A stretch of DNA of 64,000 nucleotides from a virus: positions 124,001 through 188,000 of the IMG/VR virus record IMGVR_UViG_3300043540_000321. The stretch is one strand, 5' to 3'. Below the pieces are notes generated by a model, which was not told where the DNA came from, made no database searches, and was given only the letters and a program-made list of their open reading frames with translations. This document shows positions 1 to 64,000 of the stretch, piece after piece. Every line of letters begins with the position of its first letter. Within the stretch, counting starts at the first letter, position 1. A program made the position numbers and the translations under genes.

Positions 1-3000
1 CAGTTTCACTGCACGTCTAAGGACGGCGTGTTCCACATTGAACGCAATCGGCATATCAATGGGATGCTTTTAGTTAATAGCTCGACTGGTCGGCACCCCA
101 CCGAGCCAGTTGACCCCGAAAACCTGTCGCTCGTAAACAGCTACGGTACGGTCATCTACGCTCTGTTGTATGGAGCGCCTGGTTATGTTAACAAAGGCAA
201 AGGTTGGGACAGCTTCGTCAACAAAGTCCTGGTCAAAGGAGACGAATATCCTTTGACATCTGAGGATGAAGTTGGACCCGCAGATGGCGATCGTAAGTTT
301 CACGAACGCTATGTAACGGTAACTCGACCTCAGCCCGTCGACGTTCCGTTTGCGCTCATTCGCTTCACGGACGGCTGGTTTCTCAGTACTCAGTCTGTCT
401 CTATGAAGACTGGTTATGCCACCGAGTCAGAAAACAGCGTACGCCTACCGCAAAATAGCTCTATTGACAAGGCTGCTCTCTGGGCATTCAACCTAGTTCG
501 GATGCCAAGCGGAGCTCTTATTGATGGACGGCGGAGCTGTATTCAACTTCGACACACTCAACAACCAGCCAACTTTGCCAAGGCTATGATGTTGAATCTG
601 GCCGGCACCGACGATATTCTGCGAGCTGAAGGTTATGCCCGCTCCATCGTTAAGGTTCCAGACGGAAAAGATACCTGGGAACACCTGGGTGAATATCTGA
701 TCGTTGGCTTGTCTTCGAAGTTAGCCAAGCTGATTAAACGGACAGCATCCGATGCTGCCGTTGTCGCAAAGTTAGAAGATGGGCAGTCTCGTGGGTTCAA
801 GCGGTTCGGACAGACTAATGAGTCAACTAACAATTGGCTCGTTGAATCTGTTGTCTCTGCACACGCAATCTGGCCGGCTGGTATGGCCTGCTATTGGGGT
901 GATGAGCCTCAACTGTTGGTTGACCATACGGAGTCCATTCAGTTGCCTTTCAAGGGTGATGTAGATGAGACTACAGTGAGTGTGCCTTATACCGAGTACA
1001 TGGGTGAAGTCTATCTGGAAGATGGATGGTTCAAAGTTACGATGACCACCCCAATTCCAATTGACAAAGGTGGATTGGCTGGAGAAGTCCAGGTGTGCTG
1101 CAACGGAATCGAATATCCGTTTGCTATCACATCCAAGACTCCGGACGCTCAGCTCGTAGGTGTCGAATGGCAAGAACGCCGTGGCTACGGTGACCTCAAG
1201 ACTTTGTTCGTCAAAGTAAGGACTATCACCGTGGAATCCGAAATCAAAGCTCGGAATGGTGTGAAGGCTATGCTGACCCGCTACGACCGTCGGTGCTTGT
1301 CCCTCAATAATGAGGATATCGCTGCTCGTGCGATTTTCTTCAAGGACACAAACAAGTGGCTAGACCTGGCGACTCAAATCTGCGATATCGCTGCTTGCAC
1401 AGCTATCCAGAATAAAGATCCGCAGGGCCTAGCTCTTATTCACTCTGCCAACGCCGCCGCTGGTGTATCTCATAGCGACTATCTGGAATGGTCTCCCGTG
1501 CTCGCTATGATTGGCGTCTATCAACCTCTACTCAACTGGTTCGAGTCCAAGTTTGGTCGCTCGATCTGGTTCAAGTGGGAAGATTCCACTTGTGACTGGA
1601 CGACAGTGCTGCGTCTCATGTACACGAAGCACGACAGTCCGAATGAAGCCGAGCGAGCTGAACCAGTTGCTGGTTGGAGCTATGTCGACCATGACAAGCT
1701 TGACTTTCTACCCAGCACAGCATCTGATGTGCTGGCTATTGCAGACGGTGACTTCGAGGATGAGCATACGAATGTTGTAGTCATCTACCGCGTCGGCGGT
1801 ATTGAATACTTCGTTCAACGTGCTTATTCCTTCGCTGGAACCTCGGCTACCGGACCCGTTTGGCAACCAGTTAAGGCTGAGTTGTCTAGTGTTCGTGCAG
1901 GCGTGACCCAGTCTCCTTTAATGTCTGGAGTTATCCGGGCCGTTGAAGGTAAAGATTTGGACTATGCCACACGACTGGCTGCGGATGGTCTGCAACACGT
2001 TCAACGTGCCTCTACTGTTACTCGGATGGCTCGAGGTCTGGGTGGCGTGCAGAATGTTGTACTCGGAACGCCTGACGCAATGTCCGTTCTGTGTACAGAA
2101 GAATTGCAAGAGCTGGTGACCAACCCGCTACTTCAAGGTCAGCTCGTTAGAAAGTTGGCTGAGCAGTTCCCAGACACATTCTTCATCGTGCCTGGTGCTT
2201 ACGGGACATTCAGCCTGCATCTACCTACCGTGGTGGAGCAGGACGGTTCCGATAACCTGTGTTCAAGTGTGACAATGGCGGGCCTGACCGCTCAGCTACT
2301 GTCACTAGCTATCCTGGGCGCAGGTGCTGACGACAAGGTTTTCTGTGCGATCGCTCGTTCTCTGAACGGTGCGATTCGGAAACTTGCCGAAAGTGAAACA
2401 CTGGCGAAAGCGGCCGCCTACGGTCGCGTAGGCGTCAGCGCAAAATGTAAAGCGCTGCCGGGTATTGGTGTGGGTGAAGTTTGGATTAGGTTTAGCATCC
2501 GACACAACTCTGTTTATCAAACCATGAGAAGAGTTATGGGTAAGGACCTTGACGGCCGTAAGGTCCTTATGAGCAGAGCTCCGATGACAAACCCATCTGT
2601 CCTAAAGGTCAGAGTTATTAAACCCATTCATCCGATGGGAGACTACGTTGAAGCCGACTCCATTTATCTGTCCCCTCTAGGGCAGATGTTAAATGGTGGG
2701 GACTTCGATGGAGACCCTATCTATCTGACGGATGCTAATGACTCAAACCTTCCTGTAACAACGTTGAAGACTATCATCGACAACGTTATTGCTAGAACAG
2801 GCAGTGACCAACTCAACCCAGGTGCATCCTACTGGGGCGACCACTTCGAAATTCTTTCTGCTGATGCTGTAGCTGAGAAGCGCACTATTGGCAAGAAGAA
2901 CTTGTCCATGCTCAATGACGATGGCCGGAAGGCTCTGCCTACCATGTTAAAAGGCTCTTCAGTAATGTTCGAGTCCGCCATCAATTGGGCTCACAGGATA

Positions 3001-3594
3001 TTCCTGACTTCAGACCTATATCTATCTCTGATATGGGCGCTGCAGGAAGACCTGATGGTCAAGTACCCGGGGTGGAAACCCAATTCATTCACTCAAAACC
3101 GCTCTCTAGTTCTCTTGTTGGCTGAGCTATACGAGATCCCATTAGGGGGACTAGACTGGAATGCTCATGACGCTATCATGGGCGGGTTGGTCCCGATTAT
3201 CCGCGACCTTAAAACTCAGTTCGACGGCGAACAGGTTAATAAGTTCGTGGCTGACTTAGAGGCGGCTGGAATCAAACGTGGTGGAAGAGATATCCATCGC
3301 GCAGCAGTCCAAGCGGCTGAATGTCGCAAGCTGAGCAGTGTCAAAGCGAAAGTACCACTGCCTGCTGTTATTCACGGAACCACTCCAGAAGGTTTTCTCT
3401 GTGCCGTGTCTGAGATGTCTTCGCTCATTAGCAAAGGCGACTTTACTATGACGAGCAAAGTTCACGCAACGATGGCATGTGAGATTGCTGATTGGCTTAC
3501 CAAGCATGACGCAGATGGTAAACTGACCGCGAAAAGCACTGTTCTGATGCAGATCAGACAGTATCTTGACCTGATGGTTGAGGGTGTCAAGTAA
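1..3594 (+). CDS. Single-chain DFDGD RNA polymerase-like protein (5' partial)
   Basis: The frame is open from the first base of the window, so the true start lies upstream; 1197 residues are visible. Near codon 859 the protein reads RAPMTNPS within a stretch like the beta-prime segment that precedes the active site. At codons 901-905 it has NGG-DFDGD-P, the metal-binding signature of the double-psi beta-barrel of RNA polymerase beta-prime and of the QDE-1/YonO/crAss-phage single-chain polymerases. Known: three Asp of DxDGD hold the catalytic Mg. Inference: this is the element's own RNA polymerase, DNA- or RNA-templated. I cannot place the second barrel by eye. A helicase follows after a 46-nt gap with a GTGGGGTGG hairpin (3599-3620). 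The motif is certain; the exact subfamily is not. Confidence 0.8.
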   Translation, partial: QFHCTSKDGVFHIERNRHINGMLLVNSSTGRHPTEPVDPENLSLVNSYGTVIYALLYGAPGYVNKGKGWDSFVNKVLVKGDEYPLTSEDEVGPADGDRKFHERYVTVTRPQPVDVPFALIRFTDGWFLSTQSVSMKTGYATESENSVRLPQNSSIDKAALWAFNLVRMPSGALIDGRRSCIQLRHTQQPANFAKAMMLNLAGTDDILRAEGYARSIVKVPDGKDTWEHLGEYLIVGLSSKLAKLIKRTASDAAVVAKLEDGQSRGFKRFGQTNESTNNWLVESVVSAHAIWPAGMACYWGDEPQLLVDHTESIQLPFKGDVDETTVSVPYTEYMGEVYLEDGWFKVTMTTPIPIDKGGLAGEVQVCCNGIEYPFAITSKTPDAQLVGVEWQERRGYGDLKTLFVKVRTITVESEIKARNGVKAMLTRYDRRCLSLNNEDIAARAIFFKDTNKWLDLATQICDIAACTAIQNKDPQGLALIHSANAAAGVSHSDYLEWSPVLAMIGVYQPLLNWFESKFGRSIWFKWEDSTCDWTTVLRLMYTKHDSPNEAERAEPVAGWSYVDHDKLDFLPSTASDVLAIADGDFEDEHTNVVVIYRVGGIEYFVQRAYSFAGTSATGPVWQPVKAELSSVRAGVTQSPLMSGVIRAVEGKDLDYATRLAADGLQHVQRASTVTRMARGLGGVQNVVLGTPDAMSVLCTEELQELVTNPLLQGQLVRKLAEQFPDTFFIVPGAYGTFSLHLPTVVEQDGSDNLCSSVTMAGLTAQLLSLAILGAGADDKVFCAIARSLNGAIRKLAESETLAKAAAYGRVGVSAKCKALPGIGVGEVWIRFSIRHNSVYQTMRRVMGKDLDGRKVLMSRAPMTNPSVLKVRVIKPIHPMGDYVEADSIYLSPLGQMLNGGDFDGDPIYLTDANDSNLPVTTLKTIIDNVIARTGSDQLNPGASYWGDHFEILSADAVAEKRTIGKKNLSMLNDDGRKALPTMLKGSSVMFESAINWAHRIFLTSDLYLSLIWALQEDLMVKYPGWKPNSFTQNRSLVLLLAELYEIPLGGLDWNAHDAIMGGLVPIIRDLKTQFDGEQVNKFVADLEAAGIKRGGRDIHRAAVQAAECRKLSSVKAKVPLPAVIHGTTPEGFLCAVSEMSSLISKGDFTMTSKVHATMACEIADWLTKHDADGKLTAKSTVLMQIRQYLDLMVEGVK

Positions 3595-3598
3595 ACGA

Positions 3599-3620
3599 GT
3601 GGGGTGGCCATCCACCCCAC
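3599..3620 (+). other. Hairpin between polymerase-like gene and helicase
   Basis: Perfect 9-bp inverted repeat, GTGGGGTGG with a 4-nt loop, just after the stop of the polymerase-like gene. No U-run follows, so it may stabilise or process a shared transcript rather than end it. Confidence 0.6.
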
Positions 3621-3640
3621 TTAATTCAGAGGACTGAATT

Positions 3641-5782
3641 ATGAACGCTCAAGAGACTGAAGTAACAACAACAACAGATGTGGTGACAACCCGCACATCT
3701 GCGTGGTTTGAAAGTCTTCCCAAAGAAATTCGAGAATGGGAAGACTTTAACTTGCTTAGCCAAGACCAATTTCTCGCCATTCAAACGATCGTGTCTGGCG
3801 ATTACAAGGTCGTTAATTTATTAGGCAGAGCTGGTAGCGGTAAGACCTTCACGGTTAAACTTGCTCGCCGGCTGCTTGAAGCCTTAGGGTTCGAAGTTAG
3901 AGTATGCGGCACCACGGGTGTCGCATCTCAGAATGCAGGTGGTGAGAGTACTCTAAACTCTCTGTTCCGCCTGGGTGTGGGTAATTACCTACCCAAAGGT
4001 CTGACAGACTTCGTAGGTGGTGGTCGCAAGCAGATTAACACCGCCATTTCGAAAGCCACTCAAAACTTCTCGACCCGTGTTAAGGGTGACCTCGTCCTCT
4101 TTATTGATGAGGTGTCGATGGCCAGCAGTGAGCTGCTGGTCCTCGTCTACCAAGTCCTGTCCGCGGTTTGTTTGAACCGGAACTTCCGCATCGTGTTAGT
4201 AGGTGACCTTCGTCAGCTATTACCAGTAGATAAGGAAGATGACCGTCTACCCTGGAAAGACAAGCGCCATCTATTCTTTGAGCCTGCCGAATTCATTCCG
4301 GCAACCAAAGATGACAAGAAAAATACAGGCAAGGAGCCAAAGGTCTATACCTATGGTTCGATGGTGACCGACGGTCCTTTCCAGATGAATGGAAAGGAAT
4401 CAATCCTTCCTCAGGGAATGGATTGGACAGCCTTAGCACTCTCACTCACCACCAACCATCGGCAAAAGACCGATGCGGGCAAGGCATGGTTCATTGAAGC
4501 CTTAAACGCGCTGGGTGACGGCGCGAACTTTAATGACGCACGAGTCGCTCCACTCCTGCAGCGAGTCTGGTTCGCAACAGAAGATGGTGACTATGTGAAC
4601 TACATCAGTAAGGAACCACTGCCAGAAATCGATGGGCTGCATATCTACACCAAGAACCGCGAGGTTGGTGAAGAAAATGCTAGAGCTTTGGCGAACGCCA
4701 AAGGCAAAATCGTGAAGTATAGCAGCTCTATTGAACTCCTCCAGCCTGGGTACACGATGGACGAATGTCTAAGTGACCTCTATCCTCTGGAAGCCGATAT
4801 GGAGTTGGCAGTCGGTTTGAAGTTCATGGTCAGATTGAACCTGACTCCAGAACTTCTGAATGGGACGATCGGAGAAATCATCGAACTTCGGAGAAATCCG
4901 GATGTGGTGGTTATTAGACTGCCAGACGGCACCGTGCACGAGGTCGGACCCACCGATATTCCGATGCCCTCTAATGCTGATGGGCCTTTGGCTGCTGTTC
5001 ACATGATTCCAGGGCATCTCAGCCATGCGATGACTCCTTGGAAAGCTCAGGGGCTGACGATTAGAGAGCCTCTCATCTACCACTTGAACACCTATTGGAA
5101 GCAGCACGGGCTGCTATACGTGGTGTGTTCCAGGGTGACCGAACCAGACTTGCTGTACATTCTGGTTGACGATATGAAGATGCTCAACAAAGCCGTCCAT
5201 TGCGATCCGAAGGTCGGAGCGTACATTCGGAAGGCTGAGTTGAACACAGCTCGCCTCCTGAGTGGACAAGCCTTGATTCCAGAGATGGACTACGAGGCGA
5301 CCTTCACAGACGAAGGGACGGAGCAAGTAGCGCATGTCCTTACCTTTGATAAGGCCTCTCGTTACTGCTTCTTCTTTAAGCATGGGGAGATGGTCGGCAT
5401 CAACCGAGATGCAGGCGGTCAATGGGTGCGCGTTAAGTTGGATGACGAGGTATTGAAGGCGGTTGAAGATAAGGTGGACGAGCTTGGGCTGATTCGCTCA
5501 GTCGAAGCGAAGCCTCTTTTCTGGACTATCGACAATAACGTCGTCACGTTCGGTCCTTACAGCCTCTGGCTGCAGGACTACGAAGAAGTGACTAAGAATA
5601 TGCCCGTGACCAAGCCCACCGTCGTTAAGACTACGGAAAGTGTGGTCATCTACCGCATCGGAGACGTACATGGAATGATGGTGACAGACCAACAGAAGCT
5701 TAGCAATAAGCTCTATGAAGACTCCAAGCGTGTGGAGTGGTTTGCCAACATTAGTTTCATCTGGTTCCACCCAGAAAGCTAG
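3641..5782 (+). CDS. SF1 helicase of the Pif1/RecD/Dda type
   Basis: 713 residues with an AGAGGA ribosome site before the ATG. Helicase motifs appear in order: Walker A GRAGSGKT (62-69), motif Ia around CGTTGVAS, Walker B FIDEVSM (D156, E157), motif III GDLRQLLPV (188-196), TNHRQ with the motif IV Arg, motif V HAMTPWKAQGL (from 462) and motif VI VVCSRV (R498). This is the core of Pif1-like and phage Dda-like DNA helicases, which unwind 5' to 3'. The last 200 residues match nothing I recognise. It follows the RNA polymerase-like gene directly, so the two are probably co-transcribed and may act together in replication or transcription. Confidence 0.9.
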   Translation: MNAQETEVTTTTDVVTTRTSAWFESLPKEIREWEDFNLLSQDQFLAIQTIVSGDYKVVNLLGRAGSGKTFTVKLARRLLEALGFEVRVCGTTGVASQNAGGESTLNSLFRLGVGNYLPKGLTDFVGGGRKQINTAISKATQNFSTRVKGDLVLFIDEVSMASSELLVLVYQVLSAVCLNRNFRIVLVGDLRQLLPVDKEDDRLPWKDKRHLFFEPAEFIPATKDDKKNTGKEPKVYTYGSMVTDGPFQMNGKESILPQGMDWTALALSLTTNHRQKTDAGKAWFIEALNALGDGANFNDARVAPLLQRVWFATEDGDYVNYISKEPLPEIDGLHIYTKNREVGEENARALANAKGKIVKYSSSIELLQPGYTMDECLSDLYPLEADMELAVGLKFMVRLNLTPELLNGTIGEIIELRRNPDVVVIRLPDGTVHEVGPTDIPMPSNADGPLAAVHMIPGHLSHAMTPWKAQGLTIREPLIYHLNTYWKQHGLLYVVCSRVTEPDLLYILVDDMKMLNKAVHCDPKVGAYIRKAELNTARLLSGQALIPEMDYEATFTDEGTEQVAHVLTFDKASRYCFFFKHGEMVGINRDAGGQWVRVKLDDEVLKAVEDKVDELGLIRSVEAKPLFWTIDNNVVTFGPYSLWLQDYEEVTKNMPVTKPTVVKTTESVVIYRIGDVHGMMVTDQQKLSNKLYEDSKRVEWFANISFIWFHPES

Positions 5783-5785
5783 TGG

Positions 5786-5794
5786 GAACCGTTC
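5786..5794. promoter_or_regulatory. GAACCGTTC dyad (putative operator) next to TTATTAA
   Basis: A GAAC-N-GTTC dyad 4 nt after the helicase stop, directly followed by ATTATTAATAAA. The same pairing recurs near 10791 and 28358. Operator role is inferred. Confidence 0.4.
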
Positions 5795-5808
5795 GATTAT
5801 TAATAAAC

Positions 5809-5832
5809 CCCTGCTAACTAGAGCGAGCAGGG
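5809..5832 (+). terminator. Hairpin after helicase gene
   Basis: CCCTGCT / AGCAGGG stem with a 10-nt loop, ending the helicase unit. Only a weak U-rich tail (ATAGTTTAAT) follows. Confidence 0.45.
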
Positions 5833-5888
5833 ATAGTTTAATCTCTAACCTCTAAGTTTTGAACTTCTTCAGTCCCACCCCTTGCTAC

Positions 5889-5964
5889 GGGATCATCACG
5901 GGATGGAGGTGATCCTCTGGGATAGTCAGGGGATTATCACGGATTGGAGATACCTCTGGGATAG
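5889..5964 (+). repeat. Two imperfect copies of a ~36-bp leader repeat
   Basis: The two copies start near 5889 and 5930. Each reads GGATyATCACGG..TGGAG, then CCTCTGGGATAG. Copy 1 also contains the inverted repeat GGATCA/TGATCC. They lie in the leader of the 6014 gene and could be a repeated protein-binding or promoter element. Confidence 0.65.
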
Positions 5965-6013
5965 GGCGTAGCCTTTCTCCCGATTGTTGTTTCATTACTT
6001 TGAGGACTGTCTT

Positions 6014-6616
6014 ATGTTTTCCAACCAAATTATTTCCTTGTCTTTGTCGGCTGAGTCTGCTGTACCCGGGGCTATCACCTACGGGTTTGAGACCCTGACA
6101 TTTGCGTCTGAAGGTAGCCGGGGTGGAACTTTCAAGAACCATGCTTTGCAGGTAGCCAAAGCAGCTATCCGCAACGGTGAACTGGAGTTCCAAGTGCGTC
6201 TTGACCTGACCCGTTTGGATCTGGTTGCTTCCCCTGGAAAGGATAACCAAGGTCGCCAGGTGCATCGTCATGCCTCTACCTGGATTAAAGCCGACTATCT
6301 TCCCTCTGTGGAAGACCGTCGTCTGATTCGGGCAAAAGCAGAAGGCAAGGTTACGGCTCCTGTCTACTTCAACCTGACTGGTGGGGAACTTGTTTTCCTG
6401 GTCAATGAAGTGCCTACGGATACGGAGCAAGACGGCATCAAGTATGACAGCCGGTACGACATTAGTACTATCTATCTGGATGGTGCTGAGTACTCTCTGA
6501 CCACCAACGTTCCTGCTTGCAACTATGCACAGATTGGCAGTCTTGCCGATCTGATTGCTACGCGCAAGCCGGCTGCCGCTGGTAGTCCTTTTGAGAAGCA
6601 GGCTGCTGCCAAGTAG
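6014..6616 (+). CDS. Unknown 200-residue protein behind the helicase
   Basis: The start is set at the ATG preceded by TTGAGGACTG; an in-frame TTG lies 30 nt further up. The protein is soluble, with a Thr/Gly-rich N-terminus, a charged middle (DLTRLDLVASPGK; RRLIRAKAEGK) and an Ala/Lys tail (PFEKQAAAK). Flexible C-terminal tails of this sort occur in single-strand DNA-binding proteins, and its place after a helicase fits a replication role, but I see no decisive OB-fold motif. It has its own leader and a strong hairpin downstream, so it is probably a separate, well-expressed unit. Confidence 0.75.
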   Translation: MFSNQIISLSLSAESAVPGAITYGFETLTFASEGSRGGTFKNHALQVAKAAIRNGELEFQVRLDLTRLDLVASPGKDNQGRQVHRHASTWIKADYLPSVEDRRLIRAKAEGKVTAPVYFNLTGGELVFLVNEVPTDTEQDGIKYDSRYDISTIYLDGAEYSLTTNVPACNYAQIGSLADLIATRKPAAAGSPFEKQAAAK

Positions 6617-6650
6617 TAGTTCTGTGTGCTAGTTAAATAGCATTGAGTCT

Positions 6651-6676
6651 CGCAAGCCCTTCTTTGGGTTTGCGGG
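6651..6676 (+). terminator. Terminator-like hairpin after 6014 gene
   Basis: A CGCAAGCCC / GGGTTTGCG stem (one G-T pair) with a short TTCTTT loop, directly upstream of a second, longer inverted repeat. Confidence 0.5.
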
Positions 6677-6725
6677 GCTCCATTTATTCTCGTGGGACAG
6701 GTCGCCTAAGAGAATAAATGGAGCC
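6676..6725. repeat. Perfect 16-bp inverted repeat, 18-nt loop
   Basis: The arms at 6676-6691 and 6710-6725 are exact complements (GGCTCCATTTATTCTC). TTTATTAA follows at once. It could be a terminator, a processing site or a protein-binding cruciform. Confidence 0.75.
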
Positions 6726-6748
6726 TTTATTAATTTATGGAGGTCGGT

Positions 6749-6910
6749 ATGACGAAGGTTGTTTACATTCTGTGTAAGACGAGCGGTCTTGTCTTAGGCA
6801 AGTCTGTGCGATCGGTACAGTATAGTAACGCCGATGTTCCCTATGTCCAATACAACGGAATCCGGCTGGCCTATCTATCCCTTTCAGGACAATGGTGTAT
6901 TCACATCTGA
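6749..6910 (+). CDS. Small unknown protein (53 aa)
   Basis: An ATG 4 nt after a perfect GGAGGT ribosome site opens a 53-codon frame (MTKVVYILCKTSG... ends QWCIHI). Its own TTTATTAA word and hairpin lie upstream, and a GC-rich hairpin follows. No family recognised. Confidence 0.6.
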   Translation: MTKVVYILCKTSGLVLGKSVRSVQYSNADVPYVQYNGIRLAYLSLSGQWCIHI

Positions 6911-6937
6911 GGCCAAGTGACGGTTTTATTAATTTCG

Positions 6938-6971
6938 GGGGCGATCGCGTGAAACAGGCTGCGATCGCCCC
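6938..6971. terminator. HIP1-containing hairpin, 11-bp stem
   Basis: GGGGCGATCGC / GCGATCGCCCC with a 12-nt loop, so each arm contains a full HIP1 octamer. It lies after the 6749 gene and is preceded by TTTATTAA (6925-6932). Confidence 0.5.
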
Positions 6972-7012
6972 TGGCACCGTATTCTAATTTTTGGCATTGT
7001 TGGTAGCCATGT

Positions 7013-7047
7013 GCCGGGACTGAGGCATTTTAAGGCTCAGTCCCGGC
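7013..7047 (+). terminator. Strong hairpin followed by TTTATTAAA
   Basis: The stem CCGGGACTGAG / CTCAGTCCCGG is perfect, with a loop containing TTTTAAGG. TTTATTAAA follows at 7057-7065, leading into the 7121 gene. Confidence 0.6.
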
Positions 7048-7120
7048 GCTTTCCTATTTATTAAAACCTATAAGATAAAAATGTTGGCGCTGTTACTGTC
7101 CTCTGAGAGGAGGTGAAATT

Positions 7121-7336
7121 ATGGCTGAAGTTAAGCAACTAACCCGAGTATTCTTTGAGCTCCCACCGGCTGAACCCGAGATCATGTCTCTCTACATCGT
7201 AGGGACCTATCGGAACGGTGAGCACGCGATCACGAGCTACGTCGCATACCCCCTTATGCCTCGAGAAATTGTGGATCTGGGGTTCGATGAGGAAGATTAC
7301 GCGATGCTCGAAGAAATATGGGCGCAACAAGCGTGA
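7121..7336 (+). CDS. Small acidic unknown protein (71 aa)
   Basis: A GAGAGGAGGTG ribosome site precedes the ATG. The product is acidic at its C-terminus (DEEDYAMLEEIWAQQA) and has no membrane segment. It is a single-gene unit between hairpins, with a HIP1-centred palindrome 7 nt after its stop. Function unknown. Confidence 0.7.
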   Translation: MAEVKQLTRVFFELPPAEPEIMSLYIVGTYRNGEHAITSYVAYPLMPREIVDLGFDEEDYAMLEEIWAQQA

Positions 7337-7343
7337 AATAGAC

Positions 7344-7371
7344 CGGAAAGGGTGCGATCGCACCCTTTCCG
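7344..7371. repeat. 28-bp perfect palindrome centred on HIP1
   Basis: CGGAAAGGGTGCGATC and its exact complement share a GCGATCGC centre. It has no loop and lies just after the 7121 gene. It may act as terminator, cruciform or protein site. Confidence 0.75.
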
Positions 7372-7850
7372 AGTAGTACACTTTTGAGAAAATTGTTGCT
7401 TCTACCCTGGTGATAAAGGGCAGCTCGATCGCTGGAAGTCCCATTCTTACGTTCGCAAAATGCGATCGAAAAGTAGTACACTTGGGACTGGAAAGGAGTT
7501 AAAGCGGACTCAGTATGAGATAAAGGGGTTTGAAGGTGATTTTGAGAGGGTTGAAGTAGGGGTCAAACACTAGATGTGGAATTATACGGCTGTATGAAAA
7601 GCCAATTTCAACTAGCTGATTTGAGTTTGGTAGGGGTCCATATATAGTGTTTAGGGTGGAAAACATAAGAGAAGTGTGGTGCAACCCACACCCTCTCACC
7701 CGATCGCACCCTTCCGCATTTCCTCTCATCCGATCGCACCCTTCTGTTATTTTTCTATCAGAATATTCTGGATATAAATCTTATGTGAGTCTCAACCGAC
7801 TCGTGAGTGTAGGTTATGAATATTTAAGCTATTACATTAGTGGTTACAGA
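7372..7850. other. Non-coding stretch with short direct repeats
   Basis: I see no convincing gene in about 480 nt. It holds two copies of GTAGTACACTT (near 7373 and 7471) and two copies of a 24-bp unit CCTCTCAyCCGATCGCACCC (7692-7715, 7722-7745; period 30), whose core is HIP1-like. Only two units are present and there are no spacers, so this is not a CRISPR array. Confidence 0.55.
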
Positions 7851-7861
7851 GTGAGGTCATC

Positions 7862-8056
7862 ATGTCGAGCACAACGATAATAGACCGAATACAGCGGAGA
7901 GCGTCTCAGCCTCCCAAAACTCCTTTAGGGGCGTATCTAATGCTGCGAGAGGTGTTCTTCAACCAGGGATATAAAGAAATTCCTGAGGAGTTTGCCAACA
8001 AGGTAGTAGATAACCTGCGCCAGGTGGAGACTGAAGCTACGGCTACTGTCGAGTAG
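7862..8056 (+). CDS. Small unknown protein (64 aa)
   Basis: GAGGT lies 7 nt before the ATG. The 64 residues include YLMLREVFFNQGYKEIPEEFANKVVDNLRQVE, probably one or two amphipathic helices. No family recognised. It follows the repeat-bearing non-coding stretch. Confidence 0.65.
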   Translation: MSSTTIIDRIQRRASQPPKTPLGAYLMLREVFFNQGYKEIPEEFANKVVDNLRQVETEATATVE

Positions 8057-8175
8057 CCTCAAGCGCACGCAAGCCAGTGTAGGTCTTCGGACTGACGGGC
8101 TGGGAATCGAATTCCTCATGCGCGATTAACTCAACTCCTTGTGGGAAGGGTGGGGCAGTCTTTAGGGGCTGCCCG
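8057..8175. other. Structured intergenic segment
   Basis: Nested hairpins include AGCCAGT..ACTG..GGCT, GGAAT-CGA-ATTCC and an outer GCGCA/TGCGC pairing. A GGGCAG / CTGCCC hairpin with a U-rich tail (8150-8175) then ends the unit. It resembles a tRNA outline but has no proper D or anticodon arm. Confidence 0.4.
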
Positions 8176-8191
8176 TTTTCTTATGTCCACT

Positions 8192-8200
8192 TTTATTAAA
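8192..8200 (+). promoter_or_regulatory. TTTATTAAA word upstream of 8217 gene
   Basis: It lies between the hairpin ending near 8175 and the GAGGT ribosome site of the next gene. It is one of the recurrent intergenic copies. A promoter role is inferred, not shown. Confidence 0.3.
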
Positions 8201-8216
8201 TTGCGAGGTCAAGTTT

Positions 8217-8447
8217 ATGTTGAAAGAGAGAGATTTCATTGTTCGGTTACAGGGTGAGACCCTGCGGCATAACCCGGCGGTGTATGTCCATACTGTCAAA
8301 GCCTATACCTTCGCAGAAGCTCTGGAGAAGATGCTTCGTATATGGAACCTGGCATTCAGCGGGCGTCCGAGCTGGTGCAGGGTGTCTTCCGTTGAATGGC
8401 ACGGCCGCAGGCTGGAAGTAGTAACGTGGAAGGTCGGTGCGGTATGA
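8217..8447 (+). CDS. Small unknown protein (76 aa)
   Basis: GCGAGGT precedes the ATG. The basic-aromatic product reads ...HTVKAYTFAEALEKMLRIWNLAFSG.. with a strand-helix layout (FIVRLQGE, then an amphipathic helix). Its stop overlaps the start of a tiny membrane peptide gene (ATGA), so the two are translationally coupled. Function unknown. Confidence 0.7.
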   Translation: MLKERDFIVRLQGETLRHNPAVYVHTVKAYTFAEALEKMLRIWNLAFSGRPSWCRVSSVEWHGRRLEVVTWKVGAV

Positions 8448-8530
8448 GTGAAGTGAGTGAGATACTAGCGAGCGATGGTCCGTTGCTCTACAAAGCGATC
8501 GCGCTCGTCGTTCTGTTTTTCGTGCTGTAA
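8444..8530 (+). CDS. Tiny membrane peptide (28 aa)
   Basis: It starts in the ATGA overlap with the previous stop. A polar N-terminus (MSEVSEILASDG) is followed by one hydrophobic segment KAIALVVLFFVL up to the stop. Size and shape resemble small phage membrane peptides. No family can be assigned. Confidence 0.5.
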   Translation: MSEVSEILASDGPLLYKAIALVVLFFVL

Positions 8531-8587
8531 TTTGGAAACTTACCGGGCGGGTCTGTTCGGTAAGTTTGTAATGTCACGGAGGTGACT

Positions 8588-8749
8588 ATGTCGCTCGAAG
8601 AGAAAATCAACAAAATCATCGAGGCTATGTATAACCTTTCTCTAGCTATGGAGTATAGGGAGTGGGGAGACGAGGTGCTCGATGATGAAATTAAAAGACT
8701 AAAGAGTGAGTTCAGAAGGTTAACCGATGAGCTCTGGCAATCAATATAG
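8588..8749 (+). CDS. Small coiled-coil-like protein (53 aa)
   Basis: A perfect GGAGGT lies 4 nt before the ATG. The sequence is highly charged and helical (KINKIIEAMYNLS..., EIKRLKSEFRRLTDELWQS), which suggests a short coiled coil. Function unknown. Confidence 0.6.
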   Translation: MSLEEKINKIIEAMYNLSLAMEYREWGDEVLDDEIKRLKSEFRRLTDELWQSI

Positions 8750-8785
8750 GATCGAACAGCTCTGGAACTTTCGGGTTCCACCTGA

Positions 8786-8867
8786 CGTCTGGTTGGCGAC
8801 CAGACGGTCTAATTGCGTATCCATATGACCTCCAATCGATGGTACGCCAGGGGTCTTACCAACCCCT
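8786..8867 (+). terminator. Two hairpins after 8588 gene
   Basis: CGTCTGGT / ACCAGACG (8786-8806) is followed by AGGGGT / ACCCCT (8849-8867) with a TTTCTT tail. The second is the better terminator candidate. Confidence 0.5.
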
Positions 8868-8901
8868 TTCTTAATTGACAAATAAATACTCGAGGTAAAT
8901 T

Positions 8902-9060
8902 ATGTTTACTCTAAAATGGACAACGTTTGAAGGTGAGGAGCGATCGCAAGTGGTCGGCTCCTACGATTATGCAGTCGGACAAGCCAACTATCTCGGTTCG
9001 GCAAATGGTCCGGCCAGTGTTTTGGATACGAACGGCAACGAACTCTATCGCGTTCAATAG
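8902..9060 (+). CDS. Small unknown protein (52 aa)
   Basis: CGAGGT precedes the ATG. The product (MFTLKWTTFEGEE..., ending NGNELYRVQ) has alternating strands typical of a small beta protein. The next gene's ribosome site overlaps its stop, so the two are coupled. Confidence 0.6.
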   Translation: MFTLKWTTFEGEERSQVVGSYDYAVGQANYLGSANGPASVLDTNGNELYRVQ

Positions 9061-9072
9061 GAGGTGGCGATT

Positions 9073-9264
9073 ATGGTAGCCACAGCTAGTTACTACGTTC
9101 AGTGGGAAATCCCCAAGAAAGTTCATACAGCGAGCTGGAGCCGCAGTCGGCAGCGTACATTCAACGACCACGACAAAGCGATCGCCTTTGCTAGTAAGTT
9201 GGGCGAGGGGCTAAATGTAGTGGTCTACAACCACGAAAGCATGGTTGTATACGGCAAACCTTAA
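9073..9264 (+). CDS. Small unknown protein (63 aa)
   Basis: I chose the ATG 7 nt after AGGAGG rather than the in-frame GTG that lies inside the ribosome site. The product is rich in beta-type residues, with a short basic patch (SWSRSRQR). It is coupled to the 8902 gene. Function unknown. Confidence 0.6.
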   Translation: MVATASYYVQWEIPKKVHTASWSRSRQRTFNDHDKAIAFASKLGEGLNVVVYNHESMVVYGKP

Positions 9265-9298
9265 GTTATGCTGTAAATGTCATCTATAGCAATGCGGG

Positions 9299-9336
9299 TT
9301 GAGGTAGGTTCTCCTGGGGTTCTCGGAGGCCTACCT
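9299..9336 (+). terminator. Intrinsic terminator
   Basis: The stem AGGTAGG..CTCC / GGAG..CCTACCT is followed by TTTTTCTTTTTT. Confidence 0.8.
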
Positions 9337-9344
9337 TTTTCTTT

Positions 9345-9366
9345 TTTATTAAAATTGTTTATTAAA
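9345..9366 (+). promoter_or_regulatory. Two TTTATTAAA words in tandem
   Basis: Copies at 9345-9353 and 9358-9366 lie between the terminator U-run and the 9383 gene. They are candidate promoter elements, by position only. Confidence 0.35.
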
Positions 9367-9382
9367 GTTCGAGAGATTAAAC

Positions 9383-9712
9383 ATGCTAGAAGACTGGCAA
9401 AATATCTATTACTGGAAGTGGACCATCCTAGAGGGAAGTGAGAAATACTTTTCCAAACTCCAAGGCAAACGAGAGAGCGAAAATATCTTGGTGAGACTGG
9501 AGGGTTGGATTACTAGGACAAAGGGAAATAAATCCTACGGATATAGCTGCCCGGAGTTTAATTCCGATGTGTTCGGGAGAATGGGGAATTATATCTATAA
9601 ACCCATCCACCTGAGTAAATCAGAGAAAATCCGGTTCCGGAGATGGCTGCAGGACGCCCTGGCAAACGCGAAACTGATAGAAACAGCCAGCCTTGATGAC
9701 AGTTCACGTTAG
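9383..9712 (+). CDS. Unknown protein (109 aa)
   Basis: GAGAGATTAAAC precedes the ATG. The soluble basic product has many aromatics (NIYYWKWTILEG; YGYSCPEF) and a charged C-terminal helix (SEKIRFRRWLQDALANAKL). It is first in a run of four closely spaced genes to 10302. No family recognised. Confidence 0.7.
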   Translation: MLEDWQNIYYWKWTILEGSEKYFSKLQGKRESENILVRLEGWITRTKGNKSYGYSCPEFNSDVFGRMGNYIYKPIHLSKSEKIRFRRWLQDALANAKLIETASLDDSSR

Positions 9713-9720
9713 GAGGCTCT

Positions 9721-9918
9721 ATGTTTGAAGTCTTACTATTTGCAGTCGCCGTATCCATCATCGGTGCGAGGTTCTTCCCCAATACAGACTCCTCAAAGGT
9801 GATGACGATCGCGTTGGTTCTGACGGGTCTCTGTATCACAGGGAAGCTCCTGTACGATCGCGGCTACAACGATGCTTTGTACGACCACGGTTGGAACAGT
9901 CCAGCACAACTTAAGTAA
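9721..9918 (+). CDS. Small two-span membrane protein (65 aa)
   Basis: AGGAGG lies 4 nt before the ATG. Two hydrophobic segments are visible (FEVLLFAVAVSIIGA and VMTIALVLTGLCITGKLLY), with a short tail YNDALYDHGWNSPAQLK. It could be a holin-like or regulatory membrane peptide; no family evidence. Confidence 0.7.
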   Translation: MFEVLLFAVAVSIIGARFFPNTDSSKVMTIALVLTGLCITGKLLYDRGYNDALYDHGWNSPAQLK

Positions 9919-9927
9919 AGAAATTTT

Positions 9928-10062
9928 ATGGAAGAAACAATCGATACCAGCAAAGGCGATCGACCATCTGTGACAGGGGTGGGAGGGACGGGCTCTGCGA
10001 TCGCCTTCGCCGGTTATGTTTTGACTACTTGGGCACGTCACGTTTGGAAGTGGAAGCGATGA
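9928..10062 (+). CDS. Small unknown peptide (44 aa)
   Basis: The ribosome site is weak (AAGTAAAGAAATTTT). The product has a Gly-rich centre, then a hydrophobic stretch AIAFAGYVLTTW and a basic end HVWKWKR, so it may insert in the membrane. Support is size and position in the gene run only. Confidence 0.4.
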   Translation: MEETIDTSKGDRPSVTGVGGTGSAIAFAGYVLTTWARHVWKWKR

Positions 10063-10128
10063 TAGCCGCTAGGAATGTTCGAGTCATTCCGTGCCCGCAT
10101 TGTTAACGTATTCCGAAAGGAGAAAATT

Positions 10129-10302
10129 ATGAACATCCCAGTTGACGCGATCGTATTCGCGATGCTGTTCGTGTGCTGGTACCTCACCTTCTTAGAGTTG
10201 AGTAAGCCAGATAAGAAAGATGATGACGACGACGATGACTGGAACGGTGGGCATCCCGTTGGGCATGTCTATCCTATGCCAGTGTGTCAGGAGGTAGCAT
10301 GA
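10129..10302 (+). CDS. Membrane-anchored peptide with Asp-rich tail (57 aa)
   Basis: The ATG at 10129 follows AAAGGAG by 6 nt and is preferred over an ATG at 10075, which has no spaced ribosome site. One membrane segment (AIVFAMLFVCWYLTFLEL) is followed by KPDKKDDDDDDDWNGG. A similar Asp run follows the membrane segments of the 39477 gene. Its stop overlaps the next start (ATGA). Confidence 0.65.
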   Translation: MNIPVDAIVFAMLFVCWYLTFLELSKPDKKDDDDDDDWNGGHPVGHVYPMPVCQEVA

Positions 10303-10730
10303 TCCACGAAGGTCTCAAATTGGACATGACCAAAATGGTCTGGTCTGAATGGAAGAGACACACATGGCAGTTTGATGATGGCAATACTGTTCCGTATTTT
10401 GAATCGACCTGCGAGGTCGACGTAACTGATACGTTTGACCTTGCTCCAAGGTATGTACTATCGGTCAAGCGATGGCCCAAAAGCATGACTATGACCGTAG
10501 TGATTTGCTACGCCTACAGTCCAAAAGGCAGTACCCGAATCGAGAAACTTCCCACCAAAGATTTTATCGACCAGTGGGAAGATATCTTGAAACGAGCCCT
10601 CGACAAAATCGTGGAGGACGCCTCGTATTACGACGGAGAGTCTGAGGACTACGACGGCAGTATGGAATGGTGGGGATGGGGAAGTTACGACTATGGTGAC
10701 TCGCCCTGGAAAGATTGGTATTACAAATAA
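10299..10730 (+). CDS. Unknown protein with Trp/Tyr-rich acidic tail (143 aa)
   Basis: AGGAGG lies 4 nt before an ATG that overlaps the previous stop. The N-terminal two thirds is a mixed alpha/beta domain. The last 35 residues are unusually rich in Asp, Tyr and Trp (EDYDGSMEWWGWGSYDYGD). It is the last gene of the 9383-10730 run and a terminator follows. Function unknown. Confidence 0.7.
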   Translation: MIHEGLKLDMTKMVWSEWKRHTWQFDDGNTVPYFESTCEVDVTDTFDLAPRYVLSVKRWPKSMTMTVVICYAYSPKGSTRIEKLPTKDFIDQWEDILKRALDKIVEDASYYDGESEDYDGSMEWWGWGSYDYGDSPWKDWYYK

Positions 10731-10744
10731 CTACCCAAGTCGCG

Positions 10745-10778
10745 AGGGGCGTGCTTTTCACGTCCCTCCTTTTTTTAA
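10745..10778 (+). terminator. Intrinsic terminator
   Basis: GAGGGGCGTG / CACGTCCCTC stem (one G-T pair) followed by CTTTTTTT and then TTAATAAA. Confidence 0.8.
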
Positions 10779-10790
10779 TAAACTCAGTTC

Positions 10791-10809
10791 GAACCGTTCG
10801 TTTATTAAA
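10791..10809. promoter_or_regulatory. GAACCGTTC dyad fused to TTTATTAAA
   Basis: The dyad at 10791-10799 is followed 1 nt later by TTTATTAAA (10801-10809), between a terminator and the 10929 gene. This is the clearest composite site in the window. It could be an operator plus promoter (inferred). Confidence 0.45.
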
Positions 10810-10928
10810 ACTGATGTATCCTTGAGAGGGCTTGTAGGATGTCTGGATTTGGACTAGCATCTTCAGAGAACCGCAAGGGATTATTAAAACCAGTAGGTGT
10901 GAAGCATTTGTATTAAAGGAAAAATCTT

Positions 10929-11678
10929 ATGTCGAGCATTGCTGAAACTGAAACTGGATTTGAACATGCCGGTGAGAAAAATAGCCTGGCAGTCATGCGT
11001 CCCAATCCACCTCAACCAATTGCTCACGAAGCCGCTGGAGTAGACCCCACTGAGGAGAAACCAGCGATCGAGGAGTCCCTGGAGTCTGTGGAGACAGGAG
11101 ACGGCGTAGATGTCAGCGGTATTGAAGCTCAGATGATCCACGGATGGGTCATGTCTGCCGTAGAGAAATACGGCATGATCGGCATGGACTTAGCGGTCTA
11201 TAAGATCAACGGCACACGCATTCAAAACAACTACGCAGTGGACCCCAAGAACTCGAACATGATTGTTGTTCGGGTCAAACTTCCCTTTGTAAGTCTCCAA
11301 TACGAAGAGGTGACGAAGGGAGATGGGGAAAACAGCGTCACGAAAAGTGTTCTGTCCAGTTTCGTCTTACCAGCAGAAAGGCTAAACCGTCCGGAGAGAG
11401 GTGACCAGATGATCTGGGTCGCAAACTCATGCTCACTGATTATTGTGTTGCCCGATGAAAGTCGAATCCATCCGATCATCAGGAATGGAGAGCACGCCCG
11501 TCTGAGAAAGGGACAGGGTGAGTATTTGCACACCATTTACAACTTCAAGGAGGCAAAGGTTGCCTCAGTGCGGTGTAAGAAAGTGACTCCTAAGCCTGTT
11601 CTAAAACCAAGGTCAAACTTCACTAAAGGAGCAGACGAATGTTCAAGCCAATTATTATTGGCGTCGTCGTCTGTCTGA
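10929..11678 (+). CDS. Unknown protein (249 aa)
   Basis: AAAGGA precedes the ATG. Residues 1-65 are acidic, Pro/Glu-rich and probably disordered. From about residue 70 a beta-rich domain follows (MIVVRVKLPFVSLQYEEV.., MIWVANSCSLIIVLPDE), with a basic C-terminus. The gene overlaps the next by 40 nt in another frame. No family recognised. Confidence 0.7.
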   Translation: MSSIAETETGFEHAGEKNSLAVMRPNPPQPIAHEAAGVDPTEEKPAIEESLESVETGDGVDVSGIEAQMIHGWVMSAVEKYGMIGMDLAVYKINGTRIQNNYAVDPKNSNMIVVRVKLPFVSLQYEEVTKGDGENSVTKSVLSSFVLPAERLNRPERGDQMIWVANSCSLIIVLPDESRIHPIIRNGEHARLRKGQGEYLHTIYNFKEAKVASVRCKKVTPKPVLKPRSNFTKGADECSSQLLLASSSV

Positions 11679-12040
11679 TGCTCATCGGCGTCGGACAGAG
11701 AGGGGCTAAAAAGAATGTCTCCCTCTGCGACGCCGAATCAGCCCAGGAGGGCACCTTCATCTTTGATGCTCAGGCTGGAAATGCGAACAATGGAGTAGTC
11801 ACCCTTTCAAACGGGGGCTGCTCCATTTCTGTATTTACCCAGATTGATGTCAAAGGTATTCATGGAAAGGCAACCGCTATCAAATCAACGAATGGGAGTT
11901 ACGAACTGCAAAGTTGGAACCCTGTCGATGACATCGAGTGGGTGAGAGTCAATCGGATTGTTCCGAAGGGCGGGCACACCTACGGTCAAGATGATAAAGG
12001 AGCCTGGTTCAGAGTCAATTCGGCTGACCTGGCACAATAG
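11639..12040 (+). CDS. Exported or membrane-anchored unknown protein (133 aa)
   Basis: AAAGGAG lies before the ATG, inside the end of the previous gene. A signal or anchor segment (KPIIIGVVVCLMLIGVGQRG) leads into a beta-rich domain with two Cys (SLCDAE.., GGCSIS) and a GGHTYGQDDKGAWFRV motif. It probably faces the periplasm or cell surface. Function unknown. Confidence 0.7.
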   Translation: MFKPIIIGVVVCLMLIGVGQRGAKKNVSLCDAESAQEGTFIFDAQAGNANNGVVTLSNGGCSISVFTQIDVKGIHGKATAIKSTNGSYELQSWNPVDDIEWVRVNRIVPKGGHTYGQDDKGAWFRVNSADLAQ

Positions 12041-12285
12041 CAAGGCGATCGCGGTATCATAAGTCAATCCAACAAGGATGATGCCGCGGAGTCAGCCGAT
12101 GTTGGATTTTATGGCGAGCCAGACAATCTGGTGGCCGTTTCGGGCGGAAGGCTGGAGCTTGCTCTCCCTTCCGTCCGTTACAAAGTTTCAAGAGCGCCCC
12201 GTACCCAGCCGGACAGGATAGGTTGAAGTCCTCCAAAATATTGCTCTAGTCATTAACCATTTACTGATTTTCTAGGAGAAAGACA
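12041..12285. other. Intergenic stretch with a hairpin
   Basis: No firm gene in 245 nt. A 47-codon frame from an ATG at 12078 lacks a good ribosome site. CGGAAGG / CCTTCCG (near 12152-12177) forms a stem, possibly a terminator. AGGAGAAAGACA just before 12286 is the ribosome site of the next gene. Confidence 0.5.
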
Positions 12286-13386
12286 ATGCTTACACTACTC
12301 GCGGGAGGAGTGCTTGGCACCGCCGTGGGGTGGTTGTTCGCACGTATCCCTGGACTCTCTTCAATGCACGCGATGTGGCTGTCCATGATCATTGGATTAA
12401 TAAATCCTGCAGCCAGTGTCGCAGCAGTAGCATCGAGCTACATCGTTTCAACATTCCTGGGCTCAGCTAAAGAAGCACTGACCCCAATGTTGTCGGGCGA
12501 TATTAATGCAGTAGCGGCTGGAGACCCAGCGGCGGCTGTGTACCTAGACACAAAAGATTTCGCTCAGAACATTTTCTGGGGGAAATTCGCAGGTCTGGTT
12601 GCTGGTTTAATGGCTGGATGTTTCATGTGGTGGCTGATGCCTGGAAGCATAGGGATGCTAGTGGCGATCGCACTCATGGCGATCAGTACCCGCAGGCTCG
12701 GAAACAAATGGGTGAACCTCGCGTTCATCCTGGTCAGTCAGCTATTCTTCTGGGTAGCTCCAATAGTCGGAATCAGTCAACCCATATTTGCTCTGGTTAC
12801 AAGTTTTTACATGATTCCATCGTGCCTGGGCGCTCATTTTACAGAGAACATAGGCTATGGAACAGACAAGGTCTCCTTCAAGAACGAAGGAACGAAAGGG
12901 TTCTTCAGTGCAATCCTATCGCTGGTATCGCCCGGTATGAGTCCAGGGTTCCTGGTGCTCAGCACGGCGAAGAAGACCAACCCCGCTATTCAGGTCGCGG
13001 TGGCTGGAGCCAGTATGTTCTTAGAAGGGTTCGCCATCTCGGCTGCCCTCAATGGAAGAACCGTTCATAAGGCTGTCCTCGGAATCGAGGTGGGAGAGCA
13101 AAATATCACCACGCCATTGGCAATTATGCTATTGGTGCTGGCGATGCTCTGTCAAAGATGGCTACCCCAGACCTACACACATTATCTGGCGATAGTCCGA
13201 AACAAACGCAACTTCGAAATGGCGAAGCATATCTCACTCGTAGCAGCTATTGGCACATGTGCTGTCTGTGCAGGCTGGCTTAGTGTGGTGCTAATTCCAG
13301 TTGGGCTGCTGCTCAATAGTCTAATTAAAGAGACTGGAACGCCTGGCACCGTACGATCGATGTTATTCGCCGGGGCTTTGCTATAG
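12286..13386 (+). CDS. Multi-spanning membrane protein (366 aa)
   Basis: The protein is almost wholly hydrophobic, with about ten predicted spans. The N-terminal GTAVGWLFARIPGLSSMHA recalls the G-x-PG loop that opens TctA/DUF112-type permeases, and the second half has another Gly/Pro loop (LVSPGMSPGFL). That suggests a transporter fold, but the match is only by eye. The central loop GAHFTENIGYGTDKVSFKNEG is hydrophilic. It stands alone behind its own ribosome site (AGGAG) and is closed by three successive terminators, as a strongly insulated gene would be. Confidence 0.7.
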   Translation: MLTLLAGGVLGTAVGWLFARIPGLSSMHAMWLSMIIGLINPAASVAAVASSYIVSTFLGSAKEALTPMLSGDINAVAAGDPAAAVYLDTKDFAQNIFWGKFAGLVAGLMAGCFMWWLMPGSIGMLVAIALMAISTRRLGNKWVNLAFILVSQLFFWVAPIVGISQPIFALVTSFYMIPSCLGAHFTENIGYGTDKVSFKNEGTKGFFSAILSLVSPGMSPGFLVLSTAKKTNPAIQVAVAGASMFLEGFAISAALNGRTVHKAVLGIEVGEQNITTPLAIMLLVLAMLCQRWLPQTYTHYLAIVRNKRNFEMAKHISLVAAIGTCAVCAGWLSVVLIPVGLLLNSLIKETGTPGTVRSMLFAGALL

Positions 13387-13392
13387 TAGGAA

Positions 13393-13541
13393 CAGGTTTT
13401 TCGTAGTGAAAACCTTCTTTTTTTGTAATTTACAGAAGGGCTGGTACTCCAGCCCTTCTTTGTGCCTTATACTGAAAGGGCTTATTGGGTTGTGTGCCTT
13501 ACTAAAAAGGATGGAGAAATTCTCCGTCCTTTTTTTATCAA
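13393..13541 (+). terminator. Three terminator hairpins in series
   Basis: AGGTTTT/AAAACCT with a TTCTTTTTTT tail (13393-13421), a perfect 11-bp AGAAGGGCTGG hairpin (13433-13458) and AAAAAGGATGGAGA / TCTCCGTCCTTTTTTT (13504-13541). The last could act in both directions. Confidence 0.75.
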
Positions 13542-13663
13542 TAACAGGACGTAAAACCGAACACCGTAACGCAGCCCACCTAGAATAGAGAAGTGATTGG
13601 GAATGGGAGCTTTCGGTCTCCTTTTTTAATGCCCACAGGACGCGATCGCAGATAATGTCAGCA

Positions 13664-13684
13664 CCCCGCACTGAAGTGACGGGG
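13664..13684 (-). repeat. Solo IS200/IS605-like right-end hairpin (type 2)
   Basis: CCCCG-CACT-GA-AGTG-A-CGGGG, followed on the minus strand by the usual AAGC flank. It shares structure with 32234 but the inner stem is changed in a compensatory way (CACT/AGTG versus CTCT/AGAG). No tnpB lies next to it. Identity as a mobile-element end or omega-RNA relic is inferred. Confidence 0.5.
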
Positions 13685-13725
13685 CTTCTCGGAGGTTCCG
13701 GTGAAAAATCCTTAGAGGTATTTTT

Positions 13726-14283
13726 ATGGATGACGCTAGAAATTTATTCAGCCCAGCTCTCACATTTGCCCAAAAGGAATTTGCTGAGATATTCCTCGAC
13801 TATATGGTGGCAGACACCTGGTCGAAGCTCATTTATTTAGAGGCGGAATACAGAAAGGAGGTCACCCGTAGAATTTCTAAGTCACCCGATGCAGATATTC
13901 AAAGGCTCCAGCTCGGTCTACAGCAGATGGCAAACAGCCGAGAGATACGCCCACCCTATGAGGAGCCAGGAGGGCTCAGTGCCCATAAGATATTCTCCAG
14001 GATAGCTGTAGTAAGTGAATACCCACTCCCCTACGAAGGCGATAGGGAATGGGCATTAAAGCAGATGAGAGAGATTAAGGAGCGGGTTGGTCTCGAAGAC
14101 CATGCCATAATCCAGAAGATTTCCCTGAACCAGACCGAGCTCGGCAGACTATTTGAAGTAGGGGGAGACCTGTACTTCCGATCGTTTATTTGCTGGCAGG
14201 AGGGGTGTGAGGGATACGACCACGATTGTATTCGAGAGCGGATAGATTGGCTGAATGAGGCTGGATTACTGGCTGAGCGTTAG
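13726..14283 (+). CDS. Unknown protein (185 aa)
   Basis: AGAGG precedes the ATG. The helical, charged protein has a C-terminal segment with three Cys and two His (FICWQEGCEGYDHDCIRERIDW) that could bind a metal. It converges with the minus-strand gene 14280-14789, overlapping by 4 nt. No family recognised. Confidence 0.7.
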   Translation: MDDARNLFSPALTFAQKEFAEIFLDYMVADTWSKLIYLEAEYRKEVTRRISKSPDADIQRLQLGLQQMANSREIRPPYEEPGGLSAHKIFSRIAVVSEYPLPYEGDREWALKQMREIKERVGLEDHAIIQKISLNQTELGRLFEVGGDLYFRSFICWQEGCEGYDHDCIRERIDWLNEAGLLAER

Positions 14284-14789
14284 CCTTTAGGGTCTCCCTT
14301 AAAGACACTCCACAACCACTCAAGGAAACGACCAAATCCCTTCTCATCAAAGGGGCCGTCATCCAATGCGGGTGGTGGGACAGGCGTTACGTGTCTATCT
14401 TGATCTTTCTTGTCGAAGGCACAATGAACGACGGGGCCGAACCCTGTTGTAGTGTGTTGGAAAGTAGAGTCCGTTTCAAGGAATCTCTGGTTGAATTTTG
14501 TGACGCGCTCTCCACTTAGATACACATACTCCGCGCTTGTATTGAAAGCGACCTTCGTATTGGGGGCTACAGTGCCTATGTAGTGAGTCCAAATCAAAGT
14601 TCGAGTTAGATTAAACCGGGAGTTTGGAAAGGCAGAGGGTCCAAACGAGGTAACAACCGGAATGATGGCTCCATCGTTGATAGTGAGTGCGGCATGAACT
14701 TTATTTGCTCCTCTGGAGAAGTAAAGGTCGTAATTCTGAGAATGAGGTGCGTTTGGGTTTAAGAAAATAGTGGCACTTGCGGCTACCAC
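14280..14789 (-). CDS. Unknown beta-rich protein, GTG start (169 aa)
   Basis: This is one of few minus-strand genes. The only usable start in frame is GTG; the ribosome site is weak. The first 130 residues look like a beta-sandwich (DLYFSRGANKVHAALTINDG.., RTLIWTHYIGTVAPNTKVAF). The tail is acidic and aromatic (FLEWLWSVFKGDPKG). It may be a surface or structural protein. It points away from the degenerate transposase at 14857. Confidence 0.55.
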   Translation of the reverse strand: MVAASATIFLNPNAPHSQNYDLYFSRGANKVHAALTINDGAIIPVVTSFGPSAFPNSRFNLTRTLIWTHYIGTVAPNTKVAFNTSAEYVYLSGERVTKFNQRFLETDSTFQHTTTGFGPVVHCAFDKKDQDRHVTPVPPPALDDGPFDEKGFGRFLEWLWSVFKGDPKG

Positions 14790-14856
14790 GCCCTGAAGAG
14801 TAGACTTGTTGCTTTATAAGGTAGATTAATTTTATCTTCTGATAAGGTATCAGACT

Positions 14857-15483
14857 ATGCTCAACCTTCATCGTGCGCTGGAAAATGACCGCCTGTTGAG
14901 GGCGTTAACTGGGCTGAATCGCAAAGCGTTTGACGAGTTGTGCGAGATCTTCGGTGCAGTCTATCAAGAGACACTCCAAAGCGATCTTAAACCACGAAAA
15001 CGAGCTAGAGGCGGGGAGAGGAAAGCTCGGTTGGGGAGTATGGCAGCCAAACTATTCTTCATCTTGTTCTATTTCAAGTGTTACCCGACGTTCGATGTTT
15101 TAAGCTTCCTGTTTGATTTAGAACGGGGCCGAGCGAATCGGTGGATGCATCGTCTACAAAGGATTCTGGAAACAGCTCTGGGTAAGAAGATGGTGTTACC
15201 CGAACGGAAACTCGAAAGTATTGAGCAGTTTCTAGAACGGTTTCCAGCGGTGAGGGAGGTGATTTTGGGTGGGACAGAACGTCCCGTGCAGCGTCCCAAA
15301 GATACCGAGAAACAGAAGCAGCATTACTCTGGCAAGAAGAAACGGCATACTCGCAAGCACATCACGGGTAGCACGCGAACCAAGCGAGTGATTATCCTGA
15401 CCCCAGCCAGAGCTGGGAAGATGCATGATAAGCGGCAACTGGATGAAGCAGATTTGGTGGGCCTGGTGTGCGATCAATGTTAA
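14857..15483 (+). pseudogene. Degenerate IS5-family (DDE) transposase
   Basis: It resembles the IS1031/ISL2-like group: a helix-turn-helix N-terminus (LTGLNRKAFDELCEIFG), then GGTERPVQRPKD and YSGKKKRHTRKHI. In the family the first catalytic Asp lies in DGTERP; here it is Gly. The frame ends at DEADLVGLVCDQC, so the part that should carry the second Asp and the Glu region is lost. It is therefore a dead relic by two criteria. I could not define inverted repeats at its ends. Confidence 0.8.
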
Positions 15484-15496
15484 CTGAGAGGACTCG

Positions 15497-15820
15497 ATGA
15501 GAATTTCAGACCCAGCCGAAACCAACGAAGCATTTTACACTCTACAGAAGGCTGTGGAGCAAAGAAACTTTCTAGTCGCATTGATCGAAGGGAAGTATCA
15601 AGCGTATTGTCTCCTACGGGCGGAAGCACAAACCACAGAGGAATTCCTTATCCTCCTGGGTGCTAATCTAGTCCTGGAACGTTTACTGGAAGAGATCGGC
15701 AAGGGCCATCTGTGTGACCCTGAGTTCGTCGAACCGAGTCTTCTAAAGAAAGCCCGCTTGCCCTATTTCTTTGGTAATGAGTATGACTATGCCCTCGGAG
15801 AAGATAACAGCGACGGCTGA
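15497..15820 (+). CDS. Unknown helical protein (107 aa)
   Basis: GAGAGG lies before the ATG. It has all-helical character (FYTLQKAVEQRNFLVALIEG, EFLILLGANLVLERLLEEIG). It overlaps the next gene in another frame. No family recognised. Confidence 0.65.
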   Translation: MRISDPAETNEAFYTLQKAVEQRNFLVALIEGKYQAYCLLRAEAQTTEEFLILLGANLVLERLLEEIGKGHLCDPEFVEPSLLKKARLPYFFGNEYDYALGEDNSDG

Positions 15821-16067
15821 AAATTTAATTCAGCATTCGATTGAGTTCGTCTACAAAGGAATGGTCATTAAAGGGGAGATCCTGACCCGTTTGCGCCCAG
15901 ACACGGCCACTCTGGAGCAACCTTACCTGAGAGTAAATGGGCGGAACCCTGTGCTGATTCCATACAGTCTTCAGATGACAGCGGTTAAAATCATCTCTGC
16001 GCAGCGAATGGACGATGAATACAATAAGCTGTGCGAAAAACTTTTTCGAGGTTGTTTATTTCCATAG
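15783..16067 (+). CDS. Unknown protein (94 aa)
   Basis: Three in-frame ATGs (15777, 15783, 15789) cluster here and the exact start is uncertain. It overlaps the end of the 15497 gene. A small beta domain (IEFVYKGMVIKGEILTRLRP) with a polar tail is visible. Function unknown. Confidence 0.6.
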   Translation: MTMPSEKITATAENLIQHSIEFVYKGMVIKGEILTRLRPDTATLEQPYLRVNGRNPVLIPYSLQMTAVKIISAQRMDDEYNKLCEKLFRGCLFP

Positions 16068-16079
16068 AGGGAAAGAAAT

Positions 16080-16283
16080 ATGAACTTTAAGGCACGTTTC
16101 CTAACGACGTTAGCCTGCCTCCTACTCGGGTTTGCTGGGTTTGCTACAGCAGGCGGTAAGAGGTTCGCCAGCAACCTTTCCGCTGTGTTAATCGGAGTTG
16201 GAGTTGGGATGACCCTGAACGAAGCCTTCCGGCGAGAGGACGAAGTTTTTGGGGATGAGAATGATGACAGTCGTTTTTACTAA
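16080..16283 (+). CDS. Small two-span membrane protein (67 aa)
   Basis: GAGGGAAAG precedes the ATG. Hydrophobic segments FLTTLACLLLGFAGFATAGG and LSAVLIGVGVGMTL are followed by an acidic tail (REDEVFGDENDD). The first segment could be a cleaved signal (ATA-GG). Function unknown. Confidence 0.65.
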   Translation: MNFKARFLTTLACLLLGFAGFATAGGKRFASNLSAVLIGVGVGMTLNEAFRREDEVFGDENDDSRFY

Positions 16284-16569
16284 ATATGCCGCAGAGTTAA
16301 GGACAGATATCAAGCAGCGGACTCGACTCTGCGGTATTAAGAACAATACCTATGGGTCGGGGCTAAACCTTATAGCCAAGATGGTGGCGCTGGCAAAGAC
16401 CGACTTCCCTTTCCTCATTGACGGAGACTTCTGGGTAGTGTCTTATGACGGCGACCGCTGGAAGAGGCAAACTGGTATCGAATTTGAAGTACCCACTGAA
16501 TGTCCACTGCCTAAGGATTACCAAGTGTGCGATCGCCTGGAGTATATCTTCGCTGGGAATAAATCTTGA
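16261..16569 (+). CDS. Unknown protein (102 aa)
   Basis: The start lies within the end of the previous gene; ATGs at 16255, 16261 and 16264 are all possible. The product reads MMTVVFTKYAAELRTDIKQ.. with a central FLIDGDFWVVSYDGDRWK. It may be a small alpha/beta domain. No family recognised. Confidence 0.6.
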   Translation: MMTVVFTKYAAELRTDIKQRTRLCGIKNNTYGSGLNLIAKMVALAKTDFPFLIDGDFWVVSYDGDRWKRQTGIEFEVPTECPLPKDYQVCDRLEYIFAGNKS

Positions 16570-16587
16570 TCGATTGATGGAGCAAGT

Positions 16588-16776
16588 ATGAAGCCAACGC
16601 AAATATTTTACACAGGAGTAGTTATAATAGTCCTGGGGATTGCTGGAGCCTTTGGGGGTCTCTGTACCGGGAGTAAAGGGCTGTCGCTCTTTAGCCTTTT
16701 CGGTCTAGCCTTCGGAGGAGGAGTGATGACGGCTGGAGTTTTAGCATCGGCGAAACCTGACAATGACCTCTACTAA
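16588..16776 (+). CDS. Small two-span membrane protein (62 aa)
   Basis: GGAGC precedes the ATG. Two spans (GVVIIVLGIAGAFGGLC and LFGLAFGGGVMTAGVLA) are separated by a short basic loop. It overlaps the next gene by 14 nt. Function unknown. Confidence 0.65.
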   Translation: MKPTQIFYTGVVIIVLGIAGAFGGLCTGSKGLSLFSLFGLAFGGGVMTAGVLASAKPDNDLY

Positions 16777-17506
16777 CACAAAACGAAGAACCGACCACTG
16801 GTGGGAGTTCTCTCACGATTTAATAAAAACTCACGCTTTTCCAGGCGTAGTTGAAAATGTCAATTTGCGATGGCAGTCCCCCAGCTCCGGACGGGATATC
16901 GATATGATACCGCTCGGTAACGACCTGGCCCTCATCCTGCCGATCGGACTGAACGATACGGAGGAAGACCCAGAGCTGGATCAGGCTCTAATAAACGCAG
17001 AGAGGATAGAAGCCCATTGGAGGAGTTACTGTGAGGAAAACGGACTTCCTACTTCTAAGGTAAGTACGAATGTTGAAAGTATCCTGTCTCTTGTCTACCC
17101 ATTTGTCGATCGCATTGCGGGCAGTACTGTTCCTTACGTCATCACCTTTAACCAGAACGACCTGACTGAGTATTTTACAGCTCAGATAAAGGAGCGGGAC
17201 TGGGAGTTTATTAAGCAAAAGGCCCTCTCCAATACTGAAGAAGTCTGTGGAGAGCCCGACTTGAGAGAGGGGTCTGCATTCCTTGGTTCAGTGATGAGCC
17301 TTACGCCCAGTGGCAAGGTGTATATGCCCTGGTCTTCTAATGTGACCCATGAGGAAGCCTGGATTGACTCTGTTTGGTGGGAGGCCTTGGAGAGTGTCGC
17401 CGAACAGTATGGGATGTATGTGGGGTGTGGTGAAGAGTGTGCGAGTGATGTGTTCGCGTTTATAGAGGTCAAAGTCGAGGAGGACGCTGATGACGACGAC
17501 CGTTAG
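16763..17506 (+). CDS. Unknown soluble protein (247 aa)
   Basis: The ATG lies inside the end of the previous gene. The acidic protein has a Trp-rich N-terminus (RTDHWWEFSHDLIKTH), a central SLVYPFVDRIAGSTVPYVITFNQ and a conserved-looking WIDSVWWEALESVAEQYGM near the end, closing with EEDADDDDR. No catalytic motif seen. It overlaps the next small gene. Confidence 0.65.
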   Translation: MTSTNTKRRTDHWWEFSHDLIKTHAFPGVVENVNLRWQSPSSGRDIDMIPLGNDLALILPIGLNDTEEDPELDQALINAERIEAHWRSYCEENGLPTSKVSTNVESILSLVYPFVDRIAGSTVPYVITFNQNDLTEYFTAQIKERDWEFIKQKALSNTEEVCGEPDLREGSAFLGSVMSLTPSGKVYMPWSSNVTHEEAWIDSVWWEALESVAEQYGMYVGCGEECASDVFAFIEVKVEEDADDDDR

Positions 17507-17671
17507 CAATGTAGGCGAGTCTATTATCCTGCGCTTGCCCGAGTTCGGAGAGCATCTAGACAAAGGACTCGAGATGATTATTGGAATCTATATGAGCTGT
17601 ATACCTTTTTGATCGAGCTGCTTAAGCAGTTCGGAAATCTCGATGTCCGGATTAAAGGAGGAGACCTCTGA
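17490..17671 (+). pseudogene. Frameshifted small gene (about 58 codons)
   Basis: AGGAGG lies 6 nt before the ATG. Frame one gives MTTTVSNVGESIILRLPEF.. and stops at 17612 after 40 residues. A plausible protein continues in the -1 frame from about 17576 (DDYWNLYELYTFLIELLKQF.. to 17671). The joined product would be about 58 residues. It could be decay, a sequence error or recoding. Confidence 0.5.
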
Positions 17672-17820
17672 AGTCTCTCTTCTCTTATCTGCGTATTGCA
17701 GGTACTGGGTTTGAGTCTTACGTCGACGAAGAAAGTGTCAAGAAGTGGTTGAAAGTCAATAGACCGGATGATTACGGAATCCTTTTTCAAGAGGAGGAAA
17801 CTGATGACGATCTACTTTAG
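17668..17820 (+). CDS. Small ORF lacking ATG/GTG/TTG (possible CTG start, 50 aa)
   Basis: A strong GGAGGAG site lies 5 nt before CTG AAG, which overlaps the preceding stop (CTGA). The frame gives a normal-looking peptide (..SYLRIAGTGFESYVDEESVK..). No standard start is available. It is either a rare CTG start or part of the frameshifted gene upstream. Confidence 0.4.
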   Translation: MKSLFSYLRIAGTGFESYVDEESVKKWLKVNRPDDYGILFQEEETDDDLL

Positions 17821-17893
17821 ATCGCTTAAAATCGAACCTGAAGAGACCGTAGCTGTATGTGATGTCTACAGCGCGGGACGGGATTACTACTAA
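17804..17893 (+). CDS. Tiny peptide (29 aa)
   Basis: GAGGAGG lies 7 nt before the ATG, inside the end of the 17668 frame. The product MTIYFRSLKIEPEETVAVCD.. ends at TAA. The strong ribosome site is the main support. A terminator follows. Confidence 0.4.
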   Translation: MTIYFRSLKIEPEETVAVCDVYSAGRDYY

Positions 17894-17926
17894 CTTGTGA
17901 TGTCAGTTATTAGTGAAATGAACCAA

Positions 17927-17957
17927 GGGAGCCCCTGTGAATAAGGCTCCCTTTCTT
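17927..17957 (+). terminator. Intrinsic terminator
   Basis: AAGGGAGCC / GGCTCCCTT stem followed by TCTTT. Confidence 0.75.
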
Positions 17958-17984
17958 TGCCCAGAGGTTTCTCCCGTTGAAGTT

Positions 17985-18024
17985 GGAAGCCCGCGCTCTA
18001 TCGCCTAGCGATGAGCGTCGGGTA
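17985..18024 (+). repeat. Solo IS200/IS605-like right-end hairpin (type 1)
   Basis: GGAAGCCCG, then nested stems CGCT/AGCG and ATCGC/GCGAT, closed by CGGGTAA. The same layout recurs at 20573 with different but still pairing bases. This matches the look of omega-RNA right ends of TnpB elements. No transposase is adjacent. Confidence 0.5.
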
Positions 18025-18076
18025 ATTCACTAATCAACCGGAGGTGCTCGAGGAGTGCCAACCTATAACATAAAGA

Positions 18077-18147
18077 TGCCCCCAATAGGAATTGAACCTA
18101 TGTAGACCCTTTTAAGGAGGGTTGCATAACCACTATGCTATGGGAGC
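18077..18147 (-). tRNA. tRNA-like gene, anticodon UUA (possible ochre suppressor)
   Basis: A complete 71-nt cloverleaf on the minus strand: acceptor GCTCCCA/TGGGGGC, D arm GCAT-AGTGGTT-ATGC, anticodon arm ACCCT-CCTTAAA-AGGGT, 4-nt variable loop and T arm ATAGG-TTCAATT-CCTAT. No CCA is encoded. The central loop triplet is TTA (plus 18113-18115), which would read UAA. Position 33 is C rather than the near-universal U, so the reading or its function is uncertain. It is isolated among + strand genes. Confidence 0.8.
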
Positions 18148-18187
18148 AAGTTAATAGAGTGTTCATCCATTTTAACGAGAGGACATT

Positions 18188-18424
18188 ATGTCTGTACCTA
18201 TCCTTCAAAATTCTACCACAGTCCTGAACGCGCTGTTGAGAGGTCGGGTCGAAGGAGTTCTTACCGTGCTGGACCAGCATTGCAAATTAGAGGGCGAGGA
18301 GTTGTATAAAACCTTCGTCGAGATTTGTGCAATCCATCTACAAATGGATGAAGAAGAAGTTAATTACTGGGCAAGAGATTATTTTGCAGAATATGTCAAA
18401 GACGAAGGAAGAGACCCCTCTTAG
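18188..18424 (+). CDS. Small helical unknown protein (78 aa)
   Basis: GAGAGGAC precedes the ATG. It is a helical acidic protein (VLNALLRGRVEGVLTVLDQH.., MDEEEVNYWARDYFAEYVKDE). Its end overlaps the start of the frameshifted gene at 18393. Function unknown. Confidence 0.65.
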   Translation: MSVPILQNSTTVLNALLRGRVEGVLTVLDQHCKLEGEELYKTFVEICAIHLQMDEEEVNYWARDYFAEYVKDEGRDPS

Positions 18425-18861
18425 GGACCTAGATTACAGACCAGAGTTCCGCCGTCTGGTCTTGAAAGAAGACTCAACCTATTGGAAAAAAAGAGTTTGT
18501 CGAGAAGTGCGGTGGGGCTATCTATGCTGTCTACGTCTACGACTCTCGCGAAGTCACGCACCTGTGTGAACTAGACCCAAGTTACTGCTGCTACCTGGTG
18601 GAGTATTACCCGGAAGAGATGCCAGAGGATGAGTGGGAGCATGAGAGGCTCTTAGACGAGCTCGATGAGGCATGCAACTTAAGCTGTTTCGACGGCGATC
18701 GCGTCACCTACTTTCACTGCTCTCAAGTTGACAAAATTCCGTTGGATAATACTCACCCGTGGTTAAGTAAGCACGCTGTCATGATTGATTATGAGACCAG
18801 TCCAGAAGACTGGGACTTAACCTACGAAGAAGCACTTAGTGAAGTCATAAGCGAGGCTTGA
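18393..18861 (+). pseudogene. Gene split at an A7 run (about 155 codons)
   Basis: The first part (MSKTKEETPLRDLDYRPEF.. STYWKK) is followed by A7 at 18486-18492. With one A fewer the frame runs on as EFVEKCGGAIYAVYVYDSRE.. to the stop at 18861, with good protein-like sequence throughout. The second part alone has no start codon before a GTG at 18598. It could be homopolymer error, mutation, or slippage-based expression. The product is acidic, with Cys pairs (LDPSYCCYLV). Function unknown. Confidence 0.6.
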
Positions 18862-18866
18862 CAAAA

Positions 18867-18892
18867 GAGGGGAAGTTAATAAACTTCCCCTC
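18867..18892. terminator. Bidirectional terminator between convergent genes
   Basis: Perfect 11-bp stem GAGGGGAAGTT / AACTTCCCCTC with an AATA loop, so the loop region itself spells TTAATAA. It separates the 18393 gene from the minus-strand gene at 18904. Confidence 0.75.
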
Positions 18893-18903
18893 CTGCGTTA
18901 CTA

Positions 18904-19464
18904 CTACTGCTGTGGGATTGAGGCAGGCACCGTTCCTTGAAGAGGTGCCGCGTTCGTCACAACTGTACTAGGGTCGATCGGAAGAGATTGGATGAGTTGA
19001 GTCAGAGTGGATACTGGGACAGGCGCAGCCGAAGTAGCGACCGGAGCTGACTTGCCATCACGAGCTGCGAGATAATCGTCGATCGCGCTGCCGACCTGAT
19101 CGTGAATTTTCTTCACAGGGTCGGGCAGCGCGACGGGAATATCCTTGGCGATCGCTTGCTCAAAACTGGAGTTCTCGAGGATGTGGTCGATCAGGTAAGA
19201 GATGTCTTTATCTGAAACGCCTTCACCGAGGAAAAGTTTAACCGCAGACTCGACAGCTAAAAGATAAGCGTTATCATCCATAGCAGGGTAACGCGATCGC
19301 ACAGCGGCGTCGACTGCATCGTAGATAGGTTTAATGAGAGCCTGGTATTTAATAACAGTGGCTTGCTTAAGATAAGGAGCAACCATGTTATTAATGACTT
19401 GAGTTAGGTAGCTCGCCACGAGATTAGACAGGGCTGGTAGAAGCTGAACAAGAGGTTCGAACAT
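18904..19464 (-). CDS. Ala/Pro-rich helical unknown protein (186 aa)
   Basis: Residues 1-125 form long amphipathic helices (FEPLVQLLPALSNLVASYLT.., IDHILENSSFEQAIAKDI). The rest is a low-complexity Ser/Ala/Pro tail. It resembles the 29499 product in build (helices then Ala/Pro tail). Such proteins can be structural or scaffolding parts; this is inference only. One of few minus-strand genes, with a shared terminator at its 3' end. Confidence 0.65.
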   Translation of the reverse strand: MFEPLVQLLPALSNLVASYLTQVINNMVAPYLKQATVIKYQALIKPIYDAVDAAVRSRYPAMDDNAYLLAVESAVKLFLGEGVSDKDISYLIDHILENSSFEQAIAKDIPVALPDPVKKIHDQVGSAIDDYLAARDGKSAPVATSAAPVPVSTLTQLIQSLPIDPSTVVTNAAPLQGTVPASIPQQ

Positions 19465-19535
19465 GATGAGTTTCCGGAAACATCAATCCCAACCTAGATT
19501 TTTATAGTGAACAAAAAGTACGCGAGGAATTTTTG

Positions 19536-19637
19536 ATGCCTGAAAAAGAGCTCAAGGTTAAAAACCTCCTATTAAGTTTGTTTCGCGCAGCTCGCATCGG
19601 AATTAGCGGTCAAGTGGAAATGAGAGGAGGGTCTTAA
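19536..19637 (+). CDS. Tiny basic peptide (33 aa)
   Basis: GAGG lies 8 nt before the ATG. The product MPEKELKVKNLLLSLFRAAR.. is an amphipathic, basic helix. The stop overlaps the next start (TAATG). It could be a leader peptide coupled to 19637. Confidence 0.5.
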   Translation: MPEKELKVKNLLLSLFRAARIGISGQVEMRGGS

Positions 19638-20104
19638 TGAAGTTGATTAAACTGATTGATGAAAACAAGCAAAAATTAGCAGATGGCTGCATTTTGCCAG
19701 ACGGACAGGTGGCGATTGCCTGGTGTGATCTGCTGACTCATGGCACCTACCCAGACATCGAGTCGCTTGTAGCCATTCAATCGAAGATTCCAGGGCGAGA
19801 AATTGTAGACCACGTGACTGACCTTAATCAGAAATGGTCCGGGATCGATTTCTACGGTTTCTCGCTAGTCAGAGATGAAGATGTAACAGGGGTAAGCGGT
19901 AAGGGTGTCGTTGCTGTAGGGTGCAAGTTCCCCCGTCGGATGGTAGTGTTGCAATGGGTAGTTGGCATCCCTTCGACCTTCTGGTATCCAAACCTTGAAA
20001 CTTTAAGGGTTTTACATGGACACAACGGAAAAACTCGGATCGTTCCGTGTCTGAAGTCAGGGGTTTCCGCTCCCTCCCCAACCCACGGAGGATTCGATGA
20101 GTAA
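19637..20104 (+). CDS. Unknown protein (155 aa)
   Basis: GAGGAGGG lies 7 nt before the ATG, which overlaps the previous stop. The mixed alpha/beta protein has VAIAWCDLLTHGTYPDIESLV and a basic Ser/Pro tail. It overlaps the next gene by 8 nt. No family recognised. Confidence 0.65.
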   Translation: MKLIKLIDENKQKLADGCILPDGQVAIAWCDLLTHGTYPDIESLVAIQSKIPGREIVDHVTDLNQKWSGIDFYGFSLVRDEDVTGVSGKGVVAVGCKFPRRMVVLQWVVGIPSTFWYPNLETLRVLHGHNGKTRIVPCLKSGVSAPSPTHGGFDE

Positions 20105-20504
20105 AGTTATTTGGCTTCTTATAGAAACGGAGTTCCGAGGCCCTTACATTATTGAGATGACAAAGGAAGCCATTCTCAGAGTTCAAGAGTTGGCCGCTCA
20201 TGTCTTGTCTATCAGAGGAATGTGGTCCGTCAAGATTGACCTCAGCACCATAGGTGGGATCACCGTTTACAAGGTCGGCGACAACGAACAAGTTCTCGCC
20301 CAGTTTGACCACAAAAATTACACCGTCGTATCTGAAGAGTCTTCCAGACCCAAAGAGGCGTTTTTCGTCTCTCTATGTGTCGCTGAGGTCTTAGCAGGTA
20401 TGGAAGAGGCAATGGTCATTCAGTTCGCCGCGGATGGTGGAGATGATGAGACCGAAGAAATGTTTACCATCCCTAATTTATTGGAGGAGTTTGAACGAAT
20501 TTAG
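20097..20504 (+). CDS. Unknown protein (135 aa)
   Basis: CGGAGG lies before the ATG. The beta-rich N-terminus (KVIWLLIETEFRGPYIIEM) is followed by a helix and an acidic end (ADGGDDETEEMFTIP). No family recognised. Confidence 0.65.
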   Translation: MSKVIWLLIETEFRGPYIIEMTKEAILRVQELAAHVLSIRGMWSVKIDLSTIGGITVYKVGDNEQVLAQFDHKNYTVVSEESSRPKEAFFVSLCVAEVLAGMEEAMVIQFAADGGDDETEEMFTIPNLLEEFERI

Positions 20505-20510
20505 CCTGCA

Positions 20511-20540
20511 CTCCCCCATCCTCGCCAGCAGGTGGGGGAG
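20511..20540 (+). terminator. Hairpin after 20097 gene
   Basis: Stem CTCCCCCA / TGGGGGAG, with a 14-nt loop and little U-run. It could be a terminator or part of the mobile-element relic that follows. Confidence 0.4.
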
Positions 20541-20572
20541 CTTCATCGGTATGTGTTTAGGAGAATTAGACG

Positions 20573-20612
20573 GGAAGCCCAGCGCTGTACCGCTTCGGTC
20601 AGCGTCGGGTAA
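20573..20612 (+). repeat. Solo IS200/IS605-like right-end hairpin (type 1)
   Basis: GGAAGCCCA, then CGCTG-T-ACCG-CTT-CGGT-CAGCG and TCGGGTAA. It is the second copy of the 17985 structure, with compensatory differences in both stems. Confidence 0.5.
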
Positions 20613-20639
20613 GTCACCGCGTGAGAGCAAGGAGAAATA

Positions 20640-21143
20640 ATGCTATCTCAAAATCTAATCAAGACTATTTGTACGGAGATGACAGGAGGCTCTTCCTGTT
20701 ATTTCATCCAGGGGCACAACCTGGCGATCTGTCATCTGGAGATGGATGAAGCGGACTGGGTCTTCATTGATAAAGTGCGGAGTTCGAGTGTCGATCGCAT
20801 GTTCGACATGCGAAACCAACGGTTATTAAAGTACGAGCCAGCGGTTAGATGGCTGCGCCCAGTTCTCGAAGAGTACTTCCAAATGAGAGACCTGAGCTGG
20901 AGCGACGAAGACCAGCAGAACGCCCTCCGAGAAGGGTGGGGGCTCTTCCACGTAGACGACGTCTACCCTGAGATCCAGAAGTTCGACGAGGCTTGCGTCT
21001 TTGAATCTGACGCCAGCGCGGTCGCTCACATTATGGGTGCTGTTAAGTTCTCTGATGATTGTCCGGAGTACTACAGAAAAGCCTGGGCGATTCACAGCCT
21101 ATTCGCCGCACATTCCCTCAACAGAAATCCGATCCAGGTATGA
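20640..21143 (+). CDS. Unknown protein (167 aa)
   Basis: AAGGAG precedes the ATG. The acidic alpha/beta protein has SSCYFIQGHNLAICHLEMDE and, near the end, YYRKAWAIHSLFAAHSLNRN. The stop overlaps the next start (ATGA), so it is coupled to the NUMOD4-like gene. Function unknown. Confidence 0.65.
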   Translation: MLSQNLIKTICTEMTGGSSCYFIQGHNLAICHLEMDEADWVFIDKVRSSSVDRMFDMRNQRLLKYEPAVRWLRPVLEEYFQMRDLSWSDEDQQNALREGWGLFHVDDVYPEIQKFDEACVFESDASAVAHIMGAVKFSDDCPEYYRKAWAIHSLFAAHSLNRNPIQV

Positions 21144-22051
21144 GTCAAGCCGAGCATAGTGAACTGAGAGATATCCCAGGTCTGGAGGGGATATATGGAA
21201 TCACGCCAGACGGGCGGGTGTGGAGCTACCGAACCCAACGGTGGGCGACCCGCTATTACACCAAGACGAGCACCCGTCGCCTGGAAGTATCTCTTGGAGT
21301 CGGGGGTCGCAGGTTATCTTTTCGAGTCGACCATCTCCTTGCTATCACCTACGTTCCCAACCCAAACCACGATCGCTATGCTCGGTTTATTAATCCGGAT
21401 GGACCTGTCCATGTGAGTAATGTCGGTTGGTTCCCTGAACCCGACCAACGAGAGGAGAGTCCGATCAGTCGAGAATCGATAATGGCTCGCCTCTCGAGAG
21501 AACGAGGTCAGGAGGATGGGTTCGAAATTATTAAAAAGGACATTTTGCCCGATGAGGAGCTACTTGAAGTTCCCGACGTGCCGGATGTCTTAGTGACCCG
21601 AACCGGTCGAGTATTCAAACGCCACCCTCGGCAGCATGTTCGGGATTATCGAGAGCTTAAGACCTATTCCAACTCAAAGGGGGTTGGAACGCCTAAGGTA
21701 ACCGTAGAGGGAAAGACCTACAAGGTGAAAGACCTTTTAGCACGAGCCTTCTGTGAGAATCCAAACCCCATCCGATTTCGATACGTCCGGCATGTCAACA
21801 ACTTGCTGACCGATATTCACGTAGACAACCTCTACTGGGCAGAGCGCCCTTACTCCCCCTACGACCGATTAGAAGTTCAAGAGCTTCGTCAGGTCTCTCA
21901 AAAGCGCGGGATATCCAGTCACGGGCAGGATCGGGAAGACCTTATTTTCAAACTTGTTGAAAAAGACCTCGAATCCAGGCTGACATCTGGATTACAAGAG
22001 TGGATTGATTATTTTTCTAGAAAATCTAATGGAGACCCGAATGACACCTAA
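21140..22051 (+). CDS. NUMOD4/HNH-like protein with C-terminal SAP domain (303 aa)
   Basis: The ATG overlaps the previous stop. Two similar halves are visible. The first reads DIPGLEGIYGITPDGRVWSY.. VDHLLAITYVPNP.. HVSNVGWF; the second DVPDVLVTRTGRVFKR.. VKDLLARAFCENPNP.. IHVDNLYWAE. This is the NUMOD4 plus HNH-type layout of homing and phage endonucleases, but the catalytic His residues are mostly replaced (VRHVNN keeps one). Residues near 250-285 (LEVQELRQVSQKRGISS.. REDLIFKLVEKD) fit a SAP DNA-binding fold. Likely a DNA-binding protein from a homing endonuclease lineage, perhaps inactive. Confidence 0.65.
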   Translation: MSQAEHSELRDIPGLEGIYGITPDGRVWSYRTQRWATRYYTKTSTRRLEVSLGVGGRRLSFRVDHLLAITYVPNPNHDRYARFINPDGPVHVSNVGWFPEPDQREESPISRESIMARLSRERGQEDGFEIIKKDILPDEELLEVPDVPDVLVTRTGRVFKRHPRQHVRDYRELKTYSNSKGVGTPKVTVEGKTYKVKDLLARAFCENPNPIRFRYVRHVNNLLTDIHVDNLYWAERPYSPYDRLEVQELRQVSQKRGISSHGQDREDLIFKLVEKDLESRLTSGLQEWIDYFSRKSNGDPNDT

Positions 22052-22400
22052 ACAGTTCAAAGAACTCTATCTGCAAGAAGACCACGTCCTTGAGTTTCAA
22101 GACTATCAGCAGGCTATCGACGCCCAGAACGCCATTAACGCATCTGGGCTGATCTTTAGCTTGGGACGGGTCATGGAGAAGATTAATAAAGAGGCGACCG
22201 AGCGGAACCAGGGCGGAACCTTTCGCAATTCCCACCCTATTCTTCGAATGTATCTGGAACAGCTCACGTTCTTGTGTGGTTATGACCTGGACGAGCAAGA
22301 GGCGCACGGTCTTCAGATCACAGAGTGTGAGAAAGCAGGGATGCCCTACATGACCGCGTACGACATCTGTATGGAAAAGGCGAGGTTGGAGGATGTCTGA
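22041..22400 (+). CDS. Unknown protein (119 aa)
   Basis: GGAGACCCGA precedes the ATG, within the end of the previous gene. The helical protein includes YQQAIDAQNAINASGLIFSL and a Cys-bearing segment TFLCGYDLDEQEAHG. No family recognised. Confidence 0.65.
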   Translation: MTPKQFKELYLQEDHVLEFQDYQQAIDAQNAINASGLIFSLGRVMEKINKEATERNQGGTFRNSHPILRMYLEQLTFLCGYDLDEQEAHGLQITECEKAGMPYMTAYDICMEKARLEDV

Positions 22401-22623
22401 ATTCAGTCCGAAAGAACTGGCGACAGTGCTCGCCGCCCTGCGGTTCTGGCAACGGTCAGTTAAAGGAACAACACCCCGAATTATTGAAGGATACGAGCAC
22501 TTCATTGTCTCAGAGCAAACGCCTCTGGAAGACCATGAAATAGACAACCTGTGCGAGAGACTAAATTTTGGAGAAGAGTATGACTGTAAAAGCGAGTCGA
22601 CTTCCGACTCACATTCAAGTTGA
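22393..22623 (+). CDS. Small unknown protein (76 aa)
   Basis: It overlaps the previous gene by 8 nt; GGTTGGAGG lies right before the ATG. The helical start (KELATVLAALRFWQRSVKG) recalls small phage proteins with a single helix-loop-helix. Its C-terminus overlaps the next gene. Confidence 0.6.
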   Translation: MSEFSPKELATVLAALRFWQRSVKGTTPRIIEGYEHFIVSEQTPLEDHEIDNLCERLNFGEEYDCKSESTSDSHSS

Positions 22624-22811
22624 CCTTTACTACAGAACGGTATCCAGGCATCGAAATTAAATCTATGTATGCCAATTATGATGGCACTGTCTATGTCAGC
22701 TTCAGTTTTCCCGGCGGCAAGTATACCACTGAGTGGAGGCTTGAGGACGGAGTGGAGAAGCTGTTCATTAGAAGAGATGATCTAGATGCCTGGAACGAGT
22801 ATGTCGACTAA
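22580..22811 (+). CDS. Small gene with uncertain start or frameshift (63 aa from TTG 22620)
   Basis: The well-formed frame runs from a TTG at 22620 (TFTTERYPGIEIKSMYANYD.. to 22811), with TTGA overlap but no ribosome site. An ATG at 22580 has a strong TTTTGGAGAAG site, but its frame leaves after 26 residues. A +1 shift near 22615 would join them. Confidence 0.45.
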
Positions 22812-23002
22812 TCGATCGACTCAATATTAAAACTCTCAGACATCTCGCCTGGGGACGAAAAATTTCTATCCGAGAAGGAGCAAGAATCCTATCGAAGGAG
22901 GAATTAATTATTAAAATCGTCCAGGCCGACCTGAGAAGTGATGCAGTAGGGATTGTGGAGTGGGAAGATTATTTCTCTAGACAAAACCAAACGCTAAGCT
23001 GA
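22790..23002 (+). pseudogene. SAP-domain fragment, duplicated tail of the 21140 gene
   Basis: An open frame with no standard start gives IDRLNIKTLRHLAWGRKISI.. SKEELIIKIVQADLRSD.. VEWEDYFSRQN. The end matches the end of the 21140 protein (LIFKLVEKDLESRL.. QEWIDYFSRKSN). It is a broken duplicate of the SAP tail. An AAGGAGG inside it (near 22898) may serve something downstream. Confidence 0.6.
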
Positions 23003-23005
23003 TAG

Positions 23006-23320
23006 ATGATTTCTACAGAAGAAGTCGTAGACTTCGAAGGCTTCGCTGACCTAACAGGTCTGGGATACAGATCTTATACGGAGCGAGTGTTAAGCGTGCT
23101 GGATGTTCCTATCGAAGTGTGGGACTACGCCGCGACATTATCCAAAATGATAGATGAGAATATGCTCTGCTTGAACCTTGAGCGAGCGATTTACATCTGT
23201 GAGTACCCTGTCCGTAGAGGAGAGGAGCTGCCAGAGCAGGCCGCGAAATTATTAATAATCTTACGCCAAGCCAGATTTCTAGGATACGAATTCGTCTTCT
23301 TATTTCACGGAGAATTTTGA
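23006..23320 (+). CDS. Unknown protein (104 aa)
   Basis: The ATG follows the SAP fragment by 3 nt. The protein is helical and acidic (VIEVWDYAATLSKMIDEN-like pattern; AAKLLIILRQARFLGYEFVF). The stop overlaps the next start. No family recognised. Confidence 0.6.
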   Translation: MISTEEVVDFEGFADLTGLGYRSYTERVLSVLDVPIEVWDYAATLSKMIDENMLCLNLERAIYICEYPVRRGEELPEQAAKLLIILRQARFLGYEFVFLFHGEF

Positions 23321-23697
23321 TGGCCCTTAGCCCGAACGTTAAAACCTTTATTAATTTTCTTGAGAAAGAGTGGGCAGTCGAACCTGTAACTCTCGAGAAT
23401 TTATCGACACTGGTAGACAAGTTCCAACTGGAGTATCCTTACGACGAAACCAAAGACATTCTGCCGTACTGGTGTGCTGAGGATGCAAAAACTGCTGCCG
23501 GCATGTGTAAACCAGGGATGACATTGTCGGATGATGATGCTGAAATAGTGCTGGAACATGCGGCTGACAAATTTGATGCCAACCTCGGAATCAATTGGGA
23601 CATCTTACAGTTCCATATTCAGTATCTCCTCGACATAGAGGAGATTACTCTGATTTCTGACCCAGACTACGTGTTAGAAGGATCGGAGGATTTCTAA
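23320..23697 (+). CDS. Unknown acidic protein (125 aa)
   Basis: GGAG lies 8 nt before the ATG. Two Cys lie mid-protein (YWCAEDAKTAAGMCKPGM) and the rest is acidic helix. It is coupled to the next gene by TAATG. Function unknown. Confidence 0.65.
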   Translation: MALSPNVKTFINFLEKEWAVEPVTLENLSTLVDKFQLEYPYDETKDILPYWCAEDAKTAAGMCKPGMTLSDDDAEIVLEHAADKFDANLGINWDILQFHIQYLLDIEEITLISDPDYVLEGSEDF

Positions 23698-23942
23698 TGT
23701 TGCCGGTAGAAATAAAAGACCAGTTAATGCGGCGATCGCTCCAAGATGTTCGCCAGCTCAGGCTGGAGGCTGAGAACTTCTTTAATTACGGGCATCTTCC
23801 CACTGCCTCTACAGAGTTCGGGAGGTTAATTCTCGAAACCAAGGGAGAAATCACACGTCCGAACATTCAGACGGCAGCCACCGGCATATACTTGGCGGCG
23901 ATCGAGATGCGTGAGTACCGCTACGAAGGAGACCCGCAATGA
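23697..23942 (+). CDS. Small helical protein (81 aa)
   Basis: GGATCGGAGG precedes the overlapping ATG. The helix-rich sequence RRSLQDVRQLRLEAENFFNYG suggests a two-helix protein. The stop overlaps the next start. Function unknown. Confidence 0.65.
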   Translation: MLPVEIKDQLMRRSLQDVRQLRLEAENFFNYGHLPTASTEFGRLILETKGEITRPNIQTAATGIYLAAIEMREYRYEGDPQ

Positions 23943-24090
23943 TAGATTTCAGCGCTATGTCTCTGGAGCAACTTCTTGCCATTGACACCAAGAGTCTCTC
24001 TAATGAGGACCTCCGCGCTTCTACGAAGAGCTCGCGAAGCATGAGGTGAAGATGACCTACTTAACACGCCAGAGGAATACCAATGCCTAA
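23939..24090 (+). pseudogene. Frameshifted small gene (about 50 codons)
   Basis: The ATG overlaps the previous stop. The first frame (MIDFSAMSLEQLLAIDTKSL.. NEDLR) ends at 24049. From about 24019 the -1 frame continues naturally (FYEELAKHEVKMTYLTRQRN.. to 24090). The joined product would be about 50 residues. Confidence 0.5.
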
Positions 24091-24298
24091 CTACGTTGTT
24101 GCCGTGCGCGAGGTTCATATCGCATATTACGACGTGAGCGATGCGTCTGACCCCGTAGACGCGATAAAAGCCGTCAAAGAAAGAAGAGCAAACACCACTT
24201 ATGTGGAGGGAGCGCTCGAATATTCCCATGAGCTTGACTCCTCGACCTGGAGTGTGGAAGACGAGGAAGGGCAGGTAATAACGTATCCGCTGCAATAA
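24083..24298 (+). CDS. Small unknown protein (71 aa)
   Basis: AGAGGA precedes the ATG. It is a small alpha/beta protein (YVVAVREVHIAYYDVSDASD..), acidic at the end. A strong terminator follows. No family recognised. Confidence 0.65.
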   Translation: MPNYVVAVREVHIAYYDVSDASDPVDAIKAVKERRANTTYVEGALEYSHELDSSTWSVEDEEGQVITYPLQ

Positions 24299-24300
24299 CC

Positions 24301-24332
24301 AAAGAGTCCCTGACCACCCAGGGACTCTTTTA
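24301..24332 (+). terminator. Intrinsic terminator leading into TTTAATAAA
   Basis: Perfect 12-bp stem AAAGAGTCCCTG / CAGGGACTCTTT, with the tail TTAATAAAAC carrying the recurrent AT-rich word. Confidence 0.8.
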
Positions 24333-24361
24333 ATAAAACTTCAATTGCGAATGAGGAAGAG

Positions 24362-24610
24362 ATGACTGAAAGTAAAACCAATATTACCGAAGAGCTACGA
24401 TCTCACTTTCAAGCGATCGTGTCTGGGAAATACGACAACTTCTGTCTGCTCTCGTGTTTCGTTAACGACGAACCCGGGGCAGCTATCTGCGCTGTAAGTG
24501 TCAGTGAAGAAGGAGAAGAGTTTGTTATCGAGCCTCTATTCGTGTCCGTCACACCCTCCATGAGGATTGTCGACCATGAGGGAAGGGAGGCGAGAGAAGA
24601 GAATGAGTGA
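24362..24610 (+). CDS. Conserved phage/plasmid-type unknown protein (82 aa)
   Basis: GAGGAAGAG lies just before the ATG. The sequence LRSHFQAIVSGKYDNFCLLS.. with PLFVSVTPSM and VDHEGRE recalls a small protein family common on plasmids and phages of many bacteria. Its function is not known. It has its own terminator-preceded unit and is coupled to the next gene by ATGA. Confidence 0.65.
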   Translation: MTESKTNITEELRSHFQAIVSGKYDNFCLLSCFVNDEPGAAICAVSVSEEGEEFVIEPLFVSVTPSMRIVDHEGREAREENE

Positions 24611-24719
24611 AGTAGAGCTATACACCGGCATTTTTGGCTGGAACAGAGCCGAGCGCATTACTGACCGGTATGGGTCGGTCAAACTGTTTAATAAGGAATC
24701 TAAAAATGGACATCTCTAA
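24603..24719 (+). CDS. Tiny unknown peptide (38 aa)
   Basis: GAGAGAAGAG precedes an ATG overlapping the previous stop. The product MSEVELYTGIFGWNRAERIT.. ends at 24719, overlapping the Cys-rich gene's start. Support is ribosome site and packing. Confidence 0.5.
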   Translation: MSEVELYTGIFGWNRAERITDRYGSVKLFNKESKNGHL

Positions 24720-24900
24720 GCAAGTTTACGAACTAGCCTTGATTGCTGTAGAAGAAAACGAAGATTGCGTGGGGTTCTGTCTAGCCTGCGGGACGGAGCA
24801 CAGTGATGTCGAACCCGATGCCCAAGAATATGAGTGTGAAGCCTGTGGCGAACCTGCCGTGTATGGTGCTGAGCAAATCGTTATTATGGGCGGGTTCTGA
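24706..24900 (+). CDS. Small zinc-ribbon-like protein (64 aa)
   Basis: AAGGAATC lies before the ATG. Two Cys pairs are spaced as in a zinc ribbon: C-LA-C-G near residue 25 and C-EA-C-G near residue 46. It may bind nucleic acid or a protein partner. The rest is acidic helix. Confidence 0.65.
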   Translation: MDISKQVYELALIAVEENEDCVGFCLACGTEHSDVEPDAQEYECEACGEPAVYGAEQIVIMGGF

Positions 24901-24906
24901 CGAACT

Positions 24907-25560
24907 ATGAAAATGACTGAAACTCAAACCCGGGTTAGCCTCGGGCGTTTACAGGAATTATTAAAGTCTACGTGGTTGCCTATTGTCGAAGGTCTGCACG
25001 ATGAATTCGACTACCTGGATATCTACAAAAATACGAAGCCTCATGTTGGCTACGAAGGATATATCCCTTTCGTTGATGGGGGAGCTGAGTTTTGGGTGAT
25101 GATTAGCTCCTGGGAGATTATTGAGAACTCTTGGTTCCAGACCACGATCGGGCCTGCGCTGCAAAAGTCCTTCTGGGATGAAGTTAATACAGCGGACGAC
25201 GCTGAGTCCGGCAAGGACGAAAAGTTCTTTGATGAGCAGCTAGATTACTACGACTCGTATGAGGCCGGTGTCTGGCTGAAATGCCGATGCTTGGTGGAAG
25301 AGTTGGAAGATGGGTCTTGGGAAGCTTCCTTCGATAGCTACCTCTGTGAAGATAATTACGGACGAGACTACATCTCCTGGCTGAGGTGCTACGGTGCGAA
25401 TCCTAACCAAACCGTCGGCGACTTCCTTGAGGTTGTCCACCAAAACGACTTCGAGACGGAAGAGGGTCTAGTGAAGTTCCTTCGGAATGTAGCCCAACAA
25501 CAGGTCGACTACCTTAAGCAGTTAAGAGATGGGATAGAGGAAAAAGAGGAGGAGAGTTAG
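24907..25560 (+). CDS. Unknown acidic protein (217 aa)
   Basis: The start is ATG with a poor ribosome site; a second ATG lies two codons in. The protein is strongly acidic and aromatic (GYEGYIPFVDGGAEFWVMIS; LDYYDSYEAGVWLKCRC) with a helical end. The GTG of the next gene overlaps its stop. No family recognised. Confidence 0.6.
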   Translation: MKMTETQTRVSLGRLQELLKSTWLPIVEGLHDEFDYLDIYKNTKPHVGYEGYIPFVDGGAEFWVMISSWEIIENSWFQTTIGPALQKSFWDEVNTADDAESGKDEKFFDEQLDYYDSYEAGVWLKCRCLVEELEDGSWEASFDSYLCEDNYGRDYISWLRCYGANPNQTVGDFLEVVHQNDFETEEGLVKFLRNVAQQQVDYLKQLRDGIEEKEEES

Positions 25561-26246
25561 TGGAAAGTCAACCTATCGGTGAGAAAGTTATGCACTTAGA
25601 CGACATTGTAAAAAGGTTCTTGCATACGAATGAGGTTTCCCTCAAGTACGAACTGGTCGAAGAGACAGAAGACTTTACAGTATTCCGTATACAACTTAAT
25701 CCCCTTCTGGAAGAAACTGCCCCCAAACGCTGGGAGTACTGTGTTTACATTCCAAGCTTGGATGCCTTCTACTGTGAAGAGACGGCTGACGATGCCATTC
25801 GGTTAGGACAGAAAATGTCCAAGGTCGAGATCATTTGCCCGAACGACATCTATAATGCCCCAGTTCTTTCTTCTAGAACTGCCCTATGGACTTTGACCGA
25901 TGGTTGGCATCGTCATTTGGAAGAGCTGCCTGATGGTTTCTTAGATGATATCGAGCAAGACCAGGTCTTGCTCAAGATCCACGTCGATGAGGACCTCGAT
26001 GGCGAACGGTGCATCCAAATTGGTTCTGTGTGGTTCCAAGACCATCCGGTTATGATCTATCGTCATGCCGGACGTGGAGGACATGACCAGTATGGACGGT
26101 TCATCACTGACCCCGTCCGATTTGAACAGATGATCAGTTATCTTCGAAGTCTGAAACAGCAAGTCGAGCCCGAGTACAACGTCTATGACCCGAACGAACC
26201 CTCTCTCGACTTGACCTACTTCTATGGGGTGTACTGGAACTTTTAA
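25560..26246 (+). CDS. Unknown protein, paralogue of 26515 (228 aa)
   Basis: GTG start behind GGAGGAGAG, overlapping the previous stop. It shares blocks with the 26515 product in the same order: CPNDIYNAPV, WHRHLEELPDGFLD, RCIQIGSVWF, PVMIYRHAGRGG, ISYLRSL and YDPNEPSLDL. A tandem duplication with divergence is clear. The blocks suggest one globular domain; function unknown. Confidence 0.7.
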   Translation: MESQPIGEKVMHLDDIVKRFLHTNEVSLKYELVEETEDFTVFRIQLNPLLEETAPKRWEYCVYIPSLDAFYCEETADDAIRLGQKMSKVEIICPNDIYNAPVLSSRTALWTLTDGWHRHLEELPDGFLDDIEQDQVLLKIHVDEDLDGERCIQIGSVWFQDHPVMIYRHAGRGGHDQYGRFITDPVRFEQMISYLRSLKQQVEPEYNVYDPNEPSLDLTYFYGVYWNF

Positions 26247-26254
26247 CAAACACG

Positions 26255-26521
26255 ATGACTAAAAGTTGCACCTGCTGGAAAATCCCAGATGGATTTCCAC
26301 CTGTTATGGGCGATGCCCTTTTTTCTAAACCTGGACAGAAAGGAACTAGCTGCGGCAAAGTTCACGCCCGAGGTGATGAAGGCTGCTGGATGTACATTAA
26401 CGACCGCCGTCCTTCAAGGGAGGCAATTTTAGAGGGAGTTCTAGAAGACAAGTCGCAGTACACATTAATTAGGTACTGCGAAGAGGTTTACGAAGTTGAG
26501 TTTGAGGATAAATCATGCTAA
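26255..26521 (+). CDS. Cys-rich unknown protein (88 aa)
   Basis: It lies between the two paralogues. Four Cys occur in the first half (KSCTCWKIP.., SCGKVHARGDEGCW). Its end (QYTLIRYCEEVYEVEFED) resembles the start of the 27351 protein (KYTLVKFRGERYKVEFLD), so a short module is shared. It overlaps the next start. Confidence 0.6.
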   Translation: MTKSCTCWKIPDGFPPVMGDALFSKPGQKGTSCGKVHARGDEGCWMYINDRRPSREAILEGVLEDKSQYTLIRYCEEVYEVEFEDKSC

Positions 26522-27156
26522 AGGAAGAAGTACTCAAGGAAGTATTTCCATACGCAGATAAGACGGAGCTTATAGAATGTGAGCTCGTATTTCAAAATGA
26601 AAACTTCGCAATCTTAAGTTTTCCGTCGAGTCTGCCTCTCCAAGACCGAACTTATGTGATATACGTCTTTAACGTCGAAGACTGGTTTGCAGAAAGTAGC
26701 TACGAAAAAGCGGTAGCCATCGGCGAGAAGTTAACTCACTCACTTCTCTGCCCAAACGATATTTACAACGCGCCGTACGAAGAAACTTATCACTTAGGTG
26801 TCTTAACCAACAGGTGGTACCTACACCTTCCAGAGTTGCCCGAGGGCTCGCTCGATTCTGTTGAGCAGACCAGAGTGATGTGTCGAACTCACATCAACGG
26901 CGAGAGATGCTTCATCGTCGGCTCCGTTTGGTTCGATGGCAAACCTGTAATGATTTACCGTCACGCCTGGCAAGGAGGTCGAGATGTGTGCGATCGCTTC
27001 ATCACAGAGGGGGAACTGTTCGACGAGATGATTCGATATCTGAGAAGTCTTCTCCCAGTAAAAGGTGAGAAAAAGGTCTACGACCCGAACGAGCCGTCTG
27101 TGGAATTGAGCAGGTTTTACGGACGATTTATAGAGGTTCCAAAAGGAAATGCCTGA
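26515..27156 (+). CDS. Unknown protein, paralogue of 25560 (213 aa)
   Basis: It overlaps the previous gene by 7 nt. The same blocks as in 25560 appear: CPNDIYNAPY, WYLHLPELPEGSLD, RCFIVGSVWF, PVMIYRHAWQGG, IRYLRSL, YDPNEPSVEL. Identity is moderate, so the duplication is not recent. It overlaps the DUF551-like gene. Confidence 0.7.
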   Translation: MLKEEVLKEVFPYADKTELIECELVFQNENFAILSFPSSLPLQDRTYVIYVFNVEDWFAESSYEKAVAIGEKLTHSLLCPNDIYNAPYEETYHLGVLTNRWYLHLPELPEGSLDSVEQTRVMCRTHINGERCFIVGSVWFDGKPVMIYRHAWQGGRDVCDRFITEGELFDEMIRYLRSLLPVKGEKKVYDPNEPSVELSRFYGRFIEVPKGNA

Positions 27157-27364
27157 GACGAACCAGTGGGTTAGCACAAGAGAAAGAATGCCGACGGAGT
27201 TTGGTCGTAAATACCTGATTTTCCATAGACACGACGAGCTCCAACTAGCGTATTTCGACGGAAAGCATTGGTGGGACCACGAAGATTCTGACTACGAATA
27301 TATGTCCTCGGTACTCTTTTGGATGGATGTAGAACTTCCTCGACGAATCTATGACCGACAATAA
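27149..27364 (+). CDS. DUF551-like small protein (71 aa)
   Basis: It opens W-V-S-T-R-E-R-M-P and ends VLFWMDVELP, the start and end signature of DUF551 proteins common in phages. Function of that family is unknown. It overlaps both neighbours, as is usual in this run. Confidence 0.6.
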   Translation: MPETNQWVSTRERMPTEFGRKYLIFHRHDELQLAYFDGKHWWDHEDSDYEYMSSVLFWMDVELPRRIYDRQ

Positions 27365-27812
27365 GAAATACACTCTTGTTAAATTTCGCGGAGAGCGCTA
27401 CAAAGTCGAGTTTCTCGACCCAGGGTGGGACGGCTGTCCTCTGTTCCTATTTGGACATGAGTTCGGTCCCACCCATCTTATTCGTGCTGACCATTATGGC
27501 TCGGCGTGGGAAGAGTGGTTAGATGAGCAACCACCCATTAAAAAGGATGACCTGTGGCTGGCGTATGGGTTCAACTCCGAAGATTCTTACAAAGCGTTCT
27601 GCCTCCTGTTCCAAATGGGATTGAAGGAGCAAGCCTGGGCGATCGCCAAGTCCGAGGGAATCGACGGGTCTGGCGTTTCAGTACCAGAGGACTATCCCCC
27701 TATCATCGAAGGGTATGACTACCAGCCCAACGCCACCGGCACTGGCATCGTGGATGTGGGACACTACGTTTGGGTCGCTCAACTCAGAAATGGAGAGTGG
27801 GTTCGTATATGA
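27351..27812 (+). CDS. Unknown protein (153 aa)
   Basis: The N-terminus (KYTLVKFRGERYKVEFLD) repeats the module ending the 26255 product. A helical centre with NSEDSYKAFCLLFQMGLKEQ follows, then a beta tail (VWVAQLRNGEWVRI). It is coupled to the next gene by ATGA. Confidence 0.65.
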   Translation: MTDNKKYTLVKFRGERYKVEFLDPGWDGCPLFLFGHEFGPTHLIRADHYGSAWEEWLDEQPPIKKDDLWLAYGFNSEDSYKAFCLLFQMGLKEQAWAIAKSEGIDGSGVSVPEDYPPIIEGYDYQPNATGTGIVDVGHYVWVAQLRNGEWVRI

Positions 27813-28027
27813 GTGAGCTAGAAGAGGCAATTAAAGGCTGGGAAGAGGCTGCTCAGCACGAAGAAGCAGTGTTTAAGGGAACCAACGGTCGACTTGGCAA
27901 CCTCAACCTTGCGAATACCTGTCGGCGGGCAGCCGAAGCTCTGAGAATTCGGCAGAGGACTGGGAAGGTTGTTTGTGTCTGCCACTTTCTACCCTATGAA
28001 GCTTGTCGGAGGTTAAAGGGAAAATGA
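27809..28027 (+). CDS. Small helical protein (72 aa)
   Basis: The start is the ATG in the ATGA overlap. The sequence EEAIKGWEEAAQHEEAVFKG.. RRAAEALRI is a helical hairpin with a Cys/His end (VVCVCHFLPYEACRRL). Function unknown. Confidence 0.6.
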   Translation: MSELEEAIKGWEEAAQHEEAVFKGTNGRLGNLNLANTCRRAAEALRIRQRTGKVVCVCHFLPYEACRRLKGK

Positions 28028-28123
28028 AAGAGGTCGAGTGCCTCAAGAATTGATTGATAGGAGCGATCACTTTTCAGACCCGCCTATTTGCCAGCATAGA
28101 AGCTGAACCATTTGGGCACTCGT

Positions 28124-28300
28124 ATGAAGGTTAAACTCTCTCCGGAGTTGAAAACAAAACTCATCTCCTTTATCAGCACCTACGCGATCGCATTTTTCAC
28201 AGGCTCCGTCAGCGACTTGGGTGTGTTGGGTGCCACCCTTCAAGAGCTGGCTGACCTGGTGAAGGCTGAGGACGCTAAGGAAAATCCCAGCAAGCAGTAG
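28124..28300 (+). CDS. Small unknown protein with one hydrophobic helix (58 aa)
   Basis: The ATG has no clear ribosome site; a TTG 12 nt upstream is an alternative. A central segment (LISFISTYAIAFFTGSVSDL) may be membrane-embedded and the end is charged. A strong terminator follows. Confidence 0.5.
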   Translation: MKVKLSPELKTKLISFISTYAIAFFTGSVSDLGVLGATLQELADLVKAEDAKENPSKQ

Positions 28301-28319
28301 TTTTCTCGTAGATGAAAAG

Positions 28320-28350
28320 AGGTAGCCGGCGGCGGCTACCCCTTTTTTTT
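28320..28350 (+). terminator. Intrinsic terminator
   Basis: GGTAGCC / GGCTACC stem with the loop GGCGGC and a TTTTTTTT run. Confidence 0.85.
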
Positions 28351-28366
28351 ATTAAATGAACCGTTC
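28348..28366. promoter_or_regulatory. TTTATTAAA plus GAACCGTTC composite
   Basis: TTTATTAAA (28348-28356) is followed 1 nt later by the dyad TGAACCGTTCA (core 28358-28366), at the 3' end of the minus-strand gene. This is the reverse order to 10791, so the pairing is not a fixed promoter layout. Confidence 0.4.
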
Positions 28367-28370
28367 AAAC

Positions 28371-29156
28371 TTACAACTTGAATTTGCGAAGAGCCAGCTT
28401 AATAGCCGCATTGTGAGCTTCGTCAAGGTCGTCGACGTAAAGACGAGGTGTCATGTCCTCAACGTACGCCACCGCTCTTAGACCCTCTTCCTCAGGAATG
28501 TAGTTGCGCCCAATAGAGGAGTCCCCTGAGACACACTCCCAGACTCGTACCATCTCGGCCTTACGGAGACCGAAGAGTCCTAAATAGACATGGTCTGTCC
28601 ACTTGGCGTATCTCCCTTCAGGGTCATTTTGCTGCAAAAAGTCCGTATATCGTTTACGACAGAGAACTCCTGCATTTCGAGCTTCCATCCATTTAGTTGT
28701 AGCTCGGCTGTCTTTCGCGGTGTAGACACCCTTAATAGCCGTATACGCTTCAGCGTAGAAACCTTTAATCGCAAACCACCGAATAAAATCTACAAGCTTT
28801 CTCTTAAGACTCTTGTCTGTTTTACCGGGATTGACTATAAGGTCTGCTGCTAGGTCAAACCAATCTGAAGCTTCGATAACTGTATATGAGTTACGGTCAG
28901 CTCCAAAGATTTGCATCACCCTCAAACTCTTACCAGACGGGAGTTCGAGACAGTCGTAACCGTCTTTCTGAATCACCCATCTTGAAAGAGTCGACTGGGC
29001 AATACCGATATGTCTCTCAGCCATTCGAAGACCAAAACCGACAGAAGGTTGCCCTTCTCCTAACCCATTTGGGTCAACAACTATCGCTTCAAACTCACGA
29101 CCTTCAAAAACCAGTTTGATACGATCGCCTTGTTCACAGTGAAAAGAAGATGTCAT
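28371..29156 (-). CDS. Unknown protein, possibly a phage-type regulator (261 aa)
   Basis: The start is taken at MTSSFHCEQ, behind AAGG. An in-frame ATG further upstream (29228) would add 24 residues. There is a beta-rich start (IKLVFEGREFEAIVVDPNG), then ERHIGIAQSTLSRWVIQKDG, which looks like a helix-turn-helix. The C-terminal half has KRYTDFLQQND and VYLGLFGLRKAEM. Build and length suggest an antirepressor or DNA-binding regulator, but no family is certain. It is transcribed against its neighbours. Confidence 0.6.
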   Translation of the reverse strand: MTSSFHCEQGDRIKLVFEGREFEAIVVDPNGLGEGQPSVGFGLRMAERHIGIAQSTLSRWVIQKDGYDCLELPSGKSLRVMQIFGADRNSYTVIEASDWFDLAADLIVNPGKTDKSLKRKLVDFIRWFAIKGFYAEAYTAIKGVYTAKDSRATTKWMEARNAGVLCRKRYTDFLQQNDPEGRYAKWTDHVYLGLFGLRKAEMVRVWECVSGDSSIGRNYIPEEEGLRAVAYVEDMTPRLYVDDLDEAHNAAIKLALRKFKL

Positions 29157-29344
29157 ACTAACCTTAGTCCAGGCCATACCTGGGCGAGTCGTCACTGGAC
29201 AGGTGTGTGTTACCTCCCAGTGGCGCATTTTTTTGTCTTTTCTATTCTAATAAGCCAGATTAGTCATTAACCGGACAGTTCAGAAATCAGCAAATGCACA
29301 CCTATCAGCTAGGTGCTAGGATTAAGCTGGATTAGATTTGGGTA

Positions 29345-29489
29345 CCTTCGATGCCTGAAGGCGTTGAGCAAAGCAAACCCGATCGACCTCCTCGAAGTCC
29401 TTTGCATTGTTAGGAGGATACCTCTGATGCCGTTAGGCGATGGTTATAACCCAATCGAACTCCTGGAAATCCTTTGTACTGTTAGAGGA
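29345..29489 (+). repeat. 72-bp leader repeat, two imperfect copies
   Basis: Segments AACCCgATCGAcCTCCTcGA (from 29376) and AACCCaATCGAaCTCCTgGA (from 29448) begin matching blocks 72 bp apart. Each ends in a ribosome site and an ATG (AGGAGG-ATG 29427; AGAGGA-ATG 29499). The leader of the 29499 gene seems duplicated in frame (72 = 24 codons). Confidence 0.65.
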
Positions 29490-29498
29490 ATACTAATC

Positions 29499-29828
29499 AT
29501 GGTCTCTCCTGCTGATTTCAACTCTCACCTGGCCGCCTACGAGCAATCTGTGCTCGATCTGATCGACAAGACCAAAACTCAAGTTGACGAATACTACCAG
29601 AACTTGATTGCTAAGGCTGTAGCTGACGCGATCGCTCCTTTCCAAGCCAGCATTGATGCAGGCGACACTGAACTGGGTAAGGCTCTGGCCGCAGTCCAAG
29701 CAAAATTGGGTGCGATCGTTCCCGCTGCTCAAGCTCTGCCTACTCCTGCCCCTGTGGTAGCTGCTCCTCCCGAAGCATCTGCTCCTGTAGCTCCTGTAGC
29801 TCCCGCTGCTCCCGCTGCTGGTCAGTAA
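29499..29828 (+). CDS. Helical Ala/Pro-rich protein (109 aa)
   Basis: The start ATG follows AGAGGA; an in-frame ATG at 29427 with AGGAGG would add 24 residues encoded by the duplicated leader. Helices (LAAYEQSVLDLIDKTKTQVD.., AVADAIAPFQASIDAG) are followed by a Pro/Ala/Val tail (APVAPVAPAAPAAGQ). It resembles the 18904 product in build. The strong leader and terminator suggest high expression. Function unknown; a structural or DNA-coating role is possible. Confidence 0.65.
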   Translation: MVSPADFNSHLAAYEQSVLDLIDKTKTQVDEYYQNLIAKAVADAIAPFQASIDAGDTELGKALAAVQAKLGAIVPAAQALPTPAPVVAAPPEASAPVAPVAPAAPAAGQ

Positions 29829-29874
29829 GCTATAATGGACACAATGTCCTAGAGTTATTCAAACTCAACACGCT

Positions 29875-29906
29875 AAACCCTGGGTTTACAGACCCAGGGT
29901 TTTTTA
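29875..29906 (+). terminator. Intrinsic terminator
   Basis: AAACCCTGGG / CCCAGGGTTT with a TTTTT tail. Confidence 0.85.
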
Positions 29907-29918
29907 AGGAGAAATTTT

Positions 29919-30293
29919 ATGGACTTTTTACCGGAAGAGCTGACAAAAGAACCCATCGTCGACCTGATTAGACTCTTCGAGTCTCGCCATCAAGCGAGCA
30001 TCGACTCCTTCTGGAGAATCAATAGACAATGCAGAGTTAATGCAGGTCGCGATGTTGCTGTTGAAATTTTCTATAGCAACACTACTCGGTATGTTCAAAT
30101 TTACGAACGGGGTAGTGATGAGTATTTCCTCTACGCTCTGTTACAAGGTGGCATTCGGATTTTAGGAGCGAAAGCAAAGTCTATAGATTTCGTCATCAAT
30201 CTGTTAGAGACAGCGGTTGACCACTTCGACCACCGTTATCAGTTCGTCGATCCAGACCGTCCGGTCGTTGACTCTGCCGTTGGAGTGTCTTAA
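29919..30293 (+). CDS. Unknown protein (124 aa)
   Basis: AAGGAG lies before the ATG. It is an alpha/beta protein (PIVDLIRLFESRHQASIDSF.., RYVQIYERGSDEYFLYALLQ). Its last 98 nt overlap the 3' end of the minus-strand Bro-N gene, tail to tail. Function unknown. Confidence 0.65.
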   Translation: MDFLPEELTKEPIVDLIRLFESRHQASIDSFWRINRQCRVNAGRDVAVEIFYSNTTRYVQIYERGSDEYFLYALLQGGIRILGAKAKSIDFVINLLETAVDHFDHRYQFVDPDRPVVDSAVGVS

Positions 30294-30816
30294 ACGCGGC
30301 ATGACTTCGCGGGTCTATGAAAGAGTGGTGAATCTGATGCAGACTTTCCCTCAAAATGTTGCGGATGGTCAGCCGCAGCTCTTCGTCTTGATCGGAGCGG
30401 TTCTCCTGAGCTAAGTGAATAATGTTCTTCACCACGTCCAGGCGACGTTGGATCTCCTCCGGACAGACCAGGGGTGCGTGTCCTTCCTGCTCCTCTCGCA
30501 TAGGCGACAAAATCTCCTCAAAGACCCATTTCCACAGCGGGAGGGCGAGAGGAGACTTGCTGCACCCAATCACATAGTACAAACCGCCCTCAAGCAGGGT
30601 ATAAACGGACTGTTCGCCGGATGTTGTCTGAACCACTCTGAGCGATTGCCACTCTTTGGGCACTTTTGCCATTAAAGGGGCGATGGCCTCATTTCGACGA
30701 TCTTTCACGTCGTAGAGCAGAGGCAAAATATCGCTGGCAAACCATTCAGGCTTATCAATGGTTCCTATGAATCGAATGCTGTATTGCCCCTGGAAGACAA
30801 AAGTTTGTGGAAGCAT
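30196..30816 (-). CDS. Bro-N domain antirepressor-like protein (206 aa)
   Basis: The N-terminal 100 residues follow the Bro-N pattern: FVFQGQYSIRFIGTIDKPEW-FASDI, then GEQSVYTLLEGGLYYVIGCS and WKWVFEEILSPMRE. Bro-N domains bind DNA and form the N-terminal part of many phage antirepressors. The remainder is helical, with a basic, probably disordered tail that overlaps the + strand gene 29919. A GAACTGTTC dyad lies 8 nt upstream of its start, so it may be controlled by the factor that binds these dyads. Confidence 0.8.
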   Translation of the reverse strand: MLPQTFVFQGQYSIRFIGTIDKPEWFASDILPLLYDVKDRRNEAIAPLMAKVPKEWQSLRVVQTTSGEQSVYTLLEGGLYYVIGCSKSPLALPLWKWVFEEILSPMREEQEGHAPLVCPEEIQRRLDVVKNIIHLAQENRSDQDEELRLTIRNILRESLHQIHHSFIDPRSHAAFKTLQRQSQRPDGLDRRTDNGGRSGQPLSLTD

Positions 30817-30824
30817 TTTTTTTT

Positions 30825-30833
30825 GAACTGTTC
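30825..30833. promoter_or_regulatory. GAACTGTTC dyad upstream of Bro-N gene
   Basis: A TTGAACTGTTCAA dyad 8 nt before the start codon of the minus-strand Bro-N gene, inside an AT-rich 240-nt region (30817-31056) that holds no gene. Candidate operator. Confidence 0.4.
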
Positions 30834-31056
30834 AAGATTTGCCTCCATTCTGCCAAAATTTGAGACTTCTGAAAATAGGGAATTTGAGCCATTTTCCTTT
30901 TTTTAGAGAAAAACCAATATAGGACCCAGCGCGATTTTTTTCGAGATCTGAATTTTTTCCAATTTCGCCTACTAAACAAAATCGAACGATTTTCAAGGCG
31001 ATGACTTTCGCTAAATTGGAGGTAGGTGATTCCTTATTTACTTATAGTGCAGAGTT

Positions 31057-31875
31057 ATGAAACTGAAATTCGCGTGGTGGCAACTGTTTGGGTGTGTTTT
31101 AGGGATTGTTGCGACGACTGTTCCGGCTGACACCGCCGTCCTTTATCACGAACCCTCTGACAATGGGGGCTATGGGTACGTTGACCATCGTGAAGACTTC
31201 CATCGGGAAGCCAGAGTCTTTTACAGAAACGGATTACTCCTCAGAGAGCATCCAGGCTGGGGCGAGGTGTTTGGACATCTTGACTACCTCGATCGCATTG
31301 TTGTGATTCAGTGTGCGGGCAGACATAAGCATCGTCCCTGGGTGAAGGTCTACGTTCCGCAGTTAGGTGTGGTGGGATATGTCGCGGCGAACAATCTCGA
31401 GCAGACCTTCGCAGACCAATGCCCAGGATTAATAAAACCGTGGGATGAGATCGCCGGAGGCCCAGACTACTGGAGAAACGTCGGTGATCGAGATGGGGAC
31501 GACAGCGATTGGTATCGAACGGGTAGACATCACCATCACCGCCGTCGTGATTGTGACGATCCTTGCGAAGAGCAAGAGCCTAAGTGCGATAATGGAGCTG
31601 TACCACAGCCTGCCCCTTCTCCATCTCCATCTACTCCACCCGACAGAGATGATGGGGGAGCTAATATCTTTCGTTCGCAGCGTCGTGTTCCAATTCATAA
31701 TCGATTCGATTTACCTGTTGATGACGATGGCTGTCCTCGAGTTACTGCTATTGTTTCTGAGGATAATCTCTCAAACCTAGCTGAGGTTAATGACCTTAGC
31801 TGCGATATCCAGACTGCGTGTTATCGGCAAGAGTTAAAGACCTACCATAGGGTGCCCGCCAGCCCTCTGCTCTAG
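31057..31875 (+). CDS. Exported SH3-like protein, His/Arg-rich linker (272 aa)
   Basis: A signal peptide (KLKFAWWQLFGCVLGIVATTVPADT) leads to a beta-rich domain (VVIQCAGRHKHRPWVKVYVP.. GVVGYVAANNL), which reads like a bacterial SH3 domain. A His/Arg/Asp linker (RHHHHRRRDCDDPC) and a Pro/Ser stretch follow, then a C-terminal domain with paired Cys. It is likely secreted or periplasmic, perhaps binding cell wall. No ribosome site is obvious. Confidence 0.65.
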   Translation: MKLKFAWWQLFGCVLGIVATTVPADTAVLYHEPSDNGGYGYVDHREDFHREARVFYRNGLLLREHPGWGEVFGHLDYLDRIVVIQCAGRHKHRPWVKVYVPQLGVVGYVAANNLEQTFADQCPGLIKPWDEIAGGPDYWRNVGDRDGDDSDWYRTGRHHHHRRRDCDDPCEEQEPKCDNGAVPQPAPSPSPSTPPDRDDGGANIFRSQRRVPIHNRFDLPVDDDGCPRVTAIVSEDNLSNLAEVNDLSCDIQTACYRQELKTYHRVPASPLL

Positions 31876-31910
31876 AACTGAACAGTTAAACAGGAACAGG
31901 GTTTGTATAA

Positions 31911-32220
31911 ATGTCCAGTGCTGTTTGGAAAGTACCGACCGATAACAATGTCGAGGCAAACATTACAAGAAATTGGCACTCACAACCATGAGTAATTTCG
32001 TTTTTGTATTGGATACGAATCGAAAACCTCTGACTCCTTGCAAACCTTCAAAGGCGAGAATGCTATTGAAAGCGAGCAAGGCAGCAGTTTTCCGGCGGTA
32101 TCCGTGTTGAGGGGCTGACAGTAGACCTTAACTGTGAAACTGCGCCTATCCGCTATACCTTAAAAGACTTCAAGTATACCGTTGCTGAAGACGCATTAAG
32201 TCATGCCACAACGCAAAACT
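31911..32220 (+). pseudogene. Remnants of a small gene broken by IscB-type debris
   Basis: The fragment MSSAVWKVPTDNNVEANITR.. (from 31911) stops at 31991, where the IscB stump starts. After the stump, an open frame LTVDLNCETAPIRYTLKDFK.. runs to a stop near 32220. These could be two ends of one disrupted gene; that is inference. Confidence 0.35.
31988..32110 (+). pseudogene. IscB N-terminal stump (40 aa)
   Basis: MSNFVFVLDTNRKPLTPCKP.. KARMLLKASKAAVFRRYP is the N-terminal PLMP segment of IscB, the RNA-guided nuclease of IS200/IS605-type elements. It ends at a stop after 40 residues; RuvC and HNH domains are absent. It overlaps the end of the 31911 fragment. Confidence 0.8.
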
Positions 32221-32233
32221 GAGCGGTCACGTA

Positions 32234-32254
32234 CCCCGCTCTGAAGAGACGGGG
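32234..32254 (-). repeat. Solo IS200/IS605-like right-end hairpin (type 2)
   Basis: CCCCG-CTCT-GA-AGAG-A-CGGGG, the same layout as 13664 with a changed but pairing inner stem. On the + strand it leads into about 110 nt of structured sequence (AACTCT/AGAGTT, CTCGC/GCGAG, GTTGC/GCAAC pairings to 32370). Confidence 0.5.
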
Positions 32255-32398
32255 CTTGAATAAACTCTCGCCAAAGAGTTGCCTCAAGACTAAACGCGAG
32301 ACTAGACGCTACGGGCAACCGTAGGTCAACCAACTGAACGATTTACTGCCCGTACGACAGTGTAGAAGAGTGTGTTATTCCAGATCCAGGAGCTTGAT

Positions 32399-33040
32399 AT
32401 GGGAAACCGAATTACAACCGAGTACAAACCAGGCAAAGGTGACTTGGGGTACTCCGAAATCATGCACGGGCTGGTCTTGAGGAAAGACCACCCTGCTTGT
32501 GAGGTGCAAGGTGCCTTCGAGGAAGTTCGGTCGGCGATCGAGTCTGTGTTGGTATTAGACCCAACCGTTCAGGACTGTAACTTAAAAGATGTTCTCATAT
32601 ACATCGATCGAAATATATTCTCCTTAGGTTCCTTCTGCTACAAGAAGGGAGATTCTAGCCGGCATGTGTTGCCTGAGTCTTTATTAAATTTTCTGAACCA
32701 GGAGACCGAACGTTTGAAGCAGACGTTAGGTAACTGCCCGGACTTTGTAGGGTATTCTCATCCTCTTCTTGTCGCCCTCGACCGGTGTCGAGTCGAGGTG
32801 AGGAAAGCTGAGCGTCGCTATAATGCGTGGAGATTCTGCGATGAGATGACAACTCATGTCGTCTACAACAATCATCTAGAGGGCAACATCTGCCTGCACG
32901 CCGCTATCCTCAATCGCTTAAGTGCCTACTTATTCGAGGCAACCCGGCAAGAGGCTATGTTCCTTGTAGCTACGGGGCTAAATGCCGAGCCTCGAGTCTG
33001 GCAATCAGAAGTCGAACCCTTCTGTACCACATCAATCTAG
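32399..33040 (+). CDS. PduO-type cobalamin adenosyltransferase-like (213 aa)
   Basis: The start is the ATG after CCAGGAG. The N-terminus ITTEYKPGKGDLGYSEIMHG, then LRKDHPACEVQGAFEEVRSA, matches the PduO pattern (T-x-x-GD-G-T-G and K-D-x-R-v-E-a-x-G-x-x-DE-n-s). The C-terminal CRVEVRKAERR and ILNRLSAYLFEATR fit the conserved R-x-x-C-R-x-AER and LNRLSD-x-LF-x-x-AR. This enzyme transfers adenosyl from ATP to Co(I) of cobalamin. The gene is 90 nt before a B12-dependent reductase, which needs exactly that cofactor. It is divergent, so activity is not certain. Confidence 0.75.
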   Translation: MGNRITTEYKPGKGDLGYSEIMHGLVLRKDHPACEVQGAFEEVRSAIESVLVLDPTVQDCNLKDVLIYIDRNIFSLGSFCYKKGDSSRHVLPESLLNFLNQETERLKQTLGNCPDFVGYSHPLLVALDRCRVEVRKAERRYNAWRFCDEMTTHVVYNNHLEGNICLHAAILNRLSAYLFEATRQEAMFLVATGLNAEPRVWQSEVEPFCTTSI

Positions 33041-33066
33041 CTCCAGTAAATCGATCACAATTCTTC

Positions 33067-33102
33067 AGACGTTCTCTCTTAAGTTGAGGGAACGTCTGAT
33101 TT
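33067..33102 (+). terminator. Hairpin with U-run before the reductase gene
   Basis: CAGACGTTC / GAACGTCTG stem plus partial inner pairing, followed by ATTTTTG. It lies only about 30 nt before the reductase ATG, so it may act as an attenuator. Confidence 0.65.
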
Positions 33103-33129
33103 TTGCAACCCTACACCCAACGACGACCT

Positions 33130-36100
33130 ATGTACGACCTCCGTTACGTCGATGTTATAAACCCGATCTACCTGACAAAGGAATTCTTAGAGCCCTACGC
33201 AGCAAAGGAACCTCCCTTCGCAAATGCCGTCGCCCTCATCACAGCGATGAGAACTTACCTTCGCTTCGTCGACGAGTTCGGGCGGCGGGAGAAGTGGTGG
33301 GAGATGTGTCTCCGAGTTACGGAGTACAGCCTGTCTCTATACCGTGGACCCGCCTCGTTTGAAGAACTGAAGAAGGAGGCTGAGGAGTTCTTCGATCACA
33401 TCTTCAACCTGAAGATATTTCCTGCCGGCAGAACGATGTGGATTGGCGGAACGAAAGTTACCGACACCGACGGAACGAGCAACATGAATTGCAGCTTCAG
33501 AGTGATAGACTCTCTCGATGCCTATTCGGAGATGCTCTACCTATCTCTCTGTGGGTCTGGAACCGGGTTTTCTGTAGAACGACGATACGTTGATAAATTA
33601 CCCAAGTTGATTGTTCCTGAGGTAATCCACCAACCGTACAACCCTAAACCAAAGGACAAGCGGTACGAGAACACGATCGTTAAGGTTGGGACGAAGGAGT
33701 TCTCTCTTCGAACTCCTTATCTAATTAATAAATTTGACAGTTGCCTGGAGCGTCATGCCGACTCTGTCTCTGCCTTCGAGGCATCCATCACCGTCGGGGA
33801 TAGCAAAGTCGGCTGGGCTGTAGCCGTCAAGGCTCTTTTAAGACTGCTGACTTGTTATTCCATCAAGCAGATCATCATTAACTACGACAGCATTCGAAGG
33901 GCTGGCGAGAGGTTGATGACGTTCGGCGGGCGAGCGTCTGGGCCCGACCCTCTCCGTTGGTCGATCGGGCGCGTGATGGAAATTATTAAAGCGTGTGACG
34001 GAAGGTTGAGTTCGAGGGATGCGATGGATATCTCCAACATCCTCGGGTTCGCTGTCGTATCGGGTGGCGTCCGGCGCACCGCTCAGATTACCCTGGGAGA
34101 CATAGACGATGTGGACTTCATCACGGCCAAGTATGGGCTGTGGGATGAGAAAAACCACCCCGAGCTGAAGATATTCCAGGAAACGAGATCGCTCAGCAAC
34201 AACTCCGTCCATGTGTGGAAGAAGCCACCGCTGAAACAACTTAAGGATATTCTTGCTCGCGCTCGGTACAACGGCGAGCCCGGATTCTACATCGCAGAAA
34301 ACGCGCTGAAGCGTCATCCTAGATACAAGGGTACTAACCCATGTGGAGAGATCTTGCTGGACTCTTCTCAAACTTGTAACTTGTGTGAGGTAGTCGTTTC
34401 AGCCTTTGTCAAGAACGGTCGCTTCCAGTACAAAGAGTTCGAGTACGCTCTGCGTTTAGCCACTCGCCACGGCAGCCGAATTACTAATATTCAGATGTGG
34501 CATCCCGATTGGGATGTCATCCAAAAACGCGATCGCCTGCTCGGTGTCTCTCTAACCGGACAGGTTGACGCTTGGCAGATGTTGGGCTGGGCGTATCAGA
34601 TTAATGAAAGTGGATCCTACACCCACGGCACAGACGAGCGCGTCCAGGATGTGCTTCACCTGGCGAAGCAAGCTGTTCGAACGGAGGCTGATAGCTATCA
34701 TGCCGAGATGGGCATCCCTCAGTCGTTGTTAACAACATGCGTCAAACCCAGTGGTTGTAGACCCTGGAATGCTTTAACGACAACAGACCAAGGGGTATTA
34801 ACTTTGGAGGAGTTGTTGGAGAAGCACCCAGACGATAAGGTTTGGGGTGATATGGAGGGGTACAGAGCAGTAAATGAGGGAGTGCTGAGCAAAATTACCA
34901 AGTCATATAATAACGGAGTCGAAACTGTACACGACATACAGCTCTCTCTAGGGTTTAGACTTCAGTCAACCGGAAATCACCGCTGGTTTGTGAAAGAACG
35001 AGTAGTGCGTTCGGCAAACTCTAAGAGACGATTGGTACGATTGGTAGATGTGCATCAGTGGGTCGAAACTAAAGACCTTCAACCAGGAGATGTAATAGAA
35101 GTTCGGCCGAACACCTACAACAAAGTTGAAGAGGCCCCTCTACAGAGAGTAAATAAGCTTGCTTTTTCTATGCGGAACGATGCAACGCCTATCCTCCAAC
35201 CAGACCGAATGAACCCAGAACTCGGCTGGTTGTTAGGGTACCTCTGGGGAAATGGAGCCATGTCTCAGGGTGGATATAGAATCCGGTTTGTGGACGAGCT
35301 GCAAACCAAGTTAGAAAAGGTCGAACAGATATTGAGAAGTCAATTTGGTATTGACAGCTCTGTTCGAAAGTTAAATGACCGCAAGGCATTTTCTTTAGAG
35401 GTGGGTAGCAAACATCTATGGCACTGGCTGATAAAGAACGAGGTATGGAAGTACTATGCTGATGGGTTGGACATTATTCCAAAAATAGTGCGCTCTTCAT
35501 CGAGGGAAACTATTATTGCGTTCATTGCTGGTCTAGTTGACTCGGATGGATGGGTAGGTTACTCGAGAAAAGAACAACAGGTAAAAACTGTAGTCTTGTC
35601 GAGCGCGTACGACCTATTTGCAGAACATCTTCAGCATGTAGCTCTATCTGTGGGTTTGTGTATCGGAAGGTCGCTAAACTCAAAGGGAGATAACCTACAG
35701 GAACAAAAACATATCTGGTTGATGGGGTTCAACCAATATTCCGATTCAGAAAGTTTTGAAATTCTTTCAAAACACTCTCTGAAGATTCAATCCATCTACC
35801 ATTTACCTGGTAGATGGGTTCATGAAAACCCTGCCCGGAATACTAAACCTCTAGGAGAGGTTATATCGATACAAGAAAGTGGCGAAATGCCTACCTTCGA
35901 TATCGAAGTCGAAAACACTCACTGGTACTATGCCGGAGCGTTTAAGAGTCATAACACCGTTAGCCTGGTCGCTGGCTGTAGCTCGGGTGCTCATATGGGA
36001 TATGCCCCCTACTACATCCGTCGGATGCAGATTGATCGTCATGACCCTCTCGCTCATGCACTTCTGTCCAAGGGTCTGAACCCCCGTCCAAAGAACAACC

Positions 36101-36549
36101 AGGGCGACGACCTCTACGGAGAAGGCGTAACAACCTGGGTGTTCGACTTCCCCATGACTTCCAACACTCCTATCCGAGCGATCGACGAGCCCGCGGTTTC
36201 GCAACTCGAACGGTATAAAGAGTTGATGCGACTGTACGTGGAACATAACGTCAGCTTCACCTGTTCAGTCGACGACCACGAATGGGATACAGTTGCGGAG
36301 TGGGTTTACAAGAACTGGGATGACATTGTGGGGATAGCCTTCTTCCCTAAATTCGATCCTACGATCGGCACGCCAAACCCAGACCTCGCCTATATCCCCT
36401 GTAGTAAAGAGGCCTACCAGGAACTGGCGGCGACCATGCCTCAGTTTACCGAATCAGAACTGAACGACCTGGTCGCTCAGTTCGAGACGGAATATGAGGA
36501 GTACAGCCTGGATTCAGAGTGCTCCACCGGAGCTTGCCCAGTTCGTTAA
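33130..36549 (+). CDS. Class II (B12-dependent) ribonucleotide reductase with intein
   Basis: The start is ATG 33130; a TTG at 33103 is possible. Without the intein the protein is 739 residues, the length I recall for the Lactobacillus monomeric RTPR. Visible motifs: MNCSF, LCGSGTGFSVE, GGVRRTAQITLGD, TNPCGEILL, CNLCEV and the C-terminal redox pair CSTGACPVR. The enzyme reduces ribonucleotides through an adenosylcobalamin radical. The intein sits between KPSG and TVSL, a conserved active-site stretch. The adenosyltransferase gene upstream would supply the cofactor. A 16-bp terminator follows. Confidence 0.92.
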   Translation: MYDLRYVDVINPIYLTKEFLEPYAAKEPPFANAVALITAMRTYLRFVDEFGRREKWWEMCLRVTEYSLSLYRGPASFEELKKEAEEFFDHIFNLKIFPAGRTMWIGGTKVTDTDGTSNMNCSFRVIDSLDAYSEMLYLSLCGSGTGFSVERRYVDKLPKLIVPEVIHQPYNPKPKDKRYENTIVKVGTKEFSLRTPYLINKFDSCLERHADSVSAFEASITVGDSKVGWAVAVKALLRLLTCYSIKQIIINYDSIRRAGERLMTFGGRASGPDPLRWSIGRVMEIIKACDGRLSSRDAMDISNILGFAVVSGGVRRTAQITLGDIDDVDFITAKYGLWDEKNHPELKIFQETRSLSNNSVHVWKKPPLKQLKDILARARYNGEPGFYIAENALKRHPRYKGTNPCGEILLDSSQTCNLCEVVVSAFVKNGRFQYKEFEYALRLATRHGSRITNIQMWHPDWDVIQKRDRLLGVSLTGQVDAWQMLGWAYQINESGSYTHGTDERVQDVLHLAKQAVRTEADSYHAEMGIPQSLLTTCVKPSGCRPWNALTTTDQGVLTLEELLEKHPDDKVWGDMEGYRAVNEGVLSKITKSYNNGVETVHDIQLSLGFRLQSTGNHRWFVKERVVRSANSKRRLVRLVDVHQWVETKDLQPGDVIEVRPNTYNKVEEAPLQRVNKLAFSMRNDATPILQPDRMNPELGWLLGYLWGNGAMSQGGYRIRFVDELQTKLEKVEQILRSQFGIDSSVRKLNDRKAFSLEVGSKHLWHWLIKNEVWKYYADGLDIIPKIVRSSSRETIIAFIAGLVDSDGWVGYSRKEQQVKTVVLSSAYDLFAEHLQHVALSVGLCIGRSLNSKGDNLQEQKHIWLMGFNQYSDSESFEILSKHSLKIQSIYHLPGRWVHENPARNTKPLGEVISIQESGEMPTFDIEVENTHWYYAGAFKSHNTVSLVAGCSSGAHMGYAPYYIRRMQIDRHDPLAHALLSKGLNPRPKNNQGDDLYGEGVTTWVFDFPMTSNTPIRAIDEPAVSQLERYKELMRLYVEHNVSFTCSVDDHEWDTVAEWVYKNWDDIVGIAFFPKFDPTIGTPNPDLAYIPCSKEAYQELAATMPQFTESELNDLVAQFETEYEEYSLDSECSTGACPVR
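34756..35955 (+). mobile_element. Intein with LAGLIDADG endonuclease, 400 aa, in the reductase
   Basis: It begins with Cys (after KPSG) and ends His-Asn, followed by Thr of the host protein: standard splice residues. Splicing blocks near the ends are visible (STGNHRWFV; MPTFDIEVENTHWYYAGAFK). Two dodecapeptide motifs occur: LLGYLWGNGA, where the usual acidic residue is Asn, and IAGLVDSDGW with intact Asp. The first motif may therefore be impaired and homing activity reduced. Boundaries follow from the PSG/T host motif. Confidence 0.9.
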
Positions 36550-36567
36550 TAAAAAGTTAAGTCTTAA

Positions 36568-36609
36568 GATAGAGGGAATCCAGACCTGGATTCCCTCTAT
36601 CTTTTTTTT
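36568..36609 (+). terminator. Intrinsic terminator
   Basis: Perfect 16-bp stem GATAGAGGGAATCCAG with a 2-nt loop and a TTTTTTTT run. Confidence 0.9.
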
Positions 36610-36855
36610 GAACTAGAACGATGTTGAAACACCAAGAAAATGATATCGCTGCGATCTGGCAGCGAACTCCTGTGATTCGTTACTCAGGTGGCACACTTGA
36701 CGGGGCCTTAATTAATGAGATTGGCGACGAGATGCTCCAGCAACTTATTGCTGAAACAGAACTCAGCGTCATGGATATTAAGAACCAGCTCACAGAAGCG
36801 GAGCTGGAAGCCCCCGCGATTCATCCGGGGGAGGAAAGCGAGAGGCTGAATTTAT

Positions 36856-37254
36856 TCAGCCATGATGCGGGTCATTGATGTAGTCAAGGATTTTCTGAGT
36901 ACTGATCTTGCCAGTTGTATCGAAGCCATACGAATGCGTCCACAAGCTAGGCAATTTAAGCAACTCTGGAAACTCCTGTCTGAGAATGCGAGCTGACCTT
37001 CCTTTGAATGCTTTGACGACTTGTGCAATGGAATGAGTTGGATCATATTCCACCAACAAATGCACGTGGTCTGATGCAATCTCTAACGCCTTGATAAACC
37101 ATCCCTGCTCCTTCGCTACGCCATAGAAAATCTCGGCACAGCGCTGCTTTAGGTCTTCGCGTCGGTAAAAGATTTTCCTGCGCCTGCATGGAATCCATAT
37201 CAAGTGGACTGTTGCCAGCCCAACCGCGTGATTGTAATGTTTGTATTCCGTCAT
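36856..37254 (-). CDS. tnpA: IS200/IS605 TnpA, HUH Y1 transposase
   Basis: 132 residues, typical for the family. The HUH metal motif is visible (SDHVHLLVEY) and the nucleophilic Tyr lies in the C-terminal helix (KILDYINDP). The segment SLWTHSYGFDTTG matches the usual W-x-x-S-Y-x-x-T-x-G. It cuts and joins single-stranded ends by a 5'-phosphotyrosine bond. It looks intact and is divergent from tnpB, with 64 nt between. Confidence 0.92.
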   Translation of the reverse strand: MTEYKHYNHAVGLATVHLIWIPCRRRKIFYRREDLKQRCAEIFYGVAKEQGWFIKALEIASDHVHLLVEYDPTHSIAQVVKAFKGRSARILRQEFPELLKLPSLWTHSYGFDTTGKISTQKILDYINDPHHG

Positions 37255-37318
37255 TGTAGATAGCTAGCACTCATCTACAATCTATAGTACAATAAAACTA
37301 TCTGTTAAATTCCTCGGT

Positions 37319-38869
37319 ATGCCCCGTAGCAGCACTCCCACCTTCATAACCGATGTCCCGCTCATTGTGACTAGTACTGATGAGCGAGAATTAACAGCGC
37401 GGTTTAATGCCGGGTTAAGGCTGCTCAACAATTGCCTGGGTGAAGCGCAAACTCGAATGAGGCTTGTCCGAAAAAGCGAGCTATTTCAGCAAGCTTTGAA
37501 ATTGCCCAAGACAATCAAAAACGACAAGGGCAAAGATGTAGCAAACCCATTGCGGAGAGACGCTTTCAAAGCAGCGCGGGAGGCGCATCGCTATTCAGAG
37601 TATGATCTTCATGCGTATGCAGGCAGGGTTGCCAAAGACGCAGTATGGATAGCCCAAAAGCTCGATGCGAATACTATCCAAAAGATTGCAACACGGGTAT
37701 TCAAAGCAACTGAAAGGGTGCTTTTGGGCAGAGCTAAGAAGATTCGCTTCAAGGGCTTCAATCGCTTCCGCTCGGTAGAAGGCAAGTCAAACAAGACTGG
37801 GATTCGCTGGAAAGATAATCAGCTTGTTTGGGGAGATCTGATTCTTCAGCCACTGATTGGTGAAAATGATCCAGTTCTACTGCATGGGCTAAACAGCCCA
37901 GTGAAGTATGTCCGGCTAATCAAGAGAGAGTTGAATGGCAAGACGCGCTATTTCGCTCAACTAGTCAACGAAGGACTGCCATTTCAGAAACCCAAAAACA
38001 CAGTCGGGGATGATCTAATTGGACTGGATCTCAATGTCAGCGCTGTGGCTGTAGTTGGGGATACTCGGTCTGAGTTGCTGCCTTTTGCCAATAAAGTCCC
38101 AACCTACGACAAAGAGATTGCAGCGCTTCAACGGCAGATGCAGCGCTCTCAGAGGACTAGCAATCCAGAGAATTACGAGCCAAACTTTGAGGCTCGCAAA
38201 GGTCGAAAGACCGTAACCAAGCTTGGTAAACCCAAGAAGGGCAAACGCAAGTGGCGTAAGTCAAAGCGCTACCTGCGAATCGCCCAAAAGAAACGGGAAT
38301 TGCAGCGGCGTAAAGCCGCCTATGCAAAGTCCGAGAACAGGAAACTGGTCAATGATACGCTGCGTATCGGCAAGACCATCAAAACTGAGAACGTCTCAGT
38401 CAAAGGCTGGCAAAAGCGCTACGGTAAAGCTATCGGTGCAAAGTCGCCTGGATTCTTCATGAGTGAACTTGTTCGCAAGGCTGAAAGGGCTGGTGGACAA
38501 GTCATTAAGTTTTCGACCCAGAGAACCGCACTATCTCAAACTCATCTCAGTGGTGAGCGCGTCAAGAAGTCTCTCTCAGAGCGCATCCACAAGGATGTGA
38601 CAGGTTTCGAGATGCACCGAGATTTGTTCAGTGCGTTTTTGGCTCGATACGTTGTTGAGGATCAGTTGCTATTGCAGGCTGCTCAATTTGAGTATCCAGG
38701 GCTGGAACCAGCCTTGATGGAGGCATGGCAACGCTATCTCCAATCCGCAAATCAAGTAGGCTCGTCCGAACGTAGGCAGGCTCAACCTCCCTCAGAGCGG
38801 ATCTCCATTAATTCCGAAAAAGCCAACCAGATAGGAGACTCCTGTAAGTCAGTCCGACAAGTTGGTTAA
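37319..38869 (+). CDS. tnpB: TnpB-like RNA-guided nuclease lacking the zinc finger
   Basis: 516 residues. RuvC residues are visible: GLDLNVSAVAVV (Asp), IKTENVSVKGW (Glu) and HRDLFSAFLARY (Asp). In most TnpB proteins a Cys4 zinc finger lies between the last two; here that part reads QTHLSGERVKKSLSERIHKD, without Cys pairs. A C-terminal extension of about 80 polar residues follows. TnpB uses the element's right-end RNA to cut DNA. The hairpin at 38884 may be the 3' end of that RNA. Confidence 0.85.
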   Translation: MPRSSTPTFITDVPLIVTSTDERELTARFNAGLRLLNNCLGEAQTRMRLVRKSELFQQALKLPKTIKNDKGKDVANPLRRDAFKAAREAHRYSEYDLHAYAGRVAKDAVWIAQKLDANTIQKIATRVFKATERVLLGRAKKIRFKGFNRFRSVEGKSNKTGIRWKDNQLVWGDLILQPLIGENDPVLLHGLNSPVKYVRLIKRELNGKTRYFAQLVNEGLPFQKPKNTVGDDLIGLDLNVSAVAVVGDTRSELLPFANKVPTYDKEIAALQRQMQRSQRTSNPENYEPNFEARKGRKTVTKLGKPKKGKRKWRKSKRYLRIAQKKRELQRRKAAYAKSENRKLVNDTLRIGKTIKTENVSVKGWQKRYGKAIGAKSPGFFMSELVRKAERAGGQVIKFSTQRTALSQTHLSGERVKKSLSERIHKDVTGFEMHRDLFSAFLARYVVEDQLLLQAAQFEYPGLEPALMEAWQRYLQSANQVGSSERRQAQPPSERISINSEKANQIGDSCKSVRQVG

Positions 38870-38947
38870 AGGTTCGGAGGGAACCCCCTGTTTTCTAAAC
38901 GGGGGAGGGTTCAGCTCATTGGAAGTTGTTAAGGAAGTGACCGAAGC

Positions 38948-39238
38948 ATGACTGAGACAAAAAAGTTCGAATCGTTCGTTGAAAGGGAACGCTACCTGAT
39001 GGAGTTCCCTCTGTATTATGTTGATGACGAAGCCCGGCGAATAAAAATTCTCAAGTGGCAGAAAGATGCCACACGGGTGGCGGGCGCTAAGCGAATTAAT
39101 GGTTCGCCTGAAATAATTATGGCGACCGGAGTTATTGAGTCGGTCGATCGTGGGGTATGGGGGTTCGGAGGCGACTCCTGGGCCGTGACGATCGACGGCG
39201 AAGTGGTACCGTCTCATTTAGTAAAGCTGGCAGCCTGA
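38948..39238 (+). CDS. Unknown protein (96 aa)
   Basis: The ATG overlaps the stop of the IS-interrupted gene. A charged N-terminus is followed by a beta-rich end (GVWGFGGDSWAVTIDGEVVPSHLVKLAA), like a small SH3-type fold. Function unknown. Its own transcription may now depend on the inserted element. Confidence 0.65.
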   Translation: MTETKKFESFVERERYLMEFPLYYVDDEARRIKILKWQKDATRVAGAKRINGSPEIIMATGVIESVDRGVWGFGGDSWAVTIDGEVVPSHLVKLAA

Positions 39239-39240
39239 AC

Positions 39241-39504
39241 ATGAGAATAACTGACGAGCAGGAGCGCTACCCCTATTACCTGGGAGCAGCCGCGAAGAAT
39301 TTAATCACGGGCGAAGAGGGATACGTCTCTTCTATCTGGATAGACGACACGGGAACTCTGTACCCTCTAATCCGTGTCTATGACGGCAGTCGCCCGACGC
39401 ATGAATCAATCCATAGTCTGACTGATGCAGGCTGGACGATCGATACTCGTGATTCAGAAGTAACCGAGAGGAAGCAATGTTTGAACGGTTCAAGCAACTT
39501 TTAA
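39241..39504 (+). CDS. Small beta-rich unknown protein (87 aa)
   Basis: The ATG comes 2 nt after the previous stop and the ribosome site is weak. The sequence AKNLITGEEGYVSSIWIDDT.. YPLIRVYDGSRP suggests a small beta barrel. It overlaps the next gene by 28 nt. Confidence 0.55.
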   Translation: MRITDEQERYPYYLGAAAKNLITGEEGYVSSIWIDDTGTLYPLIRVYDGSRPTHESIHSLTDAGWTIDTRDSEVTERKQCLNGSSNF

Positions 39505-39869
39505 CAGACAAGACTTTTGTAGTCCGAGCCGGAATCGCCGCTCTAACAGTCACGATCGTCGGATCTTTGTGGTCGGACGTTCTATGGGTGCGACTTTTGG
39601 GAGACGTGGCCTTCTTCTCCTGGATGGTTGGGTGTATCCCTCTCTACAGGGAGAGAAGTTCTTCTAAAATGCCTATTTACTACGGCATCCTGGCCGCGAA
39701 CTTTATCCTCTTCTTTGTTAACCTACCGACAGTTTTGTTGTTCTTAAAGTTAGCTGTCGCGGCCTGGTTGATCCTTCCGAACGACGATGACGATGATGAT
39801 GGAGGGCTCTTCGACGTTGAGTTCGATGGCGACGACTTTAATCCAGCGAACTTGGAGGCTGCTAGATGA
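39477..39869 (+). CDS. Membrane protein with Asp-rich tail (130 aa)
   Basis: GAGAGGAAG precedes the ATG. Codons 3-5 (GAA CGG TTC) form a GAACGGTTC dyad. Three or four membrane segments (AGIAALTVTIVGSLW, GDVAFFSWMVGCIPLY, YGILAANFILFFVNLP, LLFLKLAVAAWLIL) are followed by NDDDDDDGG. It recalls the smaller 10129 protein. Coupled to the next gene by ATGA. Function unknown. Confidence 0.7.
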   Translation: MFERFKQLLTDKTFVVRAGIAALTVTIVGSLWSDVLWVRLLGDVAFFSWMVGCIPLYRERSSSKMPIYYGILAANFILFFVNLPTVLLFLKLAVAAWLILPNDDDDDDGGLFDVEFDGDDFNPANLEAAR

Positions 39870-40098
39870 GTGAAGTTCATCTAACGCTCCAGCAGGTCGA
39901 GATAGCCGTCTACATCGGTGCTGAGTACGAGGCGAACCTTCCACCATCACAATCGGAGAGGCGCGTCAGGCTCTAGCCTTCGATGTTTTCGGCGTGGAGA
40001 AGTGGACAGGACTAACGACTGAGCAGAGAGAGGTCGCTCTGCTCTACTTTAATCAAGGAAGAGATAGGGAGAAGCAATATCCGGTTCCAGAAGGTTAA
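39866..40098 (+). pseudogene. Frameshifted small gene (about 77 codons)
   Basis: The ATG overlaps the previous stop. MSEVHLTLQQVEIAVYIGAE.. stops early; from about 39943 the -1 frame continues well (TITIGEARQALAFDVFGVEK.. to 40098). The joined protein would be soluble and helical. The lesion is in GAACCTTCCACC. Confidence 0.5.
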
Positions 40099-40127
40099 CC
40101 TGACCACATTACGGACAAGTCGGGCGG

Positions 40128-40158
40128 GTAGGTTAGCGATAGCCTACCTGTTTTGTTT
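40128..40158 (+). terminator. Terminator-like hairpin next to a start codon
   Basis: GGTAGG..AG / ..CCTACC stem with a TGTTTTGTTT tail. The next ATG is at 40159, right after the U-rich tail. Confidence 0.6.
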
Positions 40159-40431
40159 ATGACAGACTCTTCAAAAAGACCGCCAGCACCGTTCAGTTTT
40201 GCTAAGTTCATTACATTCTTCGGCGGTACAAAACTTCTGGCCCTGCTGACAGTCGGGTTAGTTGTGATGGTCAACCGTTGGTGGGTCGTCTACCTGATGG
40301 GTCTCCTTTTATTAAATGCGATGATCGCAATGCTGGTCACGCGATCGCATGAGGAAGACCACCTCGCCGCCTGGATCATTACCTGGCTGGTGGATTTATT
40401 AATTCTGACGCTGGGAGCCTACTTCTGGTGA
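40159..40431 (+). CDS. Small membrane protein (90 aa)
   Basis: The ATG directly follows a terminator-like U-run and no ribosome site is seen. Segments LLALLTVGLVVMV, WWVVYLMGLLLLNAMIAMLV and WIITWLVDLLILTLGAY give three spans. Function unknown. Confidence 0.6.
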   Translation: MTDSSKRPPAPFSFAKFITFFGGTKLLALLTVGLVVMVNRWWVVYLMGLLLLNAMIAMLVTRSHEEDHLAAWIITWLVDLLILTLGAYFW

Positions 40432-40437
40432 TATCTA

Positions 40438-40830
40438 ATGCTGGTCATTTTTATAGCGGACCCACAGCCTACGACGCCCACGCCTCCAGTATCACCCTCG
40501 CCTGTAACTTCAGACTCTTCCTCCTCCTCCTCCTCAGCGAGCGCTCGGATACAGAACACCATTAACATTCAGCTCCAGGGCTCGCCGCCGGAACGACCGA
40601 CCTGTTCCTCTGGCTGCCGACCTCGGATCATTGTCATCCACTCCTGTAATGGCAGTGTGTCCTGTGCCAATGTCAGAGATGCTCCAGGCGGGAATGTGAT
40701 TGATGCGCTACAACCCGGAGACCAGGTTAGTGTGATCGATCTGCAAGGTAGCTGGAGTAGAGTTCGGTACGGGAATGGGTCTGAAGGGTGGATTCACCAG
40801 TGCTTCGTCGAGGGATCGAGAAATTATTAA
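40438..40830 (+). CDS. SH3b-domain protein with Ser/Pro linker (130 aa)
   Basis: A hydrophobic start (MLVIFIADP) and a Thr/Pro/Ser low-complexity region are followed by a basic stretch. A bacterial SH3 domain (CANVRDAPGGNVIDALQPGD.. WSRVRYGNGSEGWIHQCFV) fills the last 55 residues. Such domains bind cell-wall peptides. It may be exported, although the signal is short. Confidence 0.65.
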   Translation: MLVIFIADPQPTTPTPPVSPSPVTSDSSSSSSSASARIQNTINIQLQGSPPERPTCSSGCRPRIIVIHSCNGSVSCANVRDAPGGNVIDALQPGDQVSVIDLQGSWSRVRYGNGSEGWIHQCFVEGSRNY

Positions 40831-41086
40831 TAATCGAATTTTCTTCTTTCCAAAAAAAACCCAAGAAAGAAGGAAAGGAGGAAAGACAGAGCGAAGGCGA
40901 AGACAGGAGGCGGAGGCGAGGAAGAACGGAGAAGGAGAGCAAGGAATGAGGGTGAGGAGAGGAGAGGAAGCGCCGAACCGGCGCTGGGATGGGTACCGAG
41001 GTACAAACCCCACAACCCTTCACTAATAGCCCTTTGAGGGCTATTTCAACTTTCGTAACCCCCTCACATCGCTGGAATGTGTAGAC
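40831..41086. other. Non-coding polypurine tract and hairpins
   Basis: From about 40863 to 40970 the + strand is almost all A and G with few interruptions. I see no convincing gene on either strand. A hairpin ATAGCCCT/AGGGCTAT (41027-41046) follows, with TTTC after it. Confidence 0.7.
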
Positions 41087-41191
41087 AAAAAAAATAACCC
41101 CTGGGGCAGCCCAGGGGTTTAGTCATAGCTAATGAGAAAACAAGTTACAAGTCGACCAGTAATCTGCCACTTGGCCGATTGTATGTGTATA
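41087..41191 (-). ncRNA. Candidate small RNA, about 100 nt
   Basis: On the minus strand a TTGGAT -35 (plus 41223-41228) and a TATAAT -10 (plus 41199-41204) with an 18-nt spacer would start a transcript near 41191. It ends in a strong terminator, stem AACCCCTGGG/CCCAGGGGTT plus eight U (to about 41087). A good AAGGAGGT lies at the start, but with no standard start codon behind it. It is divergent from the polymerase gene. Confidence 0.5.
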
Positions 41192-41280
41192 CCTCCTTAT
41201 TATAGATGGTTGGCTTGCCTACATCCAATCAAGTATTTACAAGGAAATTATCAGCTACTCCTCTTTATCGTTCATTAGTC

Positions 41281-41286
41281 TATAAT
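41281..41286 (+). promoter_or_regulatory. TATAAT box upstream of the polymerase gene
   Basis: Consensus -10, 33 nt before the ATG at 41320. I see no good -35 at normal spacing. AGCTAATGAG occurs twice in this leader (41128 and 41294). Confidence 0.45.
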
Positions 41287-41319
41287 CGTCTCAGCTAATG
41301 AGCGACAAGAGCATCCAAT

Positions 41320-43095
41320 ATGTATATCCTCACAAAGGGTGTCTTCTGGACGTTAGAGGAAGACAAAACCCACGAAGAATTCTTAAAGCATCGTCAAGTA
41401 CCTGAAGACAACATCCTCGCAGCTCGCCACATCTCTGCTCAACTGATTGTCTCAGGTCGAAAAAATAATGGATACGATGATATACCCCGGCGGCATCTGT
41501 TCAACCCCTTCTATTTCATAGGAGAAGACCGGAAGTCTGTATGTATCCCCTGCGGTTACTTTGAAGAGGCGAAAGTCAGCAAAGAAGTCCTCATCGACTT
41601 AGAAATTTATCTGCAAACCGAGTACAGCCACGACTTAGGTATCGCTCGCACCTATATGTATGGGCAAGAACTGGAAGACGCCCTACTCGAAGCGAAGTTC
41701 TCTACGATCGATAATTTACATCCGGTGATGGTCGACATCCTCACGAGAAAAAGAGTTCTCAAGGCGTCCAAGAGCACACGTTACGACGAGAAGAGGAACT
41801 CTTTTCCAGAGAAGATAGTTGAGGCAATGGCCGCTATACCAACCAGCCTTATTAATGTGCCCGCGACGATCGCCTATCTAAGGAGGACTGAGGAAAAGAT
41901 CAAGTCTCTGCGGCGACAGTATGGACCAAACCACAAAGAGTATCGTCTCGCTTGCGACCAGTTCCATAATGACTCTGGAGTATGGAACGTTATCAGGAGA
42001 CAGGGTTTGAGTCCTTCACCCGAACATGGACCTGGCATATATACTTACCCAACAGCATTTGAAGTGCAGCTTGGAGGGCGCATCGGATTTGTTGGAGGAG
42101 GCCCAACCTGTGCCTCTAAGAAGATGAAAGGTGCTATGTACTCCGGTATTGAAGGGTTAATAAACTACGATATCCGTTCTGCCCAAGTCCACGCTTTACT
42201 TTTCAGAATGAAACAGGCTGGAATTGAGTGTGAGTGGTTGGAGAGCTACGTTAATAACCCCAGAGGTAAATATGAGTTGGCAACTAAGGTCGGAGTGTCC
42301 GAAGAATTCTCTGGAGTCTTGAAGACAGCCGTCATTCAAGAGTGTATGTGCGCCCACAATAGTGACGACATCAGTAAAGTCAGCGGCCATTCATCCCTCT
42401 ATAAGCTATTTAAGAAAGAGTTCCCAGACAACTGGGAAGAGGTGTGGCAACGCTATAACCAAGAGACTGTAGAGTTTCGAAAATCACTAAGGCGATTTAG
42501 AAGTTACCTATGGAAGAGATGGTTACCCCAGAACGCCAAGTATCTCAAAGACGGAAAGCGCTACTGGGTCAATGCGACTGGAATGAAGTTACATGAGGAT
42601 AAATTGGACGAAGTTAAGTCTTGGCAGCGAAAAATGGCTAAGTTGTCAGCATTTCTACTTCAAGGCGACGAAGCCTGCTTCATTCACAACCTCACTCTAT
42701 TGAGCGAGAAGTATGATTTTATGGTATACATGAACGAGTACGACGGTTTAATAACAATCGGAGAAATTCCAGTAGAAGCCGTGGCTGAGGCTCAGCGCAT
42801 CTCTCGTATGACCTGGGCTATTTTAGAAATCAAGGAGTTCTATAAAGAATGTCAAAGTCAGGAAAAAGTTTTACAGCCAGAGTCAGAATGGCAACGGCCA
42901 CGAGAACAGAAGAAGGTTTGGTACCAGTTTTACACCTCGTTGAAATTAGGGAGGGAAAGACGGATGACGTTGTTGTTAACTCACTCTGGATTGATGGACG
43001 GGAGTGGAATGAAGGGGTTAATGTCCAGAGCGGCGACATTGTACAATTTGAAGCTTCCCTTGTCTGGCCTCATAAGAGAGGTTTTGGTGAGCTGA
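41320..43095 (+). CDS. Divergent family-A-like nucleic acid polymerase (591 aa)
   Basis: Three family-A landmarks occur in order: LINYDIRSAQVHAL as motif A (D284), a Lys-bearing helix near GVLKTAVIQECM as motif B, then AFLLQGDEACFIHNLTLL, the Q-G-x-A helix of PolA (Q448, G449), and VYMNEYDGLITIG as motif C (D475). The usual H-D-E is E-Y-D-G. No 3' or 5' exonuclease domain is seen. It is probably the element's DNA polymerase or a related primer-polymerase. The last 80 residues are basic and read poorly where another gene overlaps (42849), so the true end may be near 42860 with a frameshift. Confidence 0.6.
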   Translation: MYILTKGVFWTLEEDKTHEEFLKHRQVPEDNILAARHISAQLIVSGRKNNGYDDIPRRHLFNPFYFIGEDRKSVCIPCGYFEEAKVSKEVLIDLEIYLQTEYSHDLGIARTYMYGQELEDALLEAKFSTIDNLHPVMVDILTRKRVLKASKSTRYDEKRNSFPEKIVEAMAAIPTSLINVPATIAYLRRTEEKIKSLRRQYGPNHKEYRLACDQFHNDSGVWNVIRRQGLSPSPEHGPGIYTYPTAFEVQLGGRIGFVGGGPTCASKKMKGAMYSGIEGLINYDIRSAQVHALLFRMKQAGIECEWLESYVNNPRGKYELATKVGVSEEFSGVLKTAVIQECMCAHNSDDISKVSGHSSLYKLFKKEFPDNWEEVWQRYNQETVEFRKSLRRFRSYLWKRWLPQNAKYLKDGKRYWVNATGMKLHEDKLDEVKSWQRKMAKLSAFLLQGDEACFIHNLTLLSEKYDFMVYMNEYDGLITIGEIPVEAVAEAQRISRMTWAILEIKEFYKECQSQEKVLQPESEWQRPREQKKVWYQFYTSLKLGRERRMTLLLTHSGLMDGSGMKGLMSRAATLYNLKLPLSGLIREVLVS

Positions 43096-43256
43096 GAAAG
43101 GCAAAGAAAGGGATTGAACCAACCATTGATGATATATCCAACCTTTGCGTTCTTTCTACGTCCAGGGTTAGCATCGAACAGAGGCAGGAAGCGTCCTCAA
43201 AGGTCACGTTCTGCTCTCAAACTATCTCGGAATATATAGCCGAACTGAATGCTTGA
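42849..43256 (+). CDS. Unknown beta-rich protein overlapping the polymerase end (135 aa)
   Basis: AGGAG lies 10 nt before the ATG. The sequence FTARVRMATATRTEEGLVPV.. GVNVQSGDIVQFEASLVWPH looks like an OB-type barrel and reads better than the polymerase frame that overlaps it for 247 nt. It is coupled to the next gene (TTGA). A single-strand DNA-binding role is conceivable from context only. Confidence 0.65.
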   Translation: MSKSGKSFTARVRMATATRTEEGLVPVLHLVEIREGKTDDVVVNSLWIDGREWNEGVNVQSGDIVQFEASLVWPHKRGFGELRKAKKGIEPTIDDISNLCVLSTSRVSIEQRQEASSKVTFCSQTISEYIAELNA

Positions 43257-43522
43257 AGATCAAGAGTATGAGGACTACAGTGACCGATAACGAAAAAATC
43301 TACCAATTATTAATGGGCATAGATTTCACCCTCCTGCCTCCTCATGTGCAGCAGGAGAATATCCAGGCATTATTAAAAGTTGCCAGCACCCCGGAGGTGC
43401 AAGCCAATATAGCGGGGGGCGAGCCTCCTAAAGTCGAGCCGTCCAAAGTTGCTCCGCCTGAATACCTGGAACTTCTTCGAACGGTTCGAGGTTTAACGAA
43501 CACTCAATCAGCAGTCCAATGA
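43253..43522 (+). CDS. Small unknown protein (89 aa)
   Basis: The start is TTG in a TTGA overlap; an ATG at 43268 is an alternative. A helical first half (YQLLMGIDFTLLPPHVQQEN) is followed by a Pro/Glu/Lys stretch. Codons near 43479 carry a GAACGGTTC dyad. Function unknown. Confidence 0.55.
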   Translation: MKIKSMRTTVTDNEKIYQLLMGIDFTLLPPHVQQENIQALLKVASTPEVQANIAGGEPPKVEPSKVAPPEYLELLRTVRGLTNTQSAVQ

Positions 43523-43777
43523 TTCCAGGTTTCAATCACAACATTTACTACGGCATCGTCCAGCTATCAACCGGCGGGCTGCTTCGCCTCGATAAAGAAA
43601 AGAATGTAAACGCCCCCAGACCAGTTCAAGTTAGGAGACCTGCTCTAGAAGGAGTACTACGATGCTCCTTACCAGATCGTGCAGATTAACAACGACCCGG
43701 ACGACGATTACTTCGACCTAATTGTCGAGGACTATGTGCAACCCCTAAACCATACTGAGACATCGATCAAGGAGTAA
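43519..43777 (+). pseudogene. Small gene with frameshift and in-frame TAG
   Basis: MIPGFNHNIYYGIVQLSTGG.. runs to about 43617, then good sequence continues in the +1 frame (QFKLGDLL, TAG at 43646, KEYYDAPYQIVQINNDPDDD.. to 43777). Two lesions make it the most damaged small gene here. Confidence 0.5.
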
Positions 43778-43780
43778 CCT

Positions 43781-44011
43781 ATGTCAGACCCATTAGAAGA
43801 TTTTTTAAGGGCCGAGACCGTCCTTCTCAGAGTTCAAGAAATAAGTGACGAAGTTTCAAGGGCTATGCTTCTTGTTGACCAACGAGCCAGAAGTGGTCGT
43901 GTCGTATCCGATCAAGAGATAAAAGACGTTCACAACGTAGTCGTTGGTAAGTGCATGGAGCTTGCCTGTATAGGATACACCGAAGGGTTTGGAAGGAGTC
44001 TTAAGCGGTGA
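43781..44011 (+). CDS. Small helical protein (76 aa)
   Basis: AAGGAG precedes the ATG. It is a helical, charged protein (VLLRVQEISDEVSRAMLLVD) with two Cys near the end. The stop overlaps the GTG of the RuvC-like gene. Function unknown. Confidence 0.65.
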   Translation: MSDPLEDFLRAETVLLRVQEISDEVSRAMLLVDQRARSGRVVSDQEIKDVHNVVVGKCMELACIGYTEGFGRSLKR

Positions 44012-44520
44012 CGATCGTATGTGCTGTTGACCCAGGCCCCCAAGTCCTGGGCTATGTCTGCTGGGATACGGCAGAACAAAAGTTACTGGTGAAGGAGAAC
44101 ATCTCAAGTGAGGAGTTCATCCAGAAGATCTCCGACCCGACGCTTGTCCCAGGTGAGATGCTACTGGTCGAGCAAGCCGTAATCTACCAAAAGTCCGCCG
44201 CCTCTATCCACGACACAATCTTCTATTACGGTCGACTGTGTCGGGACTGGCAGATCCGACGCGGCGATAACATTCTTCTTGTTCCTCGCTTAACCATCAT
44301 CGGTCATATCTTAGGACCAGAACTTCGGAAAGCCTGTTTTGGGAAGAAGAATATGAGCAGAGACTCTGCCGTCATTGCAGAACTGACGTCCCGCTACGGA
44401 GGGAAAGGGACAAAGGCAGAGCCCGGGTTCTTCTTCGGCGTCAGCTCTCATATGTGGAATGCGATCGCTCTGGCAGTCTACTACCAGGATTGCGTAGAGA
44501 AAAAGGAAGTGGCGGCATGA
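44008..44520 (+). CDS. RuvC-like RNase H-fold nuclease (170 aa)
   Basis: GTG start overlapping the previous stop. VCAVDPGPQVLGY is the first RuvC strand with its Asp, LLVEQAVIY carries the Glu and SHMWNAIALAVYY is the last helix, where RuvC has D-x-x-D; here His and Asn replace them. Length matches RuvC resolvases (about 170). Known family role: cutting Holliday junctions. The altered last motif may change or reduce activity. It lies in a replication and nucleotide-metabolism cluster. Confidence 0.7.
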   Translation: MTIVCAVDPGPQVLGYVCWDTAEQKLLVKENISSEEFIQKISDPTLVPGEMLLVEQAVIYQKSAASIHDTIFYYGRLCRDWQIRRGDNILLVPRLTIIGHILGPELRKACFGKKNMSRDSAVIAELTSRYGGKGTKAEPGFFFGVSSHMWNAIALAVYYQDCVEKKEVAA

Positions 44521-44828
44521 TTTTAATTGAATCTGAGTTAGGAAAAGTTGAGCTGAGACCTGGTGAGTACAAACCTGTCTCGGATATTCACACACCTGAC
44601 CCTTATTACTGGGTGGACTTTGACGTAGCTGAGGCCATAGCCGCCATCACAGAGAACAGAAACCTCCAGTGGTGCTTCAGTATGGAAAAGAAAATTCTCT
44701 ACTTAGTTCATCACGAGAGCGTGTCAGTAGCTGCAGTTTGTGAAGTCGTCAGTGTTAAGTTTGATGGACCGGGACGCCCCGTTGATTATCTTGCTCCAAC
44801 TGATTACCTTGCAGTCCTGACTCCTTAA
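44517..44828 (+). CDS. Unknown protein (103 aa)
   Basis: The ATG overlaps the RuvC-like stop. It is a small alpha/beta protein (MILIESELGKVELRPGEYKP; LYLVHHESVSVAAVCEVVSV). No family recognised. Confidence 0.6.
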   Translation: MILIESELGKVELRPGEYKPVSDIHTPDPYYWVDFDVAEAIAAITENRNLQWCFSMEKKILYLVHHESVSVAAVCEVVSVKFDGPGRPVDYLAPTDYLAVLTP

Positions 44829-44839
44829 GAGGTGAGCTT

Positions 44840-45031
44840 ATGATTATTGAACGCTTAGCAACCCGACTTGCACAATATATTATGGCGAAGGCTGTTATTG
44901 AATGGTTGCAGAACAAGAACCTGGTAGATAAGGGTCTGTCCGCAAAAGACTTAGCGGTCGAGTTCGCCTTTCCTCATGCTCAGCGGGGTGTGGTGAAGGA
45001 GTTAGAAAGCTGGAAGGAGTATCAGAGTTGA
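44840..45031 (+). CDS. Small helical protein (63 aa)
   Basis: AGAGGTGAG lies before the ATG. It is all helical (LATRLAQYIMAKAVIEWLQN). It is coupled to the dCTP deaminase-like gene by a TTGA overlap. Function unknown. Confidence 0.6.
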   Translation: MIIERLATRLAQYIMAKAVIEWLQNKNLVDKGLSAKDLAVEFAFPHAQRGVVKELESWKEYQS

Positions 45032-45627
45032 CCATTCTCGGAAGAAAGTCCCTGAAAGAGTTGTGTGACGAGGGGCTGTTAAGTCCAACAGAAGAATCTT
45101 TAATTGGGCACTCCTCTATTGATGTCCGCGTGGGGTACTCAGCGCTGTTAGAGACAAAGCCATTGGACATACCCCAGTACGAGTTCGAGAAGAGCGGTCG
45201 CCCAGAGAATGTTTTCACTCCAATCGACCTCAACCACTTCTCAAAAGAAAGTCCTCTTATGTTACCTCCAGGTGGGTTTGCTCTGGTGGCGACGCTTGAG
45301 ACTTTTAATGTACCCCTCGGGTATACCTGCGAGTTTAGAATTACCTCCTCCTGCGCTAGGGCAGGCTATGATAATGCCTTAGCTGTCTGGGTCGAGGGCG
45401 GATTTAATAATTCCGTCTTGACCCTGGAAATCAAAAATAACCTTCAGTACCACGACCGACCTCTCTTTCCGGGGTTGGTGATCGGGCAGGTCATCGTTCA
45501 TACAGTGGATGGTGAGTCCTCTATCTATAAAGATGACGGCAGGTACAACGGGGATTCCAAAGTGTCTGCCAGCAAGGGCTTGAAAGTCTTACTGCCCGGT
45601 CGACAGTTAGAAAAAGTGGAGATTTAA
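45028..45627 (+). CDS. dCTP deaminase / dUTPase-like enzyme (199 aa)
   Basis: TTG start behind AAGGAG, overlapping the previous stop. Motifs of the DCD/dUTPase superfamily appear in order: HSSIDVRVG, GFALVATLETFNVP, FRITSSCARAG, VEGGFNNSVLTLEIKN, FPGLVIGQVIVH and DDGRYNGDSKVSASKG. Length fits dCTP deaminase, which makes dUTP for thymidylate synthesis. With the reductase at 33130 it suggests that the element manages its own dNTP supply. Confidence 0.8.
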   Translation: MTILGRKSLKELCDEGLLSPTEESLIGHSSIDVRVGYSALLETKPLDIPQYEFEKSGRPENVFTPIDLNHFSKESPLMLPPGGFALVATLETFNVPLGYTCEFRITSSCARAGYDNALAVWVEGGFNNSVLTLEIKNNLQYHDRPLFPGLVIGQVIVHTVDGESSIYKDDGRYNGDSKVSASKGLKVLLPGRQLEKVEI

Positions 45628-45628
45628 C

Positions 45629-45806
45629 ATGGGTTATACAACGGAGTTCGAGGGGGTGTTTCAAATCACCCCTCCCCTTCGGTACGATCACCATCGAAGA
45701 TAACGTCGTCTCTGTTCAAAAGGGTCTAAGGATTACAGAGGAGGAGAAAGCTATCCGCTACTTGGAGGCGAGAGGCTATCAAGTGGCCAAGTCTTCGCTA
45801 GAATAA
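45629..45806 (+). pseudogene. Frameshifted small gene (about 58 codons)
   Basis: The ATG comes 1 nt after the deaminase stop. MGYTTEFEGVFQITPP runs into CCCCTCCCC, where one C fewer would join it to FGTITIEDNVVSVQKGLRIT.. RYLEARGYQVAK to 45806. The C-rich run makes an indel likely. Confidence 0.5.
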
Positions 45807-45831
45807 GCGGCATCTATCTCCTCATAGATAA

Positions 45832-45868
45832 AAGCGAGGCGTAGACCAACACCTCGCTTTTTTTGTTG
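45832..45868 (+). terminator. Intrinsic terminator
   Basis: AGCGAGG / CCTCGCT stem with a TTTTTTT tail, closing the 41320-45806 gene cluster. Confidence 0.8.
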
Positions 45869-45963
45869 ACGCGACCGCTCCTGCATTCCACGAAGGGTTT
45901 TCTTGGTCAGTTGGCGACCTCTCTTTCAAACGACAATGCCTATGGTCTCTTACATAGGTACTT

Positions 45964-48900
45964 ATGGCAGGACATACTTTAGTCGCGGCAACGCTTTTGA
46001 CCGTTGCCCTGGGCACAGGTTCCGTCTCCGACACGTTCAGTGCTACGCCTGGACAGCCGGACTTCTATAAATTGAATCTTCCTTATCAGTCAGCCCTGCA
46101 GTTATCCACTACAGGGCTGACGGCTAATACGACTCTGAAGTTGCTGGACTCTAGCGGTAATACTATTCAGACCTCTACGGCGACCGCGCCCAGTCTGGGA
46201 GGTACGAACAACTTCATCATCAACACGTTGGGGGCGGGAACTTACTACTTGGAGATTATTCCTCCAAGCGCTGATGCCAGTACAACGTATACGTTGAACT
46301 ACAAAGCTAAACAGAACTTAGAGTCAGACATTGTCTGGCGGTCTCCGAGTCAGGATAAGGAGTACCGCTGGTACATGAATGGCCTGAGCTTTGTGTCTTC
46401 CGTTCAGTTCTATCCCTATAGCGTAGGAAGCACCTGGTATGTCTTGACCACAGGGTCATTCGACCTGGATGGAGTTCCGGATATCGTTTGGGCTAATACC
46501 AGCACTTCCAACTTCGTGATCTGGTTCATGAATAGGGATATGACGGTCAAAAGTTCTCAGTACATTGTAGATACGAACAACAACCCCATCGTTGTAGGAA
46601 CTCCCTGGTTTCTAGAGGGGGCGGCAGACTTCAACTACGACGGTCTCTCAGACCTCGTTTGGTACAACAACTCAACCGGGCAGATTAACATCTGGTATCT
46701 CAATGGCAACAAGTATTCGTCCTACGGTACGGTATCAACTACAGTAGGCAGTCCTTCCCAGTGGTTGATGCAAGGTGGTGCTGGAGACATGAACGGGGAT
46801 AATAAACCCGACCTGATCTGGAAGAACACCACAACCGGTGCGGGCACTATCTGGCTGCTGAACGGTCTGACTTACAGCACCTTTACCAGTCTGCCAACCA
46901 TTGCCGACCTGAACTGGTCGATGAACGGTAACGCCGACTTCACTCAGGACGGAAAGACTGACATCCTCTGGCACAATAGCTCTACCGGCCAGAACGTAGT
47001 CTGGACTATGAACGGCACCAGCTACGTGTCCTCAACCTATATTCAGACCTCAGGTGACACGAGCTACTACGCTCGAGCACCTTATCTCTTTGAGAACGGG
47101 TCACCTCTGAACTACGACCTGGCGGCTGCCAGCACAGCGAGCGCTCCTACGATCGCGGCTGACCTTGTAACGGCAGGCAATCAACTTATCCTCGGTTCGG
47201 TCGGCAATACCTTCGAGTACTACAAGATCGGTAACGCTTCTGGATATACGGTAGACATTAATGCCACCCTGACCGCCGCCGCCGGAATCACTGTTCAGGT
47301 AGTTGATGCCAACGGCAACGTGATCAATAACAACCCCACGCTGTCTACAACTGCGGCTTGGAATATCCCCGCCGCAACTACTACCTACTACCTCAAAGTC
47401 ACGGGCTCTGGATTAAGTGGGACGACCAACTACAAAATCGCTCTGGCTCCAGTAAGAGGGCAGGTTCAGTTACTGAGCAATATAAACCCTGGAACCTCTG
47501 GTCTGGACTTTGCTGCAACTGCCATTCTCAATGGAACAGAAGTTGCCCTAGCCAGCGGAGTGGGTGCTGAGGGTATCTGGACAATCTCAGCTAATGGAAC
47601 ACCGACTAAGGTGAACTCCACGGTAGTCCCGACCTACCCCTACCAGCTCGTTCCTATGGGTAGCAAGCTGTACTTTGCAGGTTACGACCCAAACAACGCG
47701 ACGACTCAGGGTGTTGAGGTCTACTCCTTCGATGGCACTACTGTCAACCGGATCAGCAATATCGGGAATGGGAACGATGCCAACCCTTCTGACTTCGCTG
47801 TACTGAGCAATACTCTTTACTTCGCAGCGACTGATGGTTCAGCCAACAACAACGTAGGGACTGAACTTTATAAGTACGACGGCACATCAGTCAACTTGGT
47901 GAAGGACATCAACTCCGGCACCGGAAGTTCCAATCCGTCTTATCTAACAGTCATTGGATCGAAGATTGTCTTCGGGGCTGATGATGGTTCTCATGGAAAT
48001 GAGCCCTGGGTCACCGATGGCACTGGTGCGAACACATCTTTACTCAAGGATGTTTACGCAGGCAGCACCAATAGCGTGCCGAACGCCTCCAACCCCGGAC
48101 CGTTCGTTGCCTTCGCCTCGAAGCTCTACTTCCAGGCGACCGACTCTACCAACCCAGGTGGACTGTGGACGACCGATGGCACCACGGCAAACACCTCTCT
48201 GGTTGCGAGCACCGATGGCACTGCTCCTTACGGTCTGACTCCTTCCAGCGATGGTACCAAGTTGTTCTTTGCCTCGACTGGTGTGAGTGATGGTACAGAG
48301 CCTCGCTACATCTCTAGTGGTGCTCCAACCACCGTGGCAACAGTAGCCGACATTTACACGGGTGCGAACAGTTCCTACCCATCGTCGTTCTCGCCTGCTG
48401 GTGCGACCAATGAAGTGTTCTTCACCGCCTCTCCAGATGGGACGAACAACCGCACTTACCGCTCGACTGGGTCAGGCGCGACTCAAGTGTCCTCCAGCCT
48501 GCTCAATGGGTATGGCTACACCAACTTCAACAGTAACGTTTACTTTACTGCGACGGATAACTCGACCGGGTATCAGGTCTACTACACTCCAGTAGCAGGC
48601 GGTGCCGCTACGAAGCTCACAAGCTTCAATGGCAACACTGACTCCTACCCTTACGGGTTCACTCCTGTGACTCTGAGTGGTAGCAACTACTTGCAGTTCA
48701 TGGCACTGTCAAATGCCGCCGGGTTCGAGAGTCACTCGATCAACACCTCTAATGCTGTTGATAGTCTGGCCGGAGACAACCAGGATACGAACACCACGGT
48801 AGCGAACTACCCGGTCTTCCAGTCGGATTCAAACCTGGATACGACCAACCCTGCGTTTCAGAGAACGGTGAAGGCTGGAGGATATGAGTTCTTCGTGGGC

Positions 48901-51078
48901 TACGGTCAAGACTACGGTTACGAACTCTTCTTCACAGATGGAACAACCTTGAAGGTGGTTGACATCAACCGAGGCATCAACAGTTCCAACCCTTCATCGC
49001 TGGCTGAACTTAGCGGGCAGGTACTCTTCTCTGCTGATGATGGCAGTGGTACCGGAGCGGAGCTATGGAGATTCGACCCTGTAGCTGGGAAGGCCACGCT
49101 GGTTGCTGACCTGAACACAACCACTGGAGTAGGTTCTAACCCAACCGCCTTGGTCAACACCTACACCGTTACAGCAGATGCGATGCAGTACGACCTGGAT
49201 ATGACGGGTACGGGTTCAGATACTCCGAAGCCTACGATCGCTACGCAGCCCATCCTCTTCTTCGCGGCCTTAGACACGAATGGTCATACCAACGTCTACA
49301 CCCTGACCTCTCCTTCTGGAACTCCGACGCTTGTTAAGACGATTAACACGACGGGCGACCCGGTTCTCGACGCTCAGGGTCAAGGGCTGTACTACTTCGT
49401 TGCGACGGACGGTACTCATGGGTACGAAATGTGGAGGTCCGATGGCACCTCTGCTGGGACCATTATGCTGGCGGATATCAACTCCGGATCTGGAGACTCC
49501 TTCCCTTACGGGATGATGCCCGCTGAGGCGAACTGGTACTACGACGATAGGCCCTCTCCTAATGCGACAGTTCCATCTACCTATGTGATTCAGCCGGTAG
49601 GTAAAACCACAGTAGGGACTGGGATGCAGTTCTTCGCCTTTGATGGAACTAGCACTAAGCTCTATTTAACAGACGGGTACGCACCAACGACCACCTTGTC
49701 GACACTGGCACCTCCAGCCGGAATAAGTGAGACGGAAGGGTTCTTCACCACACCGACGGCTGGTATCTACAAGCTCCCGACGACAACTCCCGGAGCGTTT
49801 GAAAGTGCCGTTGGCCTCAACGGATACCAAATCGGTCAGAACATCGCGGTCGAAGAGGATAAAACCATACAGGGTATACCCCCAGCCCCTGGTAGTAGCG
49901 AGCAGCCCTTCAACTGGACGCCCGTACCTAACGGTTCTCCAGCCGGCACCTACACTCTTAGAGTGTATGACAGGTATGTTCTGCAAGTTTGTAATTCGGG
50001 AGCACCTTGTTCATACGAGTCCTACCCGAACACTTACACAGACTATTCCCTTCCGATCGGGGCTCAGATAGTAGAGACTTCTAACGTTGCCTCAAACCTT
50101 CCTACCAACTTCTTTGAGTCCAATGGGGCTGGTATCAAGGACCCGAATACAGGTGTAATCACATCGATAACTAATGGTTCGTCCTATAGTTTCAGGTACA
50201 CCTCTCCCGCTAATTGGAGCCAAATTACCGCGGTAGTAATGGGAGAAATGGTAGTCCTTTACAACGGACAACCAATTAACCCGCCCAACCCAAATCCTTA
50301 CAAACCTTACCCAGGAGTGCCTCAGGGAAGATTTGCTCCAATTCCCAATTTGCCAGTGCCTACTCAGTCTGGAGTCCCTGACCCGAACACCACTCCATCA
50401 ATGTGGGCACCTCTTACCACACCACCGTCAAGTCTCGTGCCTAACTATCCTCCAAAGACTGTTAAGCACACGAAGGTAGTAATGACTCTCATTCCTACCT
50501 ACCTAGACTCGACAACTGGGTTTGAGCCCTATCTCATCTACTCCGGTAACTTCTTCGGAGACCCTTACAACGAGTACGGGACAGGGGCGATCGCACAGAG
50601 TAACACCATCGCGTTCAACGTCAAGAAATTTGACCTAGACGCAACAGCCGGAAACGGTTCGGGTGCTATCCCCTCGATCGTTCTTAAGGACTCTAGCGGC
50701 AACCAGTACGAGTTGATTTCAGCCACGACTGCTGCGAACGGAAACGAACCTTACGTTCTGTATGTCCCAGCGGACACCAACTTTACCAACGTTGACTCGA
50801 AGGTAACGTTGACTCTTCTGAGCGATATCGTCTCCGGTTCGGGCAGTTCGAACCCCCGATTCTTTGTTCCCAACTCCAACAACCAGACCGGCTACTTCGT
50901 AGTCGACACGGCTAACGGAACTCAGATCTGGAGTACGAACGGAACGGCTGGAGGAACAGGGCTCGTTCAGTCGGTGAGTAACATCATCTACATGGATAAG
51001 CTCGGCAGCAACCTGATGGTCTGGACGTATGACTCGGTTAACCGGGTGTTCAACGTCCAGAAGATAGCTGCAAGCTAA
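45964..51078 (+). CDS. Giant repeat-rich surface or adhesin protein (1704 aa)
   Basis: The longest gene. Residues 15-120 look like a PPC-type beta domain (FSATPGQPDFYKLNLPYQSA..). Next come FG-GAP/VCBS-like repeats with SDIVWR.., PDIVWANTSTSNFVIWFMNR and similar lines ending in W-x-M/L-NG. A second PPC-like part (near 410-490) precedes many ELWxxDGT-type repeats (VEVYSFDGTTVNRISNIGNG; YEMWRSDGTSAGTIMLADIN). The end has further beta domains. No clear signal peptide. Likely outside the cell or on a virion, binding surfaces. HIP1 and TTATTAA words are rare in it. Confidence 0.85.
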   Translation: MAGHTLVAATLLTVALGTGSVSDTFSATPGQPDFYKLNLPYQSALQLSTTGLTANTTLKLLDSSGNTIQTSTATAPSLGGTNNFIINTLGAGTYYLEIIPPSADASTTYTLNYKAKQNLESDIVWRSPSQDKEYRWYMNGLSFVSSVQFYPYSVGSTWYVLTTGSFDLDGVPDIVWANTSTSNFVIWFMNRDMTVKSSQYIVDTNNNPIVVGTPWFLEGAADFNYDGLSDLVWYNNSTGQINIWYLNGNKYSSYGTVSTTVGSPSQWLMQGGAGDMNGDNKPDLIWKNTTTGAGTIWLLNGLTYSTFTSLPTIADLNWSMNGNADFTQDGKTDILWHNSSTGQNVVWTMNGTSYVSSTYIQTSGDTSYYARAPYLFENGSPLNYDLAAASTASAPTIAADLVTAGNQLILGSVGNTFEYYKIGNASGYTVDINATLTAAAGITVQVVDANGNVINNNPTLSTTAAWNIPAATTTYYLKVTGSGLSGTTNYKIALAPVRGQVQLLSNINPGTSGLDFAATAILNGTEVALASGVGAEGIWTISANGTPTKVNSTVVPTYPYQLVPMGSKLYFAGYDPNNATTQGVEVYSFDGTTVNRISNIGNGNDANPSDFAVLSNTLYFAATDGSANNNVGTELYKYDGTSVNLVKDINSGTGSSNPSYLTVIGSKIVFGADDGSHGNEPWVTDGTGANTSLLKDVYAGSTNSVPNASNPGPFVAFASKLYFQATDSTNPGGLWTTDGTTANTSLVASTDGTAPYGLTPSSDGTKLFFASTGVSDGTEPRYISSGAPTTVATVADIYTGANSSYPSSFSPAGATNEVFFTASPDGTNNRTYRSTGSGATQVSSSLLNGYGYTNFNSNVYFTATDNSTGYQVYYTPVAGGAATKLTSFNGNTDSYPYGFTPVTLSGSNYLQFMALSNAAGFESHSINTSNAVDSLAGDNQDTNTTVANYPVFQSDSNLDTTNPAFQRTVKAGGYEFFVGYGQDYGYELFFTDGTTLKVVDINRGINSSNPSSLAELSGQVLFSADDGSGTGAELWRFDPVAGKATLVADLNTTTGVGSNPTALVNTYTVTADAMQYDLDMTGTGSDTPKPTIATQPILFFAALDTNGHTNVYTLTSPSGTPTLVKTINTTGDPVLDAQGQGLYYFVATDGTHGYEMWRSDGTSAGTIMLADINSGSGDSFPYGMMPAEANWYYDDRPSPNATVPSTYVIQPVGKTTVGTGMQFFAFDGTSTKLYLTDGYAPTTTLSTLAPPAGISETEGFFTTPTAGIYKLPTTTPGAFESAVGLNGYQIGQNIAVEEDKTIQGIPPAPGSSEQPFNWTPVPNGSPAGTYTLRVYDRYVLQVCNSGAPCSYESYPNTYTDYSLPIGAQIVETSNVASNLPTNFFESNGAGIKDPNTGVITSITNGSSYSFRYTSPANWSQITAVVMGEMVVLYNGQPINPPNPNPYKPYPGVPQGRFAPIPNLPVPTQSGVPDPNTTPSMWAPLTTPPSSLVPNYPPKTVKHTKVVMTLIPTYLDSTTGFEPYLIYSGNFFGDPYNEYGTGAIAQSNTIAFNVKKFDLDATAGNGSGAIPSIVLKDSSGNQYELISATTAANGNEPYVLYVPADTNFTNVDSKVTLTLLSDIVSGSGSSNPRFFVPNSNNQTGYFVVDTANGTQIWSTNGTAGGTGLVQSVSNIIYMDKLGSNLMVWTYDSVNRVFNVQKIAAS

Positions 51079-51090
51079 CTCTCAAAGGAA

Positions 51091-51114
51091 GAGAGGTGAC
51101 ACTCGTCACCTCTC
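51091..51114 (+). terminator. Terminator after giant gene
   Basis: Perfect 10-bp stem GAGAGGTGAC / GTCACCTCTC with loop ACTC and TTCTTG after it. Confidence 0.7.
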
Positions 51115-51119
51115 TTCTT

Positions 51120-51163
51120 GCATGTTAGGTTGGTTCTGTTCTTTACGAGTCAACCTAACATGC
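51120..51163. repeat. Perfect 13-bp inverted repeat covering a start codon
   Basis: The arms at 51120-51132 and 51151-51163 (GCATGTTAGGTTG) pair exactly, with an 18-nt loop. The ATG of the next gene (51160) lies in the right arm. It may hide the start in mRNA. Confidence 0.75.
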
Positions 51164-51531
51164 TCCCAATCCTCTTAGCTCTCCAACTCGCACAGACCCC
51201 AGTAACTCCAGTCATTACTCCTGTGGACCCTACGCCGGTTCTTTCTACAGGCCCAGTACCACTTGTTACACCTGCTCCAACACCTTTTCCTCTCACAGAT
51301 ACACCCGTTATTCCTTCTACGACAACTTCTTGTGTCAGTCCAGGAGAGATACTTTACCCTCGTCAAGATTGGACGCCCGGACAGTCTCTCTTAGAGGCCC
51401 CTGTCTGCCTTCCAACACAAAAGCGATCGAAGGAGGACCCGGTTGACCTCTATCTTAGGATTCGAAATGAAACTCCAAGTGTTTGTCAGACCTCTCCTCT
51501 GCCTATTTGTCATCCTGTCAGTTCTCACTAG
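51160..51531 (+). CDS. Pro/Thr-rich exported protein (123 aa)
   Basis: The start ATG lies in a hairpin arm and no ribosome site is visible. A short signal-like start (MLPILLALQLAQT) is followed by a long Pro/Thr/Val stretch with SCVSPGE and Cys pairs. Probably exported. It overlaps the next gene by 65 nt. Confidence 0.5.
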   Translation: MLPILLALQLAQTPVTPVITPVDPTPVLSTGPVPLVTPAPTPFPLTDTPVIPSTTTSCVSPGEILYPRQDWTPGQSLLEAPVCLPTQKRSKEDPVDLYLRIRNETPSVCQTSPLPICHPVSSH

Positions 51532-52120
51532 TCCGTACGCGGCTATTGCCGGAAATGCCGACCTGAATGGAACACTTAGTACCACTAACTTATTTGTAGG
51601 GTCAGCGCAAATTGGAAGGATGAGTTGTGAAAATCTCTTTTTTGTCGACTCTACCCTCAAAAATTATGTCCCCAAGTCCCAGGCGGCATACATCGTTAGA
51701 TTAGGAACGATATCTATTAGAGGCAACTCGAGCTTAACCGCCTATACTGACCCTGAAACTAATATCTTTGGAGTCTCTGTCAATGACCCAAGGGTTAAGA
51801 AGGACTCTTCAGTTGCTGACCCGTCTGCGGAAGAGCTAGATAGAAAGCTTCAGGCGTATGTCTCGACAATAAGTCTATTGGGTGCTCAGAAGTTACCTGA
51901 GTCGGAAGCACCAACGATCAAATTGAAAGCCTTTTATAAAGACGCTAGGAACAACATCTACCCGATCTCTATCTATCAGGGAGTAACTCCTCCAGACGGG
52001 GTTTCAACTCTTTCCTGCCCGATAGGAGACCCTCCTGATGGGGGACACAAGCCCGGACCCAGTCTTCCTACTGACTGGCCGACGTACAGATCTCAGAGGT
52101 TCAATTACGTCTTCAACTGA
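51467..52120 (+). CDS. Exported unknown protein (217 aa)
   Basis: AGGA precedes the ATG. A clear signal peptide (KLQVFVRPLLCLFVILSVLT.. AAIAG) leads to a beta-rich domain with ADLNGTLSTTNLFVGSAQIG and a paired Cys (MSCENLF; LSCPIGD). The Pro-rich C-terminus is probably flexible. It follows the giant surface protein, so it may be a partner. Function unknown. Confidence 0.7.
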   Translation: MKLQVFVRPLLCLFVILSVLTSPYAAIAGNADLNGTLSTTNLFVGSAQIGRMSCENLFFVDSTLKNYVPKSQAAYIVRLGTISIRGNSSLTAYTDPETNIFGVSVNDPRVKKDSSVADPSAEELDRKLQAYVSTISLLGAQKLPESEAPTIKLKAFYKDARNNIYPISIYQGVTPPDGVSTLSCPIGDPPDGGHKPGPSLPTDWPTYRSQRFNYVFN

Positions 52121-52173
52121 TTTTGTCCTTTCATCAGGAGACTTATATCGCCTGAGAAGATAGTCAGCTAACT

Positions 52174-52202
52174 CCCGCGAGCTAGTGTCTCGCGGGTTTT
52201 TT
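52174..52202 (+). terminator. Intrinsic terminator
   Basis: CCCGCGAG / CTCGCGGG stem with TTTTTT. Confidence 0.85.
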
Positions 52203-52268
52203 AATGTAATTTCTAGTCTAAAATCGACATCTATGAATCTTATCCTCCACTCATAGAGGCAGACATCC

Positions 52269-52445
52269 ATGAACAATCGACTCCTCACCCAAATTATTAA
52301 AACGATCGCACTATGCCCTGTGTCGGAACTCCGATCTCTGGGAACAAAGGTTCGCCTGGAGTTCTTTCTACACGGCGTCACAAACAGAGTTAACCTCGAA
52401 GAAAACTATCGTGCCCAAGCCGCCCGACACCATCATGGAAACTAA
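52269..52445 (+). CDS. Small basic protein (58 aa)
   Basis: GAGG lies 9 nt before the ATG. The basic helical sequence LLTQIIKTIALCPVSELRSL ends AARHHHGN. It contains ATTATTAAA as Ile-Ile-Lys codons. It overlaps the next gene by 11 nt. Function unknown. Confidence 0.55.
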   Translation: MNNRLLTQIIKTIALCPVSELRSLGTKVRLEFFLHGVTNRVNLEENYRAQAARHHHGN

Positions 52446-52863
52446 TTACGAACTTGTAATCGAAGCGACTTTAACAACACAGCAAGTGCCCGTCGCAATT
52501 CGAGGACTACCCGAACCCTTTAGGGTGTCTCAAGCCTATCCGTCCGAGCGACGAACCGGAAAGCTCTGTTACTGTTCAGAGTTGCACCTACCGGAGCCGG
52601 ACAGGAGTATTATCACAGCTCTCTTCAACGATGCTGGAAAGTCCTGGGTTCCGTTATGGTCTATTGGGATCAACACATTCCGACCGGAGGTACAGATCCT
52701 ATTCGCCCGGCTAAGGTCGGAGGGGTTTGATTACGTCGTCTTTCTCCCCTCGCTCCAGACCTATTCTGATTTCACAGCCTTTCCCGAAGGCGAGCCGCTC
52801 AATTGCGAAGAAAAGACAAGGATCTGCGAACGCCTGATGCAACAGGAACAATCCTACGATTGA
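52435..52863 (+). CDS. Unknown protein (142 aa)
   Basis: The start is taken at the ATG (MET NYELVIEATL..); a GTG at 52411 is possible. It is an alpha/beta protein with KLCYCSELHLPEPD and PEVQILFARLRSEGFDYVVF. No family recognised. Confidence 0.6.
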   Translation: METNYELVIEATLTTQQVPVAIRGLPEPFRVSQAYPSERRTGKLCYCSELHLPEPDRSIITALFNDAGKSWVPLWSIGINTFRPEVQILFARLRSEGFDYVVFLPSLQTYSDFTAFPEGEPLNCEEKTRICERLMQQEQSYD

Positions 52864-52888
52864 GAGGACACCTTCAATCTGCATCAAG

Positions 52889-53155
52889 ATGGATTACCGA
52901 GACGAGTTCCTGAATTTGTTACACGACCCAGACGAGTGTGTCGACCGTATGAATGAGGCGATCGACAATCGGGATGTCGAGGACTTCCTCAGTCTGTTTG
53001 ACGACATTAGTGAGGTGAACGGATGCACCTTCCCTCAACTTACTGAAGAAGGTGTCCGAGGACTCTTTGAATTTGTTAATGACCTGAACCTCCTGGGCAT
53101 GACCTTGATGATCTTGCCTTATGAGAGAACGGTCGTGATCGATGCGCTAGAATAA
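52889..53155 (+). CDS. Small acidic protein (88 aa)
   Basis: The ribosome site (GAGAGGAC) is rather far from the ATG. It is an acidic helical protein (YRDEFLNLLHDPDECVDRMN; VEDFLSLFDDISEVNG). Function unknown. Confidence 0.6.
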   Translation: MDYRDEFLNLLHDPDECVDRMNEAIDNRDVEDFLSLFDDISEVNGCTFPQLTEEGVRGLFEFVNDLNLLGMTLMILPYERTVVIDALE

Positions 53156-53194
53156 CTTAAGCCGAATAGGCACGCTAAAAATACACCTCGGAAG

Positions 53195-53218
53195 GGCACC
53201 TCTACAGGTGCCTTTTGT
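53195..53218 (+). terminator. Terminator-like hairpin next to a start codon
   Basis: AAGGGCACCT / AGGTGCCTTTT with loop CTAC; the next ATG is at 53221, 3-4 nt after the U-run. Confidence 0.65.
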
Positions 53219-53220
53219 CT

Positions 53221-53559
53221 ATGCCAGATACTTACGTCTATAATGGCGTCCGCCGTTACGCAGCGGACTGGGCGCGAGAGCTAAACATTTCAGTCCAAGC
53301 GTTCCACTACCGGTGGAAGCAATTTGAGATGGGTAATAAGGAACTGGATCAAGTGTTCAAACCCAATCCGGTTCGAGACCGTCTCCTCTACCCAGTAGAG
53401 AAGGATTTACTAGCGGCCGTCGCGGAAGGAAACACCATTCAGGCCGCCGCAGAGATTGTAGGAGTGACCTATAACGTAGCGCGGCACTGCCTGGAGGAAG
53501 CTGAGAAGAGACTGACCCATCCCGTGGCGATCGCGATCCCCACGGCATGGGTATATTGA
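53221..53559 (+). CDS. Helix-turn-helix protein (112 aa)
   Basis: The start ATG is right behind a hairpin, so the message may be leaderless or made by read-through. Two HTH-like parts are visible: RRYAADWARELNISVQAFHYRWKQF and NTIQAAAEIVGVTYNVARHCLEEA. It is probably a DNA-binding regulator. Candidate binder of the recurrent dyads, by nature only. Confidence 0.6.
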   Translation: MPDTYVYNGVRRYAADWARELNISVQAFHYRWKQFEMGNKELDQVFKPNPVRDRLLYPVEKDLLAAVAEGNTIQAAAEIVGVTYNVARHCLEEAEKRLTHPVAIAIPTAWVY

Positions 53560-53590
53560 CTACACACTATTTGAACTTGGAGATTAATAA

Positions 53591-53920
53591 ATGCCCGAAG
53601 AATTCAAAATCAAGATTGGAAGTTCCGTCAAATGGACTTCTCAGGTAGCCGGCAACTATACAGAAAAAGAAGGGATTGTGCGAGCGTATCTACCGTCTAG
53701 GTCGGGTGGAGCTGCAGTACTTCAGTTCTTCAAAACCTACTACGTGGGCGACATCACCGATAAGAAACTTCAGAAGTTGATGAAGAACTTTCAAGGGAAC
53801 TCGGTGTACGATCGCTACCTGGTAGAGGTATCTCGAATTAATAAAAGGACTGGAGCCATTTTGGAATCAGCCTGGTACGCACCTAATAAAGGTGTGATTG
53901 AATCCCAGAACAATGTTTGA
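53591..53920 (+). CDS. Unknown beta-barrel-like protein (109 aa)
   Basis: GGAG lies 9 nt before the ATG, with ATTAATAAA between. The sequence IGSSVKWTSQVAGNYTEKEGIVRAYL suggests a small SH3/KOW-like barrel, with a charged C-terminus. The dyad GAACGGTTC starts at its stop codon. Function unknown. Confidence 0.6.
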   Translation: MPEEFKIKIGSSVKWTSQVAGNYTEKEGIVRAYLPSRSGGAAVLQFFKTYYVGDITDKKLQKLMKNFQGNSVYDRYLVEVSRINKRTGAILESAWYAPNKGVIESQNNV

Positions 53921-53927
53921 ACGGTTC
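53919..53927. promoter_or_regulatory. GAACGGTTC dyad before the 53933 gene
   Basis: It lies at the stop of one gene and 5 nt before the next ATG (TTTGAACGGTTCGAA, nearly a 15-bp palindrome). Candidate operator. Confidence 0.4.
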
Positions 53928-53932
53928 GAACT

Positions 53933-54142
53933 ATGCCGCAAGTAACTGTGCCCGATTGGGCGATCGAACAATTAATTGAGTTCGCTGACGAGCGGATCGA
54001 TGAAGGGGCCGCAGAAGAAATTCTGACCAGTTTGATTACCGAAGGCGAGGTTAGACTGGACAATAATGCGCGAAACCTCATTATGGATGTCGACTGGGCG
54101 ATCCTTTTGAGTGAGGTGAACAAATACATAGTCGAGTGTTAG
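53933..54142 (+). CDS. Small acidic protein (69 aa)
   Basis: The ATG has the dyad just upstream and no ribosome site. The sequence DWAIEQLIEFADERIDEGAA is an acidic helix pair. Function unknown. Confidence 0.55.
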   Translation: MPQVTVPDWAIEQLIEFADERIDEGAAEEILTSLITEGEVRLDNNARNLIMDVDWAILLSEVNKYIVEC

Positions 54143-54173
54143 TATAAGTCGGAAGACGTTCCGGTGTTTTTAT

Positions 54174-54515
54174 ATGACGACCAAGTTCTATGCGATCGCG
54201 TTACAAGTTGTAGCCAACCAGCTCTCTCAGCTCGACCTGATCTTCGTGCCTAGCCAAGACTCAGAAGATATGTCTGCATCAGACCTCGCTTTTGCAAGGG
54301 CGAAAGATTTTGTGAACAAGAGATACGGTTACAACGCCTTCATCAACAGTTTCACAATGGCTGAGCTGACCCCGGACTTTATTTTCTCTGCTGCTAACCA
54401 GATAACAGCGGAGCAGCAATCGAGTGAGAGTGAGAGCAGCGGCGAGAGTAAAAACGGGGCACGCTCTGCTCTCGAACTGGTCCTTGAATCTAAATCTGCC
54501 CCACCTTTGGAGTAA
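54174..54515 (+). CDS. Unknown helical protein with Ser-rich tail (113 aa)
   Basis: The start ATG is preceded by a U-rich stretch. A helical body (IALQVVANQLSQLDLIFVPS.., LAFARAKDFVNKRYGYNAFI) ends in a Ser/Glu-rich low-complexity region. It directly precedes nblA with 2 nt between. Function unknown. Confidence 0.55.
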   Translation: MTTKFYAIALQVVANQLSQLDLIFVPSQDSEDMSASDLAFARAKDFVNKRYGYNAFINSFTMAELTPDFIFSAANQITAEQQSSESESSGESKNGARSALELVLESKSAPPLE

Positions 54516-54517
54516 TT

Positions 54518-54715
54518 ATGGATAAGCCAATCGAACTGACTTTAGAACAGCAATTTACACTTGCATCATTCGAGACCGAAGTCAAAAAGATGTCGGAACA
54601 GCAGGCCAAGGATTTCTTGGTTAAGCTCCACCAGCAAATGGTCATTAGGGAGGAGTATTACAAGCACTTCCTCCGCCATTCTTGGGGATTGGAGCCTGGA
54701 CCTCGATTCAAGTAA
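54518..54715 (+). CDS. nblA: NblA, phycobilisome degradation protein (65 aa)
   Basis: GGAG lies 6 nt before the ATG. The protein matches NblA from start to end: PIELTLEQQFTLASFETEV.., MSEQQAKDFLVKLHQQMV, REEYYKHFLRHSWGLEPG. Known role: a small helical dimer that tags phycobilisomes for Clp-dependent breakdown, released amino acids then becoming available. Several freshwater cyanophages and some cyanobacterial plasmids carry nblA. Here it would let the element dismantle the host antenna. A perfect 13-bp terminator follows. Confidence 0.93.
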   Translation: MDKPIELTLEQQFTLASFETEVKKMSEQQAKDFLVKLHQQMVIREEYYKHFLRHSWGLEPGPRFK

Positions 54716-54736
54716 ACCCTGTCATCGTCTATCCTG

Positions 54737-54764
54737 GAGGCGCGGTGAATATTCACCGCGCCTC
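54737..54764 (+). terminator. Terminator after nblA
   Basis: Perfect 13-bp stem GAGGCGCGGTGAA with a 2-nt loop, followed by ATTGTTGT. Confidence 0.7.
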
Positions 54765-54784
54765 ATTGTTGTATGGGAGGAACC

Positions 54785-55021
54785 ATGCGCCAAATACATC
54801 TAATATTCAAAACCTTCATGGGGTTTTTTCGAGTCCTGGCTCCAATCGGAATCGTATTCAGCCTTATTATTCGAGGGTCTCTTCAAGATGCTGTTGTCGT
54901 AGCTCTGTTGATATCGATCGGAATGACAATCTGGTGCTGTGCGCCCTGGATCAGACGAAAGATTGACGAGGCAATCGGCGCACTTATCGATCGCCTGCTG
55001 GACATCTATCGGGGTAGTTAA
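54785..55021 (+). CDS. Small membrane protein (78 aa)
   Basis: GGGAGG lies before the ATG. Two spans (FMGFFRVLAPIGIVFSLII and AVVVALLISIGMTIWCCAPW) are followed by a charged helix. Function unknown. First of three small membrane proteins before the cyclase. Confidence 0.65.
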   Translation: MRQIHLIFKTFMGFFRVLAPIGIVFSLIIRGSLQDAVVVALLISIGMTIWCCAPWIRRKIDEAIGALIDRLLDIYRGS

Positions 55022-55089
55022 TCCCAGTCATTGTCGTTTCAGCCGAAACGAATTAAGCTGGATCAAATGTTTTCAAAACAGAAAGAATT

Positions 55090-55290
55090 GTGACTGCTAT
55101 TTACGACCAAGTAGGGAAACAAACAAGACTTGTTCAGTTTCTTAAGCCCATTAGCTCAAAAGAAACCTGGGCTCACCAGGACTATTTGAAGAAGTTGAGA
55201 AGGTACAGGTGGACTATCCACAAAAAACTCACCTGTCCTTACAGTGACCTGTACATTTTGTTTCTAGGAGAAACAAACGATGATTATTAA
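55090..55290 (+). CDS. Small basic protein, GTG start (66 aa)
   Basis: AGAAAGAATT precedes GTG. It is a basic protein (YLKKLRRYRWTIHKKLTCPY) that overlaps the next gene. No family recognised. Confidence 0.5.
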   Translation: MTAIYDQVGKQTRLVQFLKPISSKETWAHQDYLKKLRRYRWTIHKKLTCPYSDLYILFLGETNDDY

Positions 55291-55519
55291 AACACCCCTG
55301 CGTCCACACCCGGACTTCAGATTTCTACATACGCTTAAGATAGTAACGTGGCAACTTCTAATTGCCTGCTGTGTCTTTGGTTGGTGCGATCGGAGTTACG
55401 ATTGGTACCGCCACTGGCGACAAGTGGGTCCCTCTATAGTCATTGCTCAGTTCTTCACTGTCTTATTTTTTACCGCCGGCCTCGCTATTCTTAAGCCGAA
55501 AGATGGACGTGATTCTTAG
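55280..55519 (+). CDS. Small membrane protein (79 aa)
   Basis: AGGAG lies 8 nt before the ATG. Two spans (LKIVTWQLLIACCVFGWC and SIVIAQFFTVLFFTAGLAIL) are separated by a charged loop. Function unknown. Confidence 0.65.
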   Translation: MIIKTPLRPHPDFRFLHTLKIVTWQLLIACCVFGWCDRSYDWYRHWRQVGPSIVIAQFFTVLFFTAGLAILKPKDGRDS

Positions 55520-55694
55520 ATTTCTGAGGAAGAACCTCGCCGCCATTATCGTGATCGCCTTGGCGATGGTCTTCGCCGCTATTCTTGGAGTGCTTGTGCA
55601 AGTCTTAACCGATAACCCTTTCCTACCTCCTATTCTTGGGGTAGCGATCGGACTTGGAGCGGGCGCATTAGCCACGATGATGGATTCTCATTAG
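55503..55694 (+). CDS. Small two-span membrane protein (63 aa)
   Basis: The ATG lies inside the end of the previous gene. It is very hydrophobic (AAIIVIALAMVFAAILGVLV; ILGVAIGLGAGALATM). Function unknown. It ends 57 nt before the cyclase gene. Confidence 0.6.
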   Translation: MDVILRFLRKNLAAIIVIALAMVFAAILGVLVQVLTDNPFLPPILGVAIGLGAGALATMMDSH

Positions 55695-55751
55695 CCTGGA
55701 TTTATTAAATCCAGGTGGTAAACAACAAGGTGCAATTGCAAGGAGGGACTA

Positions 55752-56690
55752 ATGGATAGTCCTTATTTTTTGGTGTTCGGACCTTTCGGCTCCCAGTCGG
55801 AATTTCATTTACGACCTGCCAAGTCCAGTTGGACGGTAGGGCGAGGAAAGAAGTGTGACCTTCAGTTGAGGGAGAGTGATAAAGTATCGCGTTCCCATTT
55901 AATAATCAATCGAGTGTACCCCGGAGAAGATATCTTTCGTGTGACTGACCTGGGTTCAACTAATGGAACTCTCTGTGCGATTAATGTGAACGGCGTTACT
56001 AAAACCCGACCTCTCACCGCAGCCAAAATGCTACGCGCAGGCGACCGCCTTCACATCGGGGAGTATACACTTCAGTTCGTACACAGTCTAGACCGCGAAG
56101 ACGAGGAGGGGACCGTCTGTGGTGATGATCCAGGGACTGAAATTCATCATCTCGATCGCATCGTGACGACCTTGATGGTGGACATCAGAGGCTACTCGCA
56201 GCTCTGCATCACCGTTGCTCCCGATATTATGGACAAGTTGATGGACGAATGGATCTCTACTTTGGGAGAGATCGTTCAGGCGAACGGCTCTACCATCGAT
56301 AAGTTCATTGGGGACGCGGTTATGTCCGGATGGGTTCACCCTCCCAATAAACCCGCGACCCTCGACTCAGCCCTTAATGCTCTTCGCCAGATTGTTAAGG
56401 CTACTCAAGCCATCGGTCAGAAGTACGAGGTCAATCTCCGGATAGGTGCGGGCATCTCGACCGGACGAGCCAAAGTTGGGTTCTATGGAGAGCAGGATTA
56501 TACAGCGATGGGTGACGCTATCAACCTGGCTGAGCGCTTGGAGAAGGCGACAAAAGAACTGGGTAGCAACGTCTGCATCTGCGAAGCGTCTTACGAGGTC
56601 TCAGACCTTCTCAAACTTCGCAGAGCAACTATCGTGGTCAAAGGTATTGGGCAGGTGACATGCTGGCACGGAATGTTCGACGACATCTAA
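55752..56690 (+). CDS. FHA domain fused to class III nucleotidyl cyclase (312 aa)
   Basis: AAGGAGGGAC lies before the ATG. An FHA domain fills residues 1-110 (WTVGRGKKCDLQL, VSRSHLIINR, VTDLGSTNGTLC), which binds phospho-threonine. The catalytic domain follows: LMVDIRGYS with D144, KFIGDAVMSGW with D188 (44 apart, as in class III cyclases), GAGISTGRAKVGFYG and YTAMGDAINLAERLEKA. Both metal Asp are present, so activity is likely. Product (cAMP, cGMP or a pyrimidine cNMP) cannot be told by eye. FHA-cyclases are common in cyanobacterial genomes; on a mobile element the role is open. Confidence 0.88.
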   Translation: MDSPYFLVFGPFGSQSEFHLRPAKSSWTVGRGKKCDLQLRESDKVSRSHLIINRVYPGEDIFRVTDLGSTNGTLCAINVNGVTKTRPLTAAKMLRAGDRLHIGEYTLQFVHSLDREDEEGTVCGDDPGTEIHHLDRIVTTLMVDIRGYSQLCITVAPDIMDKLMDEWISTLGEIVQANGSTIDKFIGDAVMSGWVHPPNKPATLDSALNALRQIVKATQAIGQKYEVNLRIGAGISTGRAKVGFYGEQDYTAMGDAINLAERLEKATKELGSNVCICEASYEVSDLLKLRRATIVVKGIGQVTCWHGMFDDI

Positions 56691-56699
56691 CTGACAACA

Positions 56700-56726
56700 C
56701 CCCGTGACTTCTAGCCACGGGGTTCT
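56700..56726 (-). repeat. Right-end hairpin of a TnpB relic
   Basis: CCCCGTG / CACGGGG stem just after the minus-strand TnpB relic's stop, with GAACCCCGTGG flank as in other right ends here. On the + strand it could also end the cyclase transcript (TTCTTTAGG). Confidence 0.55.
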
Positions 56727-57056
56727 TTAGGTTATCGGTTTCTCCCCCAGGCTCTCGCACGAAGCTACAGCATCCTGGGTCTTAAAATCTTCCCCTAAAG
56801 CTTTCGAGACGACCCTCTCCGACGCAGCGTTGTCACTACGTTGACAAACCATCGGTTTGCCGATTGAAGATTGGTTATAGCGCGTGGTCGCCTGTTGCCA
56901 AGCCGTCATCAGGATGGTGTCCCAACCTTGACCCCAGACTTGACTGGCTAGAGTCGCATTGAAACAGGCGGTTTCAAGATCCACAAATTGACCCAAGAAT
57001 CCGCTAAACAGATCCCGTTGGGAAATAATGCCGCACTCACAGCGATGCACTCGCAT
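56727..57056 (-). pseudogene. TnpB C-terminal remnant
   Basis: HRCECGIISQRDLFSGFLGQFV matches the last zinc-finger half and third RuvC Asp of cyanobacterial TnpB proteins. The rest (WDTILMTAWQQATTRYNQSS..) is the usual tail. The N-terminal three quarters are missing. Confidence 0.75.
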
Positions 57057-57063
57057 ACTGACT

Positions 57064-57390
57064 GAGAATAAGTTTGTCGAAGTTGGCGGTAAAGTCGAGC
57101 TAGTCTATCCTAGAGGGACTTCTTCGTGGGCATATGACGGGTCTGGACGGTTGAAACGGAGCAAGAAAAACTACGCTCAGGCAACCTTTCAAACTGGCAA
57201 GCAATTCAACGCTGACCTCAACGGCTCCTACAATATCGGTGCCCGATACTGGGCATACAAACTTAAGCTGGCGTACAGAAATGGTCGTCAGTTGTCTTCC
57301 AGCAAAAGCTCTGGAGACAAACAGAGAATGCCTGTTACCCTGTCTCAACTTTGGGATAGGGAAGCCGCTTATGTACGCTCTGCGTCATGA
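57064..57390 (+). pseudogene. Second TnpB C-terminal remnant
   Basis: KFVEVGGKVELVYPRGTSSW.. YDGSGRLKRSKKNY, then NADLNGSYNIGARYWAYKL, is the C-terminal RuvC end of an IS891/IS1341-type TnpB. It abuts the minus-strand relic head to head, so two elements or a rearrangement met here. Confidence 0.75.
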
Positions 57391-57459
57391 GTCGGTGCAT
57401 TCACCAGTGAGGTGTGGGAGTTCGCAGTATCCGTAACAGAAGAATTGTAGGAGAAAATC

Positions 57460-57711
57460 ATGACCAGAAAAATTGATAGACGCGCCGTTGAACTTCTTTG
57501 CGTCGACCCTTTGATCACAAAAGTTAATGGTGAGCTTTATGTGGGGTTAAGAGAAAGTTTCTTGACCGACTATAGAGAGGTACCTCCAACCTCTTACGAG
57601 GTGGAGTTCTTGCCAGGAGAACTCCCTCCAAACAGGAACCGGCTAAACACTCTGGTTCCTTGGCAGTATCGAGACCTCAATATCCTCTGGCCCTCAGTAC
57701 CCATTCAGTAG
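57460..57711 (+). CDS. Small unknown protein (83 aa)
   Basis: AGGAG lies 7 nt before the ATG. It has a basic start (MTRKIDRRAVELLCVDPLIT) and a beta-rich middle (YEVEFLPGELPP). No family recognised. Confidence 0.6.
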   Translation: MTRKIDRRAVELLCVDPLITKVNGELYVGLRESFLTDYREVPPTSYEVEFLPGELPPNRNRLNTLVPWQYRDLNILWPSVPIQ

Positions 57712-57722
57712 CGTCGACATAT

Positions 57723-58052
57723 ATGAAGTCTAGAGTCTACCGTCTCTTATTAGAAGCCCTTAGACGTTACTGCCAGTTCCACTCGGGTGAGCCTCTCACC
57801 CAGGCGTGGACAGGATTAGGCACCCTCACTGAGTATAAATCAGTTCTGGATGAGGGATATATGCAGCCCGCCCTCCTGATGGGCCAGTACAACGCTGGCC
57901 CGCACAGACCGAGGGAGAACAGTTGGTTCAGGTTAACCGAGAAGGGAGCCGAGATCGTCCAGAGTTGGATGGACCAGGGGTTCACCCACGAGGATATCCT
58001 CGACTTTTATTTCTCTCGTAGTAGCAACCTTCCGCCCATACCCAGACCATGA
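57723..58052 (+). CDS. Unknown protein (109 aa)
   Basis: The start is the ATG after CGACATAT. A helical basic start (RVYRLLLEALRRYCQFHSGE) is followed by FRLTEKGAEIVQSWMDQGF, which looks like a winged-helix wing. It may be a small DNA-binding protein. It is coupled to ardA by ATGA. Confidence 0.6.
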   Translation: MKSRVYRLLLEALRRYCQFHSGEPLTQAWTGLGTLTEYKSVLDEGYMQPALLMGQYNAGPHRPRENSWFRLTEKGAEIVQSWMDQGFTHEDILDFYFSRSSNLPPIPRP

Positions 58053-58582
58053 ACTATTCCACTAAAACCTATCCAAGGGCGTACTTCGCCGATTTAGATG
58101 CCTATAATGCCGGTCGCTTAAAAGGAGTCTGGATAGACTTCTATGATCACATCACTCCGGATGAGGTGATGGAGCAGGTAGAAGAGATGCTCGGCCCCGA
58201 TGGCGAAGAGTGGGCTATCCACGATAGCGAAGGGTTCGGCGACCTGGTGTCTGAATACATGGCGATCGACTTACTCTGTGACATTGCAGAGCTGATCAAC
58301 CAGCGGGGAGAGGATGCCGTCGTTGGATTTATAAACCACAGTGGGGTTGAATACCTCTCTGAGTTTGAGAATTGTTACGTTGGAGAGTACGAATCGGAAG
58401 AGGAGTTTGTTGAAGAACACTTCTCCGAGTTGTTAGACAAGGCTCTCGACATTGAGTTCCCCTGGGGGAGTCGACTCTTCTCTTACGTGGACTTGCAAGC
58501 GATCGCCAATGATTGTTTCTGCGGCGATTACTGGAGCTACGAGCCGCATTACGGCCAGTGCCATGTTTACATCAGTAGCTAA
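58049..58582 (+). CDS. ardA: ArdA-type antirestriction protein (177 aa)
   Basis: The ATG overlaps the previous stop. It follows the ArdA pattern throughout: PRAYFADLDAYNAGRLKGVW-IDFYD, then EEWAIHDSEGFGDLVSEYMA, FENCYVGEYESEEEFVEEHF and YVDLQAIANDCFCGDYWSYE. Strongly acidic. Known role: a DNA mimic that blocks type I restriction enzymes, often on plasmids and conjugative elements. Length 177 is normal. It would protect the element on entering a new host. Confidence 0.92.
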   Translation: MNYSTKTYPRAYFADLDAYNAGRLKGVWIDFYDHITPDEVMEQVEEMLGPDGEEWAIHDSEGFGDLVSEYMAIDLLCDIAELINQRGEDAVVGFINHSGVEYLSEFENCYVGEYESEEEFVEEHFSELLDKALDIEFPWGSRLFSYVDLQAIANDCFCGDYWSYEPHYGQCHVYISS

Positions 58583-58826
58583 GGCTCAGATTCTGGTGCG
58601 AGAGCATCGAAAGAGGTTGGATGCTCTACTTATAGAATTCATGCGGCTCCAGGGCTGGCCTATCACACCGGAGTATATCCAAGCCCATTTGAGTATCGGT
58701 TATCCCGCCTCTGATATCATCCACGTCTGGCATGATGGAGAGGTAGTCCTCGAATTAAAGACGCGGTGGGAATACTCGCAAACATCTATCAAGTTCACCA
58801 TTCAAGTAAACGACGATGAAATTTGA
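58563..58826 (+). CDS. Small unknown protein (87 aa)
   Basis: The ATG lies inside the end of ardA. A basic helix (AQILVREHRKRLDALLIEFM) is followed by a beta end (VVLELKTRWEYSQTSIKFTI). It overlaps the next gene. Function unknown. Confidence 0.6.
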   Translation: MFTSVAKAQILVREHRKRLDALLIEFMRLQGWPITPEYIQAHLSIGYPASDIIHVWHDGEVVLELKTRWEYSQTSIKFTIQVNDDEI

Positions 58827-59256
58827 TTTAGACAACACTTACTGGGACAACAACGGCCGGTTTACAAACCAATCTAGAGTCCTCAAATCGATGATTTCTA
58901 TTTTTGGAGGCTGCGATAAAAGGCTCCTGGAGTTCTTCCGAATCGTTTCAAATACCTATTACGACATCTATAACAACGGAGCCTGCAACCCCGAAAGGTT
59001 CCAGCCTCTCGAAGCCGCACTTCGCCTTTATGCTAATGACCTTCGAGCCCTGGACTCTAGTTACCCCGCGCAATTCAATGAACTGATTGAGTGGATAAGC
59101 AGAGCAGCGAACAATAACGACTTCGACTACATTCTGCAGTACTTAGACGGTCTAACTGAGGATGAGTTCAAAGTACTGCAGCAGATGGAGCGCCTTGTCG
59201 ATCTGGCAACCGCACTTGCCTGGAAAGAACACACAGGGGAAGACCTGACCGCTTAG
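58816..59256 (+). CDS. Helical unknown protein (146 aa)
   Basis: It overlaps the previous gene by 11 nt. It is an all-helical acidic protein (SRVLKSMISIFGGCDKRLLE.., LRLYANDLRALDSSYPAQFN). A terminator follows. No family recognised. Confidence 0.6.
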   Translation: MKFDLDNTYWDNNGRFTNQSRVLKSMISIFGGCDKRLLEFFRIVSNTYYDIYNNGACNPERFQPLEAALRLYANDLRALDSSYPAQFNELIEWISRAANNNDFDYILQYLDGLTEDEFKVLQQMERLVDLATALAWKEHTGEDLTA

Positions 59257-59274
59257 TAGCTACTGGTTTCCATT

Positions 59275-59317
59275 ACATAGGAGATGACCTTTCCAGGCAT
59301 CTCCTATGTCTTTTTTT
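59275..59317 (+). terminator. Terminator overlapping a start codon
   Basis: Perfect 11-bp stem CATAGGAGATG / CATCTCCTATG plus TCTTTTTTT. The TTG start of the next gene is at the end of the U-run, and the left arm holds an AGGAG. Confidence 0.75.
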
Positions 59318-59897
59318 GAAGAAAATTCTGATTCTATTTCTGCTCGGCGTTTTAGTATTTCTTCCAGTCCAGTCTGCTCAGGCTGGAAAAACCCCGCTGT
59401 GGTACGTGACGGATTCAAGTGATGAGTACTCGTCCTTGCCTCAAGGGTATTTAACCTGTTACAGACAACCGCCTTTCTTCACCTCTTCTAAAGTCACTCT
59501 GCACTTAGACCGATATGTTAACGGCGGGCACACGGAGCTTCAAAAAGTTTACGCCGGCGTTTACGTGGCTCCATATGGTGGAATAACGTACTTCGACAAA
59601 CATCCTCCACAGTTCGGGGGATATCAGAGCAGTCGAAATATAGGCAGTGGGATACTCGTGGCATTTCAAGTTCGGATGCCTGTAGACACCAAGCAAAGAA
59701 ATGTTCTCACGACAGACAAGGGTTACAACCCTATCAAGGGAAGACTGTACCCGGGACAGATCTCGTTAGATGTTCCCGCTGTAAACTGCGAGGGGATATT
59801 ATACGATAGGGTGCCAGTTACCGTCAAAAATCCCGTTCAGAAGATGGAAGCGCCTGTTGAAGCGCCCGAGCCACCTATTTCTGTTCCTGTACCTTAA
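59316..59897 (+). CDS. Exported unknown protein, TTG start (193 aa)
   Basis: TTG AAG AAA begins a clear signal peptide (KKILILFLLGVLVFLPVQSA-QA). The mature part is beta-rich (LWYVTDSSDEYSSLPQGYLT..) with a Pro-rich end. No ribosome site fits, so translation may rely on the hairpin opening, or the start may be a frame slip from an ATG at 59306. Function unknown. Confidence 0.6.
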   Translation: MKKILILFLLGVLVFLPVQSAQAGKTPLWYVTDSSDEYSSLPQGYLTCYRQPPFFTSSKVTLHLDRYVNGGHTELQKVYAGVYVAPYGGITYFDKHPPQFGGYQSSRNIGSGILVAFQVRMPVDTKQRNVLTTDKGYNPIKGRLYPGQISLDVPAVNCEGILYDRVPVTVKNPVQKMEAPVEAPEPPISVPVP

Positions 59898-59905
59898 GAC
59901 TAACC

Positions 59906-60442
59906 ATGCTAACACTCAGCCCTTCCGAGCCAGTGCCGCCTTACCTCGAGCTAAAACTGGTTCGGAAGTTTTTTGAAGATGGAAAGACCGCAATAGTAGA
60001 GGATGTGGTGCCGAGAAAACTCTCAACGGCTGAGAGGTTCCTATATGAACATCGCCAGCGAGTCGAGGGACCAGTTTACTATCCGACCAACACACACGGG
60101 GAGTTTCTTATCAGTCGGAAAAAGACCCTCTTTCTATGCGAAGTACCTCCGACCGACTACGACTTTGTTATAGAGTTCCTTATTACAGCCGACCTGGCTG
60201 TGATGGACGCGGACTCTTTCAAAGTCCTCCGCTGTTTATTAAATGTGTCGTCTGCTCAAGAAGCATTTGACCGACTAGAAGAGTTCCCAGGCTACAAGGG
60301 AGTTTACTACAAGGCAAGGAGTGGAAAGACTTTGGTCGCGTTGAGTCCCAAAGTCGACTTAGATTTTACGCCTTCTTATCGAGAGTACCTTAATGGAAGT
60401 GCTCAGTTCCTGCCCGAAACGGCCTTCGCGAACTATCATTAG
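59906..60442 (+). CDS. Unknown protein (178 aa)
   Basis: The ATG comes 8 nt after the previous stop with a weak ribosome site. It is an alpha/beta protein (YLELKLVRKFFEDGKTAIVE.., YDFVIEFLITADLAVMDADS). It converges with the Dps-like gene, overlapping by 4 nt. No family recognised. Confidence 0.6.
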   Translation: MLTLSPSEPVPPYLELKLVRKFFEDGKTAIVEDVVPRKLSTAERFLYEHRQRVEGPVYYPTNTHGEFLISRKKTLFLCEVPPTDYDFVIEFLITADLAVMDADSFKVLRCLLNVSSAQEAFDRLEEFPGYKGVYYKARSGKTLVALSPKVDLDFTPSYREYLNGSAQFLPETAFANYH

Positions 60443-60951
60443 CTCGCTTTAGATGCAAACGAGGTGCTGAGTTGAGAGTGCAGAAGATATAACCACGACT
60501 CAACCAGCACCATCAGGTCTCCAATCAAGGTGTTCGTCCCTAAGAGTTCAGGCTCTCTCGATAGCCGAGCCACTTCAATTAAATTATCATGGAGGGCGAC
60601 TGCGTCTACCATCACCAGCCTCATGTAGGAGATCCCTTTACTCGGTTTTGGAATCGTCGCTCCCTGGGCAAACGCTTCGGCATCGTCTGGTAGTTTGATA
60701 CCGTAGCATCCCCGGATGTGCTCTCCCAACCCATCAATCTCTTCACCCGCCTCGTTATAAATTCGCTCCAGTAAGAGATGGGCGGTAAAGAATTCCTGCC
60801 CAGGCTCGCTCGTAATGTTGCGGTGCGCGGACTGGGTGATCGCATAGAACTGCTGCCAGTTGCAGTAGAGATTTATTAAAAACTTCTCCAGCTCCGGGCG
60901 AGGCTCGCTCAGAACAATTAGCTGGTCATCTTTAATTACAAATCGGTTCAT
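60439..60951 (-). CDS. Dps/ferritin-like protein (170 aa)
   Basis: Four-helix pattern of Dps: LYCNWQQFYAITQSAHRNIT.., EFFTAHLLLERIYNEAGEEI-DGLGEHIRG. The ferroxidase-site residues line up: His in AHRN, His in TAH, Asp in EEID and Glu in GEHIR. Dps proteins store iron, remove peroxide and coat DNA. The LGxxxP region is altered (GCYGIKLPDDAEAF), so it is divergent. It is transcribed against its neighbours, with TTTATTAAA 21 nt upstream of its start. Confidence 0.75.
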   Translation of the reverse strand: MNRFVIKDDQLIVLSEPRPELEKFLINLYCNWQQFYAITQSAHRNITSEPGQEFFTAHLLLERIYNEAGEEIDGLGEHIRGCYGIKLPDDAEAFAQGATIPKPSKGISYMRLVMVDAVALHDNLIEVARLSREPELLGTNTLIGDLMVLVESWLYLLHSQLSTSFASKAS

Positions 60952-60971
60952 GAAATTTACCGAGCGTTTCT

Positions 60972-60980
60972 TTTATTAAA
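60972..60980. promoter_or_regulatory. TTTATTAAA between divergent genes
   Basis: It lies in the 74-nt gap between the Dps-like gene (minus) and the 61026 gene (plus), the only divergent gene pair outside the mobile elements with so short a gap. Confidence 0.35.
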
Positions 60981-61025
60981 TTTCGCTGAACTATCCAAAT
61001 TGCACTCAATCTAGGAGGTTGCACT

Positions 61026-61262
61026 ATGGTCATTAACTATGAGTTAGCACGACAATTAATTAGCAAGCACCTCCGCCCTCTGAAAGAAAACCAGACGGCG
61101 TGGTGGGCATACCTGCGATCGCCGGAGTTCCGGGTTGGATTGCAGGATTCATTCTTCCTGATCTGGTCGGAGGAGCCGTCCGAACAAGACAACTCTTGGT
61201 ACGCGATAGGCTACCGACTCGGACAGGAAATTCAGGCACTTGAAGGTATCGATTGCGATTGA
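61026..61262 (+). CDS. Small unknown protein (78 aa)
   Basis: AGGAGG lies 7 nt before the ATG. It is a helical Trp-rich protein (WWAYLRSPEFRVGLQDSFFL; WYAIGYRLGQEIQAL). It overlaps the left part of the IS-interrupted gene. Confidence 0.65.
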   Translation: MVINYELARQLISKHLRPLKENQTAWWAYLRSPEFRVGLQDSFFLIWSEEPSEQDNSWYAIGYRLGQEIQALEGIDCD

Positions 61263-61316
61263 CATCCTCTACGACCAACCCTACGGGTATGGACGCAGAT
61301 TCCGGGAGTTGATTAC

Positions 61317-62720
61317 TCATGCTCCCCTCCGCTCAATCAAGGACTGAGGGTTCCCCGGCTCACCAGCTAACGCCAGTGATAACTCCAAGGGCGTACTTTT
61401 ACCCAGTTTTACGGGGACTCCGCATACTGCATCTAACGAAATACCAAGCTCCATCATGCCTCTAAGCCTGAGATTAGATGAGGCGTTTGTGTCTGCGTCA
61501 TCTAACTTGCCGCAGCTTTCACAGAGGAACTTTTCATCCTCCCGATTGGTGGGGCTAACAAAGTGACAGTCTGAGCATTCCTGAGACGATTGGTATGGGT
61601 TGGTACTCCAGACGAGATTGCCTGACTTTGCAGCCACAGCCATCGACTTCTGTTTAAGTTCGCCCCATGCCGCATCTAGGATCGCCTTGTTCAGACCAGC
61701 TTTCGCCGCCTGACCATTGCCAATAAAGTTGCCCTTTTCATCCTGTTTCGGTTTGCACCGCTTCACCATCCCTTTGATATTGAGATCCTCAAAAATCAAA
61801 CATTGCGCCTGACGATTGAGCTTGTTAGCAACCTTCCACTGGTAATCCGTGCGTCGTTGCTCTACCGTCTGGTCTAATCGCGCTAACCGTTGATAGGCTT
61901 TGCGTCGATTGTTTGACCCTTTCACCTTGCGACTGGCACGACGCTGCCGAATACGTTTACGTCGCTCTACTTGTTGAGCAAAGCGAGGATTAGCAATCAT
62001 CTCGCCCGTACTCAGTGCTGCCAGCTTGCGAACGCCCACATCGACTCCTAAGACGGTTTTCACTTCGCTCGGTTGCAGGGTTGGGATAGTGGGTACATCT
62101 TTGTTTTCCAGTCTCACTGACATATACCAGCCATCGACTTTACGCCTGACTGTGACCGTTCGCACGGTATACCCTTCAGGTATCGGGCGGGATCTGAAAA
62201 AACACGTCCACCCGATACCAGGTAAGTACGCTCGGTTGCCGTTGAGCTTGGCAACGCCAGGGGGATAGCTGAAGGAGCGAAAGTGGCTGCGACGCTTGAA
62301 AGCAGGATAACCACGCCCATGCTCAAAAAAGTTCTTGAAGGCTGTATCTAGCTGTCTGAGGGTTTGCTGCGTCGCCTGAGCATTGACCCGTTTATACCAG
62401 GGACGCGATTCCTTCATGTCCAGCAGTGAGGCACATTGCATCTCAAACGCACTACGCCGCTTGTGGTTGCCGTCTCTGTCTACCTTCCAGGGGTAAGCGT
62501 GACTGGCAGATTTGCTCACAGAGCAGGTTAAAGGACAGCACTCACCTTGATTATCGAGGCGACAAAAATCACCCATGACCGGGGCCTTAACCTGTTCGTA
62601 TGCCTCCATTCGCTCTCTGAGTGCGAAGTTGTACAGCCCACGCAGCATATCGAGCCAGTCACTCATTGTTTGTGACTGGCGGGGAGAAGGCTTGAGTTTA
62701 TAGCAATACGCGGTTAGCAT
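61317..62720 (-). CDS. tnpB: TnpB RNA-guided nuclease (467 aa)
   Basis: The start is MLTAYCYKLKPS at 62720; the frame stays open further up but that part has no homology. All parts are present: VLGVDVGVRKLAALSTG (Asp), IFEDLNIKGMVKR (Glu), zinc finger C-SD-C and C-ES-C, and DADTNASSNLRLRG (last Asp). It looks active. The right-end hairpin overlaps its 3' end, where the guide RNA would be made. It is of a different lineage from the zinc-finger-less TnpB at 37319. Confidence 0.92.
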   Translation of the reverse strand: MLTAYCYKLKPSPRQSQTMSDWLDMLRGLYNFALRERMEAYEQVKAPVMGDFCRLDNQGECCPLTCSVSKSASHAYPWKVDRDGNHKRRSAFEMQCASLLDMKESRPWYKRVNAQATQQTLRQLDTAFKNFFEHGRGYPAFKRRSHFRSFSYPPGVAKLNGNRAYLPGIGWTCFFRSRPIPEGYTVRTVTVRRKVDGWYMSVRLENKDVPTIPTLQPSEVKTVLGVDVGVRKLAALSTGEMIANPRFAQQVERRKRIRQRRASRKVKGSNNRRKAYQRLARLDQTVEQRRTDYQWKVANKLNRQAQCLIFEDLNIKGMVKRCKPKQDEKGNFIGNGQAAKAGLNKAILDAAWGELKQKSMAVAAKSGNLVWSTNPYQSSQECSDCHFVSPTNREDEKFLCESCGKLDDADTNASSNLRLRGMMELGISLDAVCGVPVKLGKSTPLELSLALAGEPGNPQSLIERRGA

Positions 62721-62748
62721 GGAACCATTATAGCCATTTAGCCCTACC

Positions 62749-63147
62749 ATGCGTAAGTATTCTGGTGGAACTGTTTCAGACTTAAGGATGCACTTAGTCC
62801 TAGTAACAAAATATCGTCGTAAAGTCATCACAAAAACCGTACTGGAACGCTTGCATGAACTCATTGCGGCTACTTGTGCAAAATGGGACTGCGAGTTGCA
62901 GCAGTTCAATGGCGAACGCAACCATGTGCATCTGCTGATTGAATACACACCCAAAATGGAAATCTCAAAGTTTGCCAACAACCTCAAAACCGTGAGCAGT
63001 CGGCTCATCCGCAAAGAGTTCCCGGCGGTCAAAGACGCATTCAGAAAGGATGTTTTCTGGAAGGTTGGGTACTACGTCGGCTCTTGTGGTGAGGCATCAT
63101 TAGAAGCTGTGAAGCGCTATATCGAACAGCAAGACCCTCCCGACTAA
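62749..63147 (+). CDS. tnpA: IS200/IS605 TnpA, HUH Y1 transposase
   Basis: 132 residues. The start LRMHLVLVTKYRRKV, HUH motif NHVHLLIEY, W-x-x-G-Y-Y-x-G-S-C-G and the catalytic Tyr in AVKRYIEQQ are all in place. Intact by eye and more typical of the family than the 36856 copy. Confidence 0.94.
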   Translation: MRKYSGGTVSDLRMHLVLVTKYRRKVITKTVLERLHELIAATCAKWDCELQQFNGERNHVHLLIEYTPKMEISKFANNLKTVSSRLIRKEFPAVKDAFRKDVFWKVGYYVGSCGEASLEAVKRYIEQQDPPD

Positions 63148-63429
63148 CGGCGTGAGAGTGTGGTGGTTTCCGTGCCTCCAACCACCCGCCTATCCCCCAT
63201 ACGACCAAACGGAGTACCGTTATGGTCGCAGCACTCCGGCGATTGCGAGTAGCACTATGACCGAGAAAACCATCCGGCTCCCACGCAAGGAGCCCTCAAA
63301 TTCGCTAGAGAAACGTTGGCAGTCTTCCCGATATACCGGGCGTACCACTGGGTATGAGGTTCGGAACGGGCAGACTGTCGGCGGCGGGCGGAAGAGGAAA
63401 GGGCGGAAGAGGAAATGATCCTCTCAACC

Positions 63430-63454
63430 GGGGTTATAATTGTGTTATAACCCC
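63430..63454. promoter_or_regulatory. Palindrome with TATAAT before the toxin-antitoxin genes
   Basis: Perfect 10-bp inverted repeat GGGGTTATAA with a 5-nt loop. It contains TATAAT, so a bound repressor would cover the promoter. Known: AbrB/MazE-type antitoxins repress their own operon. Confidence 0.6.
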
Positions 63455-63502
63455 GCCTACTTTTAAGTTATGTCTTCAGATGAAATTAAGGGAGATAAAT
63501 TT

Positions 63503-63727
63503 GTGGCAGTATTAAAAGTTAGGAGAGTGGGCAACTCCCTCGGAGTAACTTTGCCTCAAGAAGTTATTGGGAAATTGAATGTGAGTGAAGGCGACAACCT
63601 CTATGTGGTTGAGACGCCTACCGGACTTGAGATGTCTCCTCTTGACCCAGACTTTGAAGCTTCCATGCAGGCTTATGAACGAACAGAGAAGAAGTTTCGG
63701 AACGCCTTTCGTGAGTTAGCCAAATGA
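63503..63727 (+). CDS. AbrB/MazE-type antitoxin (74 aa)
   Basis: I chose GTG 63503, behind AGGGAG, giving MAVLKVRRVGNSLGVTLPQE.., the usual start of this family; an ATG at 63470 adds 11 residues without a ribosome site. The swapped-hairpin DNA-binding domain is residues 1-48 and the rest is a toxin-binding tail (FEASMQAYERTEKKFRNAFR). It overlaps doc by 4 nt. Confidence 0.88.
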   Translation: MAVLKVRRVGNSLGVTLPQEVIGKLNVSEGDNLYVVETPTGLEMSPLDPDFEASMQAYERTEKKFRNAFRELAK

Positions 63728-64000
63728 AAGAGCCTGCTTGGCTATCTGAAAAGTCGGTCAGAGAGATTCACTGCCGACTCATCCATCGTTTTGGTGGAGA
63801 GCAAGGTTTGTTGGACGAGGGTCGATTCAAAGCGACCCTTGCAAAGCCTATCAATCTTTACGTCTACGGCGAGGATGTTGGGCTATTCGACCTGGCGGCT
63901 GCCTACGGCTACGGATTTATCAAAAACCACTGCTTCATAGACGGGAACAAGAGGATAGCCGTTGCCTGTATTGATGTGTTCTTACAGAAGAACGGCTGGG
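63724..64000 (+). CDS. doc: Doc toxin, Fic/DOC family (3' partial)
   Basis: The ATG lies in an ATGA overlap. The sequence contains the Fic signature H-C-F-I-D-G-N-K-R at residues 69-77, with EQGLLDEGRFKATLAKP before it as in Doc. Known role: Doc phosphorylates EF-Tu and stops translation; its antitoxin neutralises it. The gene runs off the window. The pair would stabilise the element by post-segregational killing. Confidence 0.92.
   Translation, partial: MKEPAWLSEKSVREIHCRLIHRFGGEQGLLDEGRFKATLAKPINLYVYGEDVGLFDLAAAYGYGFIKNHCFIDGNKRIAVACIDVFLQKNGW

What the first reader, a model, noticed from the sequence alone, without database searches (positions are those of the whole stretch)
1..3594. Single-chain DFDGD RNA polymerase-like protein on a cyanobacterial mobile element
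The sequence shows NGG-DFDGD at codons 901-905, with a beta-prime-like RAPMTNPS segment 42 codons before. Single-chain polymerases with this motif are known in fungi (QDE-1), SPbeta (YonO) and crAss-like phages. A protein of more than 1190 residues paired with a helicase in a cyanobacterial element could be a distinct transcription system.
Basis: partly seen in the sequence, partly recalled or inferred. Interest (0 to 1): 0.85.

Follow-up and report, generated by a model that had tools for sequence, protein, structure and literature searches.

The report
Unrecognised cyanophage RNA polymerase-like protein
A large tailed virus of cyanobacteria carries a 1,442-residue protein that looks like a one-piece RNA polymerase, and its best-studied relatives, the Microcystis phages reported to lack any RNA polymerase, appear to carry two such proteins each.

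Summary
RAPMTNPS...NGG-DFDGD is in frame at window 2575-2715. The window edge cuts the gene: the whole ORF is 1,442 aa with a strong ribosome-binding site. It lies in a 195-kb virus record, a contractile-tailed cyanophage related to Microcystis phage Ma-LMM01, so it is a phage and not a plasmid-like element. Most likely it is a single-chain two-barrel RNA polymerase: beta-prime-type RxP...GGDFDGD, an upstream beta-type K-x-R-x-G-x-K, and both sets conserved in a 24%-identical homolog. Ma-LMM01 gp064 and a Microcoleus phage protein carry the same motifs in the same order. Each of the four viruses also has a second, giant GDxDGD protein beside its head genes, suggesting a virion/non-virion polymerase pair as in Thermus phage P23-45. 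PHROGs lists gp064 and gp080 as unknown function, and a published Ma-LMM01-like genome is described as lacking RNA polymerase. Limits: both AlphaFold models failed (pLDDT 34-35), so the barrels are not shown. Similarity to other polymerases, and of P0001 to gp064, is not significant outside the catalytic motif. The neighbouring helicase is not a conserved partner. No activity has been shown.

The parts
1..3594 (+). C-terminal 1,197 codons of the 1,442-aa RNA polymerase-like protein P0001 (the start lies 735 bases upstream of the window, at G000:123266)
   Evidence: open frame to stop 3594; full ORF L002:9266-13594 with AAGGAGGT then ATG
1246..1284 (+). beta-type (lysine) barrel signature K661-A-R663-N-G-V-K667-AMLTRY
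   Evidence: invariant K, R, K in the unsupervised alignment with P0002 and gp064-like proteins; Microcoleus phage KLRGLGIKAIIGYD
2575..2598 (+). R1104-A-P-M-TNPS, counterpart of beta-prime NRAPTLH
   Evidence: R-x-P-M invariant in alignment A2
2692..2715 (+). NGG-D1146-F-D1148-G-D1150, putative metal-binding loop of the beta-prime-type barrel
   Evidence: G-D-x-D-G-D invariant
3127..3150 (+). LYEIPLGG, C-terminal conserved block (P0002 LYEVALGG, gp064 VYESMGLGG, Microcoleus phage IYEGLGLSG)
3599..3620 (+). GTGGGGTGG-CCAT-CCACCCCAC perfect hairpin between the polymerase and helicase genes (no T-run; terminator or processing site possible)
   Evidence: sequence
3641..5782 (+). Dda/PIF1-like helicase, next gene; a replication-module gene, not a conserved partner of the polymerase
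   Evidence: phrog_325 E 1e-35, PF13604; homolog gp160 distant from gp064 in Ma-LMM01

Best explanation
P0001 is a single-chain, two-barrel DNA-dependent RNA polymerase of a cyanophage related to Ma-LMM01. The three aspartates of GGDFDGD would hold the catalytic magnesium in a beta-prime-type double-psi barrel; R1104 of RAPM sits where beta-prime has NRAP; K661 and K667 of K-x-R-x-G-x-K would supply the basic residues of the beta-type barrel about 480 residues upstream. Most likely it is the non-virion enzyme, made in the infected cell to transcribe a subset of phage genes, while the giant DxDGD protein encoded beside the head genes of the same virus (G000:102011-112198, 3,395 aa) is a candidate virion enzyme delivered with the DNA. 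Shown: motifs, their order, conservation in a homolog, virus identity, synteny of the giant. Inferred: the fold, RNA synthesis, DNA as template, the virion/non-virion split, and homology of P0001 to gp064.
For: (1) Homolog P0002 in a related virus (E 2e-25; 24% identity overall) keeps K-x-R-x-G-x-K, RAPM and GDFDGD. (2) Ma-LMM01 gp064 (1,673 aa) and Microcoleus phage WOL31509 (3,410 aa), homologous to each other (E 1e-16), carry the same blocks in the same order; MAFFT aligned K-R-K, R-x-P-M and G-D-x-D-G-D of P0001, P0002 and gp064-like proteins unaided. (3) gp064 is under purifying selection (dN/dS about 0.17-0.22) and both motifs are intact in all 16 IMG/VR copies. (4) The R-to-D spacing (37-44) is like that of beta-prime (36 in L099, counted by hand); profile comparison of the motif region gives P 2e-4 against viral beta-prime and against other DFDGD phage proteins, about 0.01 for reversed controls. 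(5) The only Pfam hint at the catalytic region is RdRP PF05183, E 0.022, below cut-off. (6) Known single-chain polymerases (YonO, P23-45 gp64 and gp96, phi14:2 gp66) get no relevant Pfam hit either. (7) A second DxDGD protein next to head genes in all four viruses fits the P23-45 two-polymerase arrangement (PMC10770324).
Against: No structural confirmation: AlphaFold pLDDT 33.7 and 34.7, Foldseek meaningless. With DxDGD masked, no significant similarity to any other polymerase remains. Homology of P0001/P0002 to gp064 is not significant once the catalytic region is left out (whole-profile hhalign P 0.008), and neither profile finds the other pair in HMMER. No promoter-like motif stood out in a crude k-mer scan. 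The Ma-LMM01 transcriptome was interpreted with host sigma70 promoters only (PMC5780444).
Confidence: 0.8

Rival explanations
1. P0001 has the two-barrel fold but is not a transcriptase of phage genes: it works as a primer- or RNA-templated polymerase (RdRP-like) or in replication with the adjacent helicase.
For: The best profile hint is the eukaryotic RdRP family (E 0.13 and 0.022); GGD before the aspartates recalls RdRP SGGDLDGD (own knowledge); the next gene is a helicase.
Against: The virus has its own family A DNA polymerase and DnaG-type primase; the helicase is not next to the polymerase in the relatives checked; a dsDNA phage has no obvious need of an RdRP; the RdRP hits are below Pfam's cut-off.
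Confidence: 0.1
2. The roles are the other way round or shared: P0001/gp064 is packaged in the virion, or only the giant protein is a polymerase in use and P0001 is a diverged, inactive paralogue.
For: Some gp064-like proteins are giant themselves (WOL31509, 3,410 aa) and gp064 has an HELVH metallopeptidase-like motif reminiscent of the metallopeptidase of the P23-45 tape-measure polymerase (PMC10770324).
Against: P0001 and gp064 lie outside the structural block; gp064 adjoins the early-gene block gp054-gp063 (PMC5780444); catalytic residues are intact and the gp064 gene is under purifying selection; the giant, not P0001, is syntenic with head genes in all four viruses.
Confidence: 0.2
3. Chance motif in an unrelated large phage protein.
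For: D.DGD alone occurs in about 4% of shuffles; nothing but the motif region is similar to known polymerases; AlphaFold gave no barrel.
Against: Joint motif (K-x-R-G-K, then R-x-P-M, then G-x-D-x-D at polymerase-like spacing) in 0 of 2,000 shuffles; invariant in a 24%-identical homolog; recurrence in Ma-LMM01 and Microcoleus phages.
Confidence: 0.06

Closest known systems
Thermus phage P23-45 gp64 (non-virion RNAP) and gp96 N-terminal domain (virion RNAP fused to tape measure), PMC10770324
   Same: Two single-chain DxDGD proteins in one phage, one beside virion genes and one elsewhere; beta-prime-type segment R-x-P ... G-x-D-x-DGD
   Different: No sequence similarity beyond the motif; the cyanophage proteins are 1.4-3.6 thousand residues against 616 for gp64; the giant is a separate gene from the M23-bearing 2,823-aa protein; virion location and activity untested here
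YonO of phage SPbeta (phrog_8308), PMC5467207
   Same: Single-chain protein with DxDGD and little else in common with cellular RNAPs
   Different: P0001 does not match the YonO family profile; YonO is 839 aa; YonO-family genes found in 3 of 386 genomes drawn from the cyanobacterial phylum are a different family
Eukaryotic RNA-dependent RNA polymerases (PF05183, e.g. QDE-1)
   Same: GGDxDGD signature in a single chain; weak profile match over the catalytic segment
   Different: E 0.02-0.13, below cut-off; dsDNA phage context
crAss-like phage virion RNAP (phi14:2 gp66)
   Same: Giant single-chain polymerase encoded with virion genes, like the second DxDGD protein of these cyanophages
   Different: No detectable similarity here; different virus group
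Microcystis phage Ma-LMM01 gp064 / phrog_30979 and gp080 / phrog_31006
   Same: Same virus lineage; gp064 carries the same ordered motifs as P0001, gp080 is homologous to the G000 giant
   Different: Listed as unknown function; P0001-gp064 homology rests on motifs and collinearity, not on significant whole-protein similarity

Membership tests
Two-barrel RNA polymerase superfamily | DxDxD aspartate triad in a beta-prime-type segment after R-x-P | tested here: met
   RAPM-38 residues-DFDGD, invariant in homologs; profile P 2e-4 against viral beta-prime versus 0.012 reversed, but not significant with the motif masked
Two-barrel RNA polymerase superfamily | Basic residues of the beta-type barrel, N-terminal to the DxDxD barrel | tested here: inconclusive
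   K-x-R-x-G-x-K found upstream and invariant but its assignment to the beta barrel is by analogy with beta KMAGRHGNK (own knowledge)
Two-barrel RNA polymerase superfamily | Two double-psi beta-barrel folds | tested here: inconclusive
   AlphaFold pLDDT 33.7 and 34.7 with 7-row alignments; Foldseek had no match at E <= 0.001
Two-barrel RNA polymerase superfamily | Templated RNA synthesis | not testable with these tools
   needs purified protein
YonO family (phrog_8308) | Match to the family profile | tested here: not met
   no PHROG match for P0001 or P0002 up to E 1 and 10, while YonO itself matches with E 0
Eukaryotic RdRP (PF05183) | Score above Pfam gathering cut-off (23.8 bits) | tested here: not met
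   11.4 bits whole protein, 13.9 bits on the C-terminal piece
P23-45-type virion/non-virion RNAP pair | Two single-chain DxDGD proteins per virus, one with virion genes | tested here: met
   one giant beside gp081/gp083-like and head genes plus one other, in G000, G001, Ma-LMM01 and My-WqHQDG
P23-45-type virion/non-virion RNAP pair | Virion RNAP fused to the tape measure protein | tested here: not met
   giant (3,395 aa) has no Pfam domain; M23 peptidase is on a separate 2,823-aa protein
P23-45-type virion/non-virion RNAP pair | One polymerase packaged in the virion | not testable with these tools
   needs virion mass spectrometry
Ma-LMM01-like cyanophages (Fukuivirus relatives) | Homologous terminase, major capsid, sheath, baseplate and replication genes | tested here: met
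   TerL E 1e-89, MCP E 2e-56, sheath E 2e-59, RecA, PolA, primase, clamp loader, UDG

The most novel reading that the evidence does not exclude
Ma-LMM01-type cyanophages run a two-polymerase transcription programme of their own: a giant (about 3,400-3,560 aa) single-chain polymerase carried in the virion and a second, independent single-chain polymerase family (P0001, P0002, gp064, WOL31509; 1,442-3,410 aa, with fused modules such as NADAR and a metallopeptidase-like segment) made in the cell. Both families are unannotated in PHROGs and one published genome of the group is described as lacking RNA polymerase.
Probability: 0.55. Interest if true: 0.85.

Novelty: new variant of a known kind. Interest (0 to 1): 0.7.

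Why it matters
The transcriptome study of Ma-LMM01 found three timed expression classes with near-identical sigma70-like promoters and asked how timing is controlled (PMC5780444), and the MaMV-DH01 genome paper concludes that RNA polymerase is lacking and that the phage relies on host transcription (PMC9927357). If P0001/gp064 and the giant/gp080 are polymerases, that view is wrong and the timing question becomes directly testable in a cultured bloom phage. It would also add two large, unannotated single-chain families to the two-barrel polymerases, a group used to infer what RNA polymerase looked like before its subunits split.

Tried and rejected
Direct homolog searches with P0001: IMG/VR, genome contigs, phages and plasmids, PDB sequences, PHROGs all empty or irrelevant; the homolog in G001 was reached only through the terminase. 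A GGDFDGD pattern scan of IMG/VR gave over 120 loci, many polymerase-like, none significantly related to P0001. AlphaFold twice, full 1,197 aa and a 348-aa catalytic piece: unusable; Foldseek on the first was meaningless. Cyanobacterial genomes (386 drawn, plus two order-level draws that overlap them and largely repeat each other): one C-terminal fragment only. YonO-family origin rejected. Helicase as conserved partner rejected. Enriched k-mers upstream of phage genes: none convincing. PDB profile hit to a coronavirus spike construct (E 0.003) rejected as helix-composition chance away from the motif. Equating QRLKN-x-x-G-x-[RK]-P of the giants with the lysine motif was considered but left as speculation.

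Full report
What was seen and where it lies. The window is bases 124001-188000 of a 195,211-bp IMG/VR virus record. The reported ORF is open from window base 1 to 3594 and carries RAPMTNPS and NGGDFDGD at the stated codons. Upstream sequence from the same record completes it: 1,442 aa, G000:123266-127594, ATG shortly after AAGGAGGT. This protein is P0001.

The virus. The record encodes a terminase (34% to Microcystis phage Ma-LMM01, 53% to IMG/VR record 3300042340_000379, here G001), major capsid protein, tail sheath, baseplate wedge, family A DNA polymerase, primase, clamp loader, RecA, UDG and ribonucleotide reductase. More than twenty genes match Ma-LMM01 and/or Microcoleus phage My-WqHQDG. 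Its IS605 TnpB has only cyanobacterial relatives among the 63 genome loci found. It is a contractile-tailed cyanophage related to Ma-LMM01.

Relatives of P0001. Direct searches found nothing. Searching the terminase-related record G001 gave P0002, 1,829 aa, E 2e-25. Their alignment (24% identity) keeps K-x-R-x-G-x-K-A-M, K-x-x-A-L-P-x-I-x-x-G-E-V-W, R-A-P-M-T-x-x-x-V-L-K-V, N-x-G-D-F-D-G-D and L-Y-E-x-x-L-G-G. In Ma-LMM01, the only long ORFs with D-x-DGD are gp064 (1,673 aa) and gp080 (3,562 aa), both unknown in PHROGs. gp064 is homologous to WOL31509 of My-WqHQDG (E 1e-16). These two carry K-L-R-G-L-G-x-K, R-T-P, G-D-x-D-G-D and Y-E-x-x-G-L-x-G-Y-x-P in the same order as P0001. MAFFT aligned the lysine, RxPM and GDxDGD blocks of P0001, P0002 and gp064-like proteins without guidance. 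Profile comparison of the pairs gives P 0.008 with the hit in the catalytic segment, but nothing significant when that segment is removed, and HMMER does not link the pairs. I therefore call the gp064 link probable, not shown.

The second polymerase-like protein. Outside the window the same record encodes a 3,395-aa protein with MLGDYDGD (G000:102011-112198). Its homologs are a 3,360-aa protein in G001, Ma-LMM01 gp080 and WOL31285 of My-WqHQDG (phmmer E values from about 1e-70 to 1e-4 among the comparisons), all next to the gp081/gp083-like genes and head genes. An HMM of this family also finds proteins in two further IMG/VR records even with DxDGD masked. The giants and the P0001 family are not detectably related beyond the motif.

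Is it a polymerase? For: the motifs, their order and spacing, conservation across deep divergence, purifying selection in gp064 copies (dN/dS about 0.2), a sub-threshold RdRP match over the catalytic segment, and motif-region profile scores against viral beta-prime of P 2e-4 with 0.012 for reversed controls. Calibration: YonO, P23-45 gp64 and gp96 and phi14:2 gp66, all proven or structurally solved, have no relevant Pfam match, and the P23-45 authors state that many families share no significant similarity beyond the small region around DxDxD (PMC10770324). So weak profile evidence is normal for this superfamily. Against: both AlphaFold jobs were unusable, Foldseek gave nothing meaningful, and masking DxDGD removes all similarity.

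How it would work. By analogy with known two-barrel enzymes, magnesium ions held by D1146, D1148 and D1150 of one barrel and the basic residues of the other barrel catalyse nucleotide addition. As the gene lies outside the structural block, and gp064 adjoins the Ma-LMM01 early block gp054-gp063 with a 42-bp repeat array between them (early block from PMC5780444), I infer the non-virion role for P0001/gp064 and the virion role for the giant. This is the arrangement demonstrated in Thermus phage P23-45 (PMC10770324). Not shown: RNA synthesis, template, promoters, virion location.

Right: motif, single-chain polymerase reading, cyanobacterial context. Wrong or incomplete: mobile element (it is a phage), protein length, helicase pairing (the helicase homolog gp160 is far from gp064 in Ma-LMM01).

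Novelty. Two-barrel single-chain polymerases are known, and pairs are known. New, as far as I could check, are these two unannotated families and their presence in Ma-LMM01-like cyanophages: MaMV-DH01 is reported to lack RNA polymerase (PMC9927357) and Ma-LMM01 timing was attributed to host sigma70 (PMC5780444). Caveat: Supplementary Data 4 of PMC10770324 surveys viral two-barrel polymerases and could not be read here.

Noticed in passing
G000:102011-112198 (minus), outside the window; homologs L135:6772-16854, Ma-LMM01 gp080, WOL31285: Second, giant GDxDGD protein of the same virus beside the head genes; candidate virion polymerase. G000, G001, gp080 and L062 copies share QRLKN-x-x-G-x-[RK]-P about 1,290-1,560 residues upstream of DxDGD.
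   Followed up: partly
L145 (OR578708.1) WOL31509, residues 2963-3094: NADAR domain (PF08719, E 3e-20) inserted just after the GDTDGD motif of the Microcoleus phage polymerase-like protein.
   Followed up: no
L137, Ma-LMM01 gp064 near residue 240: HELVH metallopeptidase-like motif N-terminal to the polymerase-like part; WOL31509 has a weak M78 peptidase match. I did not see one in P0001 or P0002.
   Followed up: no
L234:9519-10466 (minus), 7.02-Mb contig of cyanobacterial genome G340: Stand-alone 315-aa ORF homologous to the part of P0001 after DxDGD (E 1e-16), near integrase- and tail-fibre-like ORFs: a prophage relic or a split gene.
   Followed up: partly
window 18075-18148 (minus): tRNA with anticodon UUA (would read the UAA stop), Rfam tRNA 61 bits, with C instead of U at position 33; no sign of recoding was noticed in the main genes.
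   Followed up: partly
window 33103-36549: Ribonucleotide reductase gene with a large in-frame insert matching an endonuclease family: probable intein.
   Followed up: no
window 36856-38869: IS200/IS605-type TnpA/TnpB pair; TnpB 60% identical to a Scytonema plasmid copy, all 63 genome relatives cyanobacterial.
   Followed up: yes
window 3623-3640: The helicase's ribosome-binding AGGA sits in the loop of an AATTCAG/CTGAATT hairpin directly before its ATG.
   Followed up: no
L137:43271-43551: Array of 42-bp tandem repeats in Ma-LMM01 between gp064 and the early-gene block gp063-gp054; possible regulatory region.
   Followed up: no
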